Below, in pieces: positions 1-64,000 of a stretch of DNA of 64,000 nucleotides; position 1 is the first letter of the stretch, and the number at the start of each line of letters is the position of its first letter. The stretch is from Rhodocyclaceae bacterium (lineage in GTDB: Bacteria > Pseudomonadota > Gammaproteobacteria > Burkholderiales > Rhodocyclaceae): contig VBWA01000011.1 in NCBI GenBank assembly GCA_006218025.1, positions 1-64,000 of the forward strand, in the 5' to 3' direction. Made by a program: the position numbers and the translations under genes. The notes under the pieces are model-generated. The model was not told the DNA's origin. It saw only the letters and a program-made list of their open reading frames with translations, and made no database searches.

Positions 1-1
1 C

Positions 2-298
2 GGCAATGCCTGGCGCCTCATCGCCGCGGCGCGCCTCGCCGGCGACGCCGCCGGCGGCGCCCTGCCCGCCGCGCAAGCCGCGCTCTCGATCGACCGCCAG
101 CTCGCACTGCCGGAAAAGATTGCCCGCGACTGGCTGCTGATCGGCGACATCCGGCGCAAAGTCGGTGCTGACGATACGGCGGCCGCCTACCGGCGCGCGC
201 TGGATGTGGCGAACGCGGCCGGTCTCGTCGACCTCGCCCGACAGGCCAAAGAAGCGCTGGCTGCCAACAACGAAGTTCTGCCGGAACGGAAACCCTAG
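2..298 (+). CDS. C-terminal part of an unidentified helical-repeat protein (5' end outside window)
   Basis: The window opens inside this frame; 98 codons remain before the TAG at 296-298, so the N-terminus is not seen. The visible part is rich in Ala, Leu and Arg and forms what look like TPR-type helix pairs (AAYRRALDVANAAG followed by LARQAKEAL). No domain can be named with certainty. It carries a copy of the dispersed 22-nt repeat at 158-182, read as K-V-G-A-D-D-T-A between two helices. The reading frame is supported by an uninterrupted open frame with GC-rich third positions. Function is unknown. Confidence 0.6.
   Translation, partial: GNAWRLIAAARLAGDAAGGALPAAQAALSIDRQLALPEKIARDWLLIGDIRRKVGADDTAAAYRRALDVANAAGLVDLARQAKEALAANNEVLPERKP
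158..182 (+). repeat. Dispersed 22-nt repeat, copy 1
   Basis: AAAGTCGGTGCTGACGATAC then GGCGG; in the sense direction of the host frame, read K-V-G-A-D-D-T-A. Confidence 0.8.
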
Positions 299-321
299 AA
301 CGAAAGTAGTAAACGACTGAC

Positions 322-349
322 TTGCCTATATGCATATTCTATGTAGAAT
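322..349 (+). promoter_or_regulatory. Candidate promoter with overlapping inverted repeat, upstream of the XRE gene
   Basis: TTGCCT (322-327) and TAGAAT (344-349) are 16 bp apart. The -10 hexamer is one arm of the inverted repeat ATTCTA-TG-TAGAAT (336-349), and ATATGCATAT (328-337) is a perfect palindrome. A dimeric regulator such as the adjacent XRE protein could bind here and autoregulate; that is inference. Confidence 0.45.
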
Positions 350-377
350 GATTTCACCCCCCTAGAAGGAGATCATC

Positions 378-596
378 ATGGCCCGCAAGAACAAACTCGA
401 TTTTTCCGACATCGCCGCTGCGCGCAAGAAGCAGAACCTGAACCAGAAGGACTTCTGGACGCGCTATGGCGTCACCCAATCGGGCGGCTCGCGCTACGAG
501 TCCGGCCGCAATATTCCGAAGCCGTTGGCCATCCTGTTGTGGCTGCATCGCTCGGGCAAGGTGACGGACAAGGATCTGGCAGACGCCCTGAAGTAA
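378..596 (+). CDS. Small XRE-family helix-turn-helix DNA-binding protein
   Basis: This 72-residue protein is almost entirely one helix-turn-helix domain of the Cro/C1 (XRE) type: about residues 10-60, with the recognition region around VTQSGGSRYESGRNIPKP, where the SRYESG segment matches the usual helix 3 and following turn. No second domain is present, so it is a single-domain repressor or activator. The ATG is preceded by AAGGAG at 365-370 with good spacing. A candidate promoter and a 14-bp inverted repeat lie just upstream, consistent with autoregulation. It stands between an unknown protein and a thioesterase; its targets are not evident. Confidence 0.8.
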   Translation: MARKNKLDFSDIAAARKKQNLNQKDFWTRYGVTQSGGSRYESGRNIPKPLAILLWLHRSGKVTDKDLADALK

Positions 597-652
597 GCAG
601 GAAGCCTTGAGCAAGCAGCCTGCAGAATCCGCGCGCTGCAGGAAGAGAAGCG

Positions 653-1117
653 ATGATGATGGAAACAGCGCGCGGCACGGTGCTTGAGTGGCAGCGCGAC
701 CGCATGGGCCACATCAATGTGCGCGCCTGTATGGAGTTCTTCGACGCGGCCAGCTGGCAGTTCTACGCCATGCTGGGGCTGACGGCGTCGCTGTTGCGCA
801 GCGGCGCCGTGAATCTGGCGGCGGTGCAGCAGAACATCAGTTACACGAAGGAACTCCATCCCGGCGACACGGTGGCCGTGCGCAGCGGCGTGCTGGAAAT
901 GCGCGACAAGGTGCTGCGCTTCCGCCATGAACTGATCAATACCGAAACGGGCGATGTCTGCTCGATCTGCGACTTTATGTCTCCGTGCGCTTGCGCCGGA
1001 GACGGTATCCACTCAGACACGGTGGTCTGCCTCGATCCGGAGACTCGCAGGTCGCGGCCCTTCCCGGACAATGTTGCAGCCAGGGCACGGGAATTGTTGC
1101 TGCCCGCGACTCCCTAG
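653..1117 (+). CDS. Hotdog-fold acyl-CoA thioesterase (4HBT/YbgC-like)
   Basis: The 154-residue protein begins with the pattern of 4-hydroxybenzoyl-CoA thioesterase relatives: VLEWQRDRMGHINVRACMEFFD places the family's Asp/His-Met-Gly-His-Asn segment at the start of the long hotdog helix. The family hydrolyses acyl- or aroyl-CoA thioesters in the cytoplasm. There are three possible starts (ATG at 653, 656 and, less well placed, later); GGAAGAG lies just ahead of 653. The C-terminal 35 residues, with several Cys and Arg, are less typical of the family. A second thioesterase follows after 24 nt, so the two are probably co-transcribed. The substrate is unknown. Confidence 0.72.
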   Translation: MMMETARGTVLEWQRDRMGHINVRACMEFFDAASWQFYAMLGLTASLLRSGAVNLAAVQQNISYTKELHPGDTVAVRSGVLEMRDKVLRFRHELINTETGDVCSICDFMSPCACAGDGIHSDTVVCLDPETRRSRPFPDNVAARARELLLPATP

Positions 1118-1141
1118 AATCCCAAACCTCACCTGCCCACC

Positions 1142-1624
1142 ATGAAGAAAGACACCGCGGCCGAAGCCGTGCCGGAGTTCGAGCCGGAATTCGTAGCCGG
1201 CCTGAAGAAGATTTTCGAGGAACTGATTGTCTTCAATCAAGTTCTGGGCCTGAAGATCACCTCGATCAAGCCAGACCGCGTTGCGGCGCGCATCGCGATG
1301 CGCCACGAACTGGTCGGCAGCCCCAACCGGCTCCATGGCGGCGTCATCAGCGCGGGGCTCGACGCGATGGGTGGCCTGGCCGTGATGGCGGCGATCGGCG
1401 CGCGCCACATGGACGAAGCGCCGGCCCAGCGCTTGCATCGCTTCGGCAAGCTGGGCACCATCGACTTGCGCATCGACTACCTGCGTCCCGGCATCGGCGA
1501 GCATTTCGAGTTGCGCGCCGAAGTCCTGCGCCTCGGCTCGCGCGTGGCGACCACCCGCATGGAGTTTCTCGGCGCCGACGGCAAGCTGCTGTCGACCGGC
1601 GCAGGCGCCTACATCGTTTCGTAA
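1142..1624 (+). CDS. PaaI/YiiD-type hotdog thioesterase
   Basis: This 160-residue protein carries the hallmark NRLHGGVISAGLDAMGG (about residues 60-77) of the PaaI-like hotdog thioesterases, in which the HGG turn starts the catalytic helix. A hydrophobic beta-sheet core follows, including IDLRIDYLRPG and the late strand GAGAYIVS. The first 35 residues form a charged helical extension. Family members hydrolyse medium- or short-chain or aromatic acyl-CoAs in the cytoplasm; the substrate here is not evident. It lies directly behind another hotdog thioesterase of a different subfamily and points toward the convergent cupin gene, ending 7 nt before it. Confidence 0.78.
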   Translation: MKKDTAAEAVPEFEPEFVAGLKKIFEELIVFNQVLGLKITSIKPDRVAARIAMRHELVGSPNRLHGGVISAGLDAMGGLAVMAAIGARHMDEAPAQRLHRFGKLGTIDLRIDYLRPGIGEHFELRAEVLRLGSRVATTRMEFLGADGKLLSTGAGAYIVS

Positions 1625-1631
1625 ATCCGTC

Positions 1632-2105
1632 TCACGCCGTGACCAGGGCCTTGACCATGGCCAGGTAGGGCGCCGCTTCCGGAGCGTATTCAGCAGGCGC
1701 CCACGGCGCCTTCTCGGCCGGAGTAAAGGGCAGATAGGGGCCGGCCTTGGCTTCGAGAAAAACCGTATCGGGTACCAGCGCCACGGCCGTGTGCCAAGTG
1801 CCGTGCGGAATGTCGACGCCGATCGCCGTACCGTCAGCGCCGACTTTCACGCTGCGCATTATTCCGCCCTGGTCGTCGAACAGAACCAGCGCGAGCAGGC
1901 CGCGCAGGACGACGAAGGTTTCGTCCTTGTTCGGATCGAGATGGCGATGCGGCGGGATGTAGGAATCGGTCTGCATGGCATTGAGCAGGCGATGCCCCGG
2001 ATGCTCGTCGTAGGGATGGAAGTTGCGGTTCTTGCGCCGGCGCGGACTGGCCGCCGCTTGCGCGCAGAGCTCGTCCAGCAGCGAATTGTCGATCAGGGTG
2101 ATCAT
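1632..2105 (-). CDS. WbuC-type cupin-fold metalloprotein
   Basis: A 157-residue single-domain cupin. The first metal-binding motif is seen in PPHRHLDPNKDETFVVLRG (two His, one Glu) and the second around PHGTWHTAV. The N-terminal NRNFHPYDEHPGHRLLNAM matches the WbuC family, members of which sit near O-antigen or sugar genes; no such cluster is here. The start overlaps the stop of dnaE by 4 nt (ATGA), so it is probably translated with dnaE. A dispersed repeat copy (1823-1847) supplies KVGADGTAI in the loop ahead of the second motif. The enzymatic role is unknown. Confidence 0.75.
   Translation of the reverse strand: MITLIDNSLLDELCAQAAASPRRRKNRNFHPYDEHPGHRLLNAMQTDSYIPPHRHLDPNKDETFVVLRGLLALVLFDDQGGIMRSVKVGADGTAIGVDIPHGTWHTAVALVPDTVFLEAKAGPYLPFTPAEKAPWAPAEYAPEAAPYLAMVKALVTA
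1823..1847 (-). repeat. Dispersed 22-nt repeat, copy 2
   Basis: Minus strand reads AAAGTCGGCGCTGACGGTAC then GGCGA. Sense orientation in the cupin gene, read K-V-G-A-D-G-T-A-I. Confidence 0.85.
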
Positions 2106-5100
2106 GGGTAGATGACCTTTACGTTCTCCGGCTGCAGCCAGTCGGCGAGCCCGGTGAGCAAGGCATCGTCGAGCCTGACGCGCCAGGTTTCGGGCAGCGG
2201 CAGTTCCGCCACGGCATCACCGTTGCGATAGGAGAGCCGCACCGGACAGGGCCCGTTGCGAAACGGCATCAGCAGGGCCTGCAGGCGCTTGGCGTCGGAG
2301 CCGCCGTTCATGGTCAGGCGCAGGCTGCGGGCAAAGCGGCCGCGCGCCTCGCCCAGCGTGTAGAGCTTGTCGGCGGTGATGCGCAGGCCACCGCTGTAGT
2401 CGTCCTTCTGCACCTTGCCTTCGACCAGCAGCAGCTCGTCTTCCTTGATCTTGGCGCGCTCGGCCTCCCACAGTTCGTTGAACACCGTGACCTCGAGCTG
2501 GGTGGTGCCGTCGTCGAGCGCCACCACGGCCATCTTGCCGCGGCGCGTCATCTGGGTGCGGGTGGACATCACGACGCCGGCCAGCAGCACCGGTTCGCGT
2601 TGCGGCTCGAGCTGGCCCAGGCGGCGCTTGACGAAAGCGGCGAGCTCGGCGGCGTAGGCGTGGTAGGGATGGCCGGAGAAGAAAAAGCCCAGCGCCGGCT
2701 TCTCGTTCATCAATTGTTCGCGTTCTGTCCAGCGCGCGACATCGACGTAATGCGCGGTGTCCTGCTGCGCTCCCGTGCCCATGTCGAACAGGCCGCCCTG
2801 CATGGCATTGCGCTCCGCCTGCTCCGCCGCTTCGAGCGCGACGCCGGTCGAGGCCAGCAGCTTGGCGCGATGGTCGTCGATCGCATCGAAGGCGCCGGCG
2901 CGGATCAGCGCCTCGATCACGCGCCGGTTCACCACACGCTTGTCGACGCGACGACAGAAATCGAACAGGTCGTGGAACGGACCGTTCTCAGTGCGCACCT
3001 TGAGAATCACCGAGAGCGCCGCCTCGCCGGTGCCCTTGATGGCCCCGAGGCCGTAGCGGATGGTCTTGCCATCCACCGGGCGGAAGCGGATGCCGCTCTG
3101 GTTGATGTCGGGCGGCAGGAAAATCAGGCCGTTGTCGATGGCGTCCTTGTAGAAGAACTGTACCTTGTCGGTGTTGGCCATTTCCGACGACAGCGTCGCC
3201 GCGGCGAAGGCGGCCGGATGGTGCTGCTTGAGCCAGCCGGTTTGATACGCGACCAGCGAGTAGGCGGCGGCGTGCGACTTGTTGAAGCCGTAGCCGGCGA
3301 ACTTCTCCATGACGTCGAAGATTTCGTTGGCCTGGCCGGCGCCGATGTTGTTCGCGCCCGCGCCTTCGACAAACACGGCGCGCTGCTGGTCCATCTCTTC
3401 CTTTTTCTTCTTGCCCATCGCGCGGCGCAACAGATCGGCGCCGCCGAGGCTGTAGCCGGCCACCACCTGCGCCGTCTGCATCACCTGTTCCTGGTACACC
3501 ATGATGCCGTAGGTGTTGCCGAGCACGCGCTCAAGGCTCGGGTGCGGATAGACCACCCGCTCGCGCCCGTGCTTGCGATTGACGAAGTTGGGAATGAAGT
3601 CCATCGGCCCCGGCCGGTACAGTGCATTCAGCGCGATCAGGTCTTCGAGGCGGTCGGGCTGCGCCTGCACCAGGGTTTCCTTCATGCCGCCCGATTCGAA
3701 CTGGAACACCGCCGTGGTGTTGGCGCTCTTGAATATGGCATCGTAAGTTTCGCGATCATCCAGCGGCAGGGTGGCGAGGTCGATGTCGACGCCCTCGACT
3801 TCCTTCGCCAGCCGCACCGCCTCGTCGAGGATGGTCAGCGTGCGCAAGCCGAGGAAGTCGAACTTGACCAGGCCCGCCTTCTCGACATCGTCCTTGTCGA
3901 ACTGCGAGACTACCGACTCGGCGCCGGCCGCCGCATACAGCGGACAAAAATCAGTGAGCTTGCCCGGCGCGATCAGCACGCCGCCGGCATGCATGCCGAC
4001 GTTGCGCGCAAGCCCTTCGAGCTTGAGCGCAAGGGCCCACAGATCGGCGACTTCCTCCTCGCCGTCGATGCGCTGCCGGATGATCGGCTCCTTGGCCAGC
4101 GCATCCGCCAGCGTGATGCCGAGTTCGTTGGGAATCAGCTTGGCGAACTGGTCGACGAAGTTGTAGCCGAGGTCGAGCACGCGGCCGACGTCGCGGATCA
4201 CCGCCTTGGCCGCCATGGTGCCGAAGGTGACGATCTGCGACACGGCGTGCGCGCCGTATTTCTTCTTGACGTAATCGATGACGCGGTCGCGGCCTTCCTG
4301 GCAGAAATCGATGTCGAAGTCGGGCATCGAGACCCGCTCCGGATTCAGGAAGCGCTCGAACAGCAGATCGTAGCGCAGCGGATCGAGATCGGTGATGCCG
4401 AGACTGTAGGCCACCAGCGAGCCGGCACCCGAACCGCGCCCGGGGCCAACCGGCACGCCGTTGTGCTTGGCCCAGTTGATGAAGTCGGCAACGATCAGGA
4501 AGTAGCCGGGGAAGCCCATCGTGATGATGGTCGCGATCTCGAAATCGAGGCGATCGACATAGGTCGGCCGCTGCTTTTCGCGCTCGGCGGCATCGGGATA
4601 CAGCAGTTCCAGGCGGCGCACCAGGCCAGCATGCGACTCGCTGGCGAGGAAGGCCTCCAGCGGCTCCCCGGCAGGGGTCGGGAAGTCGGGCAGGCGGCTC
4701 TTGCCGAGTTCCACTGTCAGGTTGCAGCGGCGGGCGATTTCGACCGAATTCTGCAATGCCTCGGGCAAGTCGGCGAACAGTTCCGCCATCTCGGCCCGGG
4801 TCTTGAAGTACTGCTCCGGGCTGTACTTCTTCGGCCGCCGCGTGTCGCCCAGCACATAGCCATCGGAAATGCAGACCCGCGCTTCGTGGGCCTTGAAGTC
4901 GTCGCGCTGGAGAAACTGCACCGGATGCGTCGCCACCAGCGGCAAACCGAGACGCGCCGCCAAGTCGGCACTGGCGGCGACCAGCACTTCGCTCGCCGCC
5001 GCGCTGTCGCGACCGGACGGGCGCTGCACCTCGATGTAATAGGCGCCGGGGAACAAGCTCGCCCAGACCTGGGCGCGCACTTCGGCCTGATCCAGCTTGC

Positions 5101-5560
5101 CGGCGCCGAGCAGCTGTCCGATGTCGCCCAGCGGCCCGCCCGACAGCGCGATCAAGCCGCTGTTGTCGCCCTGCGCGAGTTGCATGCGGGTGATCTCGGC
5201 GCGGCCATGACGGCGCGGCGCCAGATAGGCCGCCGTGAGCAGCTCGCACAGGCGCAGGTAGCCGGCGCGACTCTTCACCAGCAGCAGCAGGCGCGCCGGA
5301 CCGTCGTTCTTGTCCACCGCATCGTCGTCGCCGATCCAGACATCGCAGCCGATGACCGGCTTGATGCCCTTGCCGCGCGCCGCGGTGTAGAACTTGACCA
5401 TGCCGAACAAGTTGGCCAGGTCGGTGATCGCCAGCGCCGGCTGGCCGTCGGCCGCCGCCTGCGCGATCACCTCATCGATGCGCGTCAGGCCATCGCTGAT
5501 CGAGTATTCGCTGTGAAGACGGAGATGGACGAACTTGGGGAGAGGCGGCGAGGCGGACAT
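2102..5560 (-). CDS. dnaE: DNA polymerase III alpha subunit
   Basis: At 1152 residues this is close to the length of E. coli DnaE (1160). It has the N-terminal PHP domain (HLRLHSEYSISDGLTRID), the polymerase core with the catalytic aspartate motif PDFDIDF, the palm/fingers segment around GAGSLVAYSLGITDLDPL, the helix-hairpin-helix and beta-clamp-binding region, and a C-terminal OB domain (LLAGVVMSTRTQMTRRGKMAVV). It is the replicative polymerase catalytic subunit and works with the clamp loader, whose delta subunit (holA) is at 34.7 kb. The ATG at 5560 is the only good start. The downstream cupin overlaps it by 4 nt. No internal defect was seen. Confidence 0.97.
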   Translation of the reverse strand: MSASPPLPKFVHLRLHSEYSISDGLTRIDEVIAQAAADGQPALAITDLANLFGMVKFYTAARGKGIKPVIGCDVWIGDDDAVDKNDGPARLLLLVKSRAGYLRLCELLTAAYLAPRRHGRAEITRMQLAQGDNSGLIALSGGPLGDIGQLLGAGKLDQAEVRAQVWASLFPGAYYIEVQRPSGRDSAAASEVLVAASADLAARLGLPLVATHPVQFLQRDDFKAHEARVCISDGYVLGDTRRPKKYSPEQYFKTRAEMAELFADLPEALQNSVEIARRCNLTVELGKSRLPDFPTPAGEPLEAFLASESHAGLVRRLELLYPDAAEREKQRPTYVDRLDFEIATIITMGFPGYFLIVADFINWAKHNGVPVGPGRGSGAGSLVAYSLGITDLDPLRYDLLFERFLNPERVSMPDFDIDFCQEGRDRVIDYVKKKYGAHAVSQIVTFGTMAAKAVIRDVGRVLDLGYNFVDQFAKLIPNELGITLADALAKEPIIRQRIDGEEEVADLWALALKLEGLARNVGMHAGGVLIAPGKLTDFCPLYAAAGAESVVSQFDKDDVEKAGLVKFDFLGLRTLTILDEAVRLAKEVEGVDIDLATLPLDDRETYDAIFKSANTTAVFQFESGGMKETLVQAQPDRLEDLIALNALYRPGPMDFIPNFVNRKHGRERVVYPHPSLERVLGNTYGIMVYQEQVMQTAQVVAGYSLGGADLLRRAMGKKKKEEMDQQRAVFVEGAGANNIGAGQANEIFDVMEKFAGYGFNKSHAAAYSLVAYQTGWLKQHHPAAFAAATLSSEMANTDKVQFFYKDAIDNGLIFLPPDINQSGIRFRPVDGKTIRYGLGAIKGTGEAALSVILKVRTENGPFHDLFDFCRRVDKRVVNRRVIEALIRAGAFDAIDDHRAKLLASTGVALEAAEQAERNAMQGGLFDMGTGAQQDTAHYVDVARWTEREQLMNEKPALGFFFSGHPYHAYAAELAAFVKRRLGQLEPQREPVLLAGVVMSTRTQMTRRGKMAVVALDDGTTQLEVTVFNELWEAERAKIKEDELLLVEGKVQKDDYSGGLRITADKLYTLGEARGRFARSLRLTMNGGSDAKRLQALLMPFRNGPCPVRLSYRNGDAVAELPLPETWRVRLDDALLTGLADWLQPENVKVIYP

Positions 5561-5647
5561 GGCGCAGCAATTTTACTCCCCCGTCGCTGCCGGACAGCCG
5601 GATTTACTTCGCGTTTTTTCGGCGAAAAGTTCTCGTCGTGTGCCGGT

Positions 5648-6277
5648 TCAAACCGGTCGCTGGACCCAGTCGAGCAGCGGACGCCACTGCTCGATGTCCT
5701 TCTCCGCTCGGCTCGTCGGCAGCTCGAAGATGCTCATGCCGTGCGCCGCAGCCTGCACGTAGTTCTGCGTATCGCGCAGGTGGGCCACCACCGGCAGGCC
5801 GACGCCTTCGAGGAAGCGCTCCAGCTCGCCCGCCGCCCGGGTGCGTGCATCGACCCGCATGGCGACGATGGCGACGAAGGCCTCGTGCTTGCGGATTTCC
5901 TTCTCCTCGAACAACCGGTCGAGAAATTCGCGCGTGGCGAGGATGTCGAAAATCGAGGGCTGCAGCGGCACGATCACGCGCCGCACCATCTTGAGCACCT
6001 GGCCCAGCTTCTTGCCGTGCAATCCGGCCGGCGTATCCAGCACGACGTGGGTGGTGTCCTTCGGCGGCCGTGCCGGATGGTCCGGCTCGATGTCCCAGGT
6101 CGCGATGTGCGGCAGCGCCGGCGAACGCAGCTTGAGCCATTCGCGCGAGGACTGCTGGCGGTCGATATCGCCGAGCATGACGCGTTTGCCCTGCCCGGCG
6201 AAGAAACTCGCCAGATTGGTCGCCAGCGTCGTCTTGCCGACGCCGCCCTTGGGATTGGCGATCAGGAAGGATTCCAT
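5648..6277 (-). CDS. Orphan ParA/MinD-family ATPase
   Basis: This 209-residue protein starts MESFLIANPKGGVGKTT, a deviant Walker A motif with the signature lysine (KGGVGKTT, residues 10-17), and has a Walker A-prime-like segment MLGDIDRQQSSREW and VVLDTPAG. These identify a ParA-type dimerising ATPase. An in-frame upstream ATG at 6349 would lie inside the oxidoreductase gene and add an Arg-rich tail, so the start at 6277, 4 nt after that gene ends, is preferred. No ParB partner is adjacent; orphan ParAs position various cargos, and the cargo here is unknown. It lies between dnaE and the oxidoreductase in the same orientation. Confidence 0.85.
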   Translation of the reverse strand: MESFLIANPKGGVGKTTLATNLASFFAGQGKRVMLGDIDRQQSSREWLKLRSPALPHIATWDIEPDHPARPPKDTTHVVLDTPAGLHGKKLGQVLKMVRRVIVPLQPSIFDILATREFLDRLFEEKEIRKHEAFVAIVAMRVDARTRAAGELERFLEGVGLPVVAHLRDTQNYVQAAAHGMSIFELPTSRAEKDIEQWRPLLDWVQRPV

Positions 6278-6281
6278 CGGC

Positions 6282-7265
6282 TTAGGGCAACAGCACCGTC
6301 GAGCCCGTGGTCTTGCGCGCCACCAGGTCGATCTGGGCCTGCGCGGCATCCTTCAGCGCATAGGTCTGGTTGACCTCGATCTTGACCTTGCCCGAGGTGA
6401 CGACGTCGAACAGTTCGCCGGAGATGGCCAGCAGGTCACTGCGCTGCGCGATGTAGGTGAACAGCGTGGGCCGGGTAATGAACAGCGAACCCATCTTGGC
6501 CAGCAGGCCGAGGTCGAAAAGCGGCACCGGTCCGGACGCCGCGCCGAACAGCACCATCATGCCCAGCGGTTGCAGGCATTCGAGCGAGCCCATGAAGGTA
6601 TCCTTGCCGATCGAGTCGTACACCACGCGCACGCCCTTGCCCCCGGTGATCTCCTTCACGCGTTCGACGAAGTTCTCGCGCGTGTAGATGATCGCGTGGT
6701 CGCAGCCGTGCGCCTTCGCCAGCGCGGCTTTCTCGTCCGAGCTGACCGTGCCAATCACCGTGGCGCCCAGCGCCCGCGCCCACTGGCAGACGATGAGGCC
6801 GACGCCGCCGGCGGCGGCGTGGATCAGGATGGTGTCGCCGGCTTCGACCTTGCAGGTGCGGCGCAAGAGGTATTGCGCGGTCATGCCCTGCAGCATCATT
6901 GCCGCGCCGGTCTTGAAGTCGATGGCGTCGGGCAGCTTGACCAGGCGGTCGGCGGGGATGTTGCGCACTTCGGCATAAGCGCCGACCGGGCCGCCGGCAT
7001 AGGCAACGCGGTCGCCCACCTTGAGATCCGTGACCGCGCTGCCCACCGCCTCGACCACGCCGGCGGCTTCGAGGCCGATGCCCGAGGGCATGGGCAGCGG
7101 ATAAGCACCGGTGCGGTGGTAGATGTCGATGTAGTTGAGGCCGACGGCGTGATGCCGCACGCGCGCCTCCCCAGGCAAAAGCGGCGCCGTGTCGCCAGCG
7201 CCGACTTCTTCCCAGCGCAACACTTCGGGTCCGCCGATTGAATGGAAACGGATTGCGTGACTCAT
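6282..7265 (-). CDS. NADPH:quinone oxidoreductase (zinc-free MDR family)
   Basis: The 327-residue protein aligns along its length with the QOR branch of medium-chain dehydrogenases/reductases. It has an N-terminal GroES-like domain (GEARVRHHAVGLNYIDIYHRTGAY), the family segment GIGLEAAGVVEAVG, and the Rossmann-fold nucleotide site ILIHAAAGGVGLIVCQWARALGATVIGT. The zinc-binding cysteines of alcohol dehydrogenases are missing, as expected for QOR. It would reduce quinones or enones with NADPH in the cytoplasm. A dispersed repeat copy (7183-7208) encodes EVGAGDTAP near the N-terminus. It starts 4 nt after the malic enzyme stop and is probably in the same operon. Confidence 0.92.
   Translation of the reverse strand: MSHAIRFHSIGGPEVLRWEEVGAGDTAPLLPGEARVRHHAVGLNYIDIYHRTGAYPLPMPSGIGLEAAGVVEAVGSAVTDLKVGDRVAYAGGPVGAYAEVRNIPADRLVKLPDAIDFKTGAAMMLQGMTAQYLLRRTCKVEAGDTILIHAAAGGVGLIVCQWARALGATVIGTVSSDEKAALAKAHGCDHAIIYTRENFVERVKEITGGKGVRVVYDSIGKDTFMGSLECLQPLGMMVLFGAASGPVPLFDLGLLAKMGSLFITRPTLFTYIAQRSDLLAISGELFDVVTSGKVKIEVNQTYALKDAAQAQIDLVARKTTGSTVLLP
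7183..7208 (-). repeat. Dispersed 22-nt repeat, copy 3
   Basis: Minus strand reads GAAGTCGGCGCTGGCGACAC then GGCGCC. Sense orientation in the quinone oxidoreductase gene, read E-V-G-A-G-D-T-A-P. Confidence 0.85.
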
Positions 7266-7268
7266 GGT

Positions 7269-9554
7269 TCAGCCTTTCAGGTGATTTGCGTCGACGACGG
7301 CCAGCGCCGTCATATTGACCAGACGGCGCACTGTAGCAGTAGCGGTCAGGATATGCACGGGCTTGGCGGCGCCGAGCAGCACCGGCCCGACCGTGATGCC
7401 GTCGCCCGAGGTGGCCTTGATCAGGTTGAAGGAAATATTGGCCGCATCGACATTGGGCATGATCAACAGGTTGGCCTCGCCCTTGAGGCGGCAGTCGGGA
7501 TACAGCTTTTCGCGGATCTCCTGCGACAGGGCGGCATCGCCGTGCATCTCGCCGTCGACTTCGAGGCCCGGCGCGCGCTCCTCGATCAGGCGCCTCGCCG
7601 CCGCCATCTTCAGGGCCGACGCGGAGCGCAGGCTGCCGAAGTTGGAATGCGACAGCAGCGCCACCTTGGGTTCGAGGCCGAAGCGGCGCACTTCCCTGGC
7701 GGCCATCAGCGTGATCTCGGCGATCTGTTCCGCCGAAGGGTCGTCATTGACGTAGGTGTCGCAGAGAAACAGCGTGTGCCTGGCCAGCAGCAGCATGTTC
7801 ATCGCCGCAAAGCAATGCGCGTCCGCCGCCAGTCCGATGACGTCATTCACATGCTTGAGATGCTGCGCGTGGCGGCCGACCACGCCGCACAGCATGGCAT
7901 CGACATAACCACGATCGAGCAGCATGGCGCCGATCAGCGTCGGGTCCGAGCGCAGCGCCTGCTTGGCGCTGCCCGGCGTCACTCCCTGCCGTCCCATGAT
8001 CTCGTGATAGCCCTGCCACAACTCCTTGTAGCGCGGATCGGAATCCGGATTCACCACCTCGAAGTCGCGCCCCGCCACCAGGCGCAGGCCCGCGTCCTCG
8101 ATGCGCTTGCCGATCACCTCGGGACGGCCGATCAGCACCGGCTGCGCGAGGCCTTCGTCGAGCACCGCCTGCACCGCGCGCAGCACCCGCTCGTCCTCGC
8201 CTTCGCAGTAGATGACGCGGCGCGGCGCCTTCTTCGCCGCCTGGAACACCGGCTTCATGATGAAGCCCGAGTGATAGACGAAGCTGTTCAGCTTGTCGCG
8301 GTAGGCATCGAAGTCGGCGATCGGCCGCGTCGCCACGCCCGATTCCGCTGCGGCTTTCGCCACGGCCGGCGCGATCTTGACGATCAGGCGCGGATCGAAG
8401 GGCCGCGGGATCAGGTACTCGCGGCCGAAGGCCAGGCTCTCGCCGCCATAGGCCATCGCCACCACGTCGGAAGCCTCGGCCTGGGCCAGCTCGGCAATCG
8501 CGCGCACGGCGGCCAGCTTCATCTGCTCGGTGATGGTGGTCGCCCCGGCATCCAGCGCACCGCGGAAAATGAAGGGAAAGCACAGCACGTTGTTGACCTG
8601 GTTCGGGTAGTCCGAACGTCCGGTGGCGATGATCGCGTCGGAGCGCACGCTCTTGACTTCCTCGGGCAGGATCTCCGGCGTCGGATTGGCCAGCGCCAGG
8701 ATCAGCGGATTCGCAGCCATCTTCGCCACCATCTCGGGCTTCACCACGCCGCCCGCCGAAAGGCCGAGGAACACATCGGCATCGGCCATGACCTCGGTCA
8801 GCTTGCGCGCGTCGGTTTTCTTCGCGTAGCGGTCCTTGATCGGATCCATCAGCTTGGTGCGGCCTTGGTAGACGACGCCTTCGATGTCGGTGACCCAGAT
8901 GTTCTCCACCTTGACGCCGAGATTGACCAGCAGGTCGAGGCAGGCCAGCGCCGCCGCACCCGCGCCCGAGGTGACCAGCTTGACCTCGTCGATCTTCTTG
9001 CCGACCAGCGTCAGGCCATTGAGGATGAAGGCCCCGACCACGATCGCCGTGCCGTGCTGGTCGTCGTGGAATACCGGAATCTTCATCCGCTCGCGCAGTT
9101 TTGCCTCGATGTAGAAGCACTCCGGCGCCTTGATGTCTTCGAGGTTGATGCCGCCGAAAGTCGGCTCCATCGCCGCGATCATGTCGATCAGTTTGTCGGC
9201 ATCGGGCTCCAGCAGTTCGATGTCGAACACGTCGATGCCGGCGAATTTCTTGAACAGCACGCCCTTGCCTTCCATCACCGGCTTCGCCGCCAGCGGCCCG
9301 ATGTTGCCGAGGCCCAGCACCGCCGTACCGTTGGTCACCACGCCCACCAGGTTGGCGCGCGAGGTGAGCCGGCTGGCCATGGCCGGATCATCGACGATGG
9401 CATTGCAGGCGGCGGCCACGCCCGGCGAGTAGGCCAGCGCCAGGTCGCGCTGGTTGGTGAGGCCCTTGGTCGGCACCACCGCGATTTTTCCGGGTGTGGG
9501 CCACTCGTGATACTCGAGGGCGGCGGCGGAAAGATTTTCTTGTTCGTTGGACAT
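7269..9554 (-). CDS. maeB: NADP-dependent malic enzyme with phosphotransacetylase-like C-terminal domain
   Basis: At 761 residues it has the MaeB two-part layout. The malic enzyme half (about 1-430) has [34 protein letters not shown], the [10 protein letters not shown] motif and a [13 protein letters not shown] nucleotide site. The C-terminal half (about 440-761) resembles phosphotransacetylase and is regulatory in known MaeB enzymes. It decarboxylates malate to pyruvate with NADP, giving NADPH for biosynthesis. The quinone oxidoreductase starts 4 nt downstream and could use the NADPH, which is inference. The minus-strand start is ATG at 9554; there is no sign of damage. Confidence 0.95.
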
Positions 9555-9638
9555 CGCGGATACCCGGCAGACAGGGGAAACGCAGGATTCTAGACCTCCG
9601 GGACTGACAGCACCATTACGGAAATCCGCAAAAACAGG

Positions 9639-10166
9639 CTAGACAGCGCCGGCCAGCCCGAGCAGCGCGCCCGCCGCGATCCACCACAGCGGATTCCAGG
9701 GCAAGGCCAGGACAAGTATCACCGTCGCCACCGCCAGCAGCATGGCCGGCCACCCGCCCGGCCCGGCTGCCGTGGCGGCCATCAGCCAACCGCTGGCCAG
9801 CACCAGACCCACCGCCACGGGCCCCACCGCGCCCTGCACGGCGATGCGCCAGGGAGCGTCGCCGACGCCGCGCCACCAACGCGCGAAGCCGTACATCAAC
9901 AGGCTGGAAGGCAGGCAGAAGGCCGCGGTGACGGCGAAGAAGCCGGGAATGCCCGCCAGTTGCAGGCCGATCAGACTGACCACCAGCACGTTCGGGCCCG
10001 GCGCCGCCTGGGCCACCGCGAACAGCTCGGAAAACGTCGCTGCGGACATCCAGTGGTATTGCTCGACCACCAGACGCTGCATTTCCGGCAGCGTGGCATT
10101 GCCACCGCCGAAAGCCAGCAGCGACAGCAGGGCGAAATGCAGGATGAGTTCCGCCAGAGAAGGCAT
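9639..10166 (-). CDS. Chromate transporter subunit (short-chain CHR family, second half)
   Basis: A 175-residue membrane protein with about six hydrophobic segments. LLAFGGGNATLPEMQR near the N-terminus and AQAAPGPNVLVVSLIG match the FGG and PGP motifs of the CHR domain. Short-chain CHR proteins work in pairs to move chromate or a related oxyanion across the inner membrane. Its ATG overlaps the stop of the partner gene by 1 nt (TGATG), so the two are translationally coupled. An in-frame open region extends upstream to 10802 but lies over the partner in another frame and is not used. Confidence 0.85.
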   Translation of the reverse strand: MPSLAELILHFALLSLLAFGGGNATLPEMQRLVVEQYHWMSAATFSELFAVAQAAPGPNVLVVSLIGLQLAGIPGFFAVTAAFCLPSSLLMYGFARWWRGVGDAPWRIAVQGAVGPVAVGLVLASGWLMAATAAGPGGWPAMLLAVATVILVLALPWNPLWWIAAGALLGLAGAV

Positions 10167-10717
10167 CAGTGGCGTCCGAGCAAGGCAATCACAACGGCTG
10201 CCGGCAGCAGCAGCGCCACCACCGGCAGCATCGGCAGGCGCAGCCAGCCGATGGCGGCAAAGACCAGGACCGCCAAACCGACGGCCGGGGCCTGCCGCCG
10301 ATATTCGTACAGCATCTTGAGGCCGGTGGCCAGGATCAGTCCGGCGCCGACCGCGGAAATGCCGCGCAGCATGGCCCGCACCGGCGCCATTTCGCCGAAG
10401 TTGAGGTAGGCAAGACCCAGGGCAAGGACGATCGCCATCGGGGCCAGCATTATCCCCAGGGGCGCCACGACGGCGCCGCGCCAGCCCTGGAAGCGGGCGC
10501 CGAGGCAAAGCGCGAGATTCATCACGTTCGGTCCCGGCATGATCTGGCACAGTCCCAGCAGGGCGGCAAACTCGCCCGGCGGCAACCAGCGGTAGCGCTC
10601 GACAATGTAGCGTCGCGCCCAGGGCATCACGCCGCCGAAGCCCGACAGCCCGATCAAGCAGAAACCGCGGAACAAAGCCCCCAGGCTGGGGGACGCCGGT
10701 TCGGTCAGAACACCCAC
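10166..10717 (-). CDS. Chromate transporter subunit (short-chain CHR family, first half)
   Basis: A 183-residue inner-membrane protein with the CHR signatures LIGLSGFGGVMPWARR and CQIMPGPNVMNLAL and about five or six hydrophobic helices. It pairs with the following CHR gene to form a two-part chromate/oxyanion transporter. The start is a GTG at 10717, overlapping the ABC ATPase gene by 13 nt, which suggests it belongs to the same transcript as the metal importer upstream. Whether it acts on chromate or another oxyanion cannot be read from the sequence. Confidence 0.83.
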   Translation of the reverse strand: MGVLTEPASPSLGALFRGFCLIGLSGFGGVMPWARRYIVERYRWLPPGEFAALLGLCQIMPGPNVMNLALCLGARFQGWRGAVVAPLGIMLAPMAIVLALGLAYLNFGEMAPVRAMLRGISAVGAGLILATGLKMLYEYRRQAPAVGLAVLVFAAIGWLRLPMLPVVALLLPAAVVIALLGRH

Positions 10718-11757
10718 AGGTCGTCGCGCGGTACCTCGATCCAGTGCTCGCCGGGGGCGATCGGCTTCTCGCCATAGGCACGAAAACGCAGGCCAGCCTC
10801 ATGGAACAGGTATTCCCAGCGGTCGCCGAGGAACATCGATGTCACCAGGGGCAGGCACAGGCGGTTCTCGCCGGGGCCGTCGGCCAGACGCACGCGCTCC
10901 AGGCGGATCATGCCGGTACCGCTGGTGCCGGCATTGTCGCCGCGGGCCTGGCCCCAGAGCTGCCAGCCTTCGCCGGCGAGCAGCGCGGCGCCATCGCGGC
11001 GCTCGGCCACACGGGCCTCGATGCGATTGTTGTTGCCCATGAAGTCGGCGCAGAACAGGGTACGCGGATTGCCGTACATTTCCTGCGGCGTGCCCTGCTG
11101 CTCGATGCGACCTTCGGAGAGCAGCAGGATGCGGTCGGACATGGCCATCGCCTCGTTCTGGTCGTGGGTAACCACCAGGGCCGAGAGTTGCAGATTGAGG
11201 ATCAGCTCGCGCAGCCAGGCGCGGGCTTCCTCGCGCATCTTGGCGTCGAGGTTGGACAGCGGCTCGTCGAGCAGGATGACGGGCGGGTTATACACCAGGG
11301 CGCGGGCGATCGCCACGCGCTGCTGCTGGCCGCCGGAAAGCTGGTGCGGAAAGCGCTCGGCGAGGTGGCCCAGGCCGAGGTTCTTCAACGCCGACACGAC
11401 CTTCTCGGCAATCGCTTCGTGGCCGACCTTGCGCAGCTTGAGACCGTAGGCGACGTTGTCGAACACGGTCTTGTGCGGCCACAGCGCGTAGGACTGGAAC
11501 ACCAGGCCGAGATTGCGGCGCTCGGCCGGCACTTCGATCCCGGCGTCGCTGTCGAAGACAGCCTGTTCGTCGATGCGGATAGTGCCGCGATGCGGCAGTT
11601 CGAGTCCGGCGACGGCGCGCAGCAGCGTGGTCTTGCCGCTGCCCGAGGGACCGAGCAGGGACACCACCTCGCCGCGCGAGAGCTGCATCGACACCCCCTT
11701 TAGGATGTCGTTGCTGCCATAGGACAAATGCAAATCGTCGACATTGAGCTTAATCAT
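10705..11757 (-). CDS. ABC transporter ATP-binding protein (Fe(III)/FbpC type)
   Basis: A 350-residue ATPase with Walker A GPSGSGKTT (residues 36-44), Q-loop VFQSYALWPH, signature LSGGQQQR, Walker B ILLDEPLSNLD and H-loop VVTHDQNEA, followed by a 110-residue C-terminal regulatory beta domain typical of the FbpC/PotA/MalK class. It energises the adjacent two-domain permease. Its start overlaps the permease end by 8 nt. The gene order binding protein, permease, ATPase matches Fe(III) and aminoethylphosphonate-type importers; the Fe(III) reading is the more common one for this layout, but the substrate is not proven. Confidence 0.92.
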   Translation of the reverse strand: MIKLNVDDLHLSYGSNDILKGVSMQLSRGEVVSLLGPSGSGKTTLLRAVAGLELPHRGTIRIDEQAVFDSDAGIEVPAERRNLGLVFQSYALWPHKTVFDNVAYGLKLRKVGHEAIAEKVVSALKNLGLGHLAERFPHQLSGGQQQRVAIARALVYNPPVILLDEPLSNLDAKMREEARAWLRELILNLQLSALVVTHDQNEAMAMSDRILLLSEGRIEQQGTPQEMYGNPRTLFCADFMGNNNRIEARVAERRDGAALLAGEGWQLWGQARGDNAGTSGTGMIRLERVRLADGPGENRLCLPLVTSMFLGDRWEYLFHEAGLRFRAYGEKPIAPGEHWIEVPRDDLWVF

Positions 11758-13459
11758 GGAGCTTCACTCCGAAACGCAGGGCGACGCCGAGGCCGATGCC
11801 GACCAGGACGACATTGATTACCGAAAGGGCCGCGACCATATCGGCACCGCCCGTCGCCCACAGGGAGACGAGCAGCGAGCCAATGACTTCGGTGCCGGGA
11901 TTGAGCAGATAGACGGCGGTGGAATACTCGCGTTCGAAAATCATGAACACCAGCAGCCAACTCGCCAGCAGGCCGTGGCGGATCAGTGGCAGGGTGACAT
12001 CGCGACTGGCGCGGGCGCGGCTGGCGCCCGCACTCCTGGCCGCCTCTTCGAGCTCGGCGCCGACTTGGAGCAGGGAACTCGACACCAGGCGCAGTCCGTA
12101 GGCCAGCCAGACGACGGTGTAGGCCAGCCAGACCGCGAAAATCGTCGAGCGCAGCGGCGACAGGAAGGGAATGAAGAGGAAGACCCAGAGGAAGGCCAGG
12201 CCGGCGAGCAAGCCGGGCACCGCGCGCGGTACCAGCACCAGATAGTCCACGAAGCGCGACCAGCCGTCGGGCTGGCGATGGGTGGCAAAGGCGATGGCCG
12301 TGTAGCAGGCGACGGCCAGACCGCCGCCGATGACGCCGATAAGCACGGTGTTCCAGATGCCGCGCATCAGGGTCGGCTGTCCGAACACGGTGCGGAAGTG
12401 GTCCAGCGTCAGCACGTCGGCCAGCACCACGCCCTCGCCCCAGTAGTTCACCACCGAACGCAAGGCGATGCCCGACAGCGGCACCACCACCGTGAGAAAA
12501 AGCCAGCCGGCGATCAGCGCCGCCGCCAGCCAGCGCCAGGCACCCAGCGGCAGGGGGCGCTGGCGCCCGGCCTTGCCTTTCACCGAAACGTACTTGGCGG
12601 CGTTCTTCATCAGGTGGCGCTGCAGCATCACCAGGGGCACGGTGACGGCGATGATGCATACCGCGACCGCCGCCATCAGGTGATAGGACGGCGTGCCGAG
12701 CTTGTTGGTCAGTTTGTAGAGATACGTGGCCAGCACCAGGTGGCCTTCGGGATCGCCTAGCACCAGAGCCAGGCCGAAGATCTCGAAGCCGAGGAAGAAC
12801 ACCAGCACGGCCGAATACAGCAGGGCCGGCATCACCATCGGCAGGCTCACATCCAGCGCCACGCGCAGGGCGCTGGCACCGCTCATGCGCGCCGCCTCCT
12901 CGACATCCGAACCGAGGTTCTTCAGCGCCGCCGAGGCGTAGAGATAGACGTGCGGGACATGGGTGAGGCCGGCAATGGCGGCGATGCTGGTCAGCGAATA
13001 CACGTTCCACGGCACGCCGCCGAACAGGTCGCCGAACCACACGGAATAGAAGCCGACCGGCCCGGCGGCAACGACGTAGCCGAAGGACAGCACCATGGGC
13101 GAGACGAACACCGGGATCAGCAGCATGGGCTCCAGCCAGCGCTGCCCCGGCAGGTCGGTGCGTACCATCAGGAAGGCCAGAGCCGCACCGAGCGGCACGG
13201 CGATCACGGCCATGCCGACGGCGATGAAGCAGGAATTCTTCGCCGCCGACCAGAAGTCGGGATCGTCGAAAATGAAACGATAGGCGCCGACGCCCGCGCT
13301 CGCCGCCGGGTCGAAAAATGGCGCGTCGAGCAGGCTCTGGTAAAGGATCAGCAGCAGCGGCGCCAGTACCACCAGCGCCGTGACGCTGATCACCAGACCC
13401 CGCGACCATTGCCGGGAAGGGGAACCCCCTCCTGGCAGCCGTGCAGCGTAGGTGCTCAT
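11750..13459 (-). CDS. ABC transporter permease, two-domain (Fe(III)/FbpB type)
   Basis: A 569-residue inner-membrane protein made of two consecutive permease units of about six helices each. Each has an EAA-like loop for ATPase contact: DVEEAARMSGASALRVALDVSLP (about residues 180-205) and ELEEAARSAGASRARASRDVTLP (about 465-490). Fusion of the two permease copies in one chain is usual for the FbpB/SfuB class. It lies 12 nt behind the periplasmic binding protein gene and overlaps the ATPase gene by 8 nt, so all three are one operon. Confidence 0.92.
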   Translation of the reverse strand: MSTYAARLPGGGSPSRQWSRGLVISVTALVVLAPLLLILYQSLLDAPFFDPAASAGVGAYRFIFDDPDFWSAAKNSCFIAVGMAVIAVPLGAALAFLMVRTDLPGQRWLEPMLLIPVFVSPMVLSFGYVVAAGPVGFYSVWFGDLFGGVPWNVYSLTSIAAIAGLTHVPHVYLYASAALKNLGSDVEEAARMSGASALRVALDVSLPMVMPALLYSAVLVFFLGFEIFGLALVLGDPEGHLVLATYLYKLTNKLGTPSYHLMAAVAVCIIAVTVPLVMLQRHLMKNAAKYVSVKGKAGRQRPLPLGAWRWLAAALIAGWLFLTVVVPLSGIALRSVVNYWGEGVVLADVLTLDHFRTVFGQPTLMRGIWNTVLIGVIGGGLAVACYTAIAFATHRQPDGWSRFVDYLVLVPRAVPGLLAGLAFLWVFLFIPFLSPLRSTIFAVWLAYTVVWLAYGLRLVSSSLLQVGAELEEAARSAGASRARASRDVTLPLIRHGLLASWLLVFMIFEREYSTAVYLLNPGTEVIGSLLVSLWATGGADMVAALSVINVVLVGIGLGVALRFGVKLHD

Positions 13460-13471
13460 GGCCGGAGAAGC

Positions 13472-14566
13472 TTACTTGCGGAGGGCGGCGGTCTGCTGCC
13501 ACTGCTTGATGAATTCCAGGCGCTTGGCCTGATCCAGGTAGGTCAAGAGGCCCGGACCGACCTGGATCGGCTTCAGGGCGCTGCCCAGGGCCTTGGCCAA
13601 GCCGTGGGCGGTCAGGTCGCCTTCGACGTCGGCACGGATCGAACCCAGTTCGGACTGATTGGCAATGATGGTCTGGCCTCGTTTGGAGAGGATGTAGTCG
13701 AGCCAAAGCTTGGCCGCGTTGGAGTTCTGCGCGGTCTTGGCGATGAACATGATGCGCGACATCACCAGGGTGTAGTCCTTGGGCATGACGATGCCGATGC
13801 CGGGATCTTTTTTCGCCCGCAGCAGGGCATAGGAACCGATGATGTTGAAGCCGAGCAGGTTCTCGCCGGAACCGATGCGTTCCATCATGGTGCCGCTGCT
13901 CGACTGGAAGCGCGGGCTGGCGGCGCCGATGGCCTTGGCCAGGTCCCAGAAGGCCGGGTTGAGCTTGGCATCCTGGGTGATCAGGAGGAAGCCGACACCG
14001 GATTTCTCGATGTCGTAGGAGGTGAGCTTGCCCTTGAAGCGCTCGGGGTTGGCGGCCAGCATCTTGGCCAGCTCGGCGTGGCTTTGCGGCACTTCCTCGG
14101 GCTTCAGCAGGCGCTTGTTGTAGATGAAGACGATGGGCTCGTAGGTGGTGCCGTAGCCCTCGTTGCGCCACACCGCCCACTCGGGCAGCTTGGCCACCTC
14201 GGGCGACTTGTAGGTCAGGGCGAAGCCGTCGTTGACCAGCTTGATCTGGAGATCCATGGAGGAACTCCAGAAGACATCGCCGGAGGTGCCGCCGGCAGCC
14301 TTTTCGCTGATCACCCGGTTGTACAGCTCGGTGGTATTCATGTCGCTGTACTCGACCTTGACGCCCGGATAAAGCGCCTCGAAGTCCTTGATGAGCGGCG
14401 AGGCGGCGGCGGTGTCGGTGGCGGCGTAGATGCGCACCTTGCCTTCCTGCCTGGCGGCGGCGATGACTGCCGCATAGTCGGCGGGATAGTCGGCCGGCGC
14501 CTGGGCATGGGCGACGGACAGGGACGCCGAAGCGCACAGCGCCAGGGCTAAACGCATGGATTTCAT
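13472..14566 (-). CDS. Periplasmic binding protein of the Fe(III)-type ABC importer
   Basis: A 364-residue protein with a Sec signal peptide (MKSMRLALALCASASLSVAHAQA, cleavage near residue 22). The mature part shows the type II binding fold of the FbpA/AfuA group: GKVRIYAATDTAAASPLIKDFEALYPGVKVEY, then DVFWSSSMDLQIKLVNDG and RIMFIAKTAQNSNAAKLWLDYILS. It would capture ferric iron or a phosphonate or other anion in the periplasm for the permease encoded next. A good AAGG-type ribosome site precedes the ATG. The sensor kinase and regulator genes upstream in the same orientation suggest the importer is their target. Confidence 0.88.
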   Translation of the reverse strand: MKSMRLALALCASASLSVAHAQAPADYPADYAAVIAAARQEGKVRIYAATDTAAASPLIKDFEALYPGVKVEYSDMNTTELYNRVISEKAAGGTSGDVFWSSSMDLQIKLVNDGFALTYKSPEVAKLPEWAVWRNEGYGTTYEPIVFIYNKRLLKPEEVPQSHAELAKMLAANPERFKGKLTSYDIEKSGVGFLLITQDAKLNPAFWDLAKAIGAASPRFQSSSGTMMERIGSGENLLGFNIIGSYALLRAKKDPGIGIVMPKDYTLVMSRIMFIAKTAQNSNAAKLWLDYILSKRGQTIIANQSELGSIRADVEGDLTAHGLAKALGSALKPIQVGPGLLTYLDQAKRLEFIKQWQQTAALRK

Positions 14567-14650
14567 GGACCTTCTCCTCGATGTTGTTTTCCCGGCCGCG
14601 ATCCGTCGCCACCGGAGTGGACATCATTAGACGGGAAGCTCCTTTCGATT

Positions 14651-14670
14651 GGCTTTCAGCGCGAAAGGCC
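14651..14670 (-). other. Stem-loop in the gap between sensor kinase and binding protein genes
   Basis: GGCTTTC (14651-14657) pairs with GAAAG-CC (14663-14670, one bulged G) around the loop AGCGC. There is no T run, so it is not a typical terminator; it could be an RNA processing site between the two parts of the operon. Low certainty. Confidence 0.3.
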
Positions 14671-14695
14671 TGTCTGAAAAGCGCCGCCGGCGCCG

Positions 14696-16090
14696 TCAGA
14701 GCGCCTTGACAAGCGGCAACCTCACGGTGACCGCCAAGCCGCGCCCGGCGGGGCCTGCGTCAAGGCTCACGCGACCTGCGTGAGCGAGGCAGATTTCGCG
14801 CACGATGGCGAGGCCCAAGCCGCTGCCTTCGGTTTCGCTCTGATCGAGGCTGCGGTAAAAGCGCTGGAAGACCTTGCCGCGTTCGTCCGGCGCAATGCCG
14901 GGGCCGCTGTCGCGGATCACCGTAACCGCCTCAGCCGACTCGCGCGCCACGATCACGGTGACCTGCCCCCCGGCGGGAGTGTAGCGAATCGCGTTGTCGA
15001 TCAGGTTGGCCACCATCTCGCGCAGCATCGCGTCATTTCCCTCGACCATCAGGCCGCCGCGCAGGCCTTCGTAGGCAAGATCGATCTGCCGGCGCAGGGC
15101 CAACTGGCTCAATTCGAGGGCCACCTCACGCACCAGGTCGGCGAAATCGAGGCGGCTGCGTTCGCGGATCAGGCCATTGACCGCCTCGGCACGCGACAGC
15201 GACAGCATCTGGTTGGTCAGGCGCCGTGCGCTGCCGATGCTGCGCACAATGCCTTTCAGGGTACGGCGCATTTCCGCCGGATCGTCCTGGCGCAGGCCGT
15301 ACTCGGCCTGGGTGCCAAGCACCGTAAGCGGCGTGCGCAACTGGTGCGCGGCATCGGCGAGGAAGCGCTTGCGCGCATCGAGCATGGCCGACAGGCGGCC
15401 CATGTGATGGTTGATGGCGTCGATCAGGGGCCGGATTTCGCTCGGCACATCTTCACTCGCCACCGGCGTCAGGTCTTCCTCGGAACGGTTGCGGATGGTG
15501 TCGCGCAGACGCAGCAGCGGCCGGAAGGCGGTGCCCAGCGCCACCAGCACCAGCACCGCGCCGAGGGCGATCAGGGCCAGTTGCCGGCGCAGGCTGTCGA
15601 AGAACAGGTTCCGTGCCAGCTCGGTGCGGGTCTCGGTGGTTTCGGCGACCAGCACCAGGATGCTGTCATCGCCCTTCCCCGCCGGATCATAGAGCCGCTT
15701 GCGCATCGCGCCGGTGCGCACCGCGTCGCCCTTGTAGGTCGCATCCATGGTCTTCACCACGCCGTCGGCGGGCACCACCGGCGGCACCGGCATGTCCGGA
15801 TAGCCGGTCAGCAAGGCGCCGTCCGGCCCGATCACGGCATAGAACACCCGCTCCTGGCCGCCTTCGGCAAAAATCTCCAGCGCCGAGTGCGGCATATCCA
15901 CCACCACCACACCGTTCCTCACGAAGCTGCTTTCGCCGATCGACTTGATCGACGCCCACAGCGAACGGTCGTAAGCCTGATTCGCCGCCTCCAGCGCGCC
16001 GCGGTAGGAAAGCACCGCATTCACGCCCAGCAGCAGCACCAGCGGCGGCAGCAGCCACACCGCGACGCGTCGACGCAGGCTGGATCTCAT
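14696..16090 (-). CDS. TctE-type sensor histidine kinase
   Basis: A 464-residue inner-membrane kinase. TM1 (about 9-28) and TM2 (about 171-190) flank a 140-residue periplasmic domain of the 2CSK_N type found in TctE. A short HAMP-like linker follows, then the H-box ADAAHQLRTPL with phosphoacceptor His249 and an HATPase domain with N-box NLIDNAIRY, DSGPGIA and GSGLGLAI. With the response regulator encoded upstream it forms a two-component system. TctE-type kinases usually sense organic acids or metals and control a neighbouring transporter, here the Fe(III)-type importer; the signal itself is unknown. Confidence 0.92.
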   Translation of the reverse strand: MRSSLRRRVAVWLLPPLVLLLGVNAVLSYRGALEAANQAYDRSLWASIKSIGESSFVRNGVVVVDMPHSALEIFAEGGQERVFYAVIGPDGALLTGYPDMPVPPVVPADGVVKTMDATYKGDAVRTGAMRKRLYDPAGKGDDSILVLVAETTETRTELARNLFFDSLRRQLALIALGAVLVLVALGTAFRPLLRLRDTIRNRSEEDLTPVASEDVPSEIRPLIDAINHHMGRLSAMLDARKRFLADAAHQLRTPLTVLGTQAEYGLRQDDPAEMRRTLKGIVRSIGSARRLTNQMLSLSRAEAVNGLIRERSRLDFADLVREVALELSQLALRRQIDLAYEGLRGGLMVEGNDAMLREMVANLIDNAIRYTPAGGQVTVIVARESAEAVTVIRDSGPGIAPDERGKVFQRFYRSLDQSETEGSGLGLAIVREICLAHAGRVSLDAGPAGRGLAVTVRLPLVKAL

Positions 16091-16131
16091 GCCCCGTCAA
16101 AGCGAAAGTCGCGCCAGCGACTCTCGACGCT

Positions 16132-16156
16132 CCCCTCTCCCCTTGCGGGAGAGGGG
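16132..16156. repeat. CCCCTCTCCC hairpin repeat (intergenic copy)
   Basis: Perfect 10-bp inverted repeat, CCCCTCTCCC / GGGAGAGGGG, with the 5-nt loop CTTGC, followed by a G-rich tail (TTGGGGGAGAGGG). The same element, with loop CCTGC, lies inside leuS at 32186-32210. Confidence 0.85.
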
Positions 16157-16171
16157 TTGGGGGAGAGGGAA

Positions 16172-16218
16172 ACGGGCATGACCTTCTTAGTCAAAACATC
16201 TCTCAAAGTCATGCCCGT
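16172..16218. other. Stem-loop at the end of the response regulator gene
   Basis: ACGGGCATGAC (16172-16182) and GTCATGCCCGT (16208-16218) form a perfect 11-bp stem with a 25-nt loop; the outer base touches the regulator's stop codon. No T run is present on the minus strand, so an mRNA processing or stability element is more likely than a terminator. Confidence 0.5.
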
Positions 16219-16889
16219 CAGTTGCCTGGCAACTCGTCGAGCATGTAACCCAGACCGCGCAAGGTGCTGACGGCCGCGCCGGAGCCTTCCAGTTTTTTGC
16301 GCAGGCGATGAATATAGATTTCGATCGCCTCGGCTCTCGCCTCGGCATCGAAGGCGAAAATCTTGTCGAACAGAGTCTCACGCGACACCGGCTTGCCCAG
16401 CCGCGCAGCCAACACCTCGAACACCGCCAACTCGCGCGGAGTCAAGGCCAGCGAGCGGCCGTCGACCCTGATCTGGCGCGTGGTGGTGTCGAACTCCAGG
16501 CGACCGACGCGCAACATCGGCGTCTGTCCGCTGCTTCGGCGCAACAGGGCCTTGATGCGGGCTTCCAGCTCCTCCAGCTCGAAGGGCTTGGGCAGGTAGT
16601 CGTCAGCGCCCAGGTTGAGGCCGCGCACCCGGTCCTCGGTCGCGCTGCGCGCGGTCAAGATCAGCACCGGCACGGTGGCCCCGCGGCCGCGCAGGCGCCG
16701 CAGCACTTCGAGGCCGTCCAGCTTCGGCAAGGACAGGTCGAGAATGACCAGATCATAGGGTTCGGTGGCCAGCGCCTGGTCGGCGTGGTCGCCGCGAACC
16801 AGGTGGTCGACCGCGTAGCCGCCCTGGATCAGCGCCTTGCCGACCCACTCGGCAATCTCAGGATGATCTTCGACAAGTAGCAGGCGCAT
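16218..16889 (-). CDS. TctD/QseB-type OmpR-family response regulator
   Basis: A 223-residue regulator with a receiver domain (residues 1-115: acidic pair ED at 7-8, phosphoacceptor Asp51 in VILDLSLPK, Thr79 region LILTARS, Lys101 region YLPKPF) and a C-terminal winged-helix DNA-binding domain (LALTPRELAVFEVLAARLGKPVSRE; recognition region AIEIYIHRLRKKL). The ATG at 16889 is chosen because the family starts MRLLLVEDH; an upstream ATG at 16934 would add an unrelated 15-residue tail. It is followed by its cognate kinase gene after 127 nt containing two hairpins. Confidence 0.93.
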   Translation of the reverse strand: MRLLLVEDHPEIAEWVGKALIQGGYAVDHLVRGDHADQALATEPYDLVILDLSLPKLDGLEVLRRLRGRGATVPVLILTARSATEDRVRGLNLGADDYLPKPFELEELEARIKALLRRSSGQTPMLRVGRLEFDTTTRQIRVDGRSLALTPRELAVFEVLAARLGKPVSRETLFDKIFAFDAEARAEAIEIYIHRLRKKLEGSGAAVSTLRGLGYMLDELPGN

Positions 16890-16966
16890 GGGCGGCGGTT
16901 CCCGACGATGGTTTTCGCGGCGAGTATGGCACAATCGGCGCCGTCATCCAGGACCGGAAACCCATC

Positions 16967-17773
16967 ATGAAGCGCGTCGTATTCAACCAGAAGGGCGGCG
17001 TCGGCAAGAGCACCATCACCTGCAATCTCGCCGCCATCGCCGCCGCGCGCGGCGCCCGCACGCTGGTGATCGACCTCGATCCGCAGGCCAATTCGACCCA
17101 GTACCTGCTCGGTGCAGCGGCAAAGGACCTGGAGCTCACCGCCAACGAGTTCTTCGACCAGATGCTGAGCTTCAAGCTGCGCCCGCTGGCCACCGAGGAC
17201 TTCATCACCGCCACGCCCTTCGAGAACCTCTCCATCCTGCCCTCCGGCCCGGCGCTGGAGGAACTGCAGGCCAAGCTCGAATCGCGCTACAAGATCTACA
17301 AGTTGCGCGAAGCCCTCGACGCGCTCGAAGGCTACGACGAAATCTGGATCGACACGCCGCCGGCGCTGCACTTCTACACGCGCTCGGCGCTGATCGCCGC
17401 CGACGCCTGCCTGATCCCCTTCGACTGCGACGAATTCGCCCGCCGAGCGCTCTACACGCTGATGGACAACGTCAACGAGATCCGCGCCGACCACAACGCC
17501 GGCCTCGAAGTCGAAGGCATCATCATCAACCAGTTCCAGGCCCGCGCCAGCCTGCCGCAGCAGATCATCAACGAACTGCGCGAGGAAGGGCTGCCGGTGC
17601 TGGGCTCATTCCTGTCGTCCTCGGTGCGCATCAAGGAATCGCACCAGCAGGCGAAGCCGATGATCCACCTCGATCGCAGCCACAAGCTGGCGCAGGAATT
17701 CGGCGCGCTGTTCGACGAACTGGAAAAGGCGCGCAAGGCCCGCGCCAAGACGGCAGCGAAGAAGCGGGCCTGA
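16967..17773 (+). CDS. ParA-family chromosome/plasmid partition-type ATPase
   Basis: A 268-residue ATPase beginning MKRVVFNQKGGVGKSTITCNL, with the deviant Walker A KGGVGKST at residues 9-16, a Walker A-prime Asp in VIDLDPQANSTQYLLG and Walker B IWIDTPPAL. The C-terminus is Lys/Arg/Ala-rich (KARKARAKTAAKKRA), a plausible nonspecific DNA-binding tail. No ParB gene adjoins. It is divergent from the response regulator across 77 bp. It differs from the other ParA at 5.6-6.3 kb in length and sequence, so the two are not recent duplicates. Cargo unknown. Confidence 0.85.
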   Translation: MKRVVFNQKGGVGKSTITCNLAAIAAARGARTLVIDLDPQANSTQYLLGAAAKDLELTANEFFDQMLSFKLRPLATEDFITATPFENLSILPSGPALEELQAKLESRYKIYKLREALDALEGYDEIWIDTPPALHFYTRSALIAADACLIPFDCDEFARRALYTLMDNVNEIRADHNAGLEVEGIIINQFQARASLPQQIINELREEGLPVLGSFLSSSVRIKESHQQAKPMIHLDRSHKLAQEFGALFDELEKARKARAKTAAKKRA

Positions 17774-17799
17774 GTTCGGGCAGGATGGTGCGATCCGGC

Positions 17800-17844
17800 T
17801 TGCGCGGCGCAGATTCGCGCCTATAATGTATCTACGTTATCGTA
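17800..17844 (+). promoter_or_regulatory. Promoter and candidate operator of the VapBC-type module
   Basis: TTGCGC (17800-17805) and a consensus TATAAT (17822-17827) are 16 bp apart. Just downstream, TACG-TTAT-CGTA (17833-17844) is an inverted repeat at the expected transcription start, a usual place for a toxin-antitoxin complex to bind. Confidence 0.6.
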
Positions 17845-17863
17845 TATCCATAAGGGCGCAATC

Positions 17864-18109
17864 ATGAACCTGAATATTGCACGATGGGGCAACAGCCTTG
17901 CCCTGCGAATTCCAGCCGACTATGCCCGGCGCGCCGGCCTCAAGGAAGGCGACAGCGTGGACGCAAGCCTGACTGCTGACGGCGGCATTGCGATTCGTCC
18001 CACACGGTGGAACCGAAAGGCCTTCGCGCAGGAACTCGCGAGGACGCGCGATGCCATGCCGGTCGGGACATCGGTGATGGATGAGTTGAGGCGCGGCGGA
18101 CGTTACTGA
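17864..18109 (+). CDS. AbrB/MazE-type antitoxin of a VapBC-like pair
   Basis: An 81-residue protein with a swapped-hairpin SpoVT-AbrB DNA-binding fold at the N-terminus: LNIARWGNSLALRIPADYARRAGLKEGDSVDASLTADGGIAIRP. The C-terminal 35 residues are charged and would wrap around the toxin. It neutralises the PIN-domain protein encoded next; its stop and the toxin ATG overlap by 1 nt (TGATG), so they are co-translated. The -10 box TATAAT upstream suggests a strong promoter, likely repressed by the complex. Confidence 0.88.
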   Translation: MNLNIARWGNSLALRIPADYARRAGLKEGDSVDASLTADGGIAIRPTRWNRKAFAQELARTRDAMPVGTSVMDELRRGGRY

Positions 18110-18531
18110 TGCTGTACGTCGATACCAGCGTACTGGTCGCGCTGTATACGCACGAAGCCAAAAGCGCCGATGTTTCGCGCTGGTACGCCGGCTGCGGCGA
18201 TGAACTTGTTTCCGCCGCCTGGTGCGTGTCGGAGTTCGCCAGTGTCCTGGGCATCAAACAGCGTACCGGGCAAATCGGCGAAGCCGAGGCTCAAATGGCA
18301 TGGCGACAGTTCAAGCGAATGTGCGCCGGCGATCTGTACCTGCTGCCGGTGGAGCCGACCACTTTTCATCGCGCTGCAATCCTGTCGCTCGATGTTGCGT
18401 CGGGTCTCCGCGCCGGCGATTCGCTGCATCTTGCTGCTGCACTGGAGGCGAAGGCCAAGGGCGTAGCGACACTCGATGAAGTGATGGCAAAAAATGCGAA
18501 GCGCCTGAAATTCAGGCTGGCCGCGTTTTGA
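18109..18531 (+). CDS. vapC: PIN-domain toxin (VapC family)
   Basis: A 140-residue PIN ribonuclease. The four acidic positions are seen in MLYVDTSVLVALY (Asp5), the CVSEFASVLG segment (Glu), LRAGDSLHLAAALE (Asp near 102) and VATLDEVMAKNAKRL (Asp near 121). VapC proteins cut specific tRNAs or rRNA when free of antitoxin. The gene is intact and coupled to the antitoxin gene. The module lies between a ParA gene and an unrelated membrane protein, near a second toxin-antitoxin pair, consistent with a small accessory region. Confidence 0.88.
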   Translation: MLYVDTSVLVALYTHEAKSADVSRWYAGCGDELVSAAWCVSEFASVLGIKQRTGQIGEAEAQMAWRQFKRMCAGDLYLLPVEPTTFHRAAILSLDVASGLRAGDSLHLAAALEAKAKGVATLDEVMAKNAKRLKFRLAAF

Positions 18532-18574
18532 CCAGACTTCCTCCTTCCACCCATTCGGCACGGACACCTCCACC

Positions 18575-19246
18575 ATGATCCCCGGCCTGATCCTCGCAGT
18601 CCTCTTCGCCATTGTTGCCATCATCATCTGGCAACGCTACCGGCGACTTGCCCGCGACCGCTACATCCGCGACTTCCCGCTGCCCAAGGGGCTTTACGAG
18701 CGGCTGAAGAAGCGCCGCCCCGAACTCGAAATGAAGGACTGCGTGCTGGTTGCGCGGGGCCTGCGCCAGTTCTTCCTCGCCCACCTGCACTCGGGCAGGA
18801 AGTTCGTCTCCATGCCCTCGCAGGTGGTCGACGACCTGTGGCACGAATTCATCCTCTACACCAAGGCCTACGAAGCCTTCTGCAAACAGGCCTTCGGGGG
18901 CTTCCTGCACCACACGCCCGCCGTGGTCCTCGGCCCCGAGAAGCGCGACAACGAAGGCCTGCGCCGCGTCTGGTGGTACGCCTGCAAGGAAGAGAACATC
19001 AACCCCGCGCAACCGCTGCGCCTGCCCCTGCTGTTCGCCCTCGACGCCAAGCTCGGCATCGCCAACGGCTTCGTCTACGCGCCCGACTGCAAGTCGCTGC
19101 GCAGCGATGCGTCCGGCAAGGTGCATTGCGGTTCCGACTTCGGCGACAGCTCGGTCGATGGCGGCACCGATGGCTTCGGCGACAGCGATGGTGGTGGAGA
19201 TGGTGGTGGCGACGGAGGTGGTGGTTGCGGGGGTGGCGGCGACTGA
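18575..19246 (+). CDS. Membrane-anchored protein with GRDP-like domain and glycine-rich tail
   Basis: A 223-residue protein with one N-terminal membrane helix (about residues 3-20, IPGLILAVLFAIVAIIIW) and a cytoplasmic-type domain containing VVDDLWHEFILYTKAYEAFCKQAFGGFLHH, which resembles the WHEF/Y-FC/HH pattern of the glycine-rich-domain-protein family (PF07173 type). The last 40 residues are almost only Gly, Asp and Ser with one Cys (GDSDGGGDGGGDGGGGCGGG), probably disordered. The biochemical role is unknown. It follows the VapC-type gene by 43 nt and precedes a repeat-rich gap. Confidence 0.75.
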   Translation: MIPGLILAVLFAIVAIIIWQRYRRLARDRYIRDFPLPKGLYERLKKRRPELEMKDCVLVARGLRQFFLAHLHSGRKFVSMPSQVVDDLWHEFILYTKAYEAFCKQAFGGFLHHTPAVVLGPEKRDNEGLRRVWWYACKEENINPAQPLRLPLLFALDAKLGIANGFVYAPDCKSLRSDASGKVHCGSDFGDSSVDGGTDGFGDSDGGGDGGGDGGGGCGGGGD

Positions 19247-19259
19247 TCGCCGTTACCTG

Positions 19260-19292
19260 CCCGCGAAGCGGAATTCCAGGTACGCAAAGCGA
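19260..19292 (+). repeat. 33-nt motif shared with xerD
   Basis: CCCGCGAAGCGGAA, 9 variable nt, then CGCAAAGCGA. The same two blocks with the same 9-nt spacing occur at 48578-48610 inside xerD. Both lie upstream of a dispersed 22-nt repeat. Confidence 0.7.
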
Positions 19293-19319
19293 AGCAGCGC
19301 CGACTCCTCACGCTCCGTC

Positions 19320-19345
19320 ATTCCCGCGCAGGCGAAAGCGGGAAT
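19320..19345. repeat. dRS3-like inverted repeat, copy 1
   Basis: ATTCCCGC, 10 nt, GCGGGAAT, inside the longer context GTCATTCCCGC...GCGGGAATCCAG. Resembles the ATTCCC-N8-GGGAAT repeats known from Neisseria, with a longer centre. Confidence 0.7.
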
Positions 19346-19405
19346 CCAGTGGTAATCGTGTGAGATGCCGGGGCGAAACCCGGCGCGGACGCTCAGGCGA
19401 AGGAA

Positions 19406-19432
19406 GAAAGTCGGTGCTGGTGATACGGCGAC
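19406..19432 (+). repeat. Dispersed 22-nt repeat, copy 4 (intergenic)
   Basis: GAAAGTCGGTGCTGGTGATA then CGGCGAC; lies between the two inverted dRS3-like repeats. Confidence 0.8.
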
Positions 19433-19451
19433 GAAACAAGCCTATCGCTGG

Positions 19452-19471
19452 ATTCCCGCCTTCGCGGGAAT
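19452..19471. repeat. dRS3-like inverted repeat, copy 2
   Basis: ATTCCCGCCTTCGCGGGAAT, a 20-bp inverted repeat with CTGG before and GACGG after, i.e. the same unit as copy 1 but in opposite orientation, so the pair brackets 19346-19451. Confidence 0.8.
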
Positions 19472-19476
19472 GACGG

Positions 19477-19502
19477 AAAAGTCGGCGCTGACGCTACGGC
19501 GA
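19477..19502 (+). repeat. Dispersed 22-nt repeat, copy 5 (intergenic)
   Basis: AAAAGTCGGCGCTGACGCTA then CGGCGA, ending 6 nt before the higA stop codon. Confidence 0.8.
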
Positions 19503-19507
19503 ACGCT

Positions 19508-19813
19508 TCAAGCCGCGGACAGCTCATCCCAGCGGCGAATCCGCGACAGGGTTTCTTCCATGGCGTCCCGCGCCATTTCCGTGTCGTAGTGGCTTTGCAG
19601 GTTGATCCAGCTCTGCGCATCGGTGCCGAAGAACGCGGCCAGGCGCAGCGCCGTGTCGGCGGTGATTGAACGCCGGCCGGCCACAATCTCGCCGATCCGG
19701 CGTTGCGGTACGCCGATTTCCTTGGCAAGCCGGTACTGGGTGATGCCCATGGGCTCCAGGAAGTCATGCAGCAGAATTTCGCCGGGCGTGGCGAGCGGTA
19801 CTTTTCGCGGCAT
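19508..19813 (-). CDS. higA: HigA-type antitoxin
   Basis: A 101-residue XRE-fold antitoxin. TPGEILLHDFLEPMGITQYRLAKEIGVPQRRIGEIVAGRRSITADTALRLAAFFG (about residues 9-63) is the full helix-turn-helix domain typical of the HigA/VapI family. It binds and silences the HigB-type toxin encoded just upstream, in the toxin-first order typical of higBA. GAGGAGAACGT precedes its ATG and overlaps the toxin stop region (9-nt gap). Confidence 0.92.
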   Translation of the reverse strand: MPRKVPLATPGEILLHDFLEPMGITQYRLAKEIGVPQRRIGEIVAGRRSITADTALRLAAFFGTDAQSWINLQSHYDTEMARDAMEETLSRIRRWDELSAA

Positions 19814-19822
19814 ACGTTCTCC

Positions 19823-20101
19823 TCAGTGGTAGTCGACGATCTCGACGCGCCAGGCATGCCCGTCGCGCCATTCGAAGCACACCCGAAACTGGTCGTTGAT
19901 CCGGATGCTCCATTGCCCCTTGCGATCTTTCTTCAACTGCTCCAGCCGATTCTGTGGCGGCACGCGCAGAAACTCCAGCGAGCCGGCAGCGTTGACCAGC
20001 TGCAACTTCCGCATTGCCACAGTGGCGATGTTGGCGAACCGCGCCACACGCCGACCCGCAAACAGCTTTTCCGTATCGGCGCAGTTGAACGACTGGATCA
20101 T
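19823..20101 (-). CDS. higB: HigB/RelE-type mRNA interferase toxin
   Basis: A 92-residue RelE-superfamily toxin: MIQSFNCADTEKLFAGRRVARF at the start and WSIRINDQFRVCFEW in the C-terminal sheet are typical of HigB (PF05015-like). It cuts translated mRNAs on the ribosome. The ATG at 20101 is preferred; an in-frame TTG at 20107 would add two residues. A strong promoter places the predicted transcription start at or next to this ATG, so the transcript may be leaderless. Confidence 0.92.
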   Translation of the reverse strand: MIQSFNCADTEKLFAGRRVARFANIATVAMRKLQLVNAAGSLEFLRVPPQNRLEQLKKDRKGQWSIRINDQFRVCFEWRDGHAWRVEIVDYH

Positions 20102-20107
20102 GTACAA

Positions 20108-20136
20108 ATACTAACGGATGACGCTAGTACCGTCAA
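20108..20136 (-). promoter_or_regulatory. higBA promoter with palindromic operator; predicted leaderless start
   Basis: On the minus strand TTGACG (20136-20131), 17 bp, TAGTAT (20113-20108). Only 6 nt separate the -10 from the HigB ATG at 20101, so the +1 falls on or next to the start codon. The spacer holds a 15-bp near-palindrome, GACGGTACTAGCGTC (12 of 15 positions symmetric, 20120-20134), a likely HigA operator. Confidence 0.65.
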
Positions 20137-20209
20137 TGGATAGCAACATCGCAACTACGGGAGGCATCCGGATACACACGCACTTTGCGGTCAGGTAGCG
20201 CCGATCCGC

Positions 20210-21466
20210 CTATTGCCGTCCCGCCTGACTCCTCCGCAGCGCCCAATAATTGAATCCCGCATACACCACATAAGCCAGCATCCAGGCCACCCCGATCGCA
20301 GGCAGCGAAAGCGAACCGGGCAGCAGCACCAGCAGCGCGGCGAAGAGCGGCAGGGACAGCAACTCCCCGGCAGTCACCGCCCACCCCGCGCCGCGCGCGA
20401 ACAGGCCGAACAGGAAGATCCACGACAGCATGCGCAGGGCATCGCCGGCGAAGAAGGGCAAGGCATCGAACCGGCCGACCGGCAGGCCCTCGCGGTAGAG
20501 CAGCGCCAGCACCTGCGGCAGCAGCAGCCACAGCACGACCAGCGCCAACAGCGCCGGGCGCAGTACCTGCCTCGCTGCTGCCCGCAGTTCTGCGGCAAAG
20601 GCCGGCCCAGCCTTCGCCGCCGCCAGCCGCGGCAGGAAATAGGCATTGAGCAGGCCTGCGGCGACGGCCGTGATCCATTCGCTGGTGCGCCACAGCGCCT
20701 GCACGGCGCCCACCGCTTCCCACGACGCCGAGGCCGCGATCTCCAGCCGCGCGATGGCCAGCGCCACCGGACTCAGAATGCCGATCGCGATGCCTGCCGC
20801 AACGAAGGGGCGCAGGCCATGCCCCGCCGGAGCCGGGTCCTTCGCGGATGCCGCTTCGATGAGCAGCAGCAGAGTCGCCACGGTGCCGAACAGCGCCTGG
20901 CCGCCGAGCAGGGCAGCCAGTTCGCCGCCCGGCCGCGCCAGCCACAGGGCGAACAGCGGCACGCTCAGCTGCGCCGCGACGACCACGATGGCGCGGCCGG
21001 GGCGCGAGCGGCCGAGCAGCCAGGCGATAAGCAGCCCGGGAGCAACGCCGATCCAGCCGACGGCGAGCGCCGGCAAAACGAGCGGCGCAAGGTGCGGGGG
21101 CAGCAGCAGCGGGAGCAGACCGGACACAGCCAGCAGCGCGAGCACGGCAAGGCAAATGCCGGAGAGCGTCAGGCCGAGGCGCAACGCATCGCCCAGAAGT
21201 CGGCGCTGGTGATACGGCGCGACGCCGGCGACGCGGCCGGTGAGGCCGATGCCGATTCCCGCCAACGTGACGCCGGCGACCATCTCGGCCAGGCTGTTCA
21301 CCTGCGCCCAGTGAGCGACGAGTTCGGCTCCGCCGCGCAGCGCGAGCAGCTTGTCGATCAGCGCGCGGCCGGCCAGTCCGGTGAGGACGAAGCCCAGCGC
21401 GAAAATCAGCGCGCCGCGACGCACATCGACATTCCCCGCGACGGGCAGGCCTTCGATTCCGCTCAT
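20210..21466 (-). CDS. Polytopic membrane protein, flippase-like (oligosaccharide/lipid exporter superfamily)
   Basis: A 418-residue, strongly hydrophobic protein with about 12 membrane helices and few charged loops. Overall layout resembles MOP-superfamily flippases (Wzx/O-antigen translocase type), including the last helices LPAIGVAWMLAYVVYAGFNYWALRR. No single diagnostic motif fixes the substrate. The ATG at 21466 is chosen because the upstream in-frame extension overlaps the aminotransferase end region and is Arg-rich. A dispersed repeat copy lies antisense within it (21196-21222), giving P-Y-H-Q-R-R-L-L in a cytoplasmic-type loop. No glycan cluster adjoins, so the role is uncertain. Confidence 0.65.
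   Translation of the reverse strand: MSGIEGLPVAGNVDVRRGALIFALGFVLTGLAGRALIDKLLALRGGAELVAHWAQVNSLAEMVAGVTLAGIGIGLTGRVAGVAPYHQRRLLGDALRLGLTLSGICLAVLALLAVSGLLPLLLPPHLAPLVLPALAVGWIGVAPGLLIAWLLGRSRPGRAIVVVAAQLSVPLFALWLARPGGELAALLGGQALFGTVATLLLLIEAASAKDPAPAGHGLRPFVAAGIAIGILSPVALAIARLEIAASASWEAVGAVQALWRTSEWITAVAAGLLNAYFLPRLAAAKAGPAFAAELRAAARQVLRPALLALVVLWLLLPQVLALLYREGLPVGRFDALPFFAGDALRMLSWIFLFGLFARGAGWAVTAGELLSLPLFAALLVLLPGSLSLPAIGVAWMLAYVVYAGFNYWALRRSQAGRQ
21196..21222 (+). repeat. Dispersed 22-nt repeat, copy 6 (antisense in flippase-like gene)
   Basis: AGAAGTCGGCGCTGGTGATA then CGGCGCG on the plus strand; the host gene is on the minus strand and reads it as P-Y-H-Q-R-R-L-L. Confidence 0.8.
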
Positions 21467-21498
21467 GGCCCGAGTCCGCGCCCGAATCCGGCTGGCGG

Positions 21499-22626
21499 TC
21501 AGCCGATGCGGTCCAGCGCGTCCTTCAGTGTCGCGACGGTGCGCTCGACATTGCCCAGCTTGTCCAGACCGAAAAGCCCGATGCGAAAAGTACGGAAATC
21601 GGCGGGCTCGTCGCACTGCAGCGGCACGCCGGCCGCCGCCTGCAGCCCGAGGTCGATGAACTTTTTTACCGACTGGATATCGGGGTCGGTGGTGTAGCTG
21701 ACCACCACGCCGGGCGCTTCGAAGCCTTCTCCCGCCACGCTGGCAAACCCGCGCGCGGCCAGCAGCGCGCGCACCTGACGGCCGAGCTCCCATTGCCGGG
21801 CGCGCACGACTTCGAGGCCGCGCGCCTCGGTCTCGTTCATCGCATCGCGCACGCGGCGCAAGGCATCGGTGGGCATGGTCGCGTGATAGGCGTGGCCGCC
21901 CTTTTCGTAGGCCTCCATGATTTGCAGCCACTTCTTCAGGTCGCAGGCGAAGCTGCTGCTCGTGCTGTCGGCGAGGCGCGCCAGGGCGCGTTCGCCGAAG
22001 CCAACCAGACCGGCGCAGGAAAGCCCGCTCCAGCCCTTCTGCGGCGCGCTGATCAGGACGTCGACGCCGATCTCGCGCATATCCACCCAGAGTGCACCGG
22101 AAGCGATGCAGTCGAGCACGAACAGGCCATCGACCGCGCGCACCGCGGCGGCGACGGCGCGCAGGTAGTCGTCGGGCAGCAGGATTCCGGAAGCTGTCTC
22201 GACATGCGGCGCGAATACCACCGCGGGCCGCTGCTGGCGAATCGCGGCGACCACCTCGTCGATGGGCGCCGGGATGAAGGGTGCCTGCACGGCCTCGCAG
22301 CTGCGGCGCGCCTTGAGCACCGTCGTGTCGGCCGGAATCCGGCCCATGTCGAGGATCTGCGACCAGCGGAAGCTGAACCAGCCGTTGCGCAGCACCAGGC
22401 AGCGGCGTCCGCCGGCGAACTGGCGCGCCACGGCCTCCATGGCATAGGTGCCGCCGCCCGGCACCACGGCCACCGCGTCGGCGCCGTAGGCGCGCCGAAG
22501 GCTGGCCGAGATGTCGCGCATCACGCCCTGGAAAGCCCTGGACATGTGGTTGAGGGCGCGGTCGGTATAGACCACCGAATATTCCAGCAGTCCGTCGGGA
22601 TCGACGTTATTCAGCAGGGCAGGCAT
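21499..22626 (-). CDS. Class V PLP-dependent aminotransferase
   Basis: A 375-residue fold-type I aminotransferase. The PLP-binding region is visible: cofactor cradle VVPGGGTYAMEAVARQ (about 55-70), conserved Asp in FVLDCIASGALWVD, and the Schiff-base lysine in SAPQKGWSG (about residue 195). Relatives include alanine-glyoxylate, serine-glyoxylate and 2-aminoethylphosphonate-pyruvate aminotransferases; the start, with ALNHMSRAFQGVM, does not decide among them. It is 32 nt upstream of the flippase-like gene in the same orientation, which may be chance. Substrate unknown. Confidence 0.85.
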   Translation of the reverse strand: MPALLNNVDPDGLLEYSVVYTDRALNHMSRAFQGVMRDISASLRRAYGADAVAVVPGGGTYAMEAVARQFAGGRRCLVLRNGWFSFRWSQILDMGRIPADTTVLKARRSCEAVQAPFIPAPIDEVVAAIRQQRPAVVFAPHVETASGILLPDDYLRAVAAAVRAVDGLFVLDCIASGALWVDMREIGVDVLISAPQKGWSGLSCAGLVGFGERALARLADSTSSSFACDLKKWLQIMEAYEKGGHAYHATMPTDALRRVRDAMNETEARGLEVVRARQWELGRQVRALLAARGFASVAGEGFEAPGVVVSYTTDPDIQSVKKFIDLGLQAAAGVPLQCDEPADFRTFRIGLFGLDKLGNVERTVATLKDALDRIG

Positions 22627-22909
22627 TTTTTCACTCCGGTTCGGGCGATTCGGCGATGAGCGGGATCCTTGACTCGTGTCCCGTCGGCTCGATTATCGCA
22701 GCGACACATTGTGCGTGGTTGCGGGAATGCCGGTGCCCTCCGCCCATCGTGCCGTGCGTCCGGCTGAATGACAACAGTCGAGGTTCGACTTCCGCGGCGC
22801 CGGAAAGCATGCCCGAAAGACCACGCATCGATATCCGTCACGACTTCGTCATGAGCTTGCAACACCGCCCCGCCAAAGTCTGCCGTGATCGCACAATCGG
22901 GAAATCACC
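22627..22909. other. 283-bp divergent intergenic region, no gene seen
   Basis: It separates the minus-strand aminotransferase from the plus-strand CZB gene. Short open frames here are Arg/Pro-rich shadows. No strong sigma-70 hexamer pair or hairpin was found. Confidence 0.5.
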
Positions 22910-23380
22910 ATGAACAAGGCAGACCTGCTTAGAGTCACCCGCAAGGCCAAATCGTCCCACATCCGCTGGCGCGCCTATGCCCAGGCCCTGGTGGCTGGGC
23001 TCGACGTTCCCGTGGACAACGCGCCGGTGAGTCATCTGTCGTGCGGCTTCGGCAAGTGGTACTACGGCGAAGGCGCCCGCCACCTGGGCCACCTCGATGT
23101 GTATCGCAACATCGAAACGCCCCACGAAATCCTCCACGATATTTACGGCTGCATCCACGCCCTGATCGACGACGGGAAAACGGAAGCGGCCACGCCGATG
23201 CTCGAGCAGTTGATCGGCGTCTCCCGCACATTGCTTGATGCCATCCAGTTGCTCGATCGGGAAGTGATGGCAATGCCGGATCGCCACTTCCCCGACCACG
23301 CGGCAATCCATGCCGGACACATGGCGGAAATTCCGGCCGGAAGCAGCGGATTCCGGGCGCTTCAGGCAAAAGCCCGATAG
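22910..23380 (+). CDS. Stand-alone CZB (chemoreceptor zinc-binding) domain protein
   Basis: A 156-residue protein made of one CZB domain. The four zinc ligands are seen: His17 in SHIRWRAYA, Cys45 in LSCGFGKWYYGEG (the CxFGxW motif), and His72 and His76 in ETPHEILHDIY. In chemoreceptors and diguanylate cyclases this domain senses zinc or oxidised thiols such as hypochlorous acid. Here it has no transmembrane, receiver or GGDEF part, so it would act by binding a partner protein. The neighbours, an aminotransferase and an SDR, give no clue. The start ATG is the first in frame. Confidence 0.85.
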   Translation: MNKADLLRVTRKAKSSHIRWRAYAQALVAGLDVPVDNAPVSHLSCGFGKWYYGEGARHLGHLDVYRNIETPHEILHDIYGCIHALIDDGKTEAATPMLEQLIGVSRTLLDAIQLLDREVMAMPDRHFPDHAAIHAGHMAEIPAGSSGFRALQAKAR

Positions 23381-23418
23381 CCAGCAGGGTCGCCGACGCA
23401 GTGGCCGGCGCGCCGGAG

Positions 23419-24198
23419 TCAGAACGTCCCCGGATAGGCACCGCCGTCGAGCAGCCAGTTCTGCCCGGTGATGAAGCCGGCCTGCGTCGAACACAGCCAG
23501 GCGCAGGCAGCGCCGAACTCCTCGGGATTGCCGATGCGGCCCGCGGGAATCGTCGCCACGCGCTCGGCCAGCACCTGCTCGTAGGGCACGCCGCGCGACT
23601 TGGCCTGGCCGCCGATCACCGCACCGATGCGATCGGTGTCGAAGAAGCCGGGCAGCAGGTTGTTGATGGTGACGTTGTGCGCCACGGTCTTGCGCGCCAA
23701 GCCGGCGACGAAGCCGGTGAGCCCGGAGCGTGCGCCGTTTGAAAGCCCCAGCACATCGATCGGCGCCTTCACCGCACCCGAGGTGATGTTCACGATGCGG
23801 CCGAACTTGCGCGCGATCATGCCGTCCACAGTGGCCTTGATCAGCTCGATCGGCGTCAGCATGTTGGCATCGAGCGCCGCCAGCCAGTCGTCGCGCGACC
23901 AGTTGCGGAAATCGCCGGGTGGCGGGCCGCCGGCGTTGTTGACCAGGATGTCCGGCTGCGGGCAGGCGGCGAGTGCCGCGGCGCGGCCGGCCGGCGTCAC
24001 GATGTCGGCGGCCACGACGATGACCGTGGCGCCGGTCGCGGCGCGGATTTCGGCGGCGGTCCTTTCCAGCGCCTCAGCACCACGCGCGACGAGTGTCACA
24101 CTCACGCCTTCGCGCGCCAGCGCAAACGCGCAACCGCGGCCCAGTCCCTTACTCGACGCGCACACCAGTGCGCTGCGCCCACGAATTCCCAAGTCCAT
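23419..24198 (-). CDS. Short-chain dehydrogenase/reductase (SDR), atypical active site
   Basis: A 259-residue Rossmann-fold protein with the glycine motif ASSKGLGRGCAFALAREG, NNAGGPPPGDF, and the C-terminal SDR end FITGQNWLLDGGAYPG. The region where SDRs carry YxxxK reads LSNGARSGLTGFVAGLARK, with Asn/Ala in place of Tyr and Arg in place of Lys. This change is typical of one SDR branch annotated as 3-oxoacyl-ACP reductase-like, so chemistry by the usual Tyr-Lys pair is doubtful. It is downstream of the alpha/beta hydrolase in the same orientation (10-nt gap), likely co-transcribed. Confidence 0.85.
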   Translation of the reverse strand: MDLGIRGRSALVCASSKGLGRGCAFALAREGVSVTLVARGAEALERTAAEIRAATGATVIVVAADIVTPAGRAAALAACPQPDILVNNAGGPPPGDFRNWSRDDWLAALDANMLTPIELIKATVDGMIARKFGRIVNITSGAVKAPIDVLGLSNGARSGLTGFVAGLARKTVAHNVTINNLLPGFFDTDRIGAVIGGQAKSRGVPYEQVLAERVATIPAGRIGNPEEFGAACAWLCSTQAGFITGQNWLLDGGAYPGTF

Positions 24199-24208
24199 GT
24201 TCAGCCTT

Positions 24209-24997
24209 TCAAGAATCAGTTTTCAGAAAGCCGGCGACCAGCCGCTTGAAGGTCTCCGGTTGCTCGATGCAGCATAGATGCGATGCCAACGGAATTATCT
24301 CCAGCCGCGCGCCGGGAATGCTTGATGCGATCACTTCGCTCATCGCCGGCGGCGTGCCGGGGTCCTGCGCTCCGACGATGACCAGCGTCGGAGCGCGAAT
24401 CGCGCCGATGCGCGCCGTGATGTCGAGATGGCGGATGGCCGCGACGCAGCCGGCATAGCCCGCCGCCGGTGTACTCGCGATCAGCCGCCCGATGCGCTGC
24501 ATCAGCTCGGGCCGCGCCGCGCGAAACTCCGGCGTGAACCAGCGCCCCAGCGTGGCATCGACCAGCCCGGCGCAACCCTGGCTGCGGGCGATCGCGAGGC
24601 GCTCGTCCCATAACGGCGCAGCCTCGGGCGGAATGCGGCTGGTGGAACTGGCGATCACCAGCTTGTTCAAACGCTGGGGCGCGAGCAAGGCCAGACGCTG
24701 GCCGATCATGCCGCCCATCGACAGGCCGACGAAGTGCGTGCGTCCGATGTTCAGCGCGTCGAGCAGGCCAGTGACGTCGGCGCTCAGTTGTTCGAAGCTG
24801 TAGGCGCCTTCAGACACAGCAGTACCGCCGTGGCCGCGCGTGTCGTAGCGCAGCACGCTGAAAGTCGGCGCCAGCGCTGCGGCGAGTTCATCCCACATCG
24901 TCAGGTCGCAGGAAAGCGAATGCGACAGCGTGACCCAGGGACCCCGTCCTTCGACCTGGTAGCGAACATCGATGTCATTGACGCGAATGGTTTTCAT
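24209..24997 (-). CDS. Alpha/beta hydrolase, 3-oxoadipate enol-lactonase-like (PcaD type)
   Basis: A 262-residue hydrolase. The nucleophile elbow GLSMGGMIGQ (Ser near 100), the oxyanion-hole region LSHSLSCDLTMWDE, RYDTRGHGGT, and a late His region LASHLCCIEQPE match the enol-lactonase/PcaD branch. PcaD opens the enol-lactone in the beta-ketoadipate pathway; no other pca gene is nearby, so the assignment is to the family rather than the reaction. The ATG at 24997 has the ribosome site GGAGG, which is part of a 13-bp duplication flanking a repeat element. It is followed by the SDR gene. Confidence 0.8.
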   Translation of the reverse strand: MKTIRVNDIDVRYQVEGRGPWVTLSHSLSCDLTMWDELAAALAPTFSVLRYDTRGHGGTAVSEGAYSFEQLSADVTGLLDALNIGRTHFVGLSMGGMIGQRLALLAPQRLNKLVIASSTSRIPPEAAPLWDERLAIARSQGCAGLVDATLGRWFTPEFRAARPELMQRIGRLIASTPAAGYAGCVAAIRHLDITARIGAIRAPTLVIVGAQDPGTPPAMSEVIASSIPGARLEIIPLASHLCCIEQPETFKRLVAGFLKTDS

Positions 24998-25125
24998 GCT
25001 GCCTCCGCAGGGCCGCCCCAAGGAGGCAGCGAGCCAAAACCCGGAAACCGCCTCGGCGGTTGAACCGATGTCACCCCCTTTCGCGGAAAGGGGGCCGGGG
25101 GGATTGTCGTCATCATGCTGCCTCC
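24994..25125 (-). mobile_element. Small repeat element flanked by 13-bp direct repeats
   Basis: The core (25007-25112) holds GGGCCGCCCCAAGG at one end and a hairpin, CCCCCTTTC-GCG-GAAAGGGGG (25074-25094), near the other. It is bracketed by two identical copies of TCATGCTGCCTCC (24994-25006 and 25113-25125). On the minus strand this is GGAGGCAGCATGA, which ends the helicase gene (stop TGA) in one copy and gives the ribosome site and ATG of the hydrolase gene in the other. Related elements lie at 45493-45551 and 51764-51866. Confidence 0.7.
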
Positions 25126-27329
25126 AGTTTGGCGACCGAGAGCGCCAGCCACTTCATGCCGGCATGGCCGAAATTGACCTGGACGCGGGCATCGGTGCCG
25201 CTGCCCTCGGCATTGACGATGACGCCGAGGCCGAACTTGGCGTGCATCACGCTCTGGCCGATGCGCAGGCCGCTCCCGCCGCCCGACGACTCGCTGCGGC
25301 GCGGCGTGCTGCTGTAGGTCGGCGCACCTGCTGCGCCATAGGCGCGGCTGCCACCATCGGGTACGGCGAAACCGCCCTTGCCGGCGCGCGGCGTCAGCCA
25401 TTTCACCAGTTCTGCGGGGACCTCGTCGAGGAAGCGCGAGGGCAGGTTGTAGCGCGTCTGGCCATGCAGCATGCGGGTCTGCGCAAAGCTCAGGTAAAGC
25501 CGCTGCCGCGCGCGCGTGACGGCGACGTACATGAGGCGCCGCTCCTCTTCGAGGCCCGACTTTCCGTCCCGTGTTTCGGACATCGAGTTCTCGTGCGGGA
25601 ACAGCCCATCTTCGAGACCGCTGATGAAGACCACGTTGAACTCCAGCCCCTTGGCCGAATGCACGGTCATCAGTTGCAGCGCGTCGTCGCCTTCGCCGGC
25701 CTGATGCTCGCCGGCTTCGAGCGAAGCGTGGGCGAGGAAGGCCGCGAGATCGCTGCCGAACTCGCCGGTGATTTCCCCATCCTGGTTCGGCTGGCCTTCC
25801 TCCGCGACGAAGCTCGCCGCGGCATTGATCAGCTCGTCGAGATTGGCCAGGCGCTCCTGGCCTTCCTTCTCGTTCTGGTAATGGGCGCGCAGGCCGGACA
25901 GTTCGACGACGTGATCGACCAGTTCCGGCAGCGGCAGATGCGCGGCCTCGCGCAGCTTGACGATGAGCGCGGCGAACGCGGCCAGCTTGACGCCGCCGGC
26001 GCCCGCTACCTGCGGAATCGCCGTGTGCAGGCTGCTGTTGGCTGCCTTCGCCGCATCCTGCAGGTTTTCCAAACTGCGCGCGCCGATGCCGCGCGCCGGA
26101 AAATTCACCACGCGGGCGAAGGCCGTGTCGTCTTCCGTGTTGGCGATCAGGCGTAGATAGGCCAGCGCGTGCTTGATCTCGGCCCGCTCGAAAAAGCGCA
26201 GGCCGCCGTACACGCGATAGGGCAGGCCGGCGTTGAACAGCGCGTGTTCCAGCGCCCGCGATTGCGCGTTGCTGCGATAGAGCAGCGCGATCTCGGCGCG
26301 TGCGTGGCCGTCGCGGGACAGGGCTTTGACTTCCTCGACGATCCAGCGCGCTTCGTCGCCCTCGGAATAGGATTCGTAAATGCGGATCGGCTCGCCGCTT
26401 CCGGCCTCGGTCCACAGATTCTTGCCGAGGCGCGAGGGATTGTTCTTGATGATGGCATTCGCCGCGTCGAGAATGTTGCCGTGGGAACGGTAGTTCTGTT
26501 CGAGGCGAATCATGTTCTGCACCTTGAACTCGCGCTCGAAGTCGGCCATGTTGCCGACGTCGGCGCCGCGGAAGGCGTAGATGCTCTGGTCGTCGTCGCC
26601 GACGCAGAACAAGCTGGCGCCGCCGCCGGCGAGCAGCTTCAGCCAGCGGTATTGCAGCTTGTTCGTATCCTGGAATTCGTCGACCAGGATGTGGCGGAAA
26701 CGCTCCTGGTAATGCCTGCGCAGCGGCTCGTTACGTTCCAGCAGTTCATAGGAGCGCAGCAGCAGCTCGGCGAAATCGACCACGCCTTCGCGCTGGCATT
26801 GCGCTTCGTAGGCTTCGTAGAGCCCGACGCGCTTCCTGGCCCAGTCGTCATAGGTCTCCACCGCCGCCGCGCGCAGGCCCTGCTCCTTCTGCGCGTTGAT
26901 GAAGTGGCACAGCTCGCGCGGCGGGAACTTCTCGTCATCGACATTCAGCGATTTCAGCAGGCGCTTGACCGAGGCCTGCTGGTCGGCCGAGTCGAGAATC
27001 TGGAACAGCTGCGGCAGTCCGGCATCGCGATAGTGGGCGCGCAGCAGGCGGTTGCACAGGCCGTGGAAAGTGCCGATCCACATGCCTCTGACGTTGATCG
27101 GCAGCATGCCGGCGAGCCGCGTCTGCATTTCCTTGGCAGCCTTGTTGGTGAAGGTCACGGCGAGAACGCCGGGCGGCGAAACCTGGCCTGTCGAAATCAG
27201 CCAGGCGATGCGTGTGGTCAGGACCCGCGTCTTGCCCGAGCCGGCGCCGGCGAGGATCAGGGCATGCGCCGGCGGCAGCGTGACGGCCGCGAGTTGCGGC
27301 GCGTTGAGATGGTCGAGCAGGGAGGTCAT
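25113..27329 (-). CDS. uvrD: UvrD/Rep-family SF1A DNA helicase
   Basis: A 738-residue helicase with all SF1A motifs: Q motif LNAPQLAAV, Walker A LAGAGSGKT (about 27-35), motif Ia AVTFTNKAAKEM, Walker B ILVDEFQDTN, motif III VGDDDQSIYAFRGA, motif IV RLEQNYRS, motif V LMTVHSAKGLEF, and motif VI YVAVTRARQRL. Its C-terminal 70 residues (GQSVMHAKFGLGVIVNAEGSG...) form the UvrD/PcrA Tudor-like domain that binds RNA polymerase in other species. It would act in nucleotide-excision and mismatch repair. Rep lacks this C-terminal domain, so uvrD is the better name. The last residues, LEAA, are encoded by one arm of a 13-bp direct repeat. Confidence 0.93.
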   Translation of the reverse strand: MTSLLDHLNAPQLAAVTLPPAHALILAGAGSGKTRVLTTRIAWLISTGQVSPPGVLAVTFTNKAAKEMQTRLAGMLPINVRGMWIGTFHGLCNRLLRAHYRDAGLPQLFQILDSADQQASVKRLLKSLNVDDEKFPPRELCHFINAQKEQGLRAAAVETYDDWARKRVGLYEAYEAQCQREGVVDFAELLLRSYELLERNEPLRRHYQERFRHILVDEFQDTNKLQYRWLKLLAGGGASLFCVGDDDQSIYAFRGADVGNMADFEREFKVQNMIRLEQNYRSHGNILDAANAIIKNNPSRLGKNLWTEAGSGEPIRIYESYSEGDEARWIVEEVKALSRDGHARAEIALLYRSNAQSRALEHALFNAGLPYRVYGGLRFFERAEIKHALAYLRLIANTEDDTAFARVVNFPARGIGARSLENLQDAAKAANSSLHTAIPQVAGAGGVKLAAFAALIVKLREAAHLPLPELVDHVVELSGLRAHYQNEKEGQERLANLDELINAAASFVAEEGQPNQDGEITGEFGSDLAAFLAHASLEAGEHQAGEGDDALQLMTVHSAKGLEFNVVFISGLEDGLFPHENSMSETRDGKSGLEEERRLMYVAVTRARQRLYLSFAQTRMLHGQTRYNLPSRFLDEVPAELVKWLTPRAGKGGFAVPDGGSRAYGAAGAPTYSSTPRRSESSGGGSGLRIGQSVMHAKFGLGVIVNAEGSGTDARVQVNFGHAGMKWLALSVAKLEAA

Positions 27330-27426
27330 GGCGAAGGGGCGTAGGTTAGCTTGCGATTATATCGACCGGCCGGATGGCAGGCCGCTCCGCTAAAATTGCC
27401 CGCTTGTGCTGCCAGGAGCGCCCGGA

Positions 27427-29937
27427 ATGGCCGGCCCCGTTGTGGATGACCAAGCATCGAATCTTTCTACGCTGAGTGAGGTCGCGCGCCGCCGGCTCCA
27501 GGTCGGACTCTGGGTCATGCTGGCGATGGCGATGATCGCCGTGATGTTGCAGCCGGTGCTGGCTCCGCGGGAAGGCAGTCGCGCCATCGGTGCATTCATG
27601 ATGATCCCCACGGCCTTGCTCGCAATGTGGTTGATCCGCCAGCAGCGCGTGCGTGCGGCGGTCATGACTCTGGTCTTCGGCTCCTGGCTGGTTGTCACAC
27701 TCAACTCGGCAGTTCACGGCGGCGTGTTCGCGGCGGGAACCTACGCTTACCCGATACTGGTCGTCATCTGCGGCTGGACCCTGGGCATGCGGGTCACGCT
27801 TGTCTTGGCGATCCTGACCATCGCAACGGAAGCGATGCTGACCATCGCCGGAATTCAGGGCCTGATTTCGCAGACACCGGCGCCGGCGCCATGGCAGTGG
27901 GCGGTGCATGCCGTAATGCTGGTCGGAGCACTGGGCTTTGTCGGCTTTTCGATTGGTGCCTACGACGACCAGATCAAGTACATCCGCGCGCTATCCGCGG
28001 AACTGGCGTTGAAGGTCGCCGACATCGAAGTGAAGAACCGGGAGCAGGAACAGCAAACCCTGCACTACCGCACCCTGCTCGACGCCCAGTCGGACGCGGG
28101 GCTGGGACTGTTCATGGTCACCAATCGCCGCATTACCTTCACCAACAATGCGGCCTGCCGGATGCTCGGCTATTCGCGCGAAGAAATGCTGGCACTGCCG
28201 AGCTATACCGAACTGCTGGATCCTGACGACTTGAAGCGCGTTGCGGAGAATCATGAACGCCGGGTTCGCGGCGAAAGCTTCGACAACCGCTACGACGTCG
28301 TGATGCGGACGAAATCCGGCGAGCGGCGCGAAGGCGAAATCACCGTTGCCGCGATTCCCGGCGCCGACGCAACCGGCGTGCTGATCATCCTTGCCGACAT
28401 CACGGAACGCAAGCAGGTCGACCGCGAGCTCTCGCTTTCACGGGAAATGTTCTCGCACGTGTTTCAGAGCAATCCGACGGCCGTGGCGATCAGCCGCGTC
28501 AGCGACGGCCGCTATCTGGATGTCAATCCCAGCCATTGCCGGCTTTTTGGCTGGAGCCGGGAAGAGGCGGTCGGACGCAGCTCGCTCGAACTCGGCCACT
28601 GGCCGGGCCAGGCCCAGCGAGAGAGCTGGACAACGGAATTGCGCAAGACCGGGAAACTCAGCAATTGGCCCGTCGAAATGCGCGATCGCAACGGCAGGCG
28701 ACTCAGCGTGGCCGTCACGGCCGAGATATTCTTCATCGCCGACGAGCCGGTGGTCCTTTCCTTTGTCAGCGATTACACCGATCTGCGGCAGGCCGAGGCC
28801 GGCCTGCGCAGGAGCGAAGAACGCTTCGGCCGGGTGTTCCAGGCCAGCCCGGTGGCCACGGTGATCACCCGCCTCGCAGACGGCGCCTACCTCGATCTCA
28901 ACGAAGCGTTCACGCGGCAGTTTGGGTGGGTCCGCAGCGAAGTTCTCGCCACCACTGCCGAGAAGCTCGGCGTCTGGCCGGATCCCGCCGTGCGTGCGCG
29001 CTGGATCGCCACCCTGCATGAGAAAGGCGCCGTGCGCGACTTCGACGTCGAACTGCACACCCGGTCGGGGGAGCGTCGGCAATGCATCATCTCCGCCGAG
29101 CTGATCGATTTCGACAACGAACAGTGCCTGATCGCGCTGATTCACGATATCAGCGATCGCCATCGGGCCGAGGACGAAGTGCGTCGGCTCAACAGCGAAC
29201 TGGAAGAACGGGTACTGCAAAGAACCATGGAGCTGACCGAAGCCAACCAGGAACTCGAGTCGTTCGCCTACTCGATTTCCCACGACCTGCGCGCACCCTT
29301 GCGTGGCATCGACGGCTTCTCCAGGCTGCTGCAGGAGGAGTACGAGCAGCGGCTCGACACCCAGGGCCGTGAATATCTTGCGCGCGTGCGCCGCGCCGCG
29401 CAGCGCATGGGCACCCTGATCGACGACCTGCTGGAACTGTCGCGCGTGACCCGCCAGGAGATGAAGCGGCAGCCGGTCGATCTGTCGGCGATCTGCTTGG
29501 AAGTGGTCGCCAGCCTGCGCCAGGAACAACCTGAGCGCGCGGTCGACGTGTCGATCGAGCCCGACTGCACCGGTGAAGGCGACCCGCAATTGCTGCGTGT
29601 GCTGGTGGAAAACCTGCTCGGCAACGCCTGGAAATACACCCGCACCACGCCGGACGCGCGCATCGAATTCGGCGTGGAACGGAACCAGGCGGAAGACGAT
29701 GTCTTCTTCATCCGCGACAACGGCGTGGGCTTCGACATGGCCTATGCCAACAAGCTGTTTGCGCCCTTTCAGCGGCTCCATAGCCCGAACGAGTTCGAAG
29801 GATCGGGTATCGGCCTGGCCTCCGTCTGGCGCGTCGTACGCCGCCACGGCGGGCAGATCTGGGCCATGGCCGAGATCGGACATGGCGCCACATTCCGCTT
29901 CACTCTTGCTACGGCACAAGCCAATAGACAACAGTAA
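27427..29937 (+). CDS. Membrane-bound sensor histidine kinase with three PAS domains
   Basis: An 836-residue kinase. Residues about 20-165 form five or six membrane helices of a sensory domain with YPILVVICGWTLGMRVTLVL; a similar domain occurs in the PAS protein at 40.5-41.9 kb. Three PAS domains follow (about 205-320, 335-445, 455-575). The phytochrome-type H-box SISHDLRAPLRG has phosphoacceptor His619, and the HATPase domain ends with GSGIGLASVWRVVRRHGG. The ATG at 27427 is chosen over the GTG at 27406 because AGGAG (27414-27418) lies 8 nt ahead. No response regulator gene is adjacent, so it is an orphan. It is divergent from the helicase gene. Confidence 0.9.
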   Translation: MAGPVVDDQASNLSTLSEVARRRLQVGLWVMLAMAMIAVMLQPVLAPREGSRAIGAFMMIPTALLAMWLIRQQRVRAAVMTLVFGSWLVVTLNSAVHGGVFAAGTYAYPILVVICGWTLGMRVTLVLAILTIATEAMLTIAGIQGLISQTPAPAPWQWAVHAVMLVGALGFVGFSIGAYDDQIKYIRALSAELALKVADIEVKNREQEQQTLHYRTLLDAQSDAGLGLFMVTNRRITFTNNAACRMLGYSREEMLALPSYTELLDPDDLKRVAENHERRVRGESFDNRYDVVMRTKSGERREGEITVAAIPGADATGVLIILADITERKQVDRELSLSREMFSHVFQSNPTAVAISRVSDGRYLDVNPSHCRLFGWSREEAVGRSSLELGHWPGQAQRESWTTELRKTGKLSNWPVEMRDRNGRRLSVAVTAEIFFIADEPVVLSFVSDYTDLRQAEAGLRRSEERFGRVFQASPVATVITRLADGAYLDLNEAFTRQFGWVRSEVLATTAEKLGVWPDPAVRARWIATLHEKGAVRDFDVELHTRSGERRQCIISAELIDFDNEQCLIALIHDISDRHRAEDEVRRLNSELEERVLQRTMELTEANQELESFAYSISHDLRAPLRGIDGFSRLLQEEYEQRLDTQGREYLARVRRAAQRMGTLIDDLLELSRVTRQEMKRQPVDLSAICLEVVASLRQEQPERAVDVSIEPDCTGEGDPQLLRVLVENLLGNAWKYTRTTPDARIEFGVERNQAEDDVFFIRDNGVGFDMAYANKLFAPFQRLHSPNEFEGSGIGLASVWRVVRRHGGQIWAMAEIGHGATFRFTLATAQANRQQ

Positions 29938-30131
29938 GCGCTAACAAGCTACCCGCGCCCAAGGAATTGGGCGAAACCGATATTGCGGCGCCACAAAATA
30001 CTTGAACTTAGGGTGTAGCCCCTAGATCTTGCCTGTATGATTGGTATTGTTGCATTGCAGCATCATTGCCTGAAAATGGCTTGATCCGGCTCACAAGGCC
30101 GGGGCGGCCCGACAGGACAGGAGAAACAGGT

Positions 30132-30494
30132 ATGAACATGAAAACGAAACGCAACGCACCCAAAGCACCCAAACTGCTGCCGTGGCTGGCAAAAAAGGCG
30201 GGCATCAGCGAGCAGCGCGCAATGGCGCTGTGGCACGAGTCCGAGCGCTGGGCCGCGCGGCAGGCCGTTCCCGATTCGTCGGCTTACTTCAAGCTGGCGG
30301 TCGACCGGCTGCTGGAACTCACAGCCGCTGAGTCGCTGCGGGAAGACGCGGCATCTTTCGGCTGGCGGCGTTGGTCGCGCGCCCAGGCGCGGTGCTGGTC
30401 GATTTCAATGCAGCTAGCGCAGCAGGGCGCGGCCTTGACGGCGCGCGGTTGGCGGCTGATCGGATCAGCCGCCCAACACCACCAGCTCAGCTAA
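30132..30494 (+). CDS. Small basic protein of unknown function
   Basis: A 120-residue protein with a Lys-rich start (MNMKTKRNAPKAPKLLPWLAKKAG) and a helical body containing two Trp-rich stretches (LWHESERWAARQAV, GWRRWSRAQARCW). No domain is recognised. The ATG at 30132 is chosen because AGGAGA lies 8-9 nt ahead; an upstream in-frame ATG at 30066 gives a Gly/Arg tail without a good site. The gene ends 8 nt before the convergent FecR/SPOR gene. A coding role is supported by the good start and open frame, but not by recognised homology. Confidence 0.6.
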   Translation: MNMKTKRNAPKAPKLLPWLAKKAGISEQRAMALWHESERWAARQAVPDSSAYFKLAVDRLLELTAAESLREDAASFGWRRWSRAQARCWSISMQLAQQGAALTARGWRLIGSAAQHHQLS

Positions 30495-30502
30495 CAACCA
30501 GG

Positions 30503-34118
<3,616 letters not shown>

Positions 34119-34128
34119 GAGGTTCCTC

Positions 34129-34710
34129 ATGCGCGCAACGAAACTGTCCCTCATCCTGCTGCTGATCAGCCTGCTGGCCGCCTGCGGCTTCAAGTTGCGC
34201 GGCAGCACGGATCTGCCCGGCTACAAACTGCCGTTCGCCACCATCGCCCTCTCGCTGCCGCCGACGTCCAGCTTCTATGCCCTGCTCAAGCGCAACATCG
34301 AGGCATCGTCGCCGGGAACGCGGGTAGTCAGCGAACTCAACGAGGCGGACGCCGTCCTGACGGTGCTGGGCGACACGAGGCAGAAGAACATCCTCTCGCT
34401 CAACGCCGCCGGCCGTGCCCGCGAATACCAACTGGTGCGGACCTTCAGCTTCAAGGTCAATGCCAACGTCCCGGCGGGAACGCCGGTGCCGCAGGTCAAA
34501 TACACGGACGCACGCCCCGCGGTCACCGCCACCGAGTACATCCCGTACAGCACCATCACGCTGCGCCGCGATATCACCTTCAGCGACGACCTGGTGCTGT
34601 CCAAGGAGTCCGAAGAAGCCCTGCTCCAGCGCGACATGGAGAACGATCTGGTGCAGCAGCTGATGCGACGGCTGGCGGCAGCGAAACTGCAGCCGGCGAA
34701 AGTCGACTAG
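34129..34710 (+). CDS. lptE: LPS-assembly lipoprotein LptE
   Basis: A 193-residue outer-membrane lipoprotein. The signal peptide ends in the lipobox LLAACG with Cys19, followed by GFKLRGS, the usual LptE start after the lipid anchor. The later segment VSELNEADAVLTVLGDTRQKN and the C-terminal helix NDLVQQLMRRLAAAKLQ fit the family. LptE plugs the LptD barrel in LPS export. The ATG at 34129 lies 10 nt after leuS; a longer in-frame start overlaps leuS and would bury the signal peptide. leuS-lptE-holA is a common proteobacterial order. Confidence 0.93.
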   Translation: MRATKLSLILLLISLLAACGFKLRGSTDLPGYKLPFATIALSLPPTSSFYALLKRNIEASSPGTRVVSELNEADAVLTVLGDTRQKNILSLNAAGRAREYQLVRTFSFKVNANVPAGTPVPQVKYTDARPAVTATEYIPYSTITLRRDITFSDDLVLSKESEEALLQRDMENDLVQQLMRRLAAAKLQPAKVD

Positions 34711-34715
34711 GCACC

Positions 34716-35618
34716 ATGCAGCTGCGGCCCGAGCAGCTCGCGGCGCATCTGGACAAGCCGCTGGCACCGCTGTACCTGCTCCACGGCGACGAACCCCTGC
34801 TGGTGATCGAGGCCGCCGACGCCATCCGCGCCGCCGCCCGCAAACAGGGCTTCGAAGAGCGCGAGGTCATTGTCGTCGGCACCAGCTTCAAATGGGACGA
34901 CCTCTTCATGGCCGCCGGCAACATGTCGCTGTTCGGCGGCAGCAAGCTGGTGGACCTGCGCATTCCGTCCGGCAAGCCGGGGCGCGAAGGCAGCGAGGCG
35001 CTGCAGCGCTACATCTCGACCACGGGTGCCATGGGCCCCGGCATCGTCACCCTTATCACGCTGCCCGAGCTCGACTGGCAGGCGAAGAAGGCCGCCTGGG
35101 TCACCGCCCTGTCGAATGCCGGAATCAGTATCGAATGCAACGCGCCGCCCCCGGCGCGCCTGCCGCAATGGATCGCCGAGCGAATGGCGCGGCAGAAGCA
35201 GAGCGCGCCCAGGCCTGCGCTGGAATTCATCGCCGCCCACGTCGAAGGCAACCTGCTGGCGGCGCATCAGGAACTCCAAAAGCTCGGCCTGCTTTATCCG
35301 CCGGGCGAGCTTTCGCTGGCGCAGATCGAGGCCGCGGTGATGAACGTCGCCCGCTACGATGTGTCGGATCTGCGCGACGCCCTCAAGGCGCGCGACACGG
35401 TGCGCGCCGCGCGCACGCTGGAAGGCCTCAAGGCGGAAGACGCCGCGCCGCCGCTGGTGCTCTGGGCACTGGCAACGGAGGCGCGCAGCGCCGCTGCTCG
35501 CCCCGCGCTCTTGCATGCAGCGAAGATTGACCGCATCATCAAGGGTCTTGGGCGCGGCGACATCTGGGACGAGTTTCTGCAACTGGCGCTGCGTTTGACG
35601 CAACCGAGGACACGGTAA
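34716..35618 (+). CDS. holA: DNA polymerase III delta subunit, apparently missing a C-terminal segment
   Basis: A 300-residue clamp-loader delta subunit. The N-terminal AAA-like part is normal ([36 protein letters not shown]), as is the middle [20 protein letters not shown]. Near residue 257, however, [11 protein letters not shown] runs straight into [29 protein letters not shown]. In E. coli HolA (343 residues) and in relatives about 40 residues lie between these parts, forming the helical collar region. The frame stays open. The start is ATG at 34716, 5 nt after lptE, and the end overlaps the proA ATG (TAATG). Confidence 0.9.
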
Positions 35619-36874
35619 TGGATGTAAAGACCTACATGCAGCAAGTTGGCCGCAACGCACGCGAGGCTTCGCGCGCCACGGCGCGCGCCTCGACCGCGGA
35701 AAAGAACACCGCGCTGCTGGCGATGGCAGGCGCGATCCGCGAGCGCAGCGGCGAACTGCTCGCGGCGAATGCCGCCGATGTCGCGGAAGCGCGCGCCAAC
35801 GGCCTCGACGCGGCGCTGATCGACCGCCTGACGCTCACCGACAAGGGCGTCGAGGCCATGGCGCAGGGACTCGAACAGGTTGCGGCACTGCCCGATCCGG
35901 TGGGCGAAATCAGCGACATGAAGCGCCGCCCCTCGGGCATTCAGGTCGGCAAGATGCGCGTCCCGCTCGGCGTGGTCGGCATCATCTACGAAGCGCGGCC
36001 CAACGTCACTGCCGACGCGGCCGCCCTGTGCCTCAAATCCGGCAACGCCGCGATCCTGCGCGGCGGCAAGGAAGCCCTGCGCTGCAACCAGGCCATCGCC
36101 GCCTGCGTGCGCGCCGGCCTCGCTGCGGCGGGCCTGCCCGAAACCGCCGTGCAGGTGATCGAGACCACCGACCGCGAGGCTGTCGGCCATCTGGTCGCCA
36201 TGCCCGAGTATGTCGATGTGATCGTGCCGCGCGGCGGCAAGGGGCTCATCGAGCGCGTCTCGAAGGAAGCGAAGGTGCCGGTGATCAAGCATCTCGACGG
36301 CAACTGCCACGTCTACGTCGATGACGCCGCCGATGCCGCCAAGGCGCTGCGCATCCTCGAAAACTCCAAGACCCAGCGCCTGGGCACCTGCAACACGGCC
36401 GAGTCCCTGCTGATCGCGCGCTCCGTCGCCGTGTCGCTGGCGCCGACTCTTTGCGACATGCTCACTGCGCGCGGCGTCGAAATCCGCGGCTGCGAGGAAA
36501 CGCGCAAGCTGGTGCCGCAGGCAGTCGCCGCGACCGAAGAAGACTATTACGCCGAATATCTGGCCGCAATCATCTCGGTCAAGGTGGTGGCCGATGTCGG
36601 CGAAGCCATCGCCCACATCAACAAGTATTCCTCGCAGCACACCGACGCCATCGTCACCGAGAACTACACGAACGCTATGCGCTTCCTGCGCGAGGTGGAT
36701 TCGGCTTCCGTGATGGTCAATGCCTCGACCCGCTTCGCCGACGGCTTCGAATACGGCCTCGGCGCCGAGATCGGCATTTCCACCGACAAGTTCCACGCCC
36801 GCGGTCCGGTCGGGCTGGAAGGCCTCACCTCGCAGAAGTGGATCGTGCTGGGGAGCGGGGAGATTCGCCAGTAG
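35618..36874 (+). CDS. proA: Gamma-glutamyl phosphate reductase
   Basis: A 418-residue enzyme of the aldehyde dehydrogenase superfamily, the usual length for ProA. Visible are [59 protein letters not shown], the catalytic cysteine in [13 protein letters not shown], and the C-terminal [28 protein letters not shown]. It reduces gamma-glutamyl phosphate to glutamate semialdehyde in proline synthesis. Its ATG overlaps the holA stop by 1 nt. No damage is visible. Confidence 0.97.
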
Positions 36875-36903
36875 GCGAATTGGGCGCGGTCAGAAGTTAA
36901 GGG

Positions 36904-37164
36904 CTAGCGCTGCTCCGTCCTGTCGTCCTCGACCGCCCAGGTTCGCGCCTGAGTTTCTTCCTCGCGTCGCTTCTCGTCATAGGCCGCGAGCTGCGCGGCG
37001 TAGGCCTCATCGCGCGCCTTCTGCCGATCAGCACGCACCCGGAGCAAAAGGCCGAGCAGCAGCAGAAGCATGGCGATGGTGGTCCAGTCCTTGAGGAATT
37101 CTCCAATTGTCAGGACTGCAAACTCGATGCAGACGAGCGGGTCGCCGCCGCAGGGTGCCGCCAT
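36904..37164 (-). CDS. Small single-pass membrane protein of unknown function
   Basis: An 86-residue protein with one membrane helix (about residues 27-45, TIAMLLLLLGLLLRV) and a charged coiled-coil-like tail (RADRQKARDEAYAAQLAAYDEKRREEETQAR). The ATG at 37164 has a good site (GGGAG) ahead; the longer in-frame start lies in the neighbouring gene and gives an Arg/Cys-rich leader. It follows the DUF4139 gene by 13 nt in the same orientation, so it may be co-transcribed. Function unknown. Confidence 0.55.
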   Translation of the reverse strand: MAAPCGGDPLVCIEFAVLTIGEFLKDWTTIAMLLLLLGLLLRVRADRQKARDEAYAAQLAAYDEKRREEETQARTWAVEDDRTEQR

Positions 37165-37177
37165 TCGATAGTCTCCC

Positions 37178-38587
37178 TTACCAGCGCACGCGCACCGTGT
37201 ATTCCAGAACCGCGGCGCCGTCCGCCGGGATCGCCACGTTCCACGAGGCCACGCGCGACGATTCCTTCGTGTGCTTCTGGCTTTCCTGCAGCATTTCCCA
37301 GTCACCGGGCAGCGGCTCCTGCACGCGGACCGTGACGGCCTCGTCCTTGGCGTTACGCAGGTCGATCCGGTAGGCCGTTTCGACGACATTGTCGGTAATC
37401 TTGCGGTAGCCGGTCTGCTTGCGCTCGGCGGTGATGTCGAAGGCCTCGCCCAGCCGGAGTTTCAGCTTCTCGTTTTTCGCCGTGTGCGCGATGCGATCCT
37501 CGCCGACGAATTGCGCCGCGCCCTTGCTGTCCCTGGCATAGACCCGCACGATGCCGGCCGGCAGCGGCTTGCCCAGTTGCCCTCCCTTGTTCTCGAACTC
37601 GAGGAAGACCGCCGGTTTCAATTTCTGGCCTATCTGGCCATAGCGGTCGCGGTAGTACCCCTCGTTGCCGGCCAGCAGGTATTCGCGGCGCACCGGCACC
37701 GCGCTGGCCGAAAGCAGGGCCAGCTGCTTGGTCTGGTTGTCGGCGATGCTGGTCGGCCGCTCGAAGCTGTAGAGGTGGTAATCCATCAGCGCCTCCTGCG
37801 TCGCTTCCTGCGATTTGGCACGTGCCGGCGCGGGCGCCGCCATGGCATAGACGCGCGAGTCCGTCTGGCGCACGCGATTGACCGTGCCGGCGACCAGTTG
37901 CAGGGTCGTGTTGTCGAAGCCGGCGCCGCTGCGATTGGTCAGCGTCACCCAAGCATTGAGATCCAGGTTCTTGCCGTCCGCCGAAAGGTTGGCAACATAG
38001 TCCGCCTTCCACGACAGGCCGCCGGTGAGATAGGAAAGCTCCACCGCCTGCTTGCCGCCCGCCGCTTCGAGCAGGACCGAGAGCGTGGGACGGTCGCGCA
38101 GGTTGGGCGGCACGCTGTCGAATGCCAGCCGGCCCGGCACGCCGGTCTCGATGCGATCATTGAAACGCAGCACCGTGCCTTGTCCGGCCGCCAGCACCGT
38201 GGCCTTCTCGCGTCTTTCCTCGCCGGTGGTCGGATGGGAACGGATCACGGTCACGTCGCGGCCGACGTATTTTTCAAGGAGCTTCTGCGGCGTCAGCAAG
38301 TCGAAATCGAAGTTCTGTTCGACGAGGCTCAGGGGCTGTCCTGAAACCGCGCGCAGCAGCGCCGTTTCGGGGCGCATCTGCGCCGCCACTTCGCGCAGCG
38401 AAAGCCGCGTCAGCCCCGCCGGCAAATCCACCCGGCGGCGCTCCTTGACCAGCGCCAGGTCGTCGTTGTACACGGTCACCGCCACGGCTTCGCGATCGGC
38501 CGCGCCGGAGGCGACATCGCGCACCGGTTCGGCAGCGCTGGCCATGGCCGCCAGAAAGAACCCGGCACTCAGCAAGCTTCTTCGCAT
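37178..38587 (-). CDS. Exported DUF4139-domain protein
   Basis: A 469-residue exported protein with a signal peptide (MRRSLLSAGFFLAAMASAAEP). Residues about 25-150 form the N-terminal part (AVTVYNDDLALVKERRRVDLPAGLTRLSL), followed by the DUF4139 domain (ELSYLTGGLSWKADYVANLSADGKNLDLNAWVTLTNRSGAGFDNTTLQLVAG to the C-terminal TVRVQEPLPGDWEMLQES). The family's biochemical role is not established; it is periplasmic or outer-membrane associated. The ATG at 38587 is chosen because the signal peptide starts there; the upstream in-frame extension lies in the divergent promoter gap. Confidence 0.85.
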   Translation of the reverse strand: MRRSLLSAGFFLAAMASAAEPVRDVASGAADREAVAVTVYNDDLALVKERRRVDLPAGLTRLSLREVAAQMRPETALLRAVSGQPLSLVEQNFDFDLLTPQKLLEKYVGRDVTVIRSHPTTGEERREKATVLAAGQGTVLRFNDRIETGVPGRLAFDSVPPNLRDRPTLSVLLEAAGGKQAVELSYLTGGLSWKADYVANLSADGKNLDLNAWVTLTNRSGAGFDNTTLQLVAGTVNRVRQTDSRVYAMAAPAPARAKSQEATQEALMDYHLYSFERPTSIADNQTKQLALLSASAVPVRREYLLAGNEGYYRDRYGQIGQKLKPAVFLEFENKGGQLGKPLPAGIVRVYARDSKGAAQFVGEDRIAHTAKNEKLKLRLGEAFDITAERKQTGYRKITDNVVETAYRIDLRNAKDEAVTVRVQEPLPGDWEMLQESQKHTKESSRVASWNVAIPADGAAVLEYTVRVRW

Positions 38588-38678
38588 GACATTTTCCCCG
38601 CCGATCGATGGCGCAACCATAGCATGCCGGCGTCGGCGGTATGATGGCGCCGGACTACCCATTCCCGAGGAGAAACAG

Positions 38679-39260
38679 ATGAACAAGCTGCTTGCCATAC
38701 TGCTGCTGGCCCTATCCCTGCCCGCGTTTGCCGCGCTCGAAGTGGGCGACGTGAAGTTCGACGACAAGGCGAAAGTCGGCGCCGGCGACACGGTGATCAA
38801 CGGCGCCGGACTGCGCAAAGTGCTGTTCATCAAGGGCTATGCCATGGCCTTGTATCTGCCGCAGAAAGCCGCGACGATGGCCGAGGTGCTGACGGCCAAG
38901 GGCGCCAAACGCATCCACCTGGTGCTCCTGCGCGACGCTTCGGGCGAAACCTTCGCCGATGCCCTGGCGAGCGGGATACGCAAGAACCACAGCGAAGCCG
39001 AGATCGCTTCGCTGAACGCCCGCATCGAAACCTTGAAGGCCACCATGATCGGCATCGGCACGGTCGCCAAGGGTGCGGTGATTCATCTCGACTGGCTACC
39101 TGAGCTTGGCAGCGGCGCGGTTCGCCTGGCGGTCAACGGCGAAAAGAAAGGCGAGGACATCGCGGGCGAAGACTTCTTCCGCGCCCTGCTGAAAATCTGG
39201 CTCGGCGACAAGCCGATACAGGACGACCTCAAGGACAATCTGCTCGGCAAGGCCTCGTAA
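38679..39260 (+). CDS. Periplasmic chalcone isomerase-like protein
   Basis: A 193-residue exported protein with a signal peptide (MNKLLAILLLALSLPAFA). The mature part matches the chalcone-isomerase-like family of proteobacteria (PF16036 type): GLRKVLFIKGYAMALYLPQ, LVLLRDASGETFADALASGIRKN and GEDFFRALLKIWLGDKPIQDDLKDNLLG. Bacterial members are not known to isomerise chalcones and are probably fatty-acid-binding. A repeat copy encodes KVGAGDTVI in the loop before GAGLRK. The ATG at 38679 has GAGGAG ahead. Its end overlaps the next ATG (TAATG). Confidence 0.85.
   Translation: MNKLLAILLLALSLPAFAALEVGDVKFDDKAKVGAGDTVINGAGLRKVLFIKGYAMALYLPQKAATMAEVLTAKGAKRIHLVLLRDASGETFADALASGIRKNHSEAEIASLNARIETLKATMIGIGTVAKGAVIHLDWLPELGSGAVRLAVNGEKKGEDIAGEDFFRALLKIWLGDKPIQDDLKDNLLGKAS
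38771..38797 (+). repeat. Dispersed 22-nt repeat, copy 8
   Basis: GAAAGTCGGCGCCGGCGACA then CGGTGAT; sense orientation in the chalcone isomerase-like gene, read K-V-G-A-G-D-T-V-I. Confidence 0.75.
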
Positions 39261-40483
39261 TGGCCGACGGGGCGCTCGCCGGACTCCGCGTCCTCGACCT
39301 CTCGCGCGTGCTGGCCGGCCCCTGGGCCTCGCAATTGCTGGGCGACCTCGGCGCCGACGTGATCAAGGTCGAACGCCCTGATACGGGCGACGACACGCGC
39401 GGCTGGGGCCCGCCGTGGCTGGCCGACGGTGAAGGCCGGCCGACCACCGACGCCGCCTACTTCCTGTGCACCAACCGCAACAAGCGCTCGCTCTCGGTCG
39501 ACATCACGCGCCCCGAGGGACAAGCCATCGTGCGCGAACTCGCCGCGCAGTCCGACGTGGTGCTGGAGAATTTCAAGGTCGGCGGGCTCAAAGCCTACGG
39601 CCTCGACTACACGAACCTCTCCGCGATCAACCCGAAGCTGGTGTATTGCTCGATCACCGGCTTCGGCCGGGACGGCCCCTACGCCACGCGCGCCGGCTAC
39701 GATTTCCTGATCCAGGGCATGGGCGGCCTGATGAGCGTGACCGGCCGCGCCGATGACGAGGAAGGCGCCGGCCCGCAAAAAGTCGGCGTCGCGCTGACCG
39801 ACATCCTCACCGGCCTCTATGCCACGGTCGCCATCCAGGCCGCGCTGGCGCATCGCGAGAAGACCGGTCAGGGCCAGCACATCGACCTCGCGCTGCTCGA
39901 CGTGCAGGTGGCCTGCCTGGCCAACCAGGCGATGAACTATCTGGTGTCGGGCAAGGCGCCGCGCCGCATGGGCAACGGCCATCCCAACATCGTGCCCTAC
40001 CAGGACTTCCCCACGGCGGACGGCGACATGATCCTGGCCATCGGCAACGACGGCCAGTTCGCGCGCTTCTGCGAGCTCGCCGGCCACGCCGAATGGAGTG
40101 GCGACGAACGCTTCGCTACCAACGCGGCACGAGTCAGGCATCGCGCTGTCCTGCTGCCGCTGCTGCGCCAGACGACGGTGATGAAGACCACCGCGGCATG
40201 GATCGCCCTGCTGGAAAATGCCGCGGTGCCTTGCGGCCCGATCAACGATCTGGCCGGCGTGTTCGCCGATCCCCAGGTGCTGCATCGCGGTCTGCGGATC
40301 GAGATGCCGCATGCCGCGGGCGGCAGCGCGCCGCAGGTGGCCAACCCGATTCGCTTCTCCGCCACGCCGATCGACTATCGCCTGGCGCCGCCGCTGCTGG
40401 GGCAGGATACCGAAGTCGTACTGCGCGAACTCGGGCGCAGCGATGAAGCCATCGCTGCGTTGCGCACCGCAGGAGTGGTTTAG
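39260..40483 (+). CDS. CaiB/BaiF (family III) CoA transferase
   Basis: A 407-residue family III CoA transferase. The start GLRVLDLSRVLAGPWASQLLGDLGADVIKVERPDTGD is diagnostic, and the catalytic Asp is in IDLALLDVQVACLANQAM (about residue 211). Such enzymes move CoA between carboxylic acids; the donor and acceptor cannot be read from the sequence. The gene overlaps the chalcone isomerase-like gene by 1 nt (TAATG), so they are coupled, although no functional link is known. The full length and all domain parts are present. Confidence 0.93.
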   Translation: MADGALAGLRVLDLSRVLAGPWASQLLGDLGADVIKVERPDTGDDTRGWGPPWLADGEGRPTTDAAYFLCTNRNKRSLSVDITRPEGQAIVRELAAQSDVVLENFKVGGLKAYGLDYTNLSAINPKLVYCSITGFGRDGPYATRAGYDFLIQGMGGLMSVTGRADDEEGAGPQKVGVALTDILTGLYATVAIQAALAHREKTGQGQHIDLALLDVQVACLANQAMNYLVSGKAPRRMGNGHPNIVPYQDFPTADGDMILAIGNDGQFARFCELAGHAEWSGDERFATNAARVRHRAVLLPLLRQTTVMKTTAAWIALLENAAVPCGPINDLAGVFADPQVLHRGLRIEMPHAAGGSAPQVANPIRFSATPIDYRLAPPLLGQDTEVVLRELGRSDEAIAALRTAGVV

Positions 40484-40525
40484 CGGACCTTGGTAGTGCG
40501 CGGTCGCGGGCCCTGACTTCCCTGG

Positions 40526-41932
40526 TCAGGGAATCTGGTGTGCCCGCTTGGCCTCTGCGGCGGCCAGCTTCTCGTCGGTGATGTCCTCGTACATCCCCAG
40601 CACTCCGATGATGTCGTCTTCCTGATTCCTGAGCGGCACCATCGACATGCGCAAGGACCTCATCTCGCCTTTCGGCGTCGGCCGCGCTGCTTCGAAGGAA
40701 AGCCTGGGAGAACCCGACTCCATGACGGCCAGGTCGACAGAACGATAAGACGGCGCTTGATCCGCCCAGGACAACTGGTAATCGTCCTTGCCAATCACGT
40801 CCTTCGGGTGCGCCTTCCCGGCATCCCTGGCGAAAGCCTCGTTGCAGCCGAGATAGCAGAGGTTGCGATCCTTCCAGAACACCCTCACCGGCACGGTGTC
40901 GACAATGGCCCGGAAGAGGTTTCGCGATTCGGCGATCTCTTCTTCCGCTGCCTTGCGGTCGGTGATATCGCGGGCGTAGCCGACCATGCCGATGACTTTG
41001 CCATCAACCAGCACGGGGGACTTGCTGGTCTCGCACCATCGCCACCGCCCGCCCATTTCGATCAGCTCCTCGACAGGTTTGCTGGTGCTGCTGCTGAATA
41101 CGGCCAAGCCACCCGCGCGGTACTTTCCCGCCAGGTTTGAAACGGCGATGTCCAGGTCGGTCTTGCCCACCACGGTTTCGGCGGAGGGCCAGCCGAAGCC
41201 ATCGAGAAAGGCCTGATTCACTGCAAGATAGCGGCCTTCTTCATCCTTCAGCCAGACCATGAACGGAAAATTGTCCAGCAGCGTCCGCAGGAAGCCTTCG
41301 CGCCTTTCGACGGCCTTGAGGTGCACCTCGATCTCACTGTTCAGGCGACGCATTTCGGCATAGCGCTCACGGAACAGTTTCAGCAGATACACGGTCAGTA
41401 TGGCGCTGATGACCAGCACCATTACATGCACGAACGCCACCATGATCGGCGACAAGGACAGGCTGACGTCTTTCAAGCCGGTCTGCTGGCTCGCGGCCAG
41501 GACCACCAAAGCGACGCAGCTGGCGCCGAGCAGGCCGAGGCAATATCGGGTTCCGAGCATCCATCCGGCGACGATCAATATGAGCGGATAGGCCACCAGA
41601 ATCGACGAGCGAACGCCTTCGGTGACGAAACCCGACACGGTAACGAGCAGCCAGCCGCCGATGGCGAGCAGCCGCAACGCCGGAATCACTCCGCGGTAGC
41701 GATAAACCAGCTGCGCGCCTACGGCGAGGAGCGCCACGCCGACGGTGACGTACAAGCGCCCCGGCGTTTGCATCGGCGTATCCAGCATGAGCAACAGAAA
41801 GACCACCGCTGCGACGAGGATCGCCCAGAGGGCAGTGACCAAGTACGGGCCACGTTCCCCGACCAGCAACTCCGGGAACTCGTCCGCTGCATCCTTTTCG
41901 GATGACAAGAGATCGCGAATCAAGGTCTTCAT
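40526..41932 (-). CDS. Membrane sensor with two PAS domains and no output domain
   Basis: A 468-residue protein. Residues about 30-190 hold six membrane helices with YPLILIVAGWMLGTRYCLGLLGASC, similar to the sensory domain of the kinase at 27.4 kb. After a coiled linker come PAS1 (about 212-330, FPFMVWLKDEEGRYLAVNQAFLDGFGW) with a PAC segment and PAS2 (about 335-455, VPVRVFWKDRNLCYLGCNEAF). The protein then stops at EKLAAAEAKRAHQIP, where a kinase or GGDEF domain would normally begin. No such domain is found in any frame in the 42 nt before the CoA transferase gene, so this looks like a sensor that lost its transmitter. Confidence 0.85.
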   Translation of the reverse strand: MKTLIRDLLSSEKDAADEFPELLVGERGPYLVTALWAILVAAVVFLLLMLDTPMQTPGRLYVTVGVALLAVGAQLVYRYRGVIPALRLLAIGGWLLVTVSGFVTEGVRSSILVAYPLILIVAGWMLGTRYCLGLLGASCVALVVLAASQQTGLKDVSLSLSPIMVAFVHVMVLVISAILTVYLLKLFRERYAEMRRLNSEIEVHLKAVERREGFLRTLLDNFPFMVWLKDEEGRYLAVNQAFLDGFGWPSAETVVGKTDLDIAVSNLAGKYRAGGLAVFSSSTSKPVEELIEMGGRWRWCETSKSPVLVDGKVIGMVGYARDITDRKAAEEEIAESRNLFRAIVDTVPVRVFWKDRNLCYLGCNEAFARDAGKAHPKDVIGKDDYQLSWADQAPSYRSVDLAVMESGSPRLSFEAARPTPKGEMRSLRMSMVPLRNQEDDIIGVLGMYEDITDEKLAAAEAKRAHQIP

Positions 41933-42066
41933 ATGGCTCCTCTGCTGGCTATCCTATGCCCAAAGCTATATGACCAACACATGTCTTGAATTCATGCTAC
42001 GCCCGCCCGCTCGCGAGTGCAATCACAAAGCGGATTATTGCCCCGGCCGCCGTCGGGTCAGCCCAT

Positions 42067-44265
42067 TCAGGACTCCAGCACGCGCAGTTCGGCGTTGGTG
42101 TAGCGCAGCCGGCTGGCGAGTACGCTGGCGATGCCTTCCATCAGCTTGAGGCCCAGCTTCTTGTGCTCCTCGGCGAACGTGTCGAAGGCTTGGCGCGACA
42201 GCACATAGAGATCGGTGTCCACGAACGCCACCGCATTCGCCGAGCGCGCCTCACCGTCGAGGAAAGCCATTTCGCCAAAGAACGCGCCGCGCCCGAAGGT
42301 GCCCAGATGATGCGACATGCGGTCGGACAGCGGCAGCACGATGCGCACCGCGCCGCGCCGGATCAGGAACAGTTCATCGCCCGCGTCGCCGCGCGAAAAA
42401 ATGCCGTCGCCGGCCGCCACGTGGCGCTTCTCCATGCACTGCTCGAGTTCGGCCAGGGTTTGCTCCTTGCGGCCGGCGAACAGTTCCACTTCGTGCAGTT
42501 CCAGCGCGGTTTCCTCATCGTGCGACAACGCGGCTTCATGGATGATGCGGTCCTCGACCCACTCCAGCGCATCGTCCAGTTCCGGGAACACGCGCACCGG
42601 ACTATCCGCGCGGATCAGGCCGACCTGGTCGAAGTATTGCTGCAGGTCGCGGCCCGAGGGCAGGTTGGGCGGGATCTGGCTGAATATCAGGAAGCCGTTG
42701 CGTTCGGCCAGCATGTCCTTGACCTGTTCCAGCAGGTGCGCCGCGGTGACATCCACGGTCTGGATGCGGCGCATGTCGAGGATCAGGAAATCGCGCGTCT
42801 TCAAGTCCTGCTCCAGGCTGCGATAGAGCTGGTCCGCGGTGCCGAAGAACAGGCTGCCCTGCAATTCGATGATGGCGGCGCGATTGCCGTGGGCGGTGAG
42901 GATTTCCATTTCCTCGTGGGTGCGGATGCGCTTGGAGAAGGTCTCGTTACCGAGCAGCTTGCGGCGGATGATCGAACCGCCGATCTGTTCGCGGATGAAC
43001 AGCATGACGGCCAGCACAATGCCGACGCCGGATGCCGCGATCAGGCTGACCGTCAGGGCGGTGACCACCACGGCAGCGATCACGCAGAAATCGAGAATGG
43101 TGGAACGCTGCTTGAGATAGCCAAAGCTGTGGCTGTCGATCATGCGCACGCCGACCACGATCAGGATGCCCGCCAGCGCCGGCACCGGCACCCACGAAAT
43201 CAGCGCGCCGAGCAGCAGGAAAGCCAGCAGCGCGAGCACGCCCTCGATGAAGCCCGAATAGCGGGTCAGGGCGCCGCTCGACATGTTCACCAGGGTCGCG
43301 CCCATGGTGCCGGCGCCGGGCATGCCGCCCACCACGGCCGAGGTGATGTTGCCCAGACCCTGGCCGATCAGTTCGCGGTTCGAGTCATGGCGCGAACGGG
43401 TCAGCGCGTCGAGGACGACACAGGTCTTCAGTGTGTCGATCGACAGCAGCACCGCGAGGGTCAGCGCCGGCATGAGCAGCACCGTGAGGTCGGCCATGCC
43501 GAGCTTGCCCACGCCTGCCCAGCGACCGGCCATGGCGTCGACGAAGCCGCCATCGCCCGAACCGCCGAGGGGTCCGATCACCATCGGGTTACGCGGGTCG
43601 AGCAGCGCCGCATCGAAGAAGGCCAGACCGAAGTAGCACAGCACGCCGGCCAGAAGCGCCAGAATCGCCGCCGGCACGCGCTGCGTGACGCGCGGCGCGA
43701 ACAGCATGGCGAGTACGGTTGCCGCGCCGACCACCATGCCCTGCCAGACCCAGAGCGCCGGGGAAGCCAAGGCATGGCCCAAATGGGTGCCGGCGGGCGT
43801 GCCGAGAAATTTCGGCACCTGCCCGAAGATGATGTAAAGCCCGACCCCGGAGAGATAGCCGCTGACCACCGGGTAGGGCATGTACTTGATCAGCCGGCCG
43901 AGGCCGATGCCACCGAATATCACCTGCAGCACGCCCGCCGTCAGCCCGAGCGCGGCCAGCAGCACAGCCACCGCGGCCGCATCCATGCCTTGCTGGATGC
44001 GTTCGATCGCGAACGCCGTCAGTACCGCCGCCGCCGGCGCGCAGGGCGCCGAAATGAGCCGGTTGGTGCCGCCCATCGACGAGGCGACCAGCCCCATCGC
44101 CGTCGCGCCGAGAATGCCGGCCAGCGCCCCGTACGCGGCATAGGAGCCGCCGAGGGACGCATAGATGGTGACGCCGAAGGCGATTGCGGAAGGCAAGGCC
44201 ACGAGCATCGCCGCGAAGCCGCCCCAAAAATCGCCGGCCAGGTTTTCCAGTCTGGGCAGTTTCAT
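42067..44265 (-). CDS. SulP-family anion transporter with STAS and cNMP-binding domains
   Basis: A 732-residue inner-membrane protein. Residues about 1-420 are the SulP/SLC26 membrane domain (GDFWGGFAAMLVALPSAIAFGVTIYASLG and SAPCAPAAAVLTAFA). A STAS domain follows (about 455-570, IIELQGSLFFGTADQLYRSLE and FLILDMRRIQTVDVTAAHLL), then a C-terminal cyclic nucleotide-binding domain (about 610-725, RGAFFGEMAFLDGEARSANAVAFVDTDLYVL). It would import sulfate, bicarbonate or another anion with cNMP control. The ATG at 44265 is preferred; a GTG at 44307 would add 14 residues. A five-codon ORF, MQVSK, ends in the start codon (ATGA overlap). Confidence 0.9.
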   Translation of the reverse strand: MKLPRLENLAGDFWGGFAAMLVALPSAIAFGVTIYASLGGSYAAYGALAGILGATAMGLVASSMGGTNRLISAPCAPAAAVLTAFAIERIQQGMDAAAVAVLLAALGLTAGVLQVIFGGIGLGRLIKYMPYPVVSGYLSGVGLYIIFGQVPKFLGTPAGTHLGHALASPALWVWQGMVVGAATVLAMLFAPRVTQRVPAAILALLAGVLCYFGLAFFDAALLDPRNPMVIGPLGGSGDGGFVDAMAGRWAGVGKLGMADLTVLLMPALTLAVLLSIDTLKTCVVLDALTRSRHDSNRELIGQGLGNITSAVVGGMPGAGTMGATLVNMSSGALTRYSGFIEGVLALLAFLLLGALISWVPVPALAGILIVVGVRMIDSHSFGYLKQRSTILDFCVIAAVVVTALTVSLIAASGVGIVLAVMLFIREQIGGSIIRRKLLGNETFSKRIRTHEEMEILTAHGNRAAIIELQGSLFFGTADQLYRSLEQDLKTRDFLILDMRRIQTVDVTAAHLLEQVKDMLAERNGFLIFSQIPPNLPSGRDLQQYFDQVGLIRADSPVRVFPELDDALEWVEDRIIHEAALSHDEETALELHEVELFAGRKEQTLAELEQCMEKRHVAAGDGIFSRGDAGDELFLIRRGAVRIVLPLSDRMSHHLGTFGRGAFFGEMAFLDGEARSANAVAFVDTDLYVLSRQAFDTFAEEHKKLGLKLMEGIASVLASRLRYTNAELRVLES

Positions 44266-44279
44266 TTGCTTACCTGCAT
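44262..44279 (-). other. Five-codon upstream ORF (MQVSK) overlapping the SulP start codon
   Basis: ATG CAG GTA AGC AAA TGA; AGAGGA lies 5 nt ahead of its ATG. Its TGA overlaps the transporter ATG as ATGA, which would allow translational coupling or ribosome re-initiation. Confidence 0.4.
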
Positions 44280-44503
44280 AAAAATCCTCTGGTAACAATT
44301 CTGTCACGAAGCGCCGCCGATTGTCAGGGCTTGTGCACTAGTTTGTTGTCGCCTGGCCCTTTGCGGCATCGTTCTCTTCCATCCGGCTGTTCAAACACGG
44401 CAAAGCGATACAAACATCCCACACAACGATTCCCAATCCGACTCGCAAGGCCGGAGTGTTGTAAGCTTCATCCCACAACAAAACCTACCCGGAGGAATTA
44501 CCC

Positions 44504-45451
44504 ATGAAGCAAGCGCGTACCCTGCTGGTCGCCGCGACCGCTTTGGCCCTCGCCGCCACCGCCCACGCCCAGGAATTCGTCACCGTCCTCACCGGCGGCA
44601 CCTCGGGCGTGTATTACCCGATGGGCGTTGCCCTGTCGCAGGTCTATGGCAAGGCCATGCCCGGCGCCAAGACCTCCGCCCAGGTGACCAAGGCCAGCGC
44701 CGAAAACCTCAACCTGCTGCAGGCAGGCCGCGGCGAAATCGCCTTCACCCTCGGCGATGCGCTCAACGAGGCCTGGAAGGGCAACGAGGAAGCCGGCTTC
44801 AAGACGCCGCTGAAGAAATTGCGCACCATCGCCGCAATCTATCCCAACTACATCCAGATCGTCGCCAACGCCGATTCGGGCATCAAGACCCTGGCCGACC
44901 TGAAAGGCAAGCGCGTCGCCGTCGGCGCGCCGAAGTCCGGCACCGAGCTCAATGCACGCGACATCTTCAAGGGCGCCGGCATGAGCTACAAGGATTTCGC
45001 CAAGGTCGAGTACCTGCCCTTCGGCGAGTCGGTGGAACTGATGAAGAACCGCCAGCTCGACGCCACGCTGATCTCGGCCGGCCTCGGCGTCGCCGCCATC
45101 CGCGATCTGGCCACGTCAGTCAAGATCGTCATCGTGCCGGTGCCCGCCGACGTGGTGGCGAAGATCGGCGAAGCCGCTTATCAATCGGGCACCGTGCCGG
45201 CCAACACCTACAACGGCCAGACCGAAGCTGTAGCCACGGTGGCGATCCAGAACTTCCTGGTCAGCCACGAAGGCGTGTCGACCGATGCGGCCTACAAGAT
45301 GACCAAGGCGATCTTCGAGCACCTGCCGGAGCTGCAAGCCGCGCACGCCGCGGCCAAGGCCATCACCCGCGAAAATGCTGCCAAGGCACCGCCGGCGCCG
45401 CTGCACCCGGGCGCCGAGAAGTACTACAAGGAAATCGGGCTGATCAAGTAG
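44504..45451 (+). CDS. TAXI-family TRAP transporter substrate-binding protein
   Basis: A 315-residue periplasmic protein with a signal peptide (MKQARTLLVAATALALAATAHA). The mature part is a TAXI-type binding protein: FVTVLTGGTSGVYYPMGVALSQVYGKAMPG, VQVTKASAENLNLLQ-like segment (read QVTKASAENLNLLQAGRG), and ALSD-like LADLKGKRVAVGAPKSGTELNARDIF. It captures a carboxylate or amino acid for the fused permease encoded next. The start has GGAGGAATTACCC ahead of ATG. It is divergent from the SulP gene across 238 bp without an obvious promoter. Confidence 0.92.
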   Translation: MKQARTLLVAATALALAATAHAQEFVTVLTGGTSGVYYPMGVALSQVYGKAMPGAKTSAQVTKASAENLNLLQAGRGEIAFTLGDALNEAWKGNEEAGFKTPLKKLRTIAAIYPNYIQIVANADSGIKTLADLKGKRVAVGAPKSGTELNARDIFKGAGMSYKDFAKVEYLPFGESVELMKNRQLDATLISAGLGVAAIRDLATSVKIVIVPVPADVVAKIGEAAYQSGTVPANTYNGQTEAVATVAIQNFLVSHEGVSTDAAYKMTKAIFEHLPELQAAHAAAKAITRENAAKAPPAPLHPGAEKYYKEIGLIK

Positions 45452-45492
45452 CCATGCGCCGAGCCGCCTCAAGCATGGCGCAGCCAACCGAC

Positions 45493-45551
45493 CGGAGCCG
45501 CGGAGCGGCGAACACCCGTCACCCCCGCCTGGGCGGGGGCTGGGGGGTGGG
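45493..45551 (+). repeat. Intergenic hairpin element related to the 25.0- and 51.8-kb elements
   Basis: CCCCCGCC-TG-GGCGGGGG (45522-45539) followed by CTGGGGGGTGGGG, preceded by GCGGCGAACACCCGTCA. It shares the hairpin and the GTCACCCC lead with the other two elements but lacks their GGGCCGCCCCAAGG end. Confidence 0.6.
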
Positions 45552-45569
45552 GACCAGGAGCCGCGCGCC

Positions 45570-47624
<2,055 letters not shown>

Positions 47625-47625
<1 letters not shown>

Positions 47626-47996
47626 TGCTGTGCCTCGCGGCGGGCGCGGTCAGCGCCGTGCTCGCCGTCGAGGGATTCACCCTGGCCTGGATGCATTCCA
47701 TCGAGAAGATCCGCTGGGAGGAGGACTGGCGCATCGAAGCCCACGCGCTGGTAATCACAGAAGCGCGCATCCGCGGCAGCGGCGCCGGCATGGAGCCACC
47801 CGCCGGCAGCGTACTGAAGAACGGGGTCTGGCATTACTGCCCTGCGGTGCCTCCGCAGCAGGTCCTGCGCCTCACCCACTCGCCCTACACGGCCGGCTAC
47901 GAGCTGTGCATCGAGGGCCGTTGCCGCCCTCTTGCGGATCATCTGCCGGGGATCGACAATAACGCCGTGATCGAAATCGGGAGGTGTCCGCCATGA
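47625..47996 (+). CDS. DUF1850 domain protein of the TRAP cluster
   Basis: A 123-residue protein with an N-terminal hydrophobic segment (MLCLAAGAVSAVLAVEGFTLAW). MHSIEKIRWEEDWRIEAHALVITEARIRGSGAGMEPP is the DUF1850 core; the family is found beside TAXI-type TRAP permeases and its biochemical role is unknown. The ATG overlaps the permease tail stop (TGATG). In the frame-broken permease the reading frame from 45570 continues through this gene without a stop, so a fusion product of 808 residues is possible. The end overlaps the ogt ATG (ATGA). Confidence 0.85.
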
Positions 47997-48463
47997 AGCC
48001 CTATTCCGCCGTCTTGTCCGCGCCGGATTTCGCCATCGGCATTTGCTGCAACGATGACGAGATCACCGAAATCACCTACCTGGAACCCCAGGCCGAGATC
48101 GCGCCGAAGACCCCTCTGGCGAAAGAAGCCGTGCGCCAGTTGCGCGCCTGGCTGAAGGATCCGCGCTTCGAATTCGGCCTGCCTCTGGCGCCTGCCGGCA
48201 CGCATTTCCAGCGCCGCGTCTGGGAACAGATTTCCGCAATTCCGGCCGGCCGGACGCAGAGTTATGGCGAGGTCGCCGCCGCCATACACAGCGGACCCCG
48301 TGCGGTGGGCAATGCCTGCGGCGCCAATCCCTATCCGATCGTCGTGCCCTGCCATCGCGTGGTCGGGGCGAATCAGGGGCTGGGCGGTTTCGCGCGCCAG
48401 CGCGGCGGCTTTCTGCTCGACATCAAGAAGTGGCTGCTGCAGCACGAACATGCTCGCCTCTGA
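47993..48463 (+). CDS. ogt: Methylated-DNA-protein-cysteine methyltransferase
   Basis: A 156-residue DNA repair protein. The active-site motif IVVPCHRVVG has the acceptor cysteine at residue 120, and GTHFQRRVWEQISAIPAGRTQSYGEVA and GNACGANPYP form the helix-turn-helix and Asn hinge regions of the Ogt/MGMT family. It removes O6-alkyl groups from guanine. The ATG at 47993 has GGGAGG ahead and overlaps DUF1850 (ATGA); a GTG at 47984 would add three residues. The xerD start lies inside the last codons, overlapping by 14 nt. Confidence 0.93.
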   Translation: MKPYSAVLSAPDFAIGICCNDDEITEITYLEPQAEIAPKTPLAKEAVRQLRAWLKDPRFEFGLPLAPAGTHFQRRVWEQISAIPAGRTQSYGEVAAAIHSGPRAVGNACGANPYPIVVPCHRVVGANQGLGGFARQRGGFLLDIKKWLLQHEHARL

Positions 48464-49397
48464 CGCGGCGCTGATCGACGAATTCATCGACGCGCTGTGG
48501 CTCGCTGACGGACTCTCGAAGAACACGCTTGCGAGTTATCGCAGCGATCTGGCGCTGTTTGCCGGCTGGCTCGCCGGCCCGCGAAGCGGAAGCCCCGGCG
48601 CGCAAAGCGAGCCGCCAACTAAGCTGTCGGCGATAGTCGGCGCTGGCGAGACGGCGATCAACGCCTATCTTTCGCATCTGAACACCCGCCCCGGCGGCAT
48701 CAAGTCGACCAGCCAGCGGCGGCTGATGGCGACGCTGCGGCGCTGCTACCGCTGGCTGCTGGATCAAGGCCGATTGCAGGCCGATCCGCTGCTCAACATC
48801 GACAAGCCGCGGCCGATCCAGCGCTTTCCGAAGACGCTCTCCGAAAAGCAGGTGGAAGATCTGCTGAGTGCGCCCGACGTGAACACCCCGCTCGGCCTGC
48901 GCGACCGTGCCATGTTCGAGCTGCTCTATGCCACCGGACTGCGCGTCAGCGAGCTGGTCGGCGTGCGCCTGTTCGAGGTGAGCCTCAACGACAACGTGGT
49001 GCGGGTGATGGGCAAGGGCTCGAAGGAACGTCTGGTGCCGCTCGGACAGATCGCCGCCGAGTGGCTGCAGCGCTACATCGCCGGCGCGCGCGGCGAGCTG
49101 CTCAAGACGCATGTATCCGACGCCGTTTTCGTCACCACGCGCGGCAGCGCCATGTCGCGACAGATGTTCTGGACCCTGGTCAAGAAGTACGCCCTGCGCG
49201 TCGGCATTGCGCAGGAGCGCATCTCGCCGCACGTGCTGCGTCATGCCTTCGCCACCCACCTGCTGAATCACGGCGCCGATCTGCGCGTGGTGCAGCTGCT
49301 GCTCGGCCACGCCGACATTTCAACGACGCAGGTGTACACCCACGTCGCCCGCGAACGGCTCAAGCAACTGCATCGCGTGCACCACCCGCGCGGCTAG
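48450..49397 (+). CDS. xerD: Tyrosine recombinase XerD, with a repeat-encoded insertion in the N-terminal domain
   Basis: A 315-residue tyrosine recombinase; XerD is usually near 298. The catalytic residues are present: Arg165 in ATGLRVSELVG, His261 and Arg264 in HVLRHAFATHLL, His287 in LLGHADISTTQ, and Tyr296 in VYTHVARERLK. In the N-terminal core-binding domain, between LFAGWLAG and AYLSHLNTRP, extra residues PRSGSPGAQSEPP and SAIVGAGETAIN are encoded by two dispersed repeats (48578-48610 and 48632-48659). It resolves chromosome dimers with XerC at dif. The start at 48450 overlaps ogt by 14 nt. Confidence 0.92.
   Translation: MLASDAALIDEFIDALWLADGLSKNTLASYRSDLALFAGWLAGPRSGSPGAQSEPPTKLSAIVGAGETAINAYLSHLNTRPGGIKSTSQRRLMATLRRCYRWLLDQGRLQADPLLNIDKPRPIQRFPKTLSEKQVEDLLSAPDVNTPLGLRDRAMFELLYATGLRVSELVGVRLFEVSLNDNVVRVMGKGSKERLVPLGQIAAEWLQRYIAGARGELLKTHVSDAVFVTTRGSAMSRQMFWTLVKKYALRVGIAQERISPHVLRHAFATHLLNHGADLRVVQLLLGHADISTTQVYTHVARERLKQLHRVHHPRG
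48578..48610 (+). repeat. 33-nt motif shared with the 19.26-kb gap
   Basis: CCCGCGAAGCGGAA, 9 nt, CGCAAAGCGA; the same two blocks as at 19260-19292. In xerD the motif is read in frame. Confidence 0.7.
48632..48659 (+). repeat. Dispersed 22-nt repeat, copy 10 (in xerD)
   Basis: GATAGTCGGCGCTGGCGAGA then CGGCGATC; sense orientation, read I-V-G-A-G-E-T-A-I. Confidence 0.8.
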
Positions 49398-50155
49398 CAC
49401 GCTTGGCGTTGCAGGGCCTGTAGTATCTCGCCCGTCGCCCTGTCCTGCACGAACACCACCACGCCCAGATCGGCAGGCTTCCAGCCGGCCTCCGGCGCGA
49501 TCTTCTGGCGCAGGGACAGGCGGCCCTCCCGGCTCGGCGTCAGCGGGCCGATCAGGCGGCGCACCACGTAGTCGTGGCGCAGGGTCTTGCCGGCGTTCTC
49601 CCCCGCGCGCACCTGTGATTCCAGATTGTTCTGGTACAGCGCAAGCCAGACATCGACCGCGGCTTGCGCCGCGGAAATCTCACCCCTGACCACCAGTTGC
49701 CCCTCCGGATTCACGCCGAGCTCGAGCGCGATGCTGGCACCCGGACGAGTCTCGTCCGCACCGTCGAGCGGACTTCCGGCACTGCGCCAGTCGCGCCCGT
49801 TGCGCAAGAACTGCGGCGTATAGACCAGACGGGACTTGGCAAGGCCGGCCATTGTCTGCTGTCGTTCGGTATGCAGCGGACTGGCGAAGCGATCGACCCA
49901 GCCCAGCCGATCCCAGTAATCGACATGGAAGGCCAGCGGCACGACGCGCCCAGCGTAAGCTGGCTGGCTCTTGAATTGCGACAGCCTGCGATCGGCAGGC
50001 GGGCAGCTGTCGCAACCCTCCGAGGTATAAAGCTCGAGCAGCACGGCGCGCTGTGCCCGGCTTTGCGCAACGCAAGCCGGCGCCGCAAAGACCTCTGCAC
50101 TCGGCATCGGGGAAAGGCAGACAATCAGCAGGCAGACGGCTCGGCAGGCTTTCAT
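49394..50155 (-). CDS. DUF1223 thioredoxin-like exported protein
   Basis: A 253-residue exported protein with a signal peptide (MKACRAVCLLIVCLSPMPSAEVFA). The mature part begins with VLLELYTSEGCDSCPPADRRLSQ, a thioredoxin-like CxxCPP-type motif characteristic of DUF1223, and continues with VVPLAFHVDYWDRLGWVDRFA. A periplasmic redox role has been suggested for the family but is not established here. The gene is convergent with xerD, sharing 4 nt at the 3' ends, and divergent from ybaK. Confidence 0.88.
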   Translation of the reverse strand: MKACRAVCLLIVCLSPMPSAEVFAAPACVAQSRAQRAVLLELYTSEGCDSCPPADRRLSQFKSQPAYAGRVVPLAFHVDYWDRLGWVDRFASPLHTERQQTMAGLAKSRLVYTPQFLRNGRDWRSAGSPLDGADETRPGASIALELGVNPEGQLVVRGEISAAQAAVDVWLALYQNNLESQVRAGENAGKTLRHDYVVRRLIGPLTPSREGRLSLRQKIAPEAGWKPADLGVVVFVQDRATGEILQALQRQAC

Positions 50156-50269
50156 GGGGAGGCTCCAAATGGTGACGGTACCCGATGGGGTCTATTGCTT
50201 GGACGCGACAAGTCCGTATTCCTTACACGCCGCCGTCTATCGCCGAGCGAGAGGGGTAGAATTAATTTC

Positions 50270-50761
50270 ATGAGACCCGATACCCACGCCCCCGAAACTC
50301 CGGCGACCAAGTTCCTTAACAAGCACGGCGTCGCGCATTCCAACCATCTCTACGAGTACGAGGAGCATGGCGGCACGCAGGTGTCCGCCCGCGAGCTCAA
50401 CGTCTCCGAGCATGCCGTGGTCAAGACCCTGATCATGGAAGACGAAAATGCCAAGCCGCTGATCGTGCTGATGCACGGCGACCGCAAGGTGTCCACCAAG
50501 GAACTGGCGCGCCAGATCGGGGTCAAGAAGGTCAGCCCCTGCAAGCCCGAGGACGCGCTGCGCCACACCGGCTACATGGTCGGCGGCTGTTCGCCCTTCG
50601 GCACCAAGAAGACTCTGCCGGTGCATCTGGAGAAAACCATCCTCGATCTGTCGCTGATCTACATCAACGGCGGCAAACGCGGCTATCTGGTCGGCGTCCA
50701 TCCGCACGACATCCTGCGCGTGCTGCAGCCGAAGATCGTCGAGTGCGCTCTGGCCGACTGA
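50270..50761 (+). CDS. ybaK: Cys-tRNA(Pro)/Cys-tRNA(Cys) deacylase YbaK-like
   Basis: A 163-residue editing-domain protein. VKTLIMEDENAKPLIVLMHGDRKVSTKELARQIGVKKV and TGYMVGGCSPFGTKKTLPVHLE match the YbaK/EbsC core, with the conserved Lys and GG(C/x)SPFG substrate loop. It hydrolyses mischarged Cys-tRNA(Pro). The ATG at 50270 is chosen; the longer upstream frame overlaps the DUF1223 gene. The gene ends 1 nt before the convergent TRIC gene. No sign of damage. Confidence 0.92.
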   Translation: MRPDTHAPETPATKFLNKHGVAHSNHLYEYEEHGGTQVSARELNVSEHAVVKTLIMEDENAKPLIVLMHGDRKVSTKELARQIGVKKVSPCKPEDALRHTGYMVGGCSPFGTKKTLPVHLEKTILDLSLIYINGGKRGYLVGVHPHDILRVLQPKIVECALAD

Positions 50762-50762
50762 G

Positions 50763-51386
50763 TCACAGCGGCGAGCGGAACTCCGGCATCTTCAAGCGAT
50801 AGCGGATTGCCGCCAGGCGCAAGCCAAGCACCAGCACGCCACCGACGGCCGCGCTGACAGCTTCGCCGGTGCCGACTGCAAGTGCCGCAATCATCGCCAA
50901 CGCGCCGCACCACGAGGCCGTCGCATACAGCGTTCCCGCCCGCATCACCAGCGGCACCTCATTCACCAGCACATCGCGCAGCACGCCGCCGAACACCCCG
51001 GTCACCACGCCCAGCAGGGAGGCCGCGAGCCAGTGCACGCCGGCGTCGACCGCTACCTGACAGCCGACCACCGTGAACAGCGCCAGCCCCACCGCATCGG
51101 GAATCACGAACACGCCGACGGGCAGACGCACGCGCCGCGCCAGCAGGAAGGTCAGAGCCACCGCGACAACGCCGCAGATCAGGTAGGCCACGTCCGCCAG
51201 CCAGAATACGGGGTGCCCCAGCAGTACATCGCGCAGACTGCCGCCGCCCAGGCTCGCAGTCAGGCCGACGACGGTCGCGCCGACCAGGTCCATCTGCTTG
51301 TCCTCGGTTTCAAGCACCGCGCTGGCCGCGTTGACCGCCACCGCCGCCATGGCCACGCCGAAGATCAGGTCGGAGACAGCCGCCAT
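50763..51386 (-). CDS. TRIC-type trimeric cation channel (YadS/UPF0126)
   Basis: A 207-residue membrane protein with about seven helices. The two glycine-rich repeat motifs of the family are present: ASLGGGSLRDVLLGHPVFW (first half) and GVFGGVLRDVLVNEVPLVMR (second half). The family forms homotrimeric monovalent-cation channels in the inner membrane. It lies 8 nt downstream of folB in the same orientation. A segment near the C-terminus, AVGTGEAVSAAVG, resembles a degenerate 22-nt repeat but was not accepted. Confidence 0.9.
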   Translation of the reverse strand: MAAVSDLIFGVAMAAVAVNAASAVLETEDKQMDLVGATVVGLTASLGGGSLRDVLLGHPVFWLADVAYLICGVVAVALTFLLARRVRLPVGVFVIPDAVGLALFTVVGCQVAVDAGVHWLAASLLGVVTGVFGGVLRDVLVNEVPLVMRAGTLYATASWCGALAMIAALAVGTGEAVSAAVGGVLVLGLRLAAIRYRLKMPEFRSPL

Positions 51387-51394
51387 GCGCGGCC

Positions 51395-51754
51395 TCAGGT
51401 GCGCGCCGTGCGCGAGCGCTCGATCTGCACGCCGACCCGGCGCACGCCCTTCATGATGCCCATCTTGGCAATGCTGATCTTGACCCAGGGCGCGCCGAAC
51501 TCGTTCAGCAGCAGGCCGATCACGTATTCGCCGAGCGTCTCCAGCAGGTTGAAGTGACGCGTCGCCAGTTCGGCGCGGATGCGATCAATCACCGCGTCGT
51601 AGCGAATGGTCTTGTCGATGTCGTCGTTCTGCGCCGCCTCGTCGGGCACGCCGAAGGTCAGGCTGATCTCCAGGGTCTGCGGCGACGCCTTTTCGCGCTC
51701 GAAAATTCCGACGTTCGCGTCGACCCGCATGTCGTCGATGAAGATGAAGTCCAT
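51395..51754 (-). CDS. folB: Dihydroneopterin aldolase-like protein
   Basis: A 119-residue protein of the FolB fold: MDFIFIDDMRVDANVGIFEREKASPQTLEI is the family start (with the usual IGI-type turn replaced by NVGIFE), and NLLETLGEYVIGLLLNEFGAPWVKISIAKMG is the later helix-strand region. It cleaves dihydroneopterin in folate synthesis. The ATG at 51754 is used; its GGAGG ribosome site is part of a repeated element. No other folate gene is adjacent. Confidence 0.88.
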   Translation of the reverse strand: MDFIFIDDMRVDANVGIFEREKASPQTLEISLTFGVPDEAAQNDDIDKTIRYDAVIDRIRAELATRHFNLLETLGEYVIGLLLNEFGAPWVKISIAKMGIMKGVRRVGVQIERSRTART

Positions 51755-51763
51755 TACGCCTCC

Positions 51764-51866
51764 GTAGGGCCGCCCCAAGGGGGCCTGAAGTCAGCAACGC
51801 GGAAGCCGCGCAGCGGCTGAACCTTGGTCACCCCTTTCCTTGGGAAAGGGGCTGGGGGATAGGTCA
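51764..51866 (-). repeat. Repeat element upstream of folB, related to the 25.0-kb element
   Basis: It begins GTAGGGCCGCCCCAAGG next to the folB ribosome site, contains GCGGCTGAACC...GTCA and the hairpin CCCCTTTCC-TTG-GGAAAGGGG (51831-51851), and ends CTGGGGGAT. The order and spacing match the element at 25007-25112. No flanking direct repeat was found. Confidence 0.65.
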
Positions 51867-51913
51867 TGTTCACAGCTCCAGATTAGAATTCAGGCCATTC
51901 TAGGGAATCCACA

Positions 51914-52510
51914 ATGAACCTGCTTGTTTCCGCCCTCCTCGGCTATCTGCTCGGCTCCGTGCCCTTCGCGGTGATCGTCTCGCGCGCCTTCAGGCTGGCC
52001 GATCCGCGCAGCTTCGGCTCAGGCAATCCGGGCGCCACCAATGTCCTGCGCAGCGGCAACAAGCTGGCGGCATTGCTGACCCTGGTCGGCGACGCGGCCA
52101 AGGGCTGGCTCGCGATGTTCATCGCTGCAGGAGTCGGCGCCGACGGGACGGCGATCGCGGTTGCGGGCCTGGCGGCGTTCCTCGGCCATGTATTTCCCTT
52201 CACTCTCCACTTCAGGGGCGGCAAGGGCGTGGCAACCGCACTCGGCGTGCTGCTGGGTTTCTCCGCTGCCTTGGCGGGCATCACAGCCGGCATCTGGCTC
52301 GCGGTCGCCGCCATAACGCGCTATTCCTCGCTGGCGGCGCTGGTGGCCGCTGCGGCAGCACCGGTTCTCGCCTGGTGGCTGCTCGGAACAATCGAAATCA
52401 CCGTGGTGGTCGCCGTCATGTGCGCGGTGCTGATCTACCGCCACAAGAGCAACATCCGCAAACTGCTGGCCGGCAGCGAAGGCCGCATCGGCGGCAGGAA
52501 ACAGGGCTGA
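51914..52510 (+). CDS. plsY: Acyl-phosphate glycerol-3-phosphate acyltransferase
   Basis: A 198-residue inner-membrane enzyme with about five helices. GYLLGSVPFAVIVSRAF, the second motif FGSGNPGATNVLRSGNK, and the third FRGGKGVATALG are the three conserved PlsY loops. It acylates glycerol-3-phosphate in phospholipid synthesis. A repeat copy (52129-52156) gives VGADGTAIAV in the loop between two helices; relatives have residues of similar number there. plsY next to divergent folB and near tsaD is a common betaproteobacterial neighbourhood. Confidence 0.95.
   Translation: MNLLVSALLGYLLGSVPFAVIVSRAFRLADPRSFGSGNPGATNVLRSGNKLAALLTLVGDAAKGWLAMFIAAGVGADGTAIAVAGLAAFLGHVFPFTLHFRGGKGVATALGVLLGFSAALAGITAGIWLAVAAITRYSSLAALVAAAAAPVLAWWLLGTIEITVVVAVMCAVLIYRHKSNIRKLLAGSEGRIGGRKQG
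52129..52156 (+). repeat. Dispersed 22-nt repeat, copy 11 (in plsY)
   Basis: AGGAGTCGGCGCCGACGGGA then CGGCGATC; sense orientation, read G-V-G-A-D-G-T-A-I. Confidence 0.7.
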
Positions 52511-52539
52511 CGCAAGCTTCACCTGCGTTGCGGCGCGGC

Positions 52540-52947
52540 TCAGCTCCTGGGCGTAGTGACGATCTTCCCGGCGCGCAGATAGGGGACGTAGGCCTTGTCG
52601 ACAACGCCAATATGGCTGACCAGCCAGCTTCCCAGCATGTTCAGCATTTCGCTGCTGACGTCTTTACGAATCGAATGCTGCTTGATTTCAACCAGATCGA
52701 CAGAGAACGCCCGGTGGGCAGCGATATGGGCTTCCAGGTCGGGGTATCCGTGCAGGCGCATCAAGGCCTCTTCAACCGCAAAGTGGACGTTGACGAAACT
52801 GTTCAGCTCGACGAGCGCGAAATGCACGGCAGACCATTTGTCATCCGAAGTAACCGCCTGTTCCAGGCGCGCCACGACATCGAACAGAACCTGATGCTGC
52901 TGGTCGATCTCGTGAATTCCGGTAAGCAGGTTGTCGGTCCAGCCCAT
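52540..52947 (-). CDS. Bacteriohemerythrin
   Basis: A 135-residue di-iron, O2-binding protein. The ligands are in place: His18 (IDQQHQVLF), His55 and Glu59 (VNVHFAVEEALM), His74 and His78 (EAHIAAHRAF), His112 and Asp117 (SHIGVVDKAY). The start at 52947 is favoured over 52974 because AAGGAG lies 5-6 nt ahead and the family begins xxWTD. It would store or carry O2 or sense it in the cytoplasm. It is divergent from the double cNMP-domain protein. Confidence 0.93.
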   Translation of the reverse strand: MGWTDNLLTGIHEIDQQHQVLFDVVARLEQAVTSDDKWSAVHFALVELNSFVNVHFAVEEALMRLHGYPDLEAHIAAHRAFSVDLVEIKQHSIRKDVSSEMLNMLGSWLVSHIGVVDKAYVPYLRAGKIVTTPRS

Positions 52948-53033
52948 CGTGGCTCCTTGCAGGTCTTTGGACATCAGCGAAGCGGATGATTGTAGTCTGG
53001 ATTTGTGCCCCGATTGACAGGCCGCAAGACCCG

Positions 53034-53062
53034 GACTCCGACGGGGAGTCGTCCCTTATAAT
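53034..53062 (+). promoter_or_regulatory. Candidate promoter/operator of the double cNMP-domain gene
   Basis: TATAAT (53057-53062) lies 48 nt before the ATG. GACTCC (53034-53039) and GGAGTC (53045-53050) form an inverted repeat covering the -35 area, where no good -35 hexamer is seen, as expected for an activator-dependent promoter. Confidence 0.4.
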
Positions 53063-53109
53063 GCCGACTTGCTGCAAAACGCACATCTCTCGATCCAGGA
53101 CATACTTGC

Positions 53110-54015
53110 ATGGATGATTTGGACTTTTCAGCCAAACCCGCCGCACCGGCCCCCAAGCCGGCGGTGAAGCCGATCCCGCCCGGCGAACCCGCCTCTCTCT
53201 ATGAACCCAGGCTGGCGCTGGAGTTTTTCAAGATCGCCGGGACGCTGGAACAATTCGCGGCCGGCAAACCGATCTTTTTGGAAAACGAAAAGACCGCCGG
53301 CTTCTTCTCCAAGGGCGCCCGCATCTACCTCCTGCTCGACGGCGATGTCACGCTGACGCTGAAGGGAAAACCGCTGGAACTGGTCCTCCCCGGAGAGATA
53401 TTCGGCGAGATGGCCGCCATCGCCGAGGTTCCGCGCAGCGCGACGGCAACGGCACGAAAGAATTGCCGGGTGCTGTCGCTGGATGAAAAGGCTTTCCTGC
53501 AGTCGTTGCAGCAAATGCCCGAGTTCGCACTGATGCTGATGAGCGTCATGGCGCAACGCCTGCGACGCAGCGTCGCCAAGCTGGCTACAGCCAAAAAGTC
53601 TTCGGTCGCGGCGCTGGTCCAAAACAACTCGCTGGACAAGAAGATGCTCGTGGAATTGCAGCATGAACTCGGCGATCCCTCGCCGACGGTTGCCCAAACG
53701 GGCCAGAACGTCGTCACCCAGGGCGGGACGGGTGCCTGCATGTTCGTCGTGATCCAGGGCCGCATCGCGATATCGGTCGATGGCCTGGTGATCGAGCATG
53801 TCGGACCGGGCGGAATCTTCGGCGAGATGGCATTGGTCGATCGCATCGGTCGCGCCGCCACCGCTACCGCCGAAACCGAGAGCGCCTGGTTCCTGATAGC
53901 GCGGGAGCCATTTCTTTCGATGGTCAAGTCGAAGCCGGCATTCGGCATTGCACTGCTGCGCTCGATGGCCGGGCGCGTGCAGCATATCGGCAGCCTGCTG
54001 CGCGACGGATCCTGA
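53110..54015 (+). CDS. Protein with two cyclic nucleotide-binding domains
   Basis: A 301-residue protein with two CRP-type cNMP-binding domains in tandem and no DNA-binding or catalytic part. Domain 1 (about 30-150) has GEIFGEMAAIAEVPRSATATA and domain 2 (about 190-300) GGIFGEMALVDRIGRAATATA, each with the phosphate-binding cassette Gly-Glu-Met-Ala and the Arg that binds the phosphate. The first 30 residues are Pro-rich and disordered. Such proteins may bind cAMP or c-di-GMP and control a partner. It is divergent from bacteriohemerythrin and convergent with tsaD. Confidence 0.9.
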   Translation: MDDLDFSAKPAAPAPKPAVKPIPPGEPASLYEPRLALEFFKIAGTLEQFAAGKPIFLENEKTAGFFSKGARIYLLLDGDVTLTLKGKPLELVLPGEIFGEMAAIAEVPRSATATARKNCRVLSLDEKAFLQSLQQMPEFALMLMSVMAQRLRRSVAKLATAKKSSVAALVQNNSLDKKMLVELQHELGDPSPTVAQTGQNVVTQGGTGACMFVVIQGRIAISVDGLVIEHVGPGGIFGEMALVDRIGRAATATAETESAWFLIAREPFLSMVKSKPAFGIALLRSMAGRVQHIGSLLRDGS

Positions 54016-54021
54016 CGGCGT

Positions 54022-55038
54022 TCAGGAAAGCTGGTCGAGCGGCCAGCGCGGGCGGACGACGAAGGCGCCCCGGGTCGAATCCGCCACGTCGCCCTGCAGC
54101 AGGCGCTGGCTGCCTGCGAAGGCGATCATCGCACCGTTGTCGGTGCATAGTTCCAGTTCGGGATAGAACACCCGGCCGCCGATCTTCGCCATCGCCTCGT
54201 CCAGCCGCTGGCGCAAACGGCGATTGGCGCCGACGCCGCCGGCCACCACCAGCGATGAAAGTCGGTGCTGGCGACACGCCGCGACAGCCTTGGCCGCCAG
54301 CACTTCAGTCACCGCTTCCTGAAATTCGGCGGCAAGGTCGGCGCGGTCGGCCTCCGTCAGTTCGTGAGCCCGGGCAGCGGTCAGCACCGCCGTCTTCAGG
54401 CCGGAAAAGCTGAAGGACAAATCGCCGCTGTTCAGCATCGGCCGCGGCAGCTTGTAGCGACCCGGCCTGCCGCTTTCGGCCAGCTTCGCCAGCGCCGGTC
54501 CACCGGGATAGCCCAGGCCGAGCAGCTTGGCGGTCTTGTCGAAGGCCTCGCCCGCCGCGTCGTCGAGCGACTCGCCGAGCAGCTGGTAGGCGCCGACCCG
54601 CGTCACGCGCATCAACTGCGTATGGCCGCCGGACACCAGCAGGGCAATGAAGGGGAAGTTCGGCGCGTCGATGCCAAGAAGCGGCGAGAGCAGATGGCCT
54701 TCGAGGTGATGCACCGGCAGCGCCGGAATATCGAGCGCCAGCGCGAGCGCCTCGGCAAAACTCGCGCCGACCAGCAAGGCGCCCGCCAGTCCCGGCCCTG
54801 CCGTGTAGGCAATCGCATCGATGTCGTGGCGCGTACACCCGGCATCGGCCAGCACGCGTTCCAGCAGCGGGATCAGGCGCCGCACGTGATCGCGCGAAGC
54901 CAGCTCCGGCACCACGCCGCCATAGGCCGCGTGCATAGCCACCTGGGTATGCACGGCATGGCCGAGCAGCCCGCGCTCCGTGTCGTAAAGCGCAACGCCG
55001 GTTTCGTCGCAGGAGGATTCGATGCCGAGGACTTTCAT
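54022..55038 (-). CDS. tsaD: tRNA threonylcarbamoyladenosine synthase subunit TsaD
   Basis: A 338-residue ASKHA-fold protein. [19 protein letters not shown] starts the family; the metal-binding HxxxH is His111/His115 in [16 protein letters not shown] and [16 protein letters not shown] follow. It forms the t6A modification of ANN-decoding tRNAs with TsaB/TsaE. The ATG at 55038 is chosen (MKVLGIES). A repeat copy (54257-54284) lies antisense and is read A-C-R-Q-H-R-L-S ahead of VVAGG; the protein length there is normal. In many relatives tsaD lies divergent next to rpsU; here two genes lie between. Confidence 0.96.
54257..54284 (+). repeat. Dispersed 22-nt repeat, copy 12 (antisense in tsaD)
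   Basis: GAAAGTCGGTGCTGGCGACA then CGCCGCGA on the plus strand; the host gene is on the minus strand. Confidence 0.75.
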
Positions 55039-55085
55039 GGGCGGCATTCTACCGGGTGGCTATAATCGACCGGAGCCGCACCGCC

Positions 55086-55111
55086 GGAAGTCGGCGCTGG
55101 CGCTACGGTGA
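55086..55111 (+). repeat. Dispersed 22-nt repeat, copy 13 (intergenic)
   Basis: GGAAGTCGGCGCTGGCGCTA then CGGTGA, in the gap between tsaD and the receiver-like gene. Confidence 0.8.
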
Positions 55112-55144
55112 ATTGCTTCGACCACGGACTCGCAGCGAAGAAAA

Positions 55145-55462
55145 ATGAAAATACTGCTCCTGTGTCACGACCTGACCACGCTTCTGCGTCTCGATGCGGC
55201 ATGGACCGCGGCCGGAGCGGCAGTGCTCAAGAAGACCAGCCGCGAGACGCCCGACTGCATCGTCATCGACCTCGGCCGCAGCGACGCGCTGGTCGAGATC
55301 ACCCGGTTGCGGGCACTCCACCCGGATATCGACATCATCACCTGCGCCGCGACTTTCGACGGCGACATCGTCGGTGAGGCGAAAGCGGCCGGCGCCACCG
55401 ATTTCGCCGCGCGCAGTTCCATCGACCTGCGCATCAAACGCCGCCTCAAGCTCCCGGGTTAA
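55145..55462 (+). CDS. Degenerate receiver-like protein
   Basis: A 105-residue protein with the alternating beta-strand/helix pattern of a response-regulator receiver: MKILLLCHDLTTLLRLDAAW, CIVIDLGRSDALVEITRLRALHPDIDIITCAATFDGD, then AKAAGATDFAARS. An Asp (VIDLG, about residue 42) sits where the phosphoacceptor is expected, but the acidic pair of strand 1 is replaced (CHD) and the Lys of strand 5 reads Ala/Arg. It is best called a pseudo-receiver of unknown role. It is 6 nt from the glycosyltransferase-like gene, so the two are co-transcribed. Confidence 0.65.
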   Translation: MKILLLCHDLTTLLRLDAAWTAAGAAVLKKTSRETPDCIVIDLGRSDALVEITRLRALHPDIDIITCAATFDGDIVGEAKAAGATDFAARSSIDLRIKRRLKLPG

Positions 55463-55468
55463 ACACGG

Positions 55469-56545
55469 ATGCACCTGCTGGTCGACATTTCGGCCCATGG
55501 TTTCGGCCATCTGGCGCAGACCGCGCCGGTCCTGGATGCCCTTGCTTCACTGCTGCCGACCTTGAGCCTGACGGTGCGCAGCGCGCTGCCGCGCCAGCAG
55601 CTGGCGCGCCGCATCGGCGCCGGCTTCGAGCATGTGGCCGAAGCGCGCGACTTCGGCTTTGCCATGCACAACGCGGTGGATATCGATCTCGCTGCGAGCA
55701 AGCAGCGCTATTGCGAGTTTCACGCCGACTGGCCGCAGCGGGTCGCGGCCGAGGCGGCATGGCTGCGGCGGCACCGGGTCGATGCGCTGCTGAGCAATGT
55801 CGCCTACCTGCCGCTGGCCGCTGCCGCGGAAGCTCGCATTCCCGCAGCGGGCCTGTGCTCGCTGAACTGGGCCGACCTGTTTACAAGTTACTTCGGCAGC
55901 GAACCGTGGGCCGGGAAAATTCATGCCCAGATGCTGGACGCCTACAACGCCGGCCTGGCTTTCCTGCGCGTCACGCCCGGCCTGCCGATGCCGGGCCTGC
56001 TGCACCGGCACGACATCGCGCCGATTGCGACGCTCGGACGACGTGATCGTGCCCATGTGGCGCGCCTGCTTGGCCTGGAGCAGAACCAACGCTGGGTTCT
56101 GCTGGCCATGGGCGGCATGGAGTTTCGCCTGCCCGTGGAAGAGTGGGCGCAAACTCCCGGCCTGAACTGGCTGGTGCCGGGCGAATGGAAAATCCGGCGC
56201 GACGATGTACGCAGCTTCGACCAAGCCGATCTGGCTTTCAGCGATCTGCTGGCCAGCGTCGATGCGGTGGTCACCAAGCCCGGCTACGGCACTTTCGTCG
56301 AAGCGGCCTGCAGCGGCATCCCGATCCTCTACTTGCAACGCGACGACTGGCCGGAAACCTGCCACTTCGCGGCTTGGCTCGGCGCCCACGCCCGCGCCGG
56401 GATGCTGGCACGCGAGCGGCTGCTGCCCGGCGACTTCATTGGTGCATTGGAACGGCTATGGCAGGCACCGGCGCCGACTGTACCGCTGGCCGGCGGTGCC
56501 GATGAGGCGGCACGCCGGCTGGTGACGGTATTGGGGCTGGCCTGA
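55469..56545 (+). CDS. GT-B-fold glycosyltransferase-like protein of unknown substrate
   Basis: A 358-residue protein. MHLLVDISAHGFGHLAQTAPVLDALASLLP at the N-terminus and LLASVDAVVTKPGYGTFVEAACSGIPILYLQRDDWPE (about 265-305) match the GT-B fold of UDP-sugar transferases such as the MurG/UGT group and the N-terminal part of L-arabinokinase. The KPGYGT loop is where the nucleotide-sugar phosphates bind. Acceptor and donor are unknown. It stands between the pseudo-receiver gene and the strong rpsU promoter, in a place that holds no gene in many betaproteobacteria. Confidence 0.7.
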   Translation: MHLLVDISAHGFGHLAQTAPVLDALASLLPTLSLTVRSALPRQQLARRIGAGFEHVAEARDFGFAMHNAVDIDLAASKQRYCEFHADWPQRVAAEAAWLRRHRVDALLSNVAYLPLAAAAEARIPAAGLCSLNWADLFTSYFGSEPWAGKIHAQMLDAYNAGLAFLRVTPGLPMPGLLHRHDIAPIATLGRRDRAHVARLLGLEQNQRWVLLAMGGMEFRLPVEEWAQTPGLNWLVPGEWKIRRDDVRSFDQADLAFSDLLASVDAVVTKPGYGTFVEAACSGIPILYLQRDDWPETCHFAAWLGAHARAGMLARERLLPGDFIGALERLWQAPAPTVPLAGGADEAARRLVTVLGLA

Positions 56546-56562
56546 AGCTGGCGCTGAAACGA

Positions 56563-56590
56563 TTGACATCAATGGCAAAGCGTTTAGAAT
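56563..56590 (+). promoter_or_regulatory. rpsU operon promoter
   Basis: TTGACA (56563-56568), 16-bp spacer, TAGAAT (56585-56590): a strong sigma-70-type promoter ahead of rpsU-yqeY-dnaG-rpoD. Confidence 0.8.
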
Positions 56591-56623
56591 GCGCGCCTTT
56601 CCCGCCTCTCCAGGATTAATGCA

Positions 56624-56836
56624 ATGCCGGGTATTCGCCTCAAGGAAAACGAGCCGTTTGAAGTTGCGATCCGCCGCTTCAAGCGCGCCATCGAAAAGAC
56701 TGGTCTGCTGACCGAGCTGCGCGCACGCGAGTTCTACGAAAAGCCCACGACCGAGCGCAAGCGCAAGGCCGCGGCCGCCGTCAAGCGCCATCACAAGCGC
56801 ATTCGCAGCCAGCTTCTGCCGCCCAAGATGTATTGA
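56624..56836 (+). CDS. rpsU: 30S ribosomal protein S21
   Basis: A 70-residue basic protein, full length for bS21: [59 protein letters not shown]. It binds 16S rRNA near the anti-Shine-Dalgarno region and starts the macromolecular synthesis operon (rpsU, here yqeY, dnaG, rpoD). A strong promoter lies 34 nt before the ATG. The stop is followed at once by a stem-loop and then a terminator, so dnaG and rpoD are expressed less than rpsU, as is known for E. coli. Confidence 0.98.
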
Positions 56837-56875
56837 ACCAGCCATGGTTCGCGCCTTCTGAGCGAACCGCTGGTT
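56836..56875 (+). other. Intercistronic stem-loop after rpsU
   Basis: AACCAGC (56836-56842) pairs with GCTGGTT (56869-56875), and the inner GGTTCGC with GCGAACC with small offsets, starting in the rpsU stop codon. Likely an RNA processing or stability element. Confidence 0.6.
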
Positions 56876-56890
56876 GTGCCGCTTGATCGT

Positions 56891-56914
56891 AAAAACCGCC
56901 TCCCGGCGGTTTTT
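56891..56914 (+). terminator. Bidirectional rho-independent terminator between rpsU and yqeY
   Basis: AAAAACCGCC-TCCC-GGCGGTTTTT: perfect stem with a T run on the plus strand. It lies inside the operon and would act as an attenuator after rpsU. Confidence 0.9.
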
Positions 56915-56937
56915 GTGCTTGTACAAAGGAAGATTTC

Positions 56938-57387
56938 ATGAGCCTCGAAACGCGTATCGACGACGACTGGAAAGCCGCCATGAAGGCCGGCGAGAGGGCC
57001 CGCAAGGACGCGCTGAGCCTGCTGCGCGCCGCCATCAAGCAGAAGCGGGTCGATGAGAAAGTGGAAATCGACGACGCCGCGGTGATTGCGGTGATCGAAA
57101 AAATGCTCAAACAGCGCAAGGATTCGATCACCCAGTACGAAGCCGCCAAACGCCAGGATCTGGCCGATGTCGAAAAGTTCGAATCCGCCGTGCTGGCGAC
57201 CTACATGCCGCAGGGCCTCGGCGCCGCCGAGGTCGAGGCGATCATCGTCGCCGCCATCGCCCAATCCGGTGCCAAGGCCCCGTCCGACATGGGCAAGGTG
57301 ATCGGGCTGGTCAAGCCCCAGGTAGCCGGCCGCGCCGACATGGGCGAAGTCTCGAAGCTGGTCAAGGCGAAACTCGCGGGGGCATAA
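56938..57387 (+). CDS. yqeY: GatB/YqeY-domain protein
   Basis: A 149-residue helical protein of the YqeY family: MSLETRIDDDWKAAMKAGERARKDALSLLRAAIKQKRVDEK and LATYMPQGLGAAEVEAIIVAAIAQSGAKAPSDMGKVIGLVKPQVAGRADMGEVSKLVKAKL. The domain resembles the tRNA-binding tail of GatB, but the free-standing protein's role is not settled. AGGAAGATTTC precedes the ATG. Position between rpsU and dnaG is widespread in betaproteobacteria. Confidence 0.95.
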   Translation: MSLETRIDDDWKAAMKAGERARKDALSLLRAAIKQKRVDEKVEIDDAAVIAVIEKMLKQRKDSITQYEAAKRQDLADVEKFESAVLATYMPQGLGAAEVEAIIVAAIAQSGAKAPSDMGKVIGLVKPQVAGRADMGEVSKLVKAKLAGA

Positions 57388-57394
57388 TCGCCCT

Positions 57395-59179
57395 GTGATC
57401 CCAGAAAGCTTCGTCCAGGAACTGCTTGCCCGCATCGACATCGTCGATGTGGTCGAACGCTACGTTCCGCTGCGCAAGGCGGGAGCCAATTACAGCGCCT
57501 GCTGCCCCTTCCACTCCGAGAAAACCCCGTCCTTCACGGTCAGCCCGTCGAAGCAGTTCTATCACTGCTTCGGCTGCGGCGCCCACGGCAGCGCGATCGG
57601 CTTCCTGATGCAGCATGCTGGTATCGGCTTCATCGAGGCGGTCGAGGATCTGGCCTCGTCGGCCGGCCTGCAGGTGCCGCACGAGGAGCGCAACCGCGCC
57701 GAACGGGCGAAGAAGGCGCCGCTGACCGACGTGATGGCGCGCGCCATGATGTTCTACCGCGAGCAGCTCAAGGCCTCGCCGAAGGCCGTCGACTACCTCA
57801 AGGACCGCGGCCTGACGGGTGAAATCGCCGCGAAATTCGCTCTCGGCTACGCCCCCGACGGCTGGCAGGGCCTGCAACAGGTCTTCCCCGACTACAACGA
57901 CGCGGCCCTGGTCGAATGCGGGCTGGTCATCGTCAATGAACAGGGCCGCCGCTACGACCGCTTCCGCGACCGCGTGATGTTTCCCATCCTCGACCAGCGC
58001 GGCAACGTGATCGGCTTCGGCGGCCGGGTGATCGGCGACTCGAAGGAGGCAACTGCCGACGGAGCGTCAGTTGGGCCCAAGTATCTGAATTCGCCCGAGA
58101 CGCCGCTGTTCGAAAAGGGCCGCGAACTCTACGGGCTCCCGCAGGCCCGCAAAGCCATCCAGGAAGAGGACACGGTACTGGTGGTCGAAGGCTACATGGA
58201 CGTCGTCGGCCTGGTGCAGAGCGGCGTCGAAAACGTGGTGGCGACCCTCGGCACGGCGGCCACCGACGCCAACGTGCAAAAGCTCCTGAAACAGGCGAGC
58301 CGCGTGGTTTTCTGCTTCGACCGCGACAGCGCGGGCGATCGCGCTGCGTGGCGCGCCATGGAAGTGAGCTTGGGCCACCTCGCCGACAACAAGACCGTCG
58401 AGATCCTGCAGATGCCCGGTAACCAGGATCCGGACGAGTACATCCGCGAGCACGGCAAGGAGGCTTTCGTGCAGCAGACCCGCAACGCGACCCGCCTCAG
58501 CGAGTTTCTCCTGCGCGAACTGGTCAAGCGGGCCAATCCCAGCACCGCCGAAGGCCGCGCCATGCTGGTGCACGAGGCCAAGCCCCTGTTGCAGAAAATG
58601 TCCGCCCCGATCCTGCGGGTCCAGCTGACCAAGGAAATCGCCCATCGCGCGCAGGTGTCGCAGGCGGAAGTCGAAGCCGAGTGCGGACTCAAGCCGCTGG
58701 CGCGCAGCCGCTATGCGCCGGCACAGATGAAGCAGCGTCCGATGCCCTCTTCCGTCGAATACAAGCTGCTGCAAATCCTTTTGCACAAGCCGGAATGGGC
58801 GGCCAACCTGCCGCTGGACCTGATCGACCGCGAGCGCGTGGAAGGCGAGGCGCTGATTGCGATTGCCGACGCGATCGAGCACGGCGAACTGCCGGCCGGC
58901 GGTTTCGGCCTCCTGCTCGAGTTCTTCCGCGACACCCCCCACGAAGCATTGGTTGCCGGCATTGCAGTAAACATGGTGGAAGAGGTCGATCTCGGGGCCC
59001 TCGAAGCCATGTTCAACGATTCCATCGTCCGCCTGCGCCACACGGCCCTCACCGCCGAGATCGAGGAACTCACCGCCCGCGCCAGACAGGGCTTGAGCCA
59101 GGAAGACCGGCAGCGTCTGGCCGAACTGCTGGCAAAGAAGCGTCCGGCGGCGCCCTCGACGGGGGGCACCCCTCTGTGA
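57395..59179 (+). CDS. dnaG: DNA primase
   Basis: A 594-residue primase starting with GTG at 57395. The CHC2-type zinc finger (CCPFHSEKTPSFTVSPSKQF, CFGCG), the TOPRIM core (VLVVEGYMDVVGLVQ, VVFCFDRDSAGDRAAWRA) and the C-terminal DnaB-interaction region are all visible. After GRVIGD the sequence has about ten extra residues (SKEATADGASVG) before PKYLNSPETPLF, encoded around a small inverted repeat (CAACTG...CAGTTG, 58050-58073). It makes RNA primers for replication. The stop overlaps the rpoD -10 region. Confidence 0.95.
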   Translation: MIPESFVQELLARIDIVDVVERYVPLRKAGANYSACCPFHSEKTPSFTVSPSKQFYHCFGCGAHGSAIGFLMQHAGIGFIEAVEDLASSAGLQVPHEERNRAERAKKAPLTDVMARAMMFYREQLKASPKAVDYLKDRGLTGEIAAKFALGYAPDGWQGLQQVFPDYNDAALVECGLVIVNEQGRRYDRFRDRVMFPILDQRGNVIGFGGRVIGDSKEATADGASVGPKYLNSPETPLFEKGRELYGLPQARKAIQEEDTVLVVEGYMDVVGLVQSGVENVVATLGTAATDANVQKLLKQASRVVFCFDRDSAGDRAAWRAMEVSLGHLADNKTVEILQMPGNQDPDEYIREHGKEAFVQQTRNATRLSEFLLRELVKRANPSTAEGRAMLVHEAKPLLQKMSAPILRVQLTKEIAHRAQVSQAEVEAECGLKPLARSRYAPAQMKQRPMPSSVEYKLLQILLHKPEWAANLPLDLIDRERVEGEALIAIADAIEHGELPAGGFGLLLEFFRDTPHEALVAGIAVNMVEEVDLGALEAMFNDSIVRLRHTALTAEIEELTARARQGLSQEDRQRLAELLAKKRPAAPSTGGTPL

Positions 59180-59185
59180 TATAAT
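59177..59185 (+). promoter_or_regulatory. Extended -10 promoter for rpoD
   Basis: TGATATAAT is an extended -10 (TGn-TATAAT) overlapping the dnaG stop codon; no clear -35 is seen, as usual for this class. It would let rpoD be transcribed apart from rpsU-dnaG. Confidence 0.6.
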
Positions 59186-59297
59186 TCTCGGTTCTCCAAC
59201 GCTTACACGGCGCGCTGAGTCGGTTTACCCGTGAACATCGCGGCGTTTCCCTGACCGACAGTGCCGCGCCGCCATCGCGTTCCAGCAGAGGATAGTC

Positions 59298-61496
59298 ATG
59301 CCGAAGGAAATCGCGAAGCAGAGCAAGTCGAAGGCCGCCGCCAAGCCGGCCGCGAAAAAAGCCGCGCCGAAGAAGGCCGCGCCTGCAAAGAAGCCTGTCC
59401 CCGTCAAGGCCGCCGCCAAACCGGTCGCAAAGAAACCCGCGCCCGCCAAGGTTCCGGCCAAGGCCTCTACCAAGGCCGCCGCGAAGACTCCGGTCAAGGC
59501 CGCTGCCAAGGCTCCGGCGAAAGCCGCCCCGGCCAAAGCTCCGGTCAAGGCAGCCCCTGCCAAGGCCGCGAAGCCTGCGGCACCCGCAGTCGAGGCCGTC
59601 GCGCCGGCACCCGTACAAGCCAAGCCGATCGCCGTCAAGTCGGTCGCCAAGGCTATTGCCGAATCGCGTGGCCGCAAAGGCAAGGAAAAGCTGATCGCGC
59701 CCGAAGCGACGCCGATCGACATGGACACCAAGCGCACGCGCCTGAAGAACCTGATCGCGCTGGGCAAGGAACGCGGCTACCTGACCTACGCCGAGATCAA
59801 CGACCATCTGCCGGACGACCTGGTCGATGCGGAGCAGATCGAATCGATCATCTCCACCTTCAACGACATGGCGATCCAGGTATTCGACGAAGCGCCTGCC
59901 GTCGATGACCTGCTGCTCAACGAATCGGCACCGGCGCCGGTCGATGCCGAAGCGGTCGAAGAAGAAGCCGAACAGGCGCTGTCCACGGTCGATTCCGAAT
60001 TTGGCCGCACCACCGACCCGGTGCGCATGTACATGCGTGAAATGGGCTCGGTCGAACTCCTCACCCGCGAAGGCGAAATCGAAATCGCCAAGCGCATCGA
60101 GGATGGCCTCAAGCACATGATCATGGCGATTTCCGCCTGCCCCACCACGATTGCCGAAATGCTGGAAACCGCCGGCAAGGTGGCGCGCGACGAAATGCGC
60201 ATCGATGAACTGGTCGATGGCCTGATCGACCCCAATGCCTCCGACGAAGACATCGAGGCGCTGGCCGAAGACGAAGAACTCGAAGTCGAAGAGGATACCG
60301 AGGACGAGGACGACGACGGCAGCGCGCGGATTTCCGCCTCGCTGCTGCAACTCAAGCAGGACGCCCTCGAGCGCTTCTCCGTGATCCATGCCCTGTTCGC
60401 CAAGCTGCAGCCGACGCTGGCGAAGAAGGGTTCGCAGGACAAGGGCTATCTGCGCCTGCAAAAGCAGATTTCCGACGAACTGATGAACATCCGCTTCACC
60501 GCCAAGTCGATCGAGCGCTTGTGCGACTCGGTGCGCGGCATGGTCGAGGCGGTGCGCAGCCACGAACGCAAAATCCTGCATCTCTGCGTGGACAAGGCGC
60601 ACATGCCGCGTGTGCAGTTCATCAAGACCTTCCCCGGCCACGAGACCGACATGGAATGGCTCAAGCACGAAGTTCAGGCGGGCAAGCCCTATTGCGCGCA
60701 GCTGATGCGCGCCGCGCCGAACATCCTCGAAGAGCAGCAGCGGTTGATCGACCTGCAGAACCGCATCGGCATTCCGCTCAAGGAGCTCAAGGACATCAAC
60801 AAGCAGATGTCCACCGGCGAGGCCAAGGCACGCCGCGCCAAGCGCGAAATGACCGAGGCCAACCTGCGTCTGGTGATCTCGATCGCCAAGAAGTACACCA
60901 ATCGCGGCCTGCAGTTCCTCGACCTGATCCAGGAAGGCAACATCGGCCTGATGAAGGCGGTCATCACCCGCTCGATCGCCGACCAGGCGCGCACCATCCG
61001 CATTCCGGTGCACATGATCGAGACCATCAACAAGATGAATCGCATCAGCCGCCAGATCCTGCAGGAAACCGGGCTGGAGCCCGATCCGGCGACGCTGGCG
61101 ATCAAGATGGAAATGCCCGAGGAGAAGATTCGCAAGATTCTCAAGATTTCCAAGGAACCGATTTCCATGGAAACGCCGATCGGCGACGATGACGATTCCC
61201 ACCTCGGCGATTTCATCGAAGATCAGGCGACCCTGTCGCCGGGCGACGCGGCCCTGTTCGCCAGCTTGCGCGAGGTCACCAAGGAGGTGCTGGACAGCCT
61301 CACGCCGCGCGAAGCCAAGGTACTGCGCATGCGTTTTGGCATCGAAATGAACACCGATCACACGCTGGAAGAAGTCGGCAAGCAGTTCGACGTGACCCGC
61401 GAGCGCATCCGGCAGATAGAAGCCAAGGCATTGCGCAAGCTGCGTCACCCGACCCGCTCGGAAAAACTTCGCAGCTTCCTCGATTCCGAAACCTGA
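59298..61496 (+). CDS. rpoD: Primary sigma factor RpoD, lacking 22 residues of regions 2.3-2.4
   Basis: A 732-residue sigma-70. Residues about 5-125 are a Lys/Ala/Pro repeat tail ([20 protein letters not shown]) ahead of region 1.1. Region 1.2 ([19 protein letters not shown]), the acidic nonconserved part, 2.1-2.2 ([27 protein letters not shown]), 3 and 4.2 ([27 protein letters not shown]) are normal. At residue 555 GLMKAV runs straight into [20 protein letters not shown]. In other RpoD proteins exactly 22 residues lie between, with the aromatic residues that melt DNA and the Gln that reads the -10. The frame is kept. AGAGGA precedes the ATG. Confidence 0.95.
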
Positions 61497-61507
61497 TCAC
61501 GCGGTAC

Positions 61508-61534
61508 CAACGGCTCATGCAACGGGAGCCGTTG
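61508..61534 (+). other. Stem-loop after rpoD
   Basis: CAACGGCTC (61508-61516) and GAGCCGTTG (61526-61534) form a perfect 9-bp stem with a 9-nt loop, 11 nt after the rpoD stop. No T run follows, so it may be a processing site ahead of the tRNA rather than a terminator. Confidence 0.55.
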
Positions 61535-61546
61535 CAGATTCACAAA

Positions 61547-61622
61547 GGGCCTGTAGCTCAATGGTTAGAGCAGAGGACTCATAATCCTTTGGTTGCGAGT
61601 TCGAGTCTCGCTGGGCCCACCA
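61547..61622 (+). tRNA. tRNA with CAT anticodon, most likely tRNA-Ile2 (lysidine type)
   Basis: A 76-nt cloverleaf: acceptor GGGCCTG pairs with TGGGCCC with two wobble pairs, D-arm AGCTCAATGGTTAGAGC, anticodon CAT at 61580-61582 in ACTCATAATC, T-arm GCGAGTTCGAGTCTCGC, and an encoded CCA end. CAT is shared by Met, fMet and Ile2 tRNAs. The D-loop and anticodon arm resemble E. coli ileX, so Ile2, which needs TilS lysidine modification, is preferred. Confidence 0.88.
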
Positions 61623-61759
61623 GCAATTTGAGAGAAGGGATGAAACAAGGTGGCGAATGATCACTGGACCTTCGTTCTCGAATGTAGGCCCCTCGCAGGC
61701 GGTTTTGTTAAATGCAGGCGGTGGATTCCATGATTTCACCTTCACGCGGAGCACTTGAA

Positions 61760-62008
61760 ATGCAAGAGATCATGCAATATTTGAAGGACAACGGTCAGCG
61801 CTTCGACTCGGAGATTGCTGCCGCAACGGGGATCTCGCTGGCAAAAGTGCGCCGTTCGATTTCCGACCTGTCGGCACGCGGCGAAATTTCCAAGTGCAGC
61901 GTGACCCGATTCAACACCGATGGCCAGAAGATCGAAGCCGTTCTCTGTCGGGTCGCGGGATACATTCCGCCCAAGAGCCCCGGACGGAAACCCGGCGCTT
62001 CGAGCTAG
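61760..62008 (+). CDS. Small winged-helix/HTH protein
   Basis: An 82-residue protein: MQEIMQYLKDNGQRFDSEIAAATGISLAKVRRSISDLSARGEISKCSVTRFNTDGQKIEAVLCRVAGY. The pattern of a three-helix HTH followed by a beta hairpin fits a winged-helix DNA-binding domain (MarR/ArsR-like in general form); the C-terminus PPKSPGRKPGASS is basic. The ATG at 61760 is chosen because GGAG lies 8 nt ahead; ATGs at 61712 and 61730 give a longer N-terminus. Targets are unknown. Confidence 0.7.
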   Translation: MQEIMQYLKDNGQRFDSEIAAATGISLAKVRRSISDLSARGEISKCSVTRFNTDGQKIEAVLCRVAGYIPPKSPGRKPGASS

Positions 62009-62038
62009 GCCTCAAGCCGGTCGTCCCTGAACCGGGGG

Positions 62039-62061
62039 CAGCCCCAGGGTTTTTGGGGCTG
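62039..62061 (+). promoter_or_regulatory. Stem-loop covering the ribosome site of the patatin-like gene
   Basis: CAGCCCC (62039-62045) pairs with GGGGCTG (62055-62061) around AGGGTTTTT. The GGGG of the right arm is the only Shine-Dalgarno-like sequence, 5 nt before the ATG at 62064, so folding would hide it. It could also act as a weak terminator for the upstream gene. Confidence 0.5.
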
Positions 62062-62063
62062 TC

Positions 62064-62966
62064 ATGCTGCCTGATATTCGTCTCTTGTCGGTCGTCCTTG
62101 CCGTGGCCTTGCTGCCCGGCTGCGGCTTGCTGCGCGAGAAGCCGGTGTCGCCGCCGGCACCGCAGCCGGTACCGGTAAAGATCGGCCTGGCACTCGGCGG
62201 CGGCGCAGCGCGCGGCTTCGCGCATATCGGTGTGATCAAGGCGCTCGAAGCGCAGGGCATCGTGCCCGATATCGTGGTCGGCACCAGCGCCGGCGCCGTG
62301 GTCGGCGCCCTCTATGCTTCCGGGCTTTCCGGCTTCGAACTGCAGAAGATCGCGCTGGACATGGACGCGAGCCAGATCGGCGACTGGTCCCTGCCGGATC
62401 GCGGCGTGTTCAAGGGCGAAGCGCTGCAGAACTTCGTCAATCGCGCGGTGGCCAACCGCCCCCTGGAAAAACTGCCGCGCAGCTTTTCCGTGGTCGCCAC
62501 GGATTTGAAGAGCGGCGAATCCGTCCTCTTTCGCACCGGCAACACCGGCATGGCGGTGCGGGCCTCGTCTGCCGTCCCGGGCGTGTTCCAGCCGGTGAGC
62601 ATCAATGGCCACGACTATGTCGATGGCTGCCTGGTCAGCCCGATACCGGTGCGCGCCGCACGCAGTCTCGGCGCCAACTTCGTGATTGCGGTGGATATCT
62701 CCGTCAATCCGCGCGATGCACGCACCTCGAGCACGCTCGACGTGCTGCTGCAAACCTTCGCCATCATGGGTCAGTCGATCGGTCGCTATGAAAAGGCCGA
62801 GGCGGACATCGTGATTCGCCCGATCACCACCGAATTGCCGGCCACCGATTTCGCCGGCCGCCACCGCGCCGTGCTCGAAGGCGAAAAGGCCGCCGCCGTG
62901 GCCATGGCGGACATCAAGGACCGACTGGCGCGACTGCGCAGCAAGTCCATCACGGAAGCGCGCTGA
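62064..62966 (+). CDS. Patatin-like phospholipase lipoprotein (RssA/YlbK type)
   Basis: A 300-residue lipoprotein. The signal ends in the lipobox LLPGC with Cys20. KIGLALGGGAARGFAHIGV (oxyanion hole), GTSAGAVVG with the nucleophile Ser75, and DYVDGCLV with Asp187 form the Ser-Asp dyad of patatin-like enzymes. The family hydrolyses acyl esters of lipids; here it would be attached to a membrane, facing the periplasm. The start follows 2 nt after a hairpin. A smaller HTH gene precedes and a convergent GIY-YIG gene follows. Confidence 0.9.
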   Translation: MLPDIRLLSVVLAVALLPGCGLLREKPVSPPAPQPVPVKIGLALGGGAARGFAHIGVIKALEAQGIVPDIVVGTSAGAVVGALYASGLSGFELQKIALDMDASQIGDWSLPDRGVFKGEALQNFVNRAVANRPLEKLPRSFSVVATDLKSGESVLFRTGNTGMAVRASSAVPGVFQPVSINGHDYVDGCLVSPIPVRAARSLGANFVIAVDISVNPRDARTSSTLDVLLQTFAIMGQSIGRYEKAEADIVIRPITTELPATDFAGRHRAVLEGEKAAAVAMADIKDRLARLRSKSITEAR

Positions 62967-62981
62967 CGACCGGTTCCCGGT

Positions 62982-64000
62982 TCAGCGCCCCGGATTCGCC
63001 GCCAGCGGCGTCATGCGATCCTGCGCCTTGACAAGAATCCGATAAGTGTCGCGATCGAAGGCGGGCGGCGTGGCCTCCAGCAGCTCATACAGGTCCGCTT
63101 CGCTGCGCGCCGTGCCGAGATGGCGCCAGTGATCGATGAGGTGCACCTCGTCGCCTTCCCTGATCCATGCCGGCCCCACGAAGGGCCAGGGCGCGAAACG
63201 CTGGCGACCCAGCGCCGCCATCAGGCGCGCACTGTGGAAGGACACCGGTTCCTTGCCGACGCAAGCGCCCCGGCACTGCTGCAACTGGTGCGCAAAACAG
63301 GGCTTGCCCGGCTTGACCTTCTCCAACCCGAGCAGCGCATGACAGAGGCCGTGCTCCTTCGCCAATTCGGTCAGGCTTTTCTTGGCGTCCCTGGCGCTCT
63401 TAAACGGCCCGTACAAGTGCTCCTGCTGCCCGAAATCGAGCTCGCTCGCCAGCATCAACTGGGGCCGCCACTCGCCGGGACGCGCTTCGACGAGCTGCCA
63501 GAAGCAGACTTCCTCGTTGCGACGCAAGTGGCGGTTGTGGATCGGCTGCAATTGCTTGATCAGCATCGCCTCCTTCAGCAGCGCCCCGATCTCGCCTCCG
63601 GTTTCGATGCACTCGATGCGCCGCACCTGCTGCGCCAGATTCATTTCCCTGGCCGCCGCATGATCGGATGCAAAGTGCGCCAGCACGCGCTTCTTCAATT
63701 CCTTGCTCTTGCCGACATAGAGCGGCAGATCATTCTCGCCATAGAACAGATACACGCCCGTTCCGTCGGGCAGATCGTCGATCGCCGCCGCATCGAGATT
63801 GGCCGGCAGGCTCGGACGCGCGGTCAGCGCCTTGACGGTTTGCGCCAGCAATTCGGGCGCCACCTCGGCCTGCAGGCGGCCCCAGAACTGGTGGATCAGC
63901 CGGGCGTCGCCCAGAGCCCGGTGCCGGCTGCTCACGGTCAGGTCGTGGCGCTCGATCAGGCTGTCGAGGTTGTGCTTGGCATGCTGCGGAAACAGTTTGC
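62982..64000 (-). CDS. Exonuclease/GIY-YIG nuclease fusion (5' end outside window)
   Basis: The right window edge cuts this minus-strand gene. The visible 339 codons start in the exonuclease part (KLFPQHAKHNLDSLIERHDL, then SSRHRALGDARLIHQFW, the HRALGDA motif of DnaQ-type 3'-5' exonucleases). After a linker comes a UvrC/Cho-type GIY-YIG domain: LPDGTGVYLFYGENDLPLYVGKSKELKKRVLAHFASDHAAAREMNLAQQVRRIEC. The C-terminal part (CHALLGLEK, CFAHQLQQCRGACVGKE) has clustered Cys, as in Cho. Such fusions are known as a group of proteobacterial proteins acting in DNA repair; the exact substrate is unclear. Confidence 0.88.
   Translation of the reverse strand, partial: KLFPQHAKHNLDSLIERHDLTVSSRHRALGDARLIHQFWGRLQAEVAPELLAQTVKALTARPSLPANLDAAAIDDLPDGTGVYLFYGENDLPLYVGKSKELKKRVLAHFASDHAAAREMNLAQQVRRIECIETGGEIGALLKEAMLIKQLQPIHNRHLRRNEEVCFWQLVEARPGEWRPQLMLASELDFGQQEHLYGPFKSARDAKKSLTELAKEHGLCHALLGLEKVKPGKPCFAHQLQQCRGACVGKEPVSFHSARLMAALGRQRFAPWPFVGPAWIREGDEVHLIDHWRHLGTARSEADLYELLEATPPAFDRDTYRILVKAQDRMTPLAANPGR

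Follow-up and report, generated by a model that had tools for sequence, protein, structure and literature searches.

Locus organization

The DNA analyzed here, a 64,000-nucleotide stretch of the Rhodocyclaceae contig VBWA01000011.1 (the window), carries two genes on the same strand between the divergent genes tsaD and rpsU. The first encodes a small receiver-like protein (REC) and the second a protein of predicted GT-B fold (GT) (Table 1). A preliminary description of this DNA had placed two reading frames 6 nt apart in this slot, exactly where we find them, and had regarded tsaD and rpsU as direct divergent neighbors in many related bacteria. Coordinates read from 30 relatives outside the genus agree, with 21 of them having the two genes divergent and separated by less than 200 bp. 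The pair had also been positioned just ahead of the rpsU promoter, and a sigma-70-like site indeed follows the end of GT.

Table 1. Features of the tsaD-rpsU slot in the window.
Feature	Position (nt)	Strand	Description
tsaD	54022-55047	-	Left border of the slot, outside the REC-GT pair
REC	55145-55462	+	105 aa, stand-alone pseudo-receiver
REC-GT junction	55463-55468	+	6 nt, stop to start
GT	55469-56545	+	358 aa, GT-B protein, apparently cytoplasmic, uncurated family
Promoter-like site ahead of rpsU	56563-56590	+	TTGACA-16-TAGAAT, sigma-70-like consensus, 11/12 bases
rpsU	56624-56836	+	Right border of the slot, outside the REC-GT pair

Both genes are constrained and under purifying selection. 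Over five genome pairs, dN/dS (NG86) was 0.05-0.22 for REC and 0.16-0.28 for GT; for comparison, tsaD gave 0.09-0.12 over three pairs. Their G+C (~0.63-0.69) matches the surroundings. With this level G+C and the pair present in 24 of the 31 genomes of the genus, a recent horizontal insertion or mobile origin is not needed; plasmid records contained no GT match at E 1e-5.

To the left of tsaD, the window encodes a bacteriohemerythrin (52540-52974) beside a cyclic-nucleotide-binding protein (53110-54015), for which Pfam matched two stretches and gave no DNA-binding match. Five congeners (L042, L045, L047, L117, L118) have a 1.2-1.3 kb spacer between tsaD and REC that carries a gene on the tsaD strand; these genes look alike by eye, and the L117 copy is assigned to Radical_SAM by Pfam.

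A pseudo-receiver with an altered pocket

REC matched the receiver profile PF00072 at 24.5 bits, below the gathering score of 30.2. Of five structural models, two scored poorly (pLDDT 43.8 and 40.6); the best (94.0) shows a CheY-like alpha/beta fold that matches the receivers CheY, Spo0F, and PhoP at TMq 0.78-0.81. The two N-terminal metal-binding acidic residues are missing and C7 and H8 stand in their place, a correspondence assigned by eye in the first strand (the profile alignment begins at residue 8); both are invariant in all 24 sequences of the genus. The switch Lys is replaced by R90 (24/24), and position 68, the Thr/Ser switch site, is occupied by A in 19, F in 3, and G in 1 of 23 sequences. 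D42, kept in all 23 rows that have the position, aligns with the phospho-acceptor Asp of CheY. With the metal-site and switch residues altered and D42 kept, canonical phosphorylation appears unlikely, and the pocket is conserved in altered form. We consider REC to be probably a phosphorylation-independent partner of GT.

REC resembles ChxR (PMC3960148) and other atypical phosphorylation-independent receivers in its CheY-like fold and altered phosphorylation pocket, but it has no DNA-binding or other output domain. Nor is it an aspartate-less receiver (ALR; PMC4395418), since the phospho-Asp is kept. One congener (G012, L008/L127) encodes a REC with an internal deletion, leaving 46 residues from the usual start, followed by a full-length GT.

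A GT-B protein outside curated families

The predicted structure of GT (pLDDT 91.7, pTM 0.89) consists of two Rossmann-like domains in a GT-B fold. Over its whole length, it resembles YojK (Z 23.4), MurG:GlcNAc (21.6), and Pseudomonas aeruginosa MurG (20.9), in keeping with the earlier assignment to a MurG/UGT-like GT-B protein. GT shares with MurG (GT28), YojK, and OleD the two-domain fold over 304-335 residues, a Gly/His loop near the N-terminus, and an acidic donor-loop residue in the C-terminal half, yet identities are 11-17% and no MurG or GT28 model matched at cut-off. The N-terminal loop combined with a C-terminal donor loop bearing an acidic residue is the pattern of the GT-B superfamily.

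No Pfam or NCBIfam family matched GT at cut-off. Thirty diverse homologues gave weak matches alone, mostly to glycosyltransferase families, among them TIGR04516 (13/30) and the MJ1255/VC2487 family TIGR00661 (10/30). The latter is a curated sequence relative, but its cut-off of 195.9 bits lies far above the scores of the window GT (11.9) and of L054 (23.6). Motifs comprise an HGxGH loop, CSLNW, KPGYG..E, and RxDWPE. Columns invariant across all 30 homologues include H10, G11, G13, H14, D61, L132, W134, G215, and G216, as well as D265, K270, Y273, G274, R291, W294, P295, and E296; the donor-loop acidic residue E278 is present in at least 90%. Fold and sequence motifs make GT a probable nucleotide-sugar transferase. 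A possible likeness to the N-terminal half of plant L-arabinokinase is a further lead.

A role as a second MurG was rejected. The window GT had no match to TIGR01133 (the MurG equivalog) listed up to E 1, and only one of the 30 homologues matched it (E 0.007). A separate murG over cut-off is present in the window genome (G000:C39:36761-37792), and profile comparison of GT with this gene aligned only 63 columns, at a probability of 4.7.

Nesting in the A2M-PBP1C operon

Seven of the 30 congeners (G002, G003, G009, G011, G013, G014, G017) enclose the pair in a larger cluster with the gene order A2M, REC, GT, PBP1C, rpsU, yqeY, dnaG, in which A2M is a type I, YfhM-like alpha-2-macroglobulin and PBP1C is PbpC. 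GT and PBP1C are less than 200 nt apart, and PBP1C and rpsU less than 100 nt, in all seven. A2M and REC are separated by less than 250 nt in five; in G011 they lie 2.0 kb apart, with genes between them that look AbrB- and PIN-like by eye, and in G002 3.3 kb apart. Divergent tsaD lies 0.9-4.1 kb beyond A2M in G002, G009, G013, and G017, and on another contig than A2M in G003, G011, and G014. What had been described as a two-gene insertion is therefore better seen as a reduced cluster.

The type I thioester motif CLEQ (CxEQ) is present in A2M of all seven congeners, one of which (G014) carries an in-frame stop in the gene, and in A2M of L050. This last locus, on the same contig as L168, belongs to another genus (g333) and has A2M-GT-PBP1C, without REC, between tsaD and rpsU; its A2M was confirmed by Pfam, and NCBIfam lists no family for it. 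PBP1C of L053 exceeds the TIGR02073 equivalog cut-off (616 vs 494 bits).

Within the genus (31 genomes), strong matches to the outer genes came from these seven only. A2M was absent at E 1e-10 from the other 23 congeners and the window genome, and PBP1C matches of at least 78% identity occurred in the seven alone, with none above 37% among the matches listed for the other 23 and the window genome, the latter giving only distant penicillin-binding-protein matches. No genome of the 31 has just one of the two genes. Searches for remnants of either gene found none in the reduced loci L129-L133 (tblastn, E 1e-3) or in L115-L118 and L127 (E 1e-4). Because REC-GT is kept where both outer genes are gone, the pair need not act with A2M and PBP1C.

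In the literature, yfhM-pbpC (A2M-PBP1C) forms a two-gene operon, proposed as a unit of periplasmic defense and repair, with both products in the periplasm (PMC4498604, PMC5764988). The passages on the operon name the two genes alone, and PMC5764988 has no word starting with 'glycosyl'. The operon with its CxEQ motif encloses REC-GT in the seven congeners and GT alone in g333; in the window genome neither A2M nor PBP1C was found. We found no account in the open-licence literature of a glycosyltransferase or receiver inside this operon. Nine relatives outside the genus gave a strong match to A2M. In six of them (G038, G040, G043, G048, G058, G059), less than 200 bp separates A2M from PBP1C; the distance is ~0.9 kb in G057, and G056 has the two genes on separate contigs. 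At G032:C16:14346-27301 (L128), the two genes are ~5 kb apart, with P-type-ATPase-like and deaminase-like genes between them (by eye).

Coupling and distribution of the pair

In all 24 genomes of the genus that have REC, the window genome included, the distance between the REC stop and the GT start is -1 to +6 nt, so the two genes are probably translationally coupled, and we infer that they are co-transcribed. The preliminary description had not recognized the pairing and had raised the question of whether it recurs. It does: 24 of the genus's 31 genomes, the window's among them, have this conserved and tightly coupled pair of a receiver-like and a GT-B protein, neither of which reaches a curated family cut-off.

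REC was identified at ≥60% identity in these 24 genomes (in pieces in G012) and at 48-58% in five more genomes, from two genera, of a 150-genome family sample. GT is more widely distributed: 35 of 61 relatives have it, as do 44 of the 150 genomes in the family sample and 65 of 370 genomes sampled across the class. Within the family sample, none of the five outside-genus REC genomes had a GT match, and the 40 outside-genus GT genomes had no REC match at E 1e-10; the pairing looks genus-specific. Several congeners are incomplete drafts. G001, G027, and G030, all less than 90% complete, gave no GT match, and G004, G008, and G015 have a partial GT and no REC. G016 has GT with no REC match within 7 kb upstream. 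In G006 (L115, L116; also L058), GT is fragmented across two contigs, and REC precedes the first fragment; this is probably a broken gene or a misassembly.

The neighbors of GT vary by lineage, with many unrelated settings. The preliminary description had placed the pair beside the core synthesis operon; a functional tie to the tsaD-rpsU-dnaG-rpoD core, or a function shared with tsaD or rpsU, is unsupported, as GT has other neighbors in other lineages and rpsU has its own promoter-like site.

These distributions bear on whether the two proteins work together at all. REC and GT may be co-transcribed and yet functionally unrelated, REC having come to lie upstream of GT by chance in the ancestor of the genus and having stayed because the junction works. 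The solitary occurrence of each gene outside the genus and the highly variable neighbors of GT speak for such an accident, as does the small Pro/Gly-rich protein encoded after REC in all five genomes of the two other genera. The strict junction (24/24), which holds with or without the outer genes, and the retention of the two-gene unit in genomes that lack A2M and PBP1C argue against it, and we regard a chance association as possible, if somewhat unlikely. Given that each gene lives alone in other genera, the partnership is nevertheless young and may be only transcriptional.

The five solitary REC loci (L162-L166) have the Pro/Gly-rich gene ~0.05-0.2 kb after REC, and their REC orthologues keep C7 and the Asp (by eye).

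Association of GT with murU

Counted as same-contig pairs and uncorrected for shared descent, at least 17 of the 65 GT-bearing genomes of the class, from at least seven families, have murU within 6 kb of GT, and in at least five of them the distance is less than 500 bp. MurU scored over cut-off in 60 of these 65 genomes vs 229 of the 305 without GT (Fisher p 0.0015, also uncorrected for descent). A MurU over cut-off is also encoded in the window genome, away from GT. At L089, AmgK and MurU were named by best family match, MurU being over and AmgK under cut-off.

These associations would fit a role of GT in peptidoglycan recycling, using or making a GlcNAc/MurNAc conjugate of the AmgK-MurU branch, with the stay inside A2M-PBP1C reflecting cell-wall repair. 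The proximity of GT to murU in several families, the higher frequency of MurU in GT-bearing genomes, and the presence of MurU in the window genome, though not near GT, all point this way. Against it, the seven families may have inherited their layout from a single ancestor, AmgK and MurU are missing from all 15 GT loci inspected in the family (14 also have neither A2M nor PBP1C), and most inspected GT loci have unrelated neighbors. A dedicated recycling function seems to us rather doubtful.

Three loci (L100, L101, L106) have co-directional genes for MurU, a GCS2 amidoligase-like protein, an AstE/AspA-like protein, and GT; L096 and L103 are arranged likewise with extra sequence. The GCS2 and AstE/AspA identities were confirmed by Pfam for L101 only and assigned by cluster or by eye in the others. 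AmgK precedes MurU in L096 and L101, and lipA is nearby on the opposite strand. Such a MurU-GCS2-AstE/AspA-GT run is possibly an uncharacterized cell-wall-sugar pathway.

Loss or gain of the outer genes

Mapped onto a marker tree of 27 rows, the eight rows with the A2M cluster require six changes, of which at least three are forced by starred branches, and a single clade of the genus's seven such rows was rejected; this tree was built quickly, and 11 of the 27 rows are less than half filled. The marker tree and the GT tree disagree on the A2M-bearing row nearest to the window. The former has one such row, G009, in the window clade, and the latter places G003 and G014 next to that clade with a support of 89/90, below the level for starring.

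Given this scatter and the A2M-GT-PBP1C layout of g333 outside the genus, the outer genes are most simply read as lost together repeatedly, with REC-GT retained. Independent losses do not readily explain why every genome has either both outer genes or neither, and congeners may instead have exchanged the slot as a whole. REC-GT could then be the older unit, around which A2M and PBP1C were acquired more than once, for instance in one piece by homologous exchange between congeners. In favor of such gain, G035 of genus g6, which stands close on the GT tree, has GT elsewhere and tsaD adjacent to rpsU. Repeated gain would, however, need insertions on both flanks of the pair, and the outer genes surround GT between tsaD and rpsU in g333. 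We consider it unlikely and favor loss.

Interpretation

We hypothesize that REC-GT is a two-gene operon of a GT-B enzyme and a pseudo-receiver partner, the surviving middle of an A2M-REC-GT-PBP1C cluster, and give this reading a probability of roughly 45%. The full cluster would once have lain between tsaD and rpsU, with its outer genes lost several times in the genus. The C-terminal half of GT would bind a nucleotide sugar, for which a UDP-sugar is the best guess, and GT would transfer the sugar, in the cytoplasm, to an envelope precursor or a recycled cell-wall sugar. This choice of acceptor follows from two contexts, A2M/PBP1C and AmgK/MurU, both of which point to the cell wall, and a putative role of GT in the cell envelope, in peptidoglycan-sugar metabolism, is our best guess. 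The strict spacing suggests that REC most likely touches and tunes GT; the signal would not be Asp phosphorylation and would probably act through the altered Cys/His pocket of REC. A new modification system, the suggestion of the preliminary description, would be one possible form of such a pair.

Several observations weigh against this reading. REC and GT each occur alone (5 REC and 40 GT genomes outside the genus in the sample of 150), and A2M and PBP1C are periplasmic, whereas neither REC nor GT shows an export signal by eye. No intact REC was found ahead of GT in G016 or G012, the pair persists where the outer genes are gone, the cluster is loosely spaced in G011 and G002, and 14 of 15 inspected family GT loci have neither A2M nor PBP1C.

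A bolder extension would make REC-GT a new class of intracellular envelope-damage module, in which the pseudo-receiver responds through its Cys/His pocket to a redox, metal, or ligand cue and thereby controls a GT-B enzyme making a cell-wall-linked glycoconjugate, and which arose inside the A2M/PBP1C operon and outlived it repeatedly; we treat this as speculative and quite improbable. Alternatively, GT could be a GT-B scaffold without catalytic activity, whose binding of a nucleotide sugar serves as a signal read out by REC. Non-enzymatic GT-B-like proteins exist, and the partner gene encodes a signaling fold, but we consider this very unlikely, as the putative catalytic loop HGxGH and the donor-loop residues K270, Y273, and G274 are invariant in all 30 homologues.

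So far as the literature searched shows, further members of the A2M-PBP1C response are little known. The nesting of GT, and in one genus of a pseudo-receiver, within the A2M-PBP1C operon, and their retention where both outer genes are gone, offer a concrete handle on what else takes part in this response. GT belongs to a widespread family that reaches no curated cut-off and lies near murU in at least seven families, so a single enzyme assay would inform many genomes.
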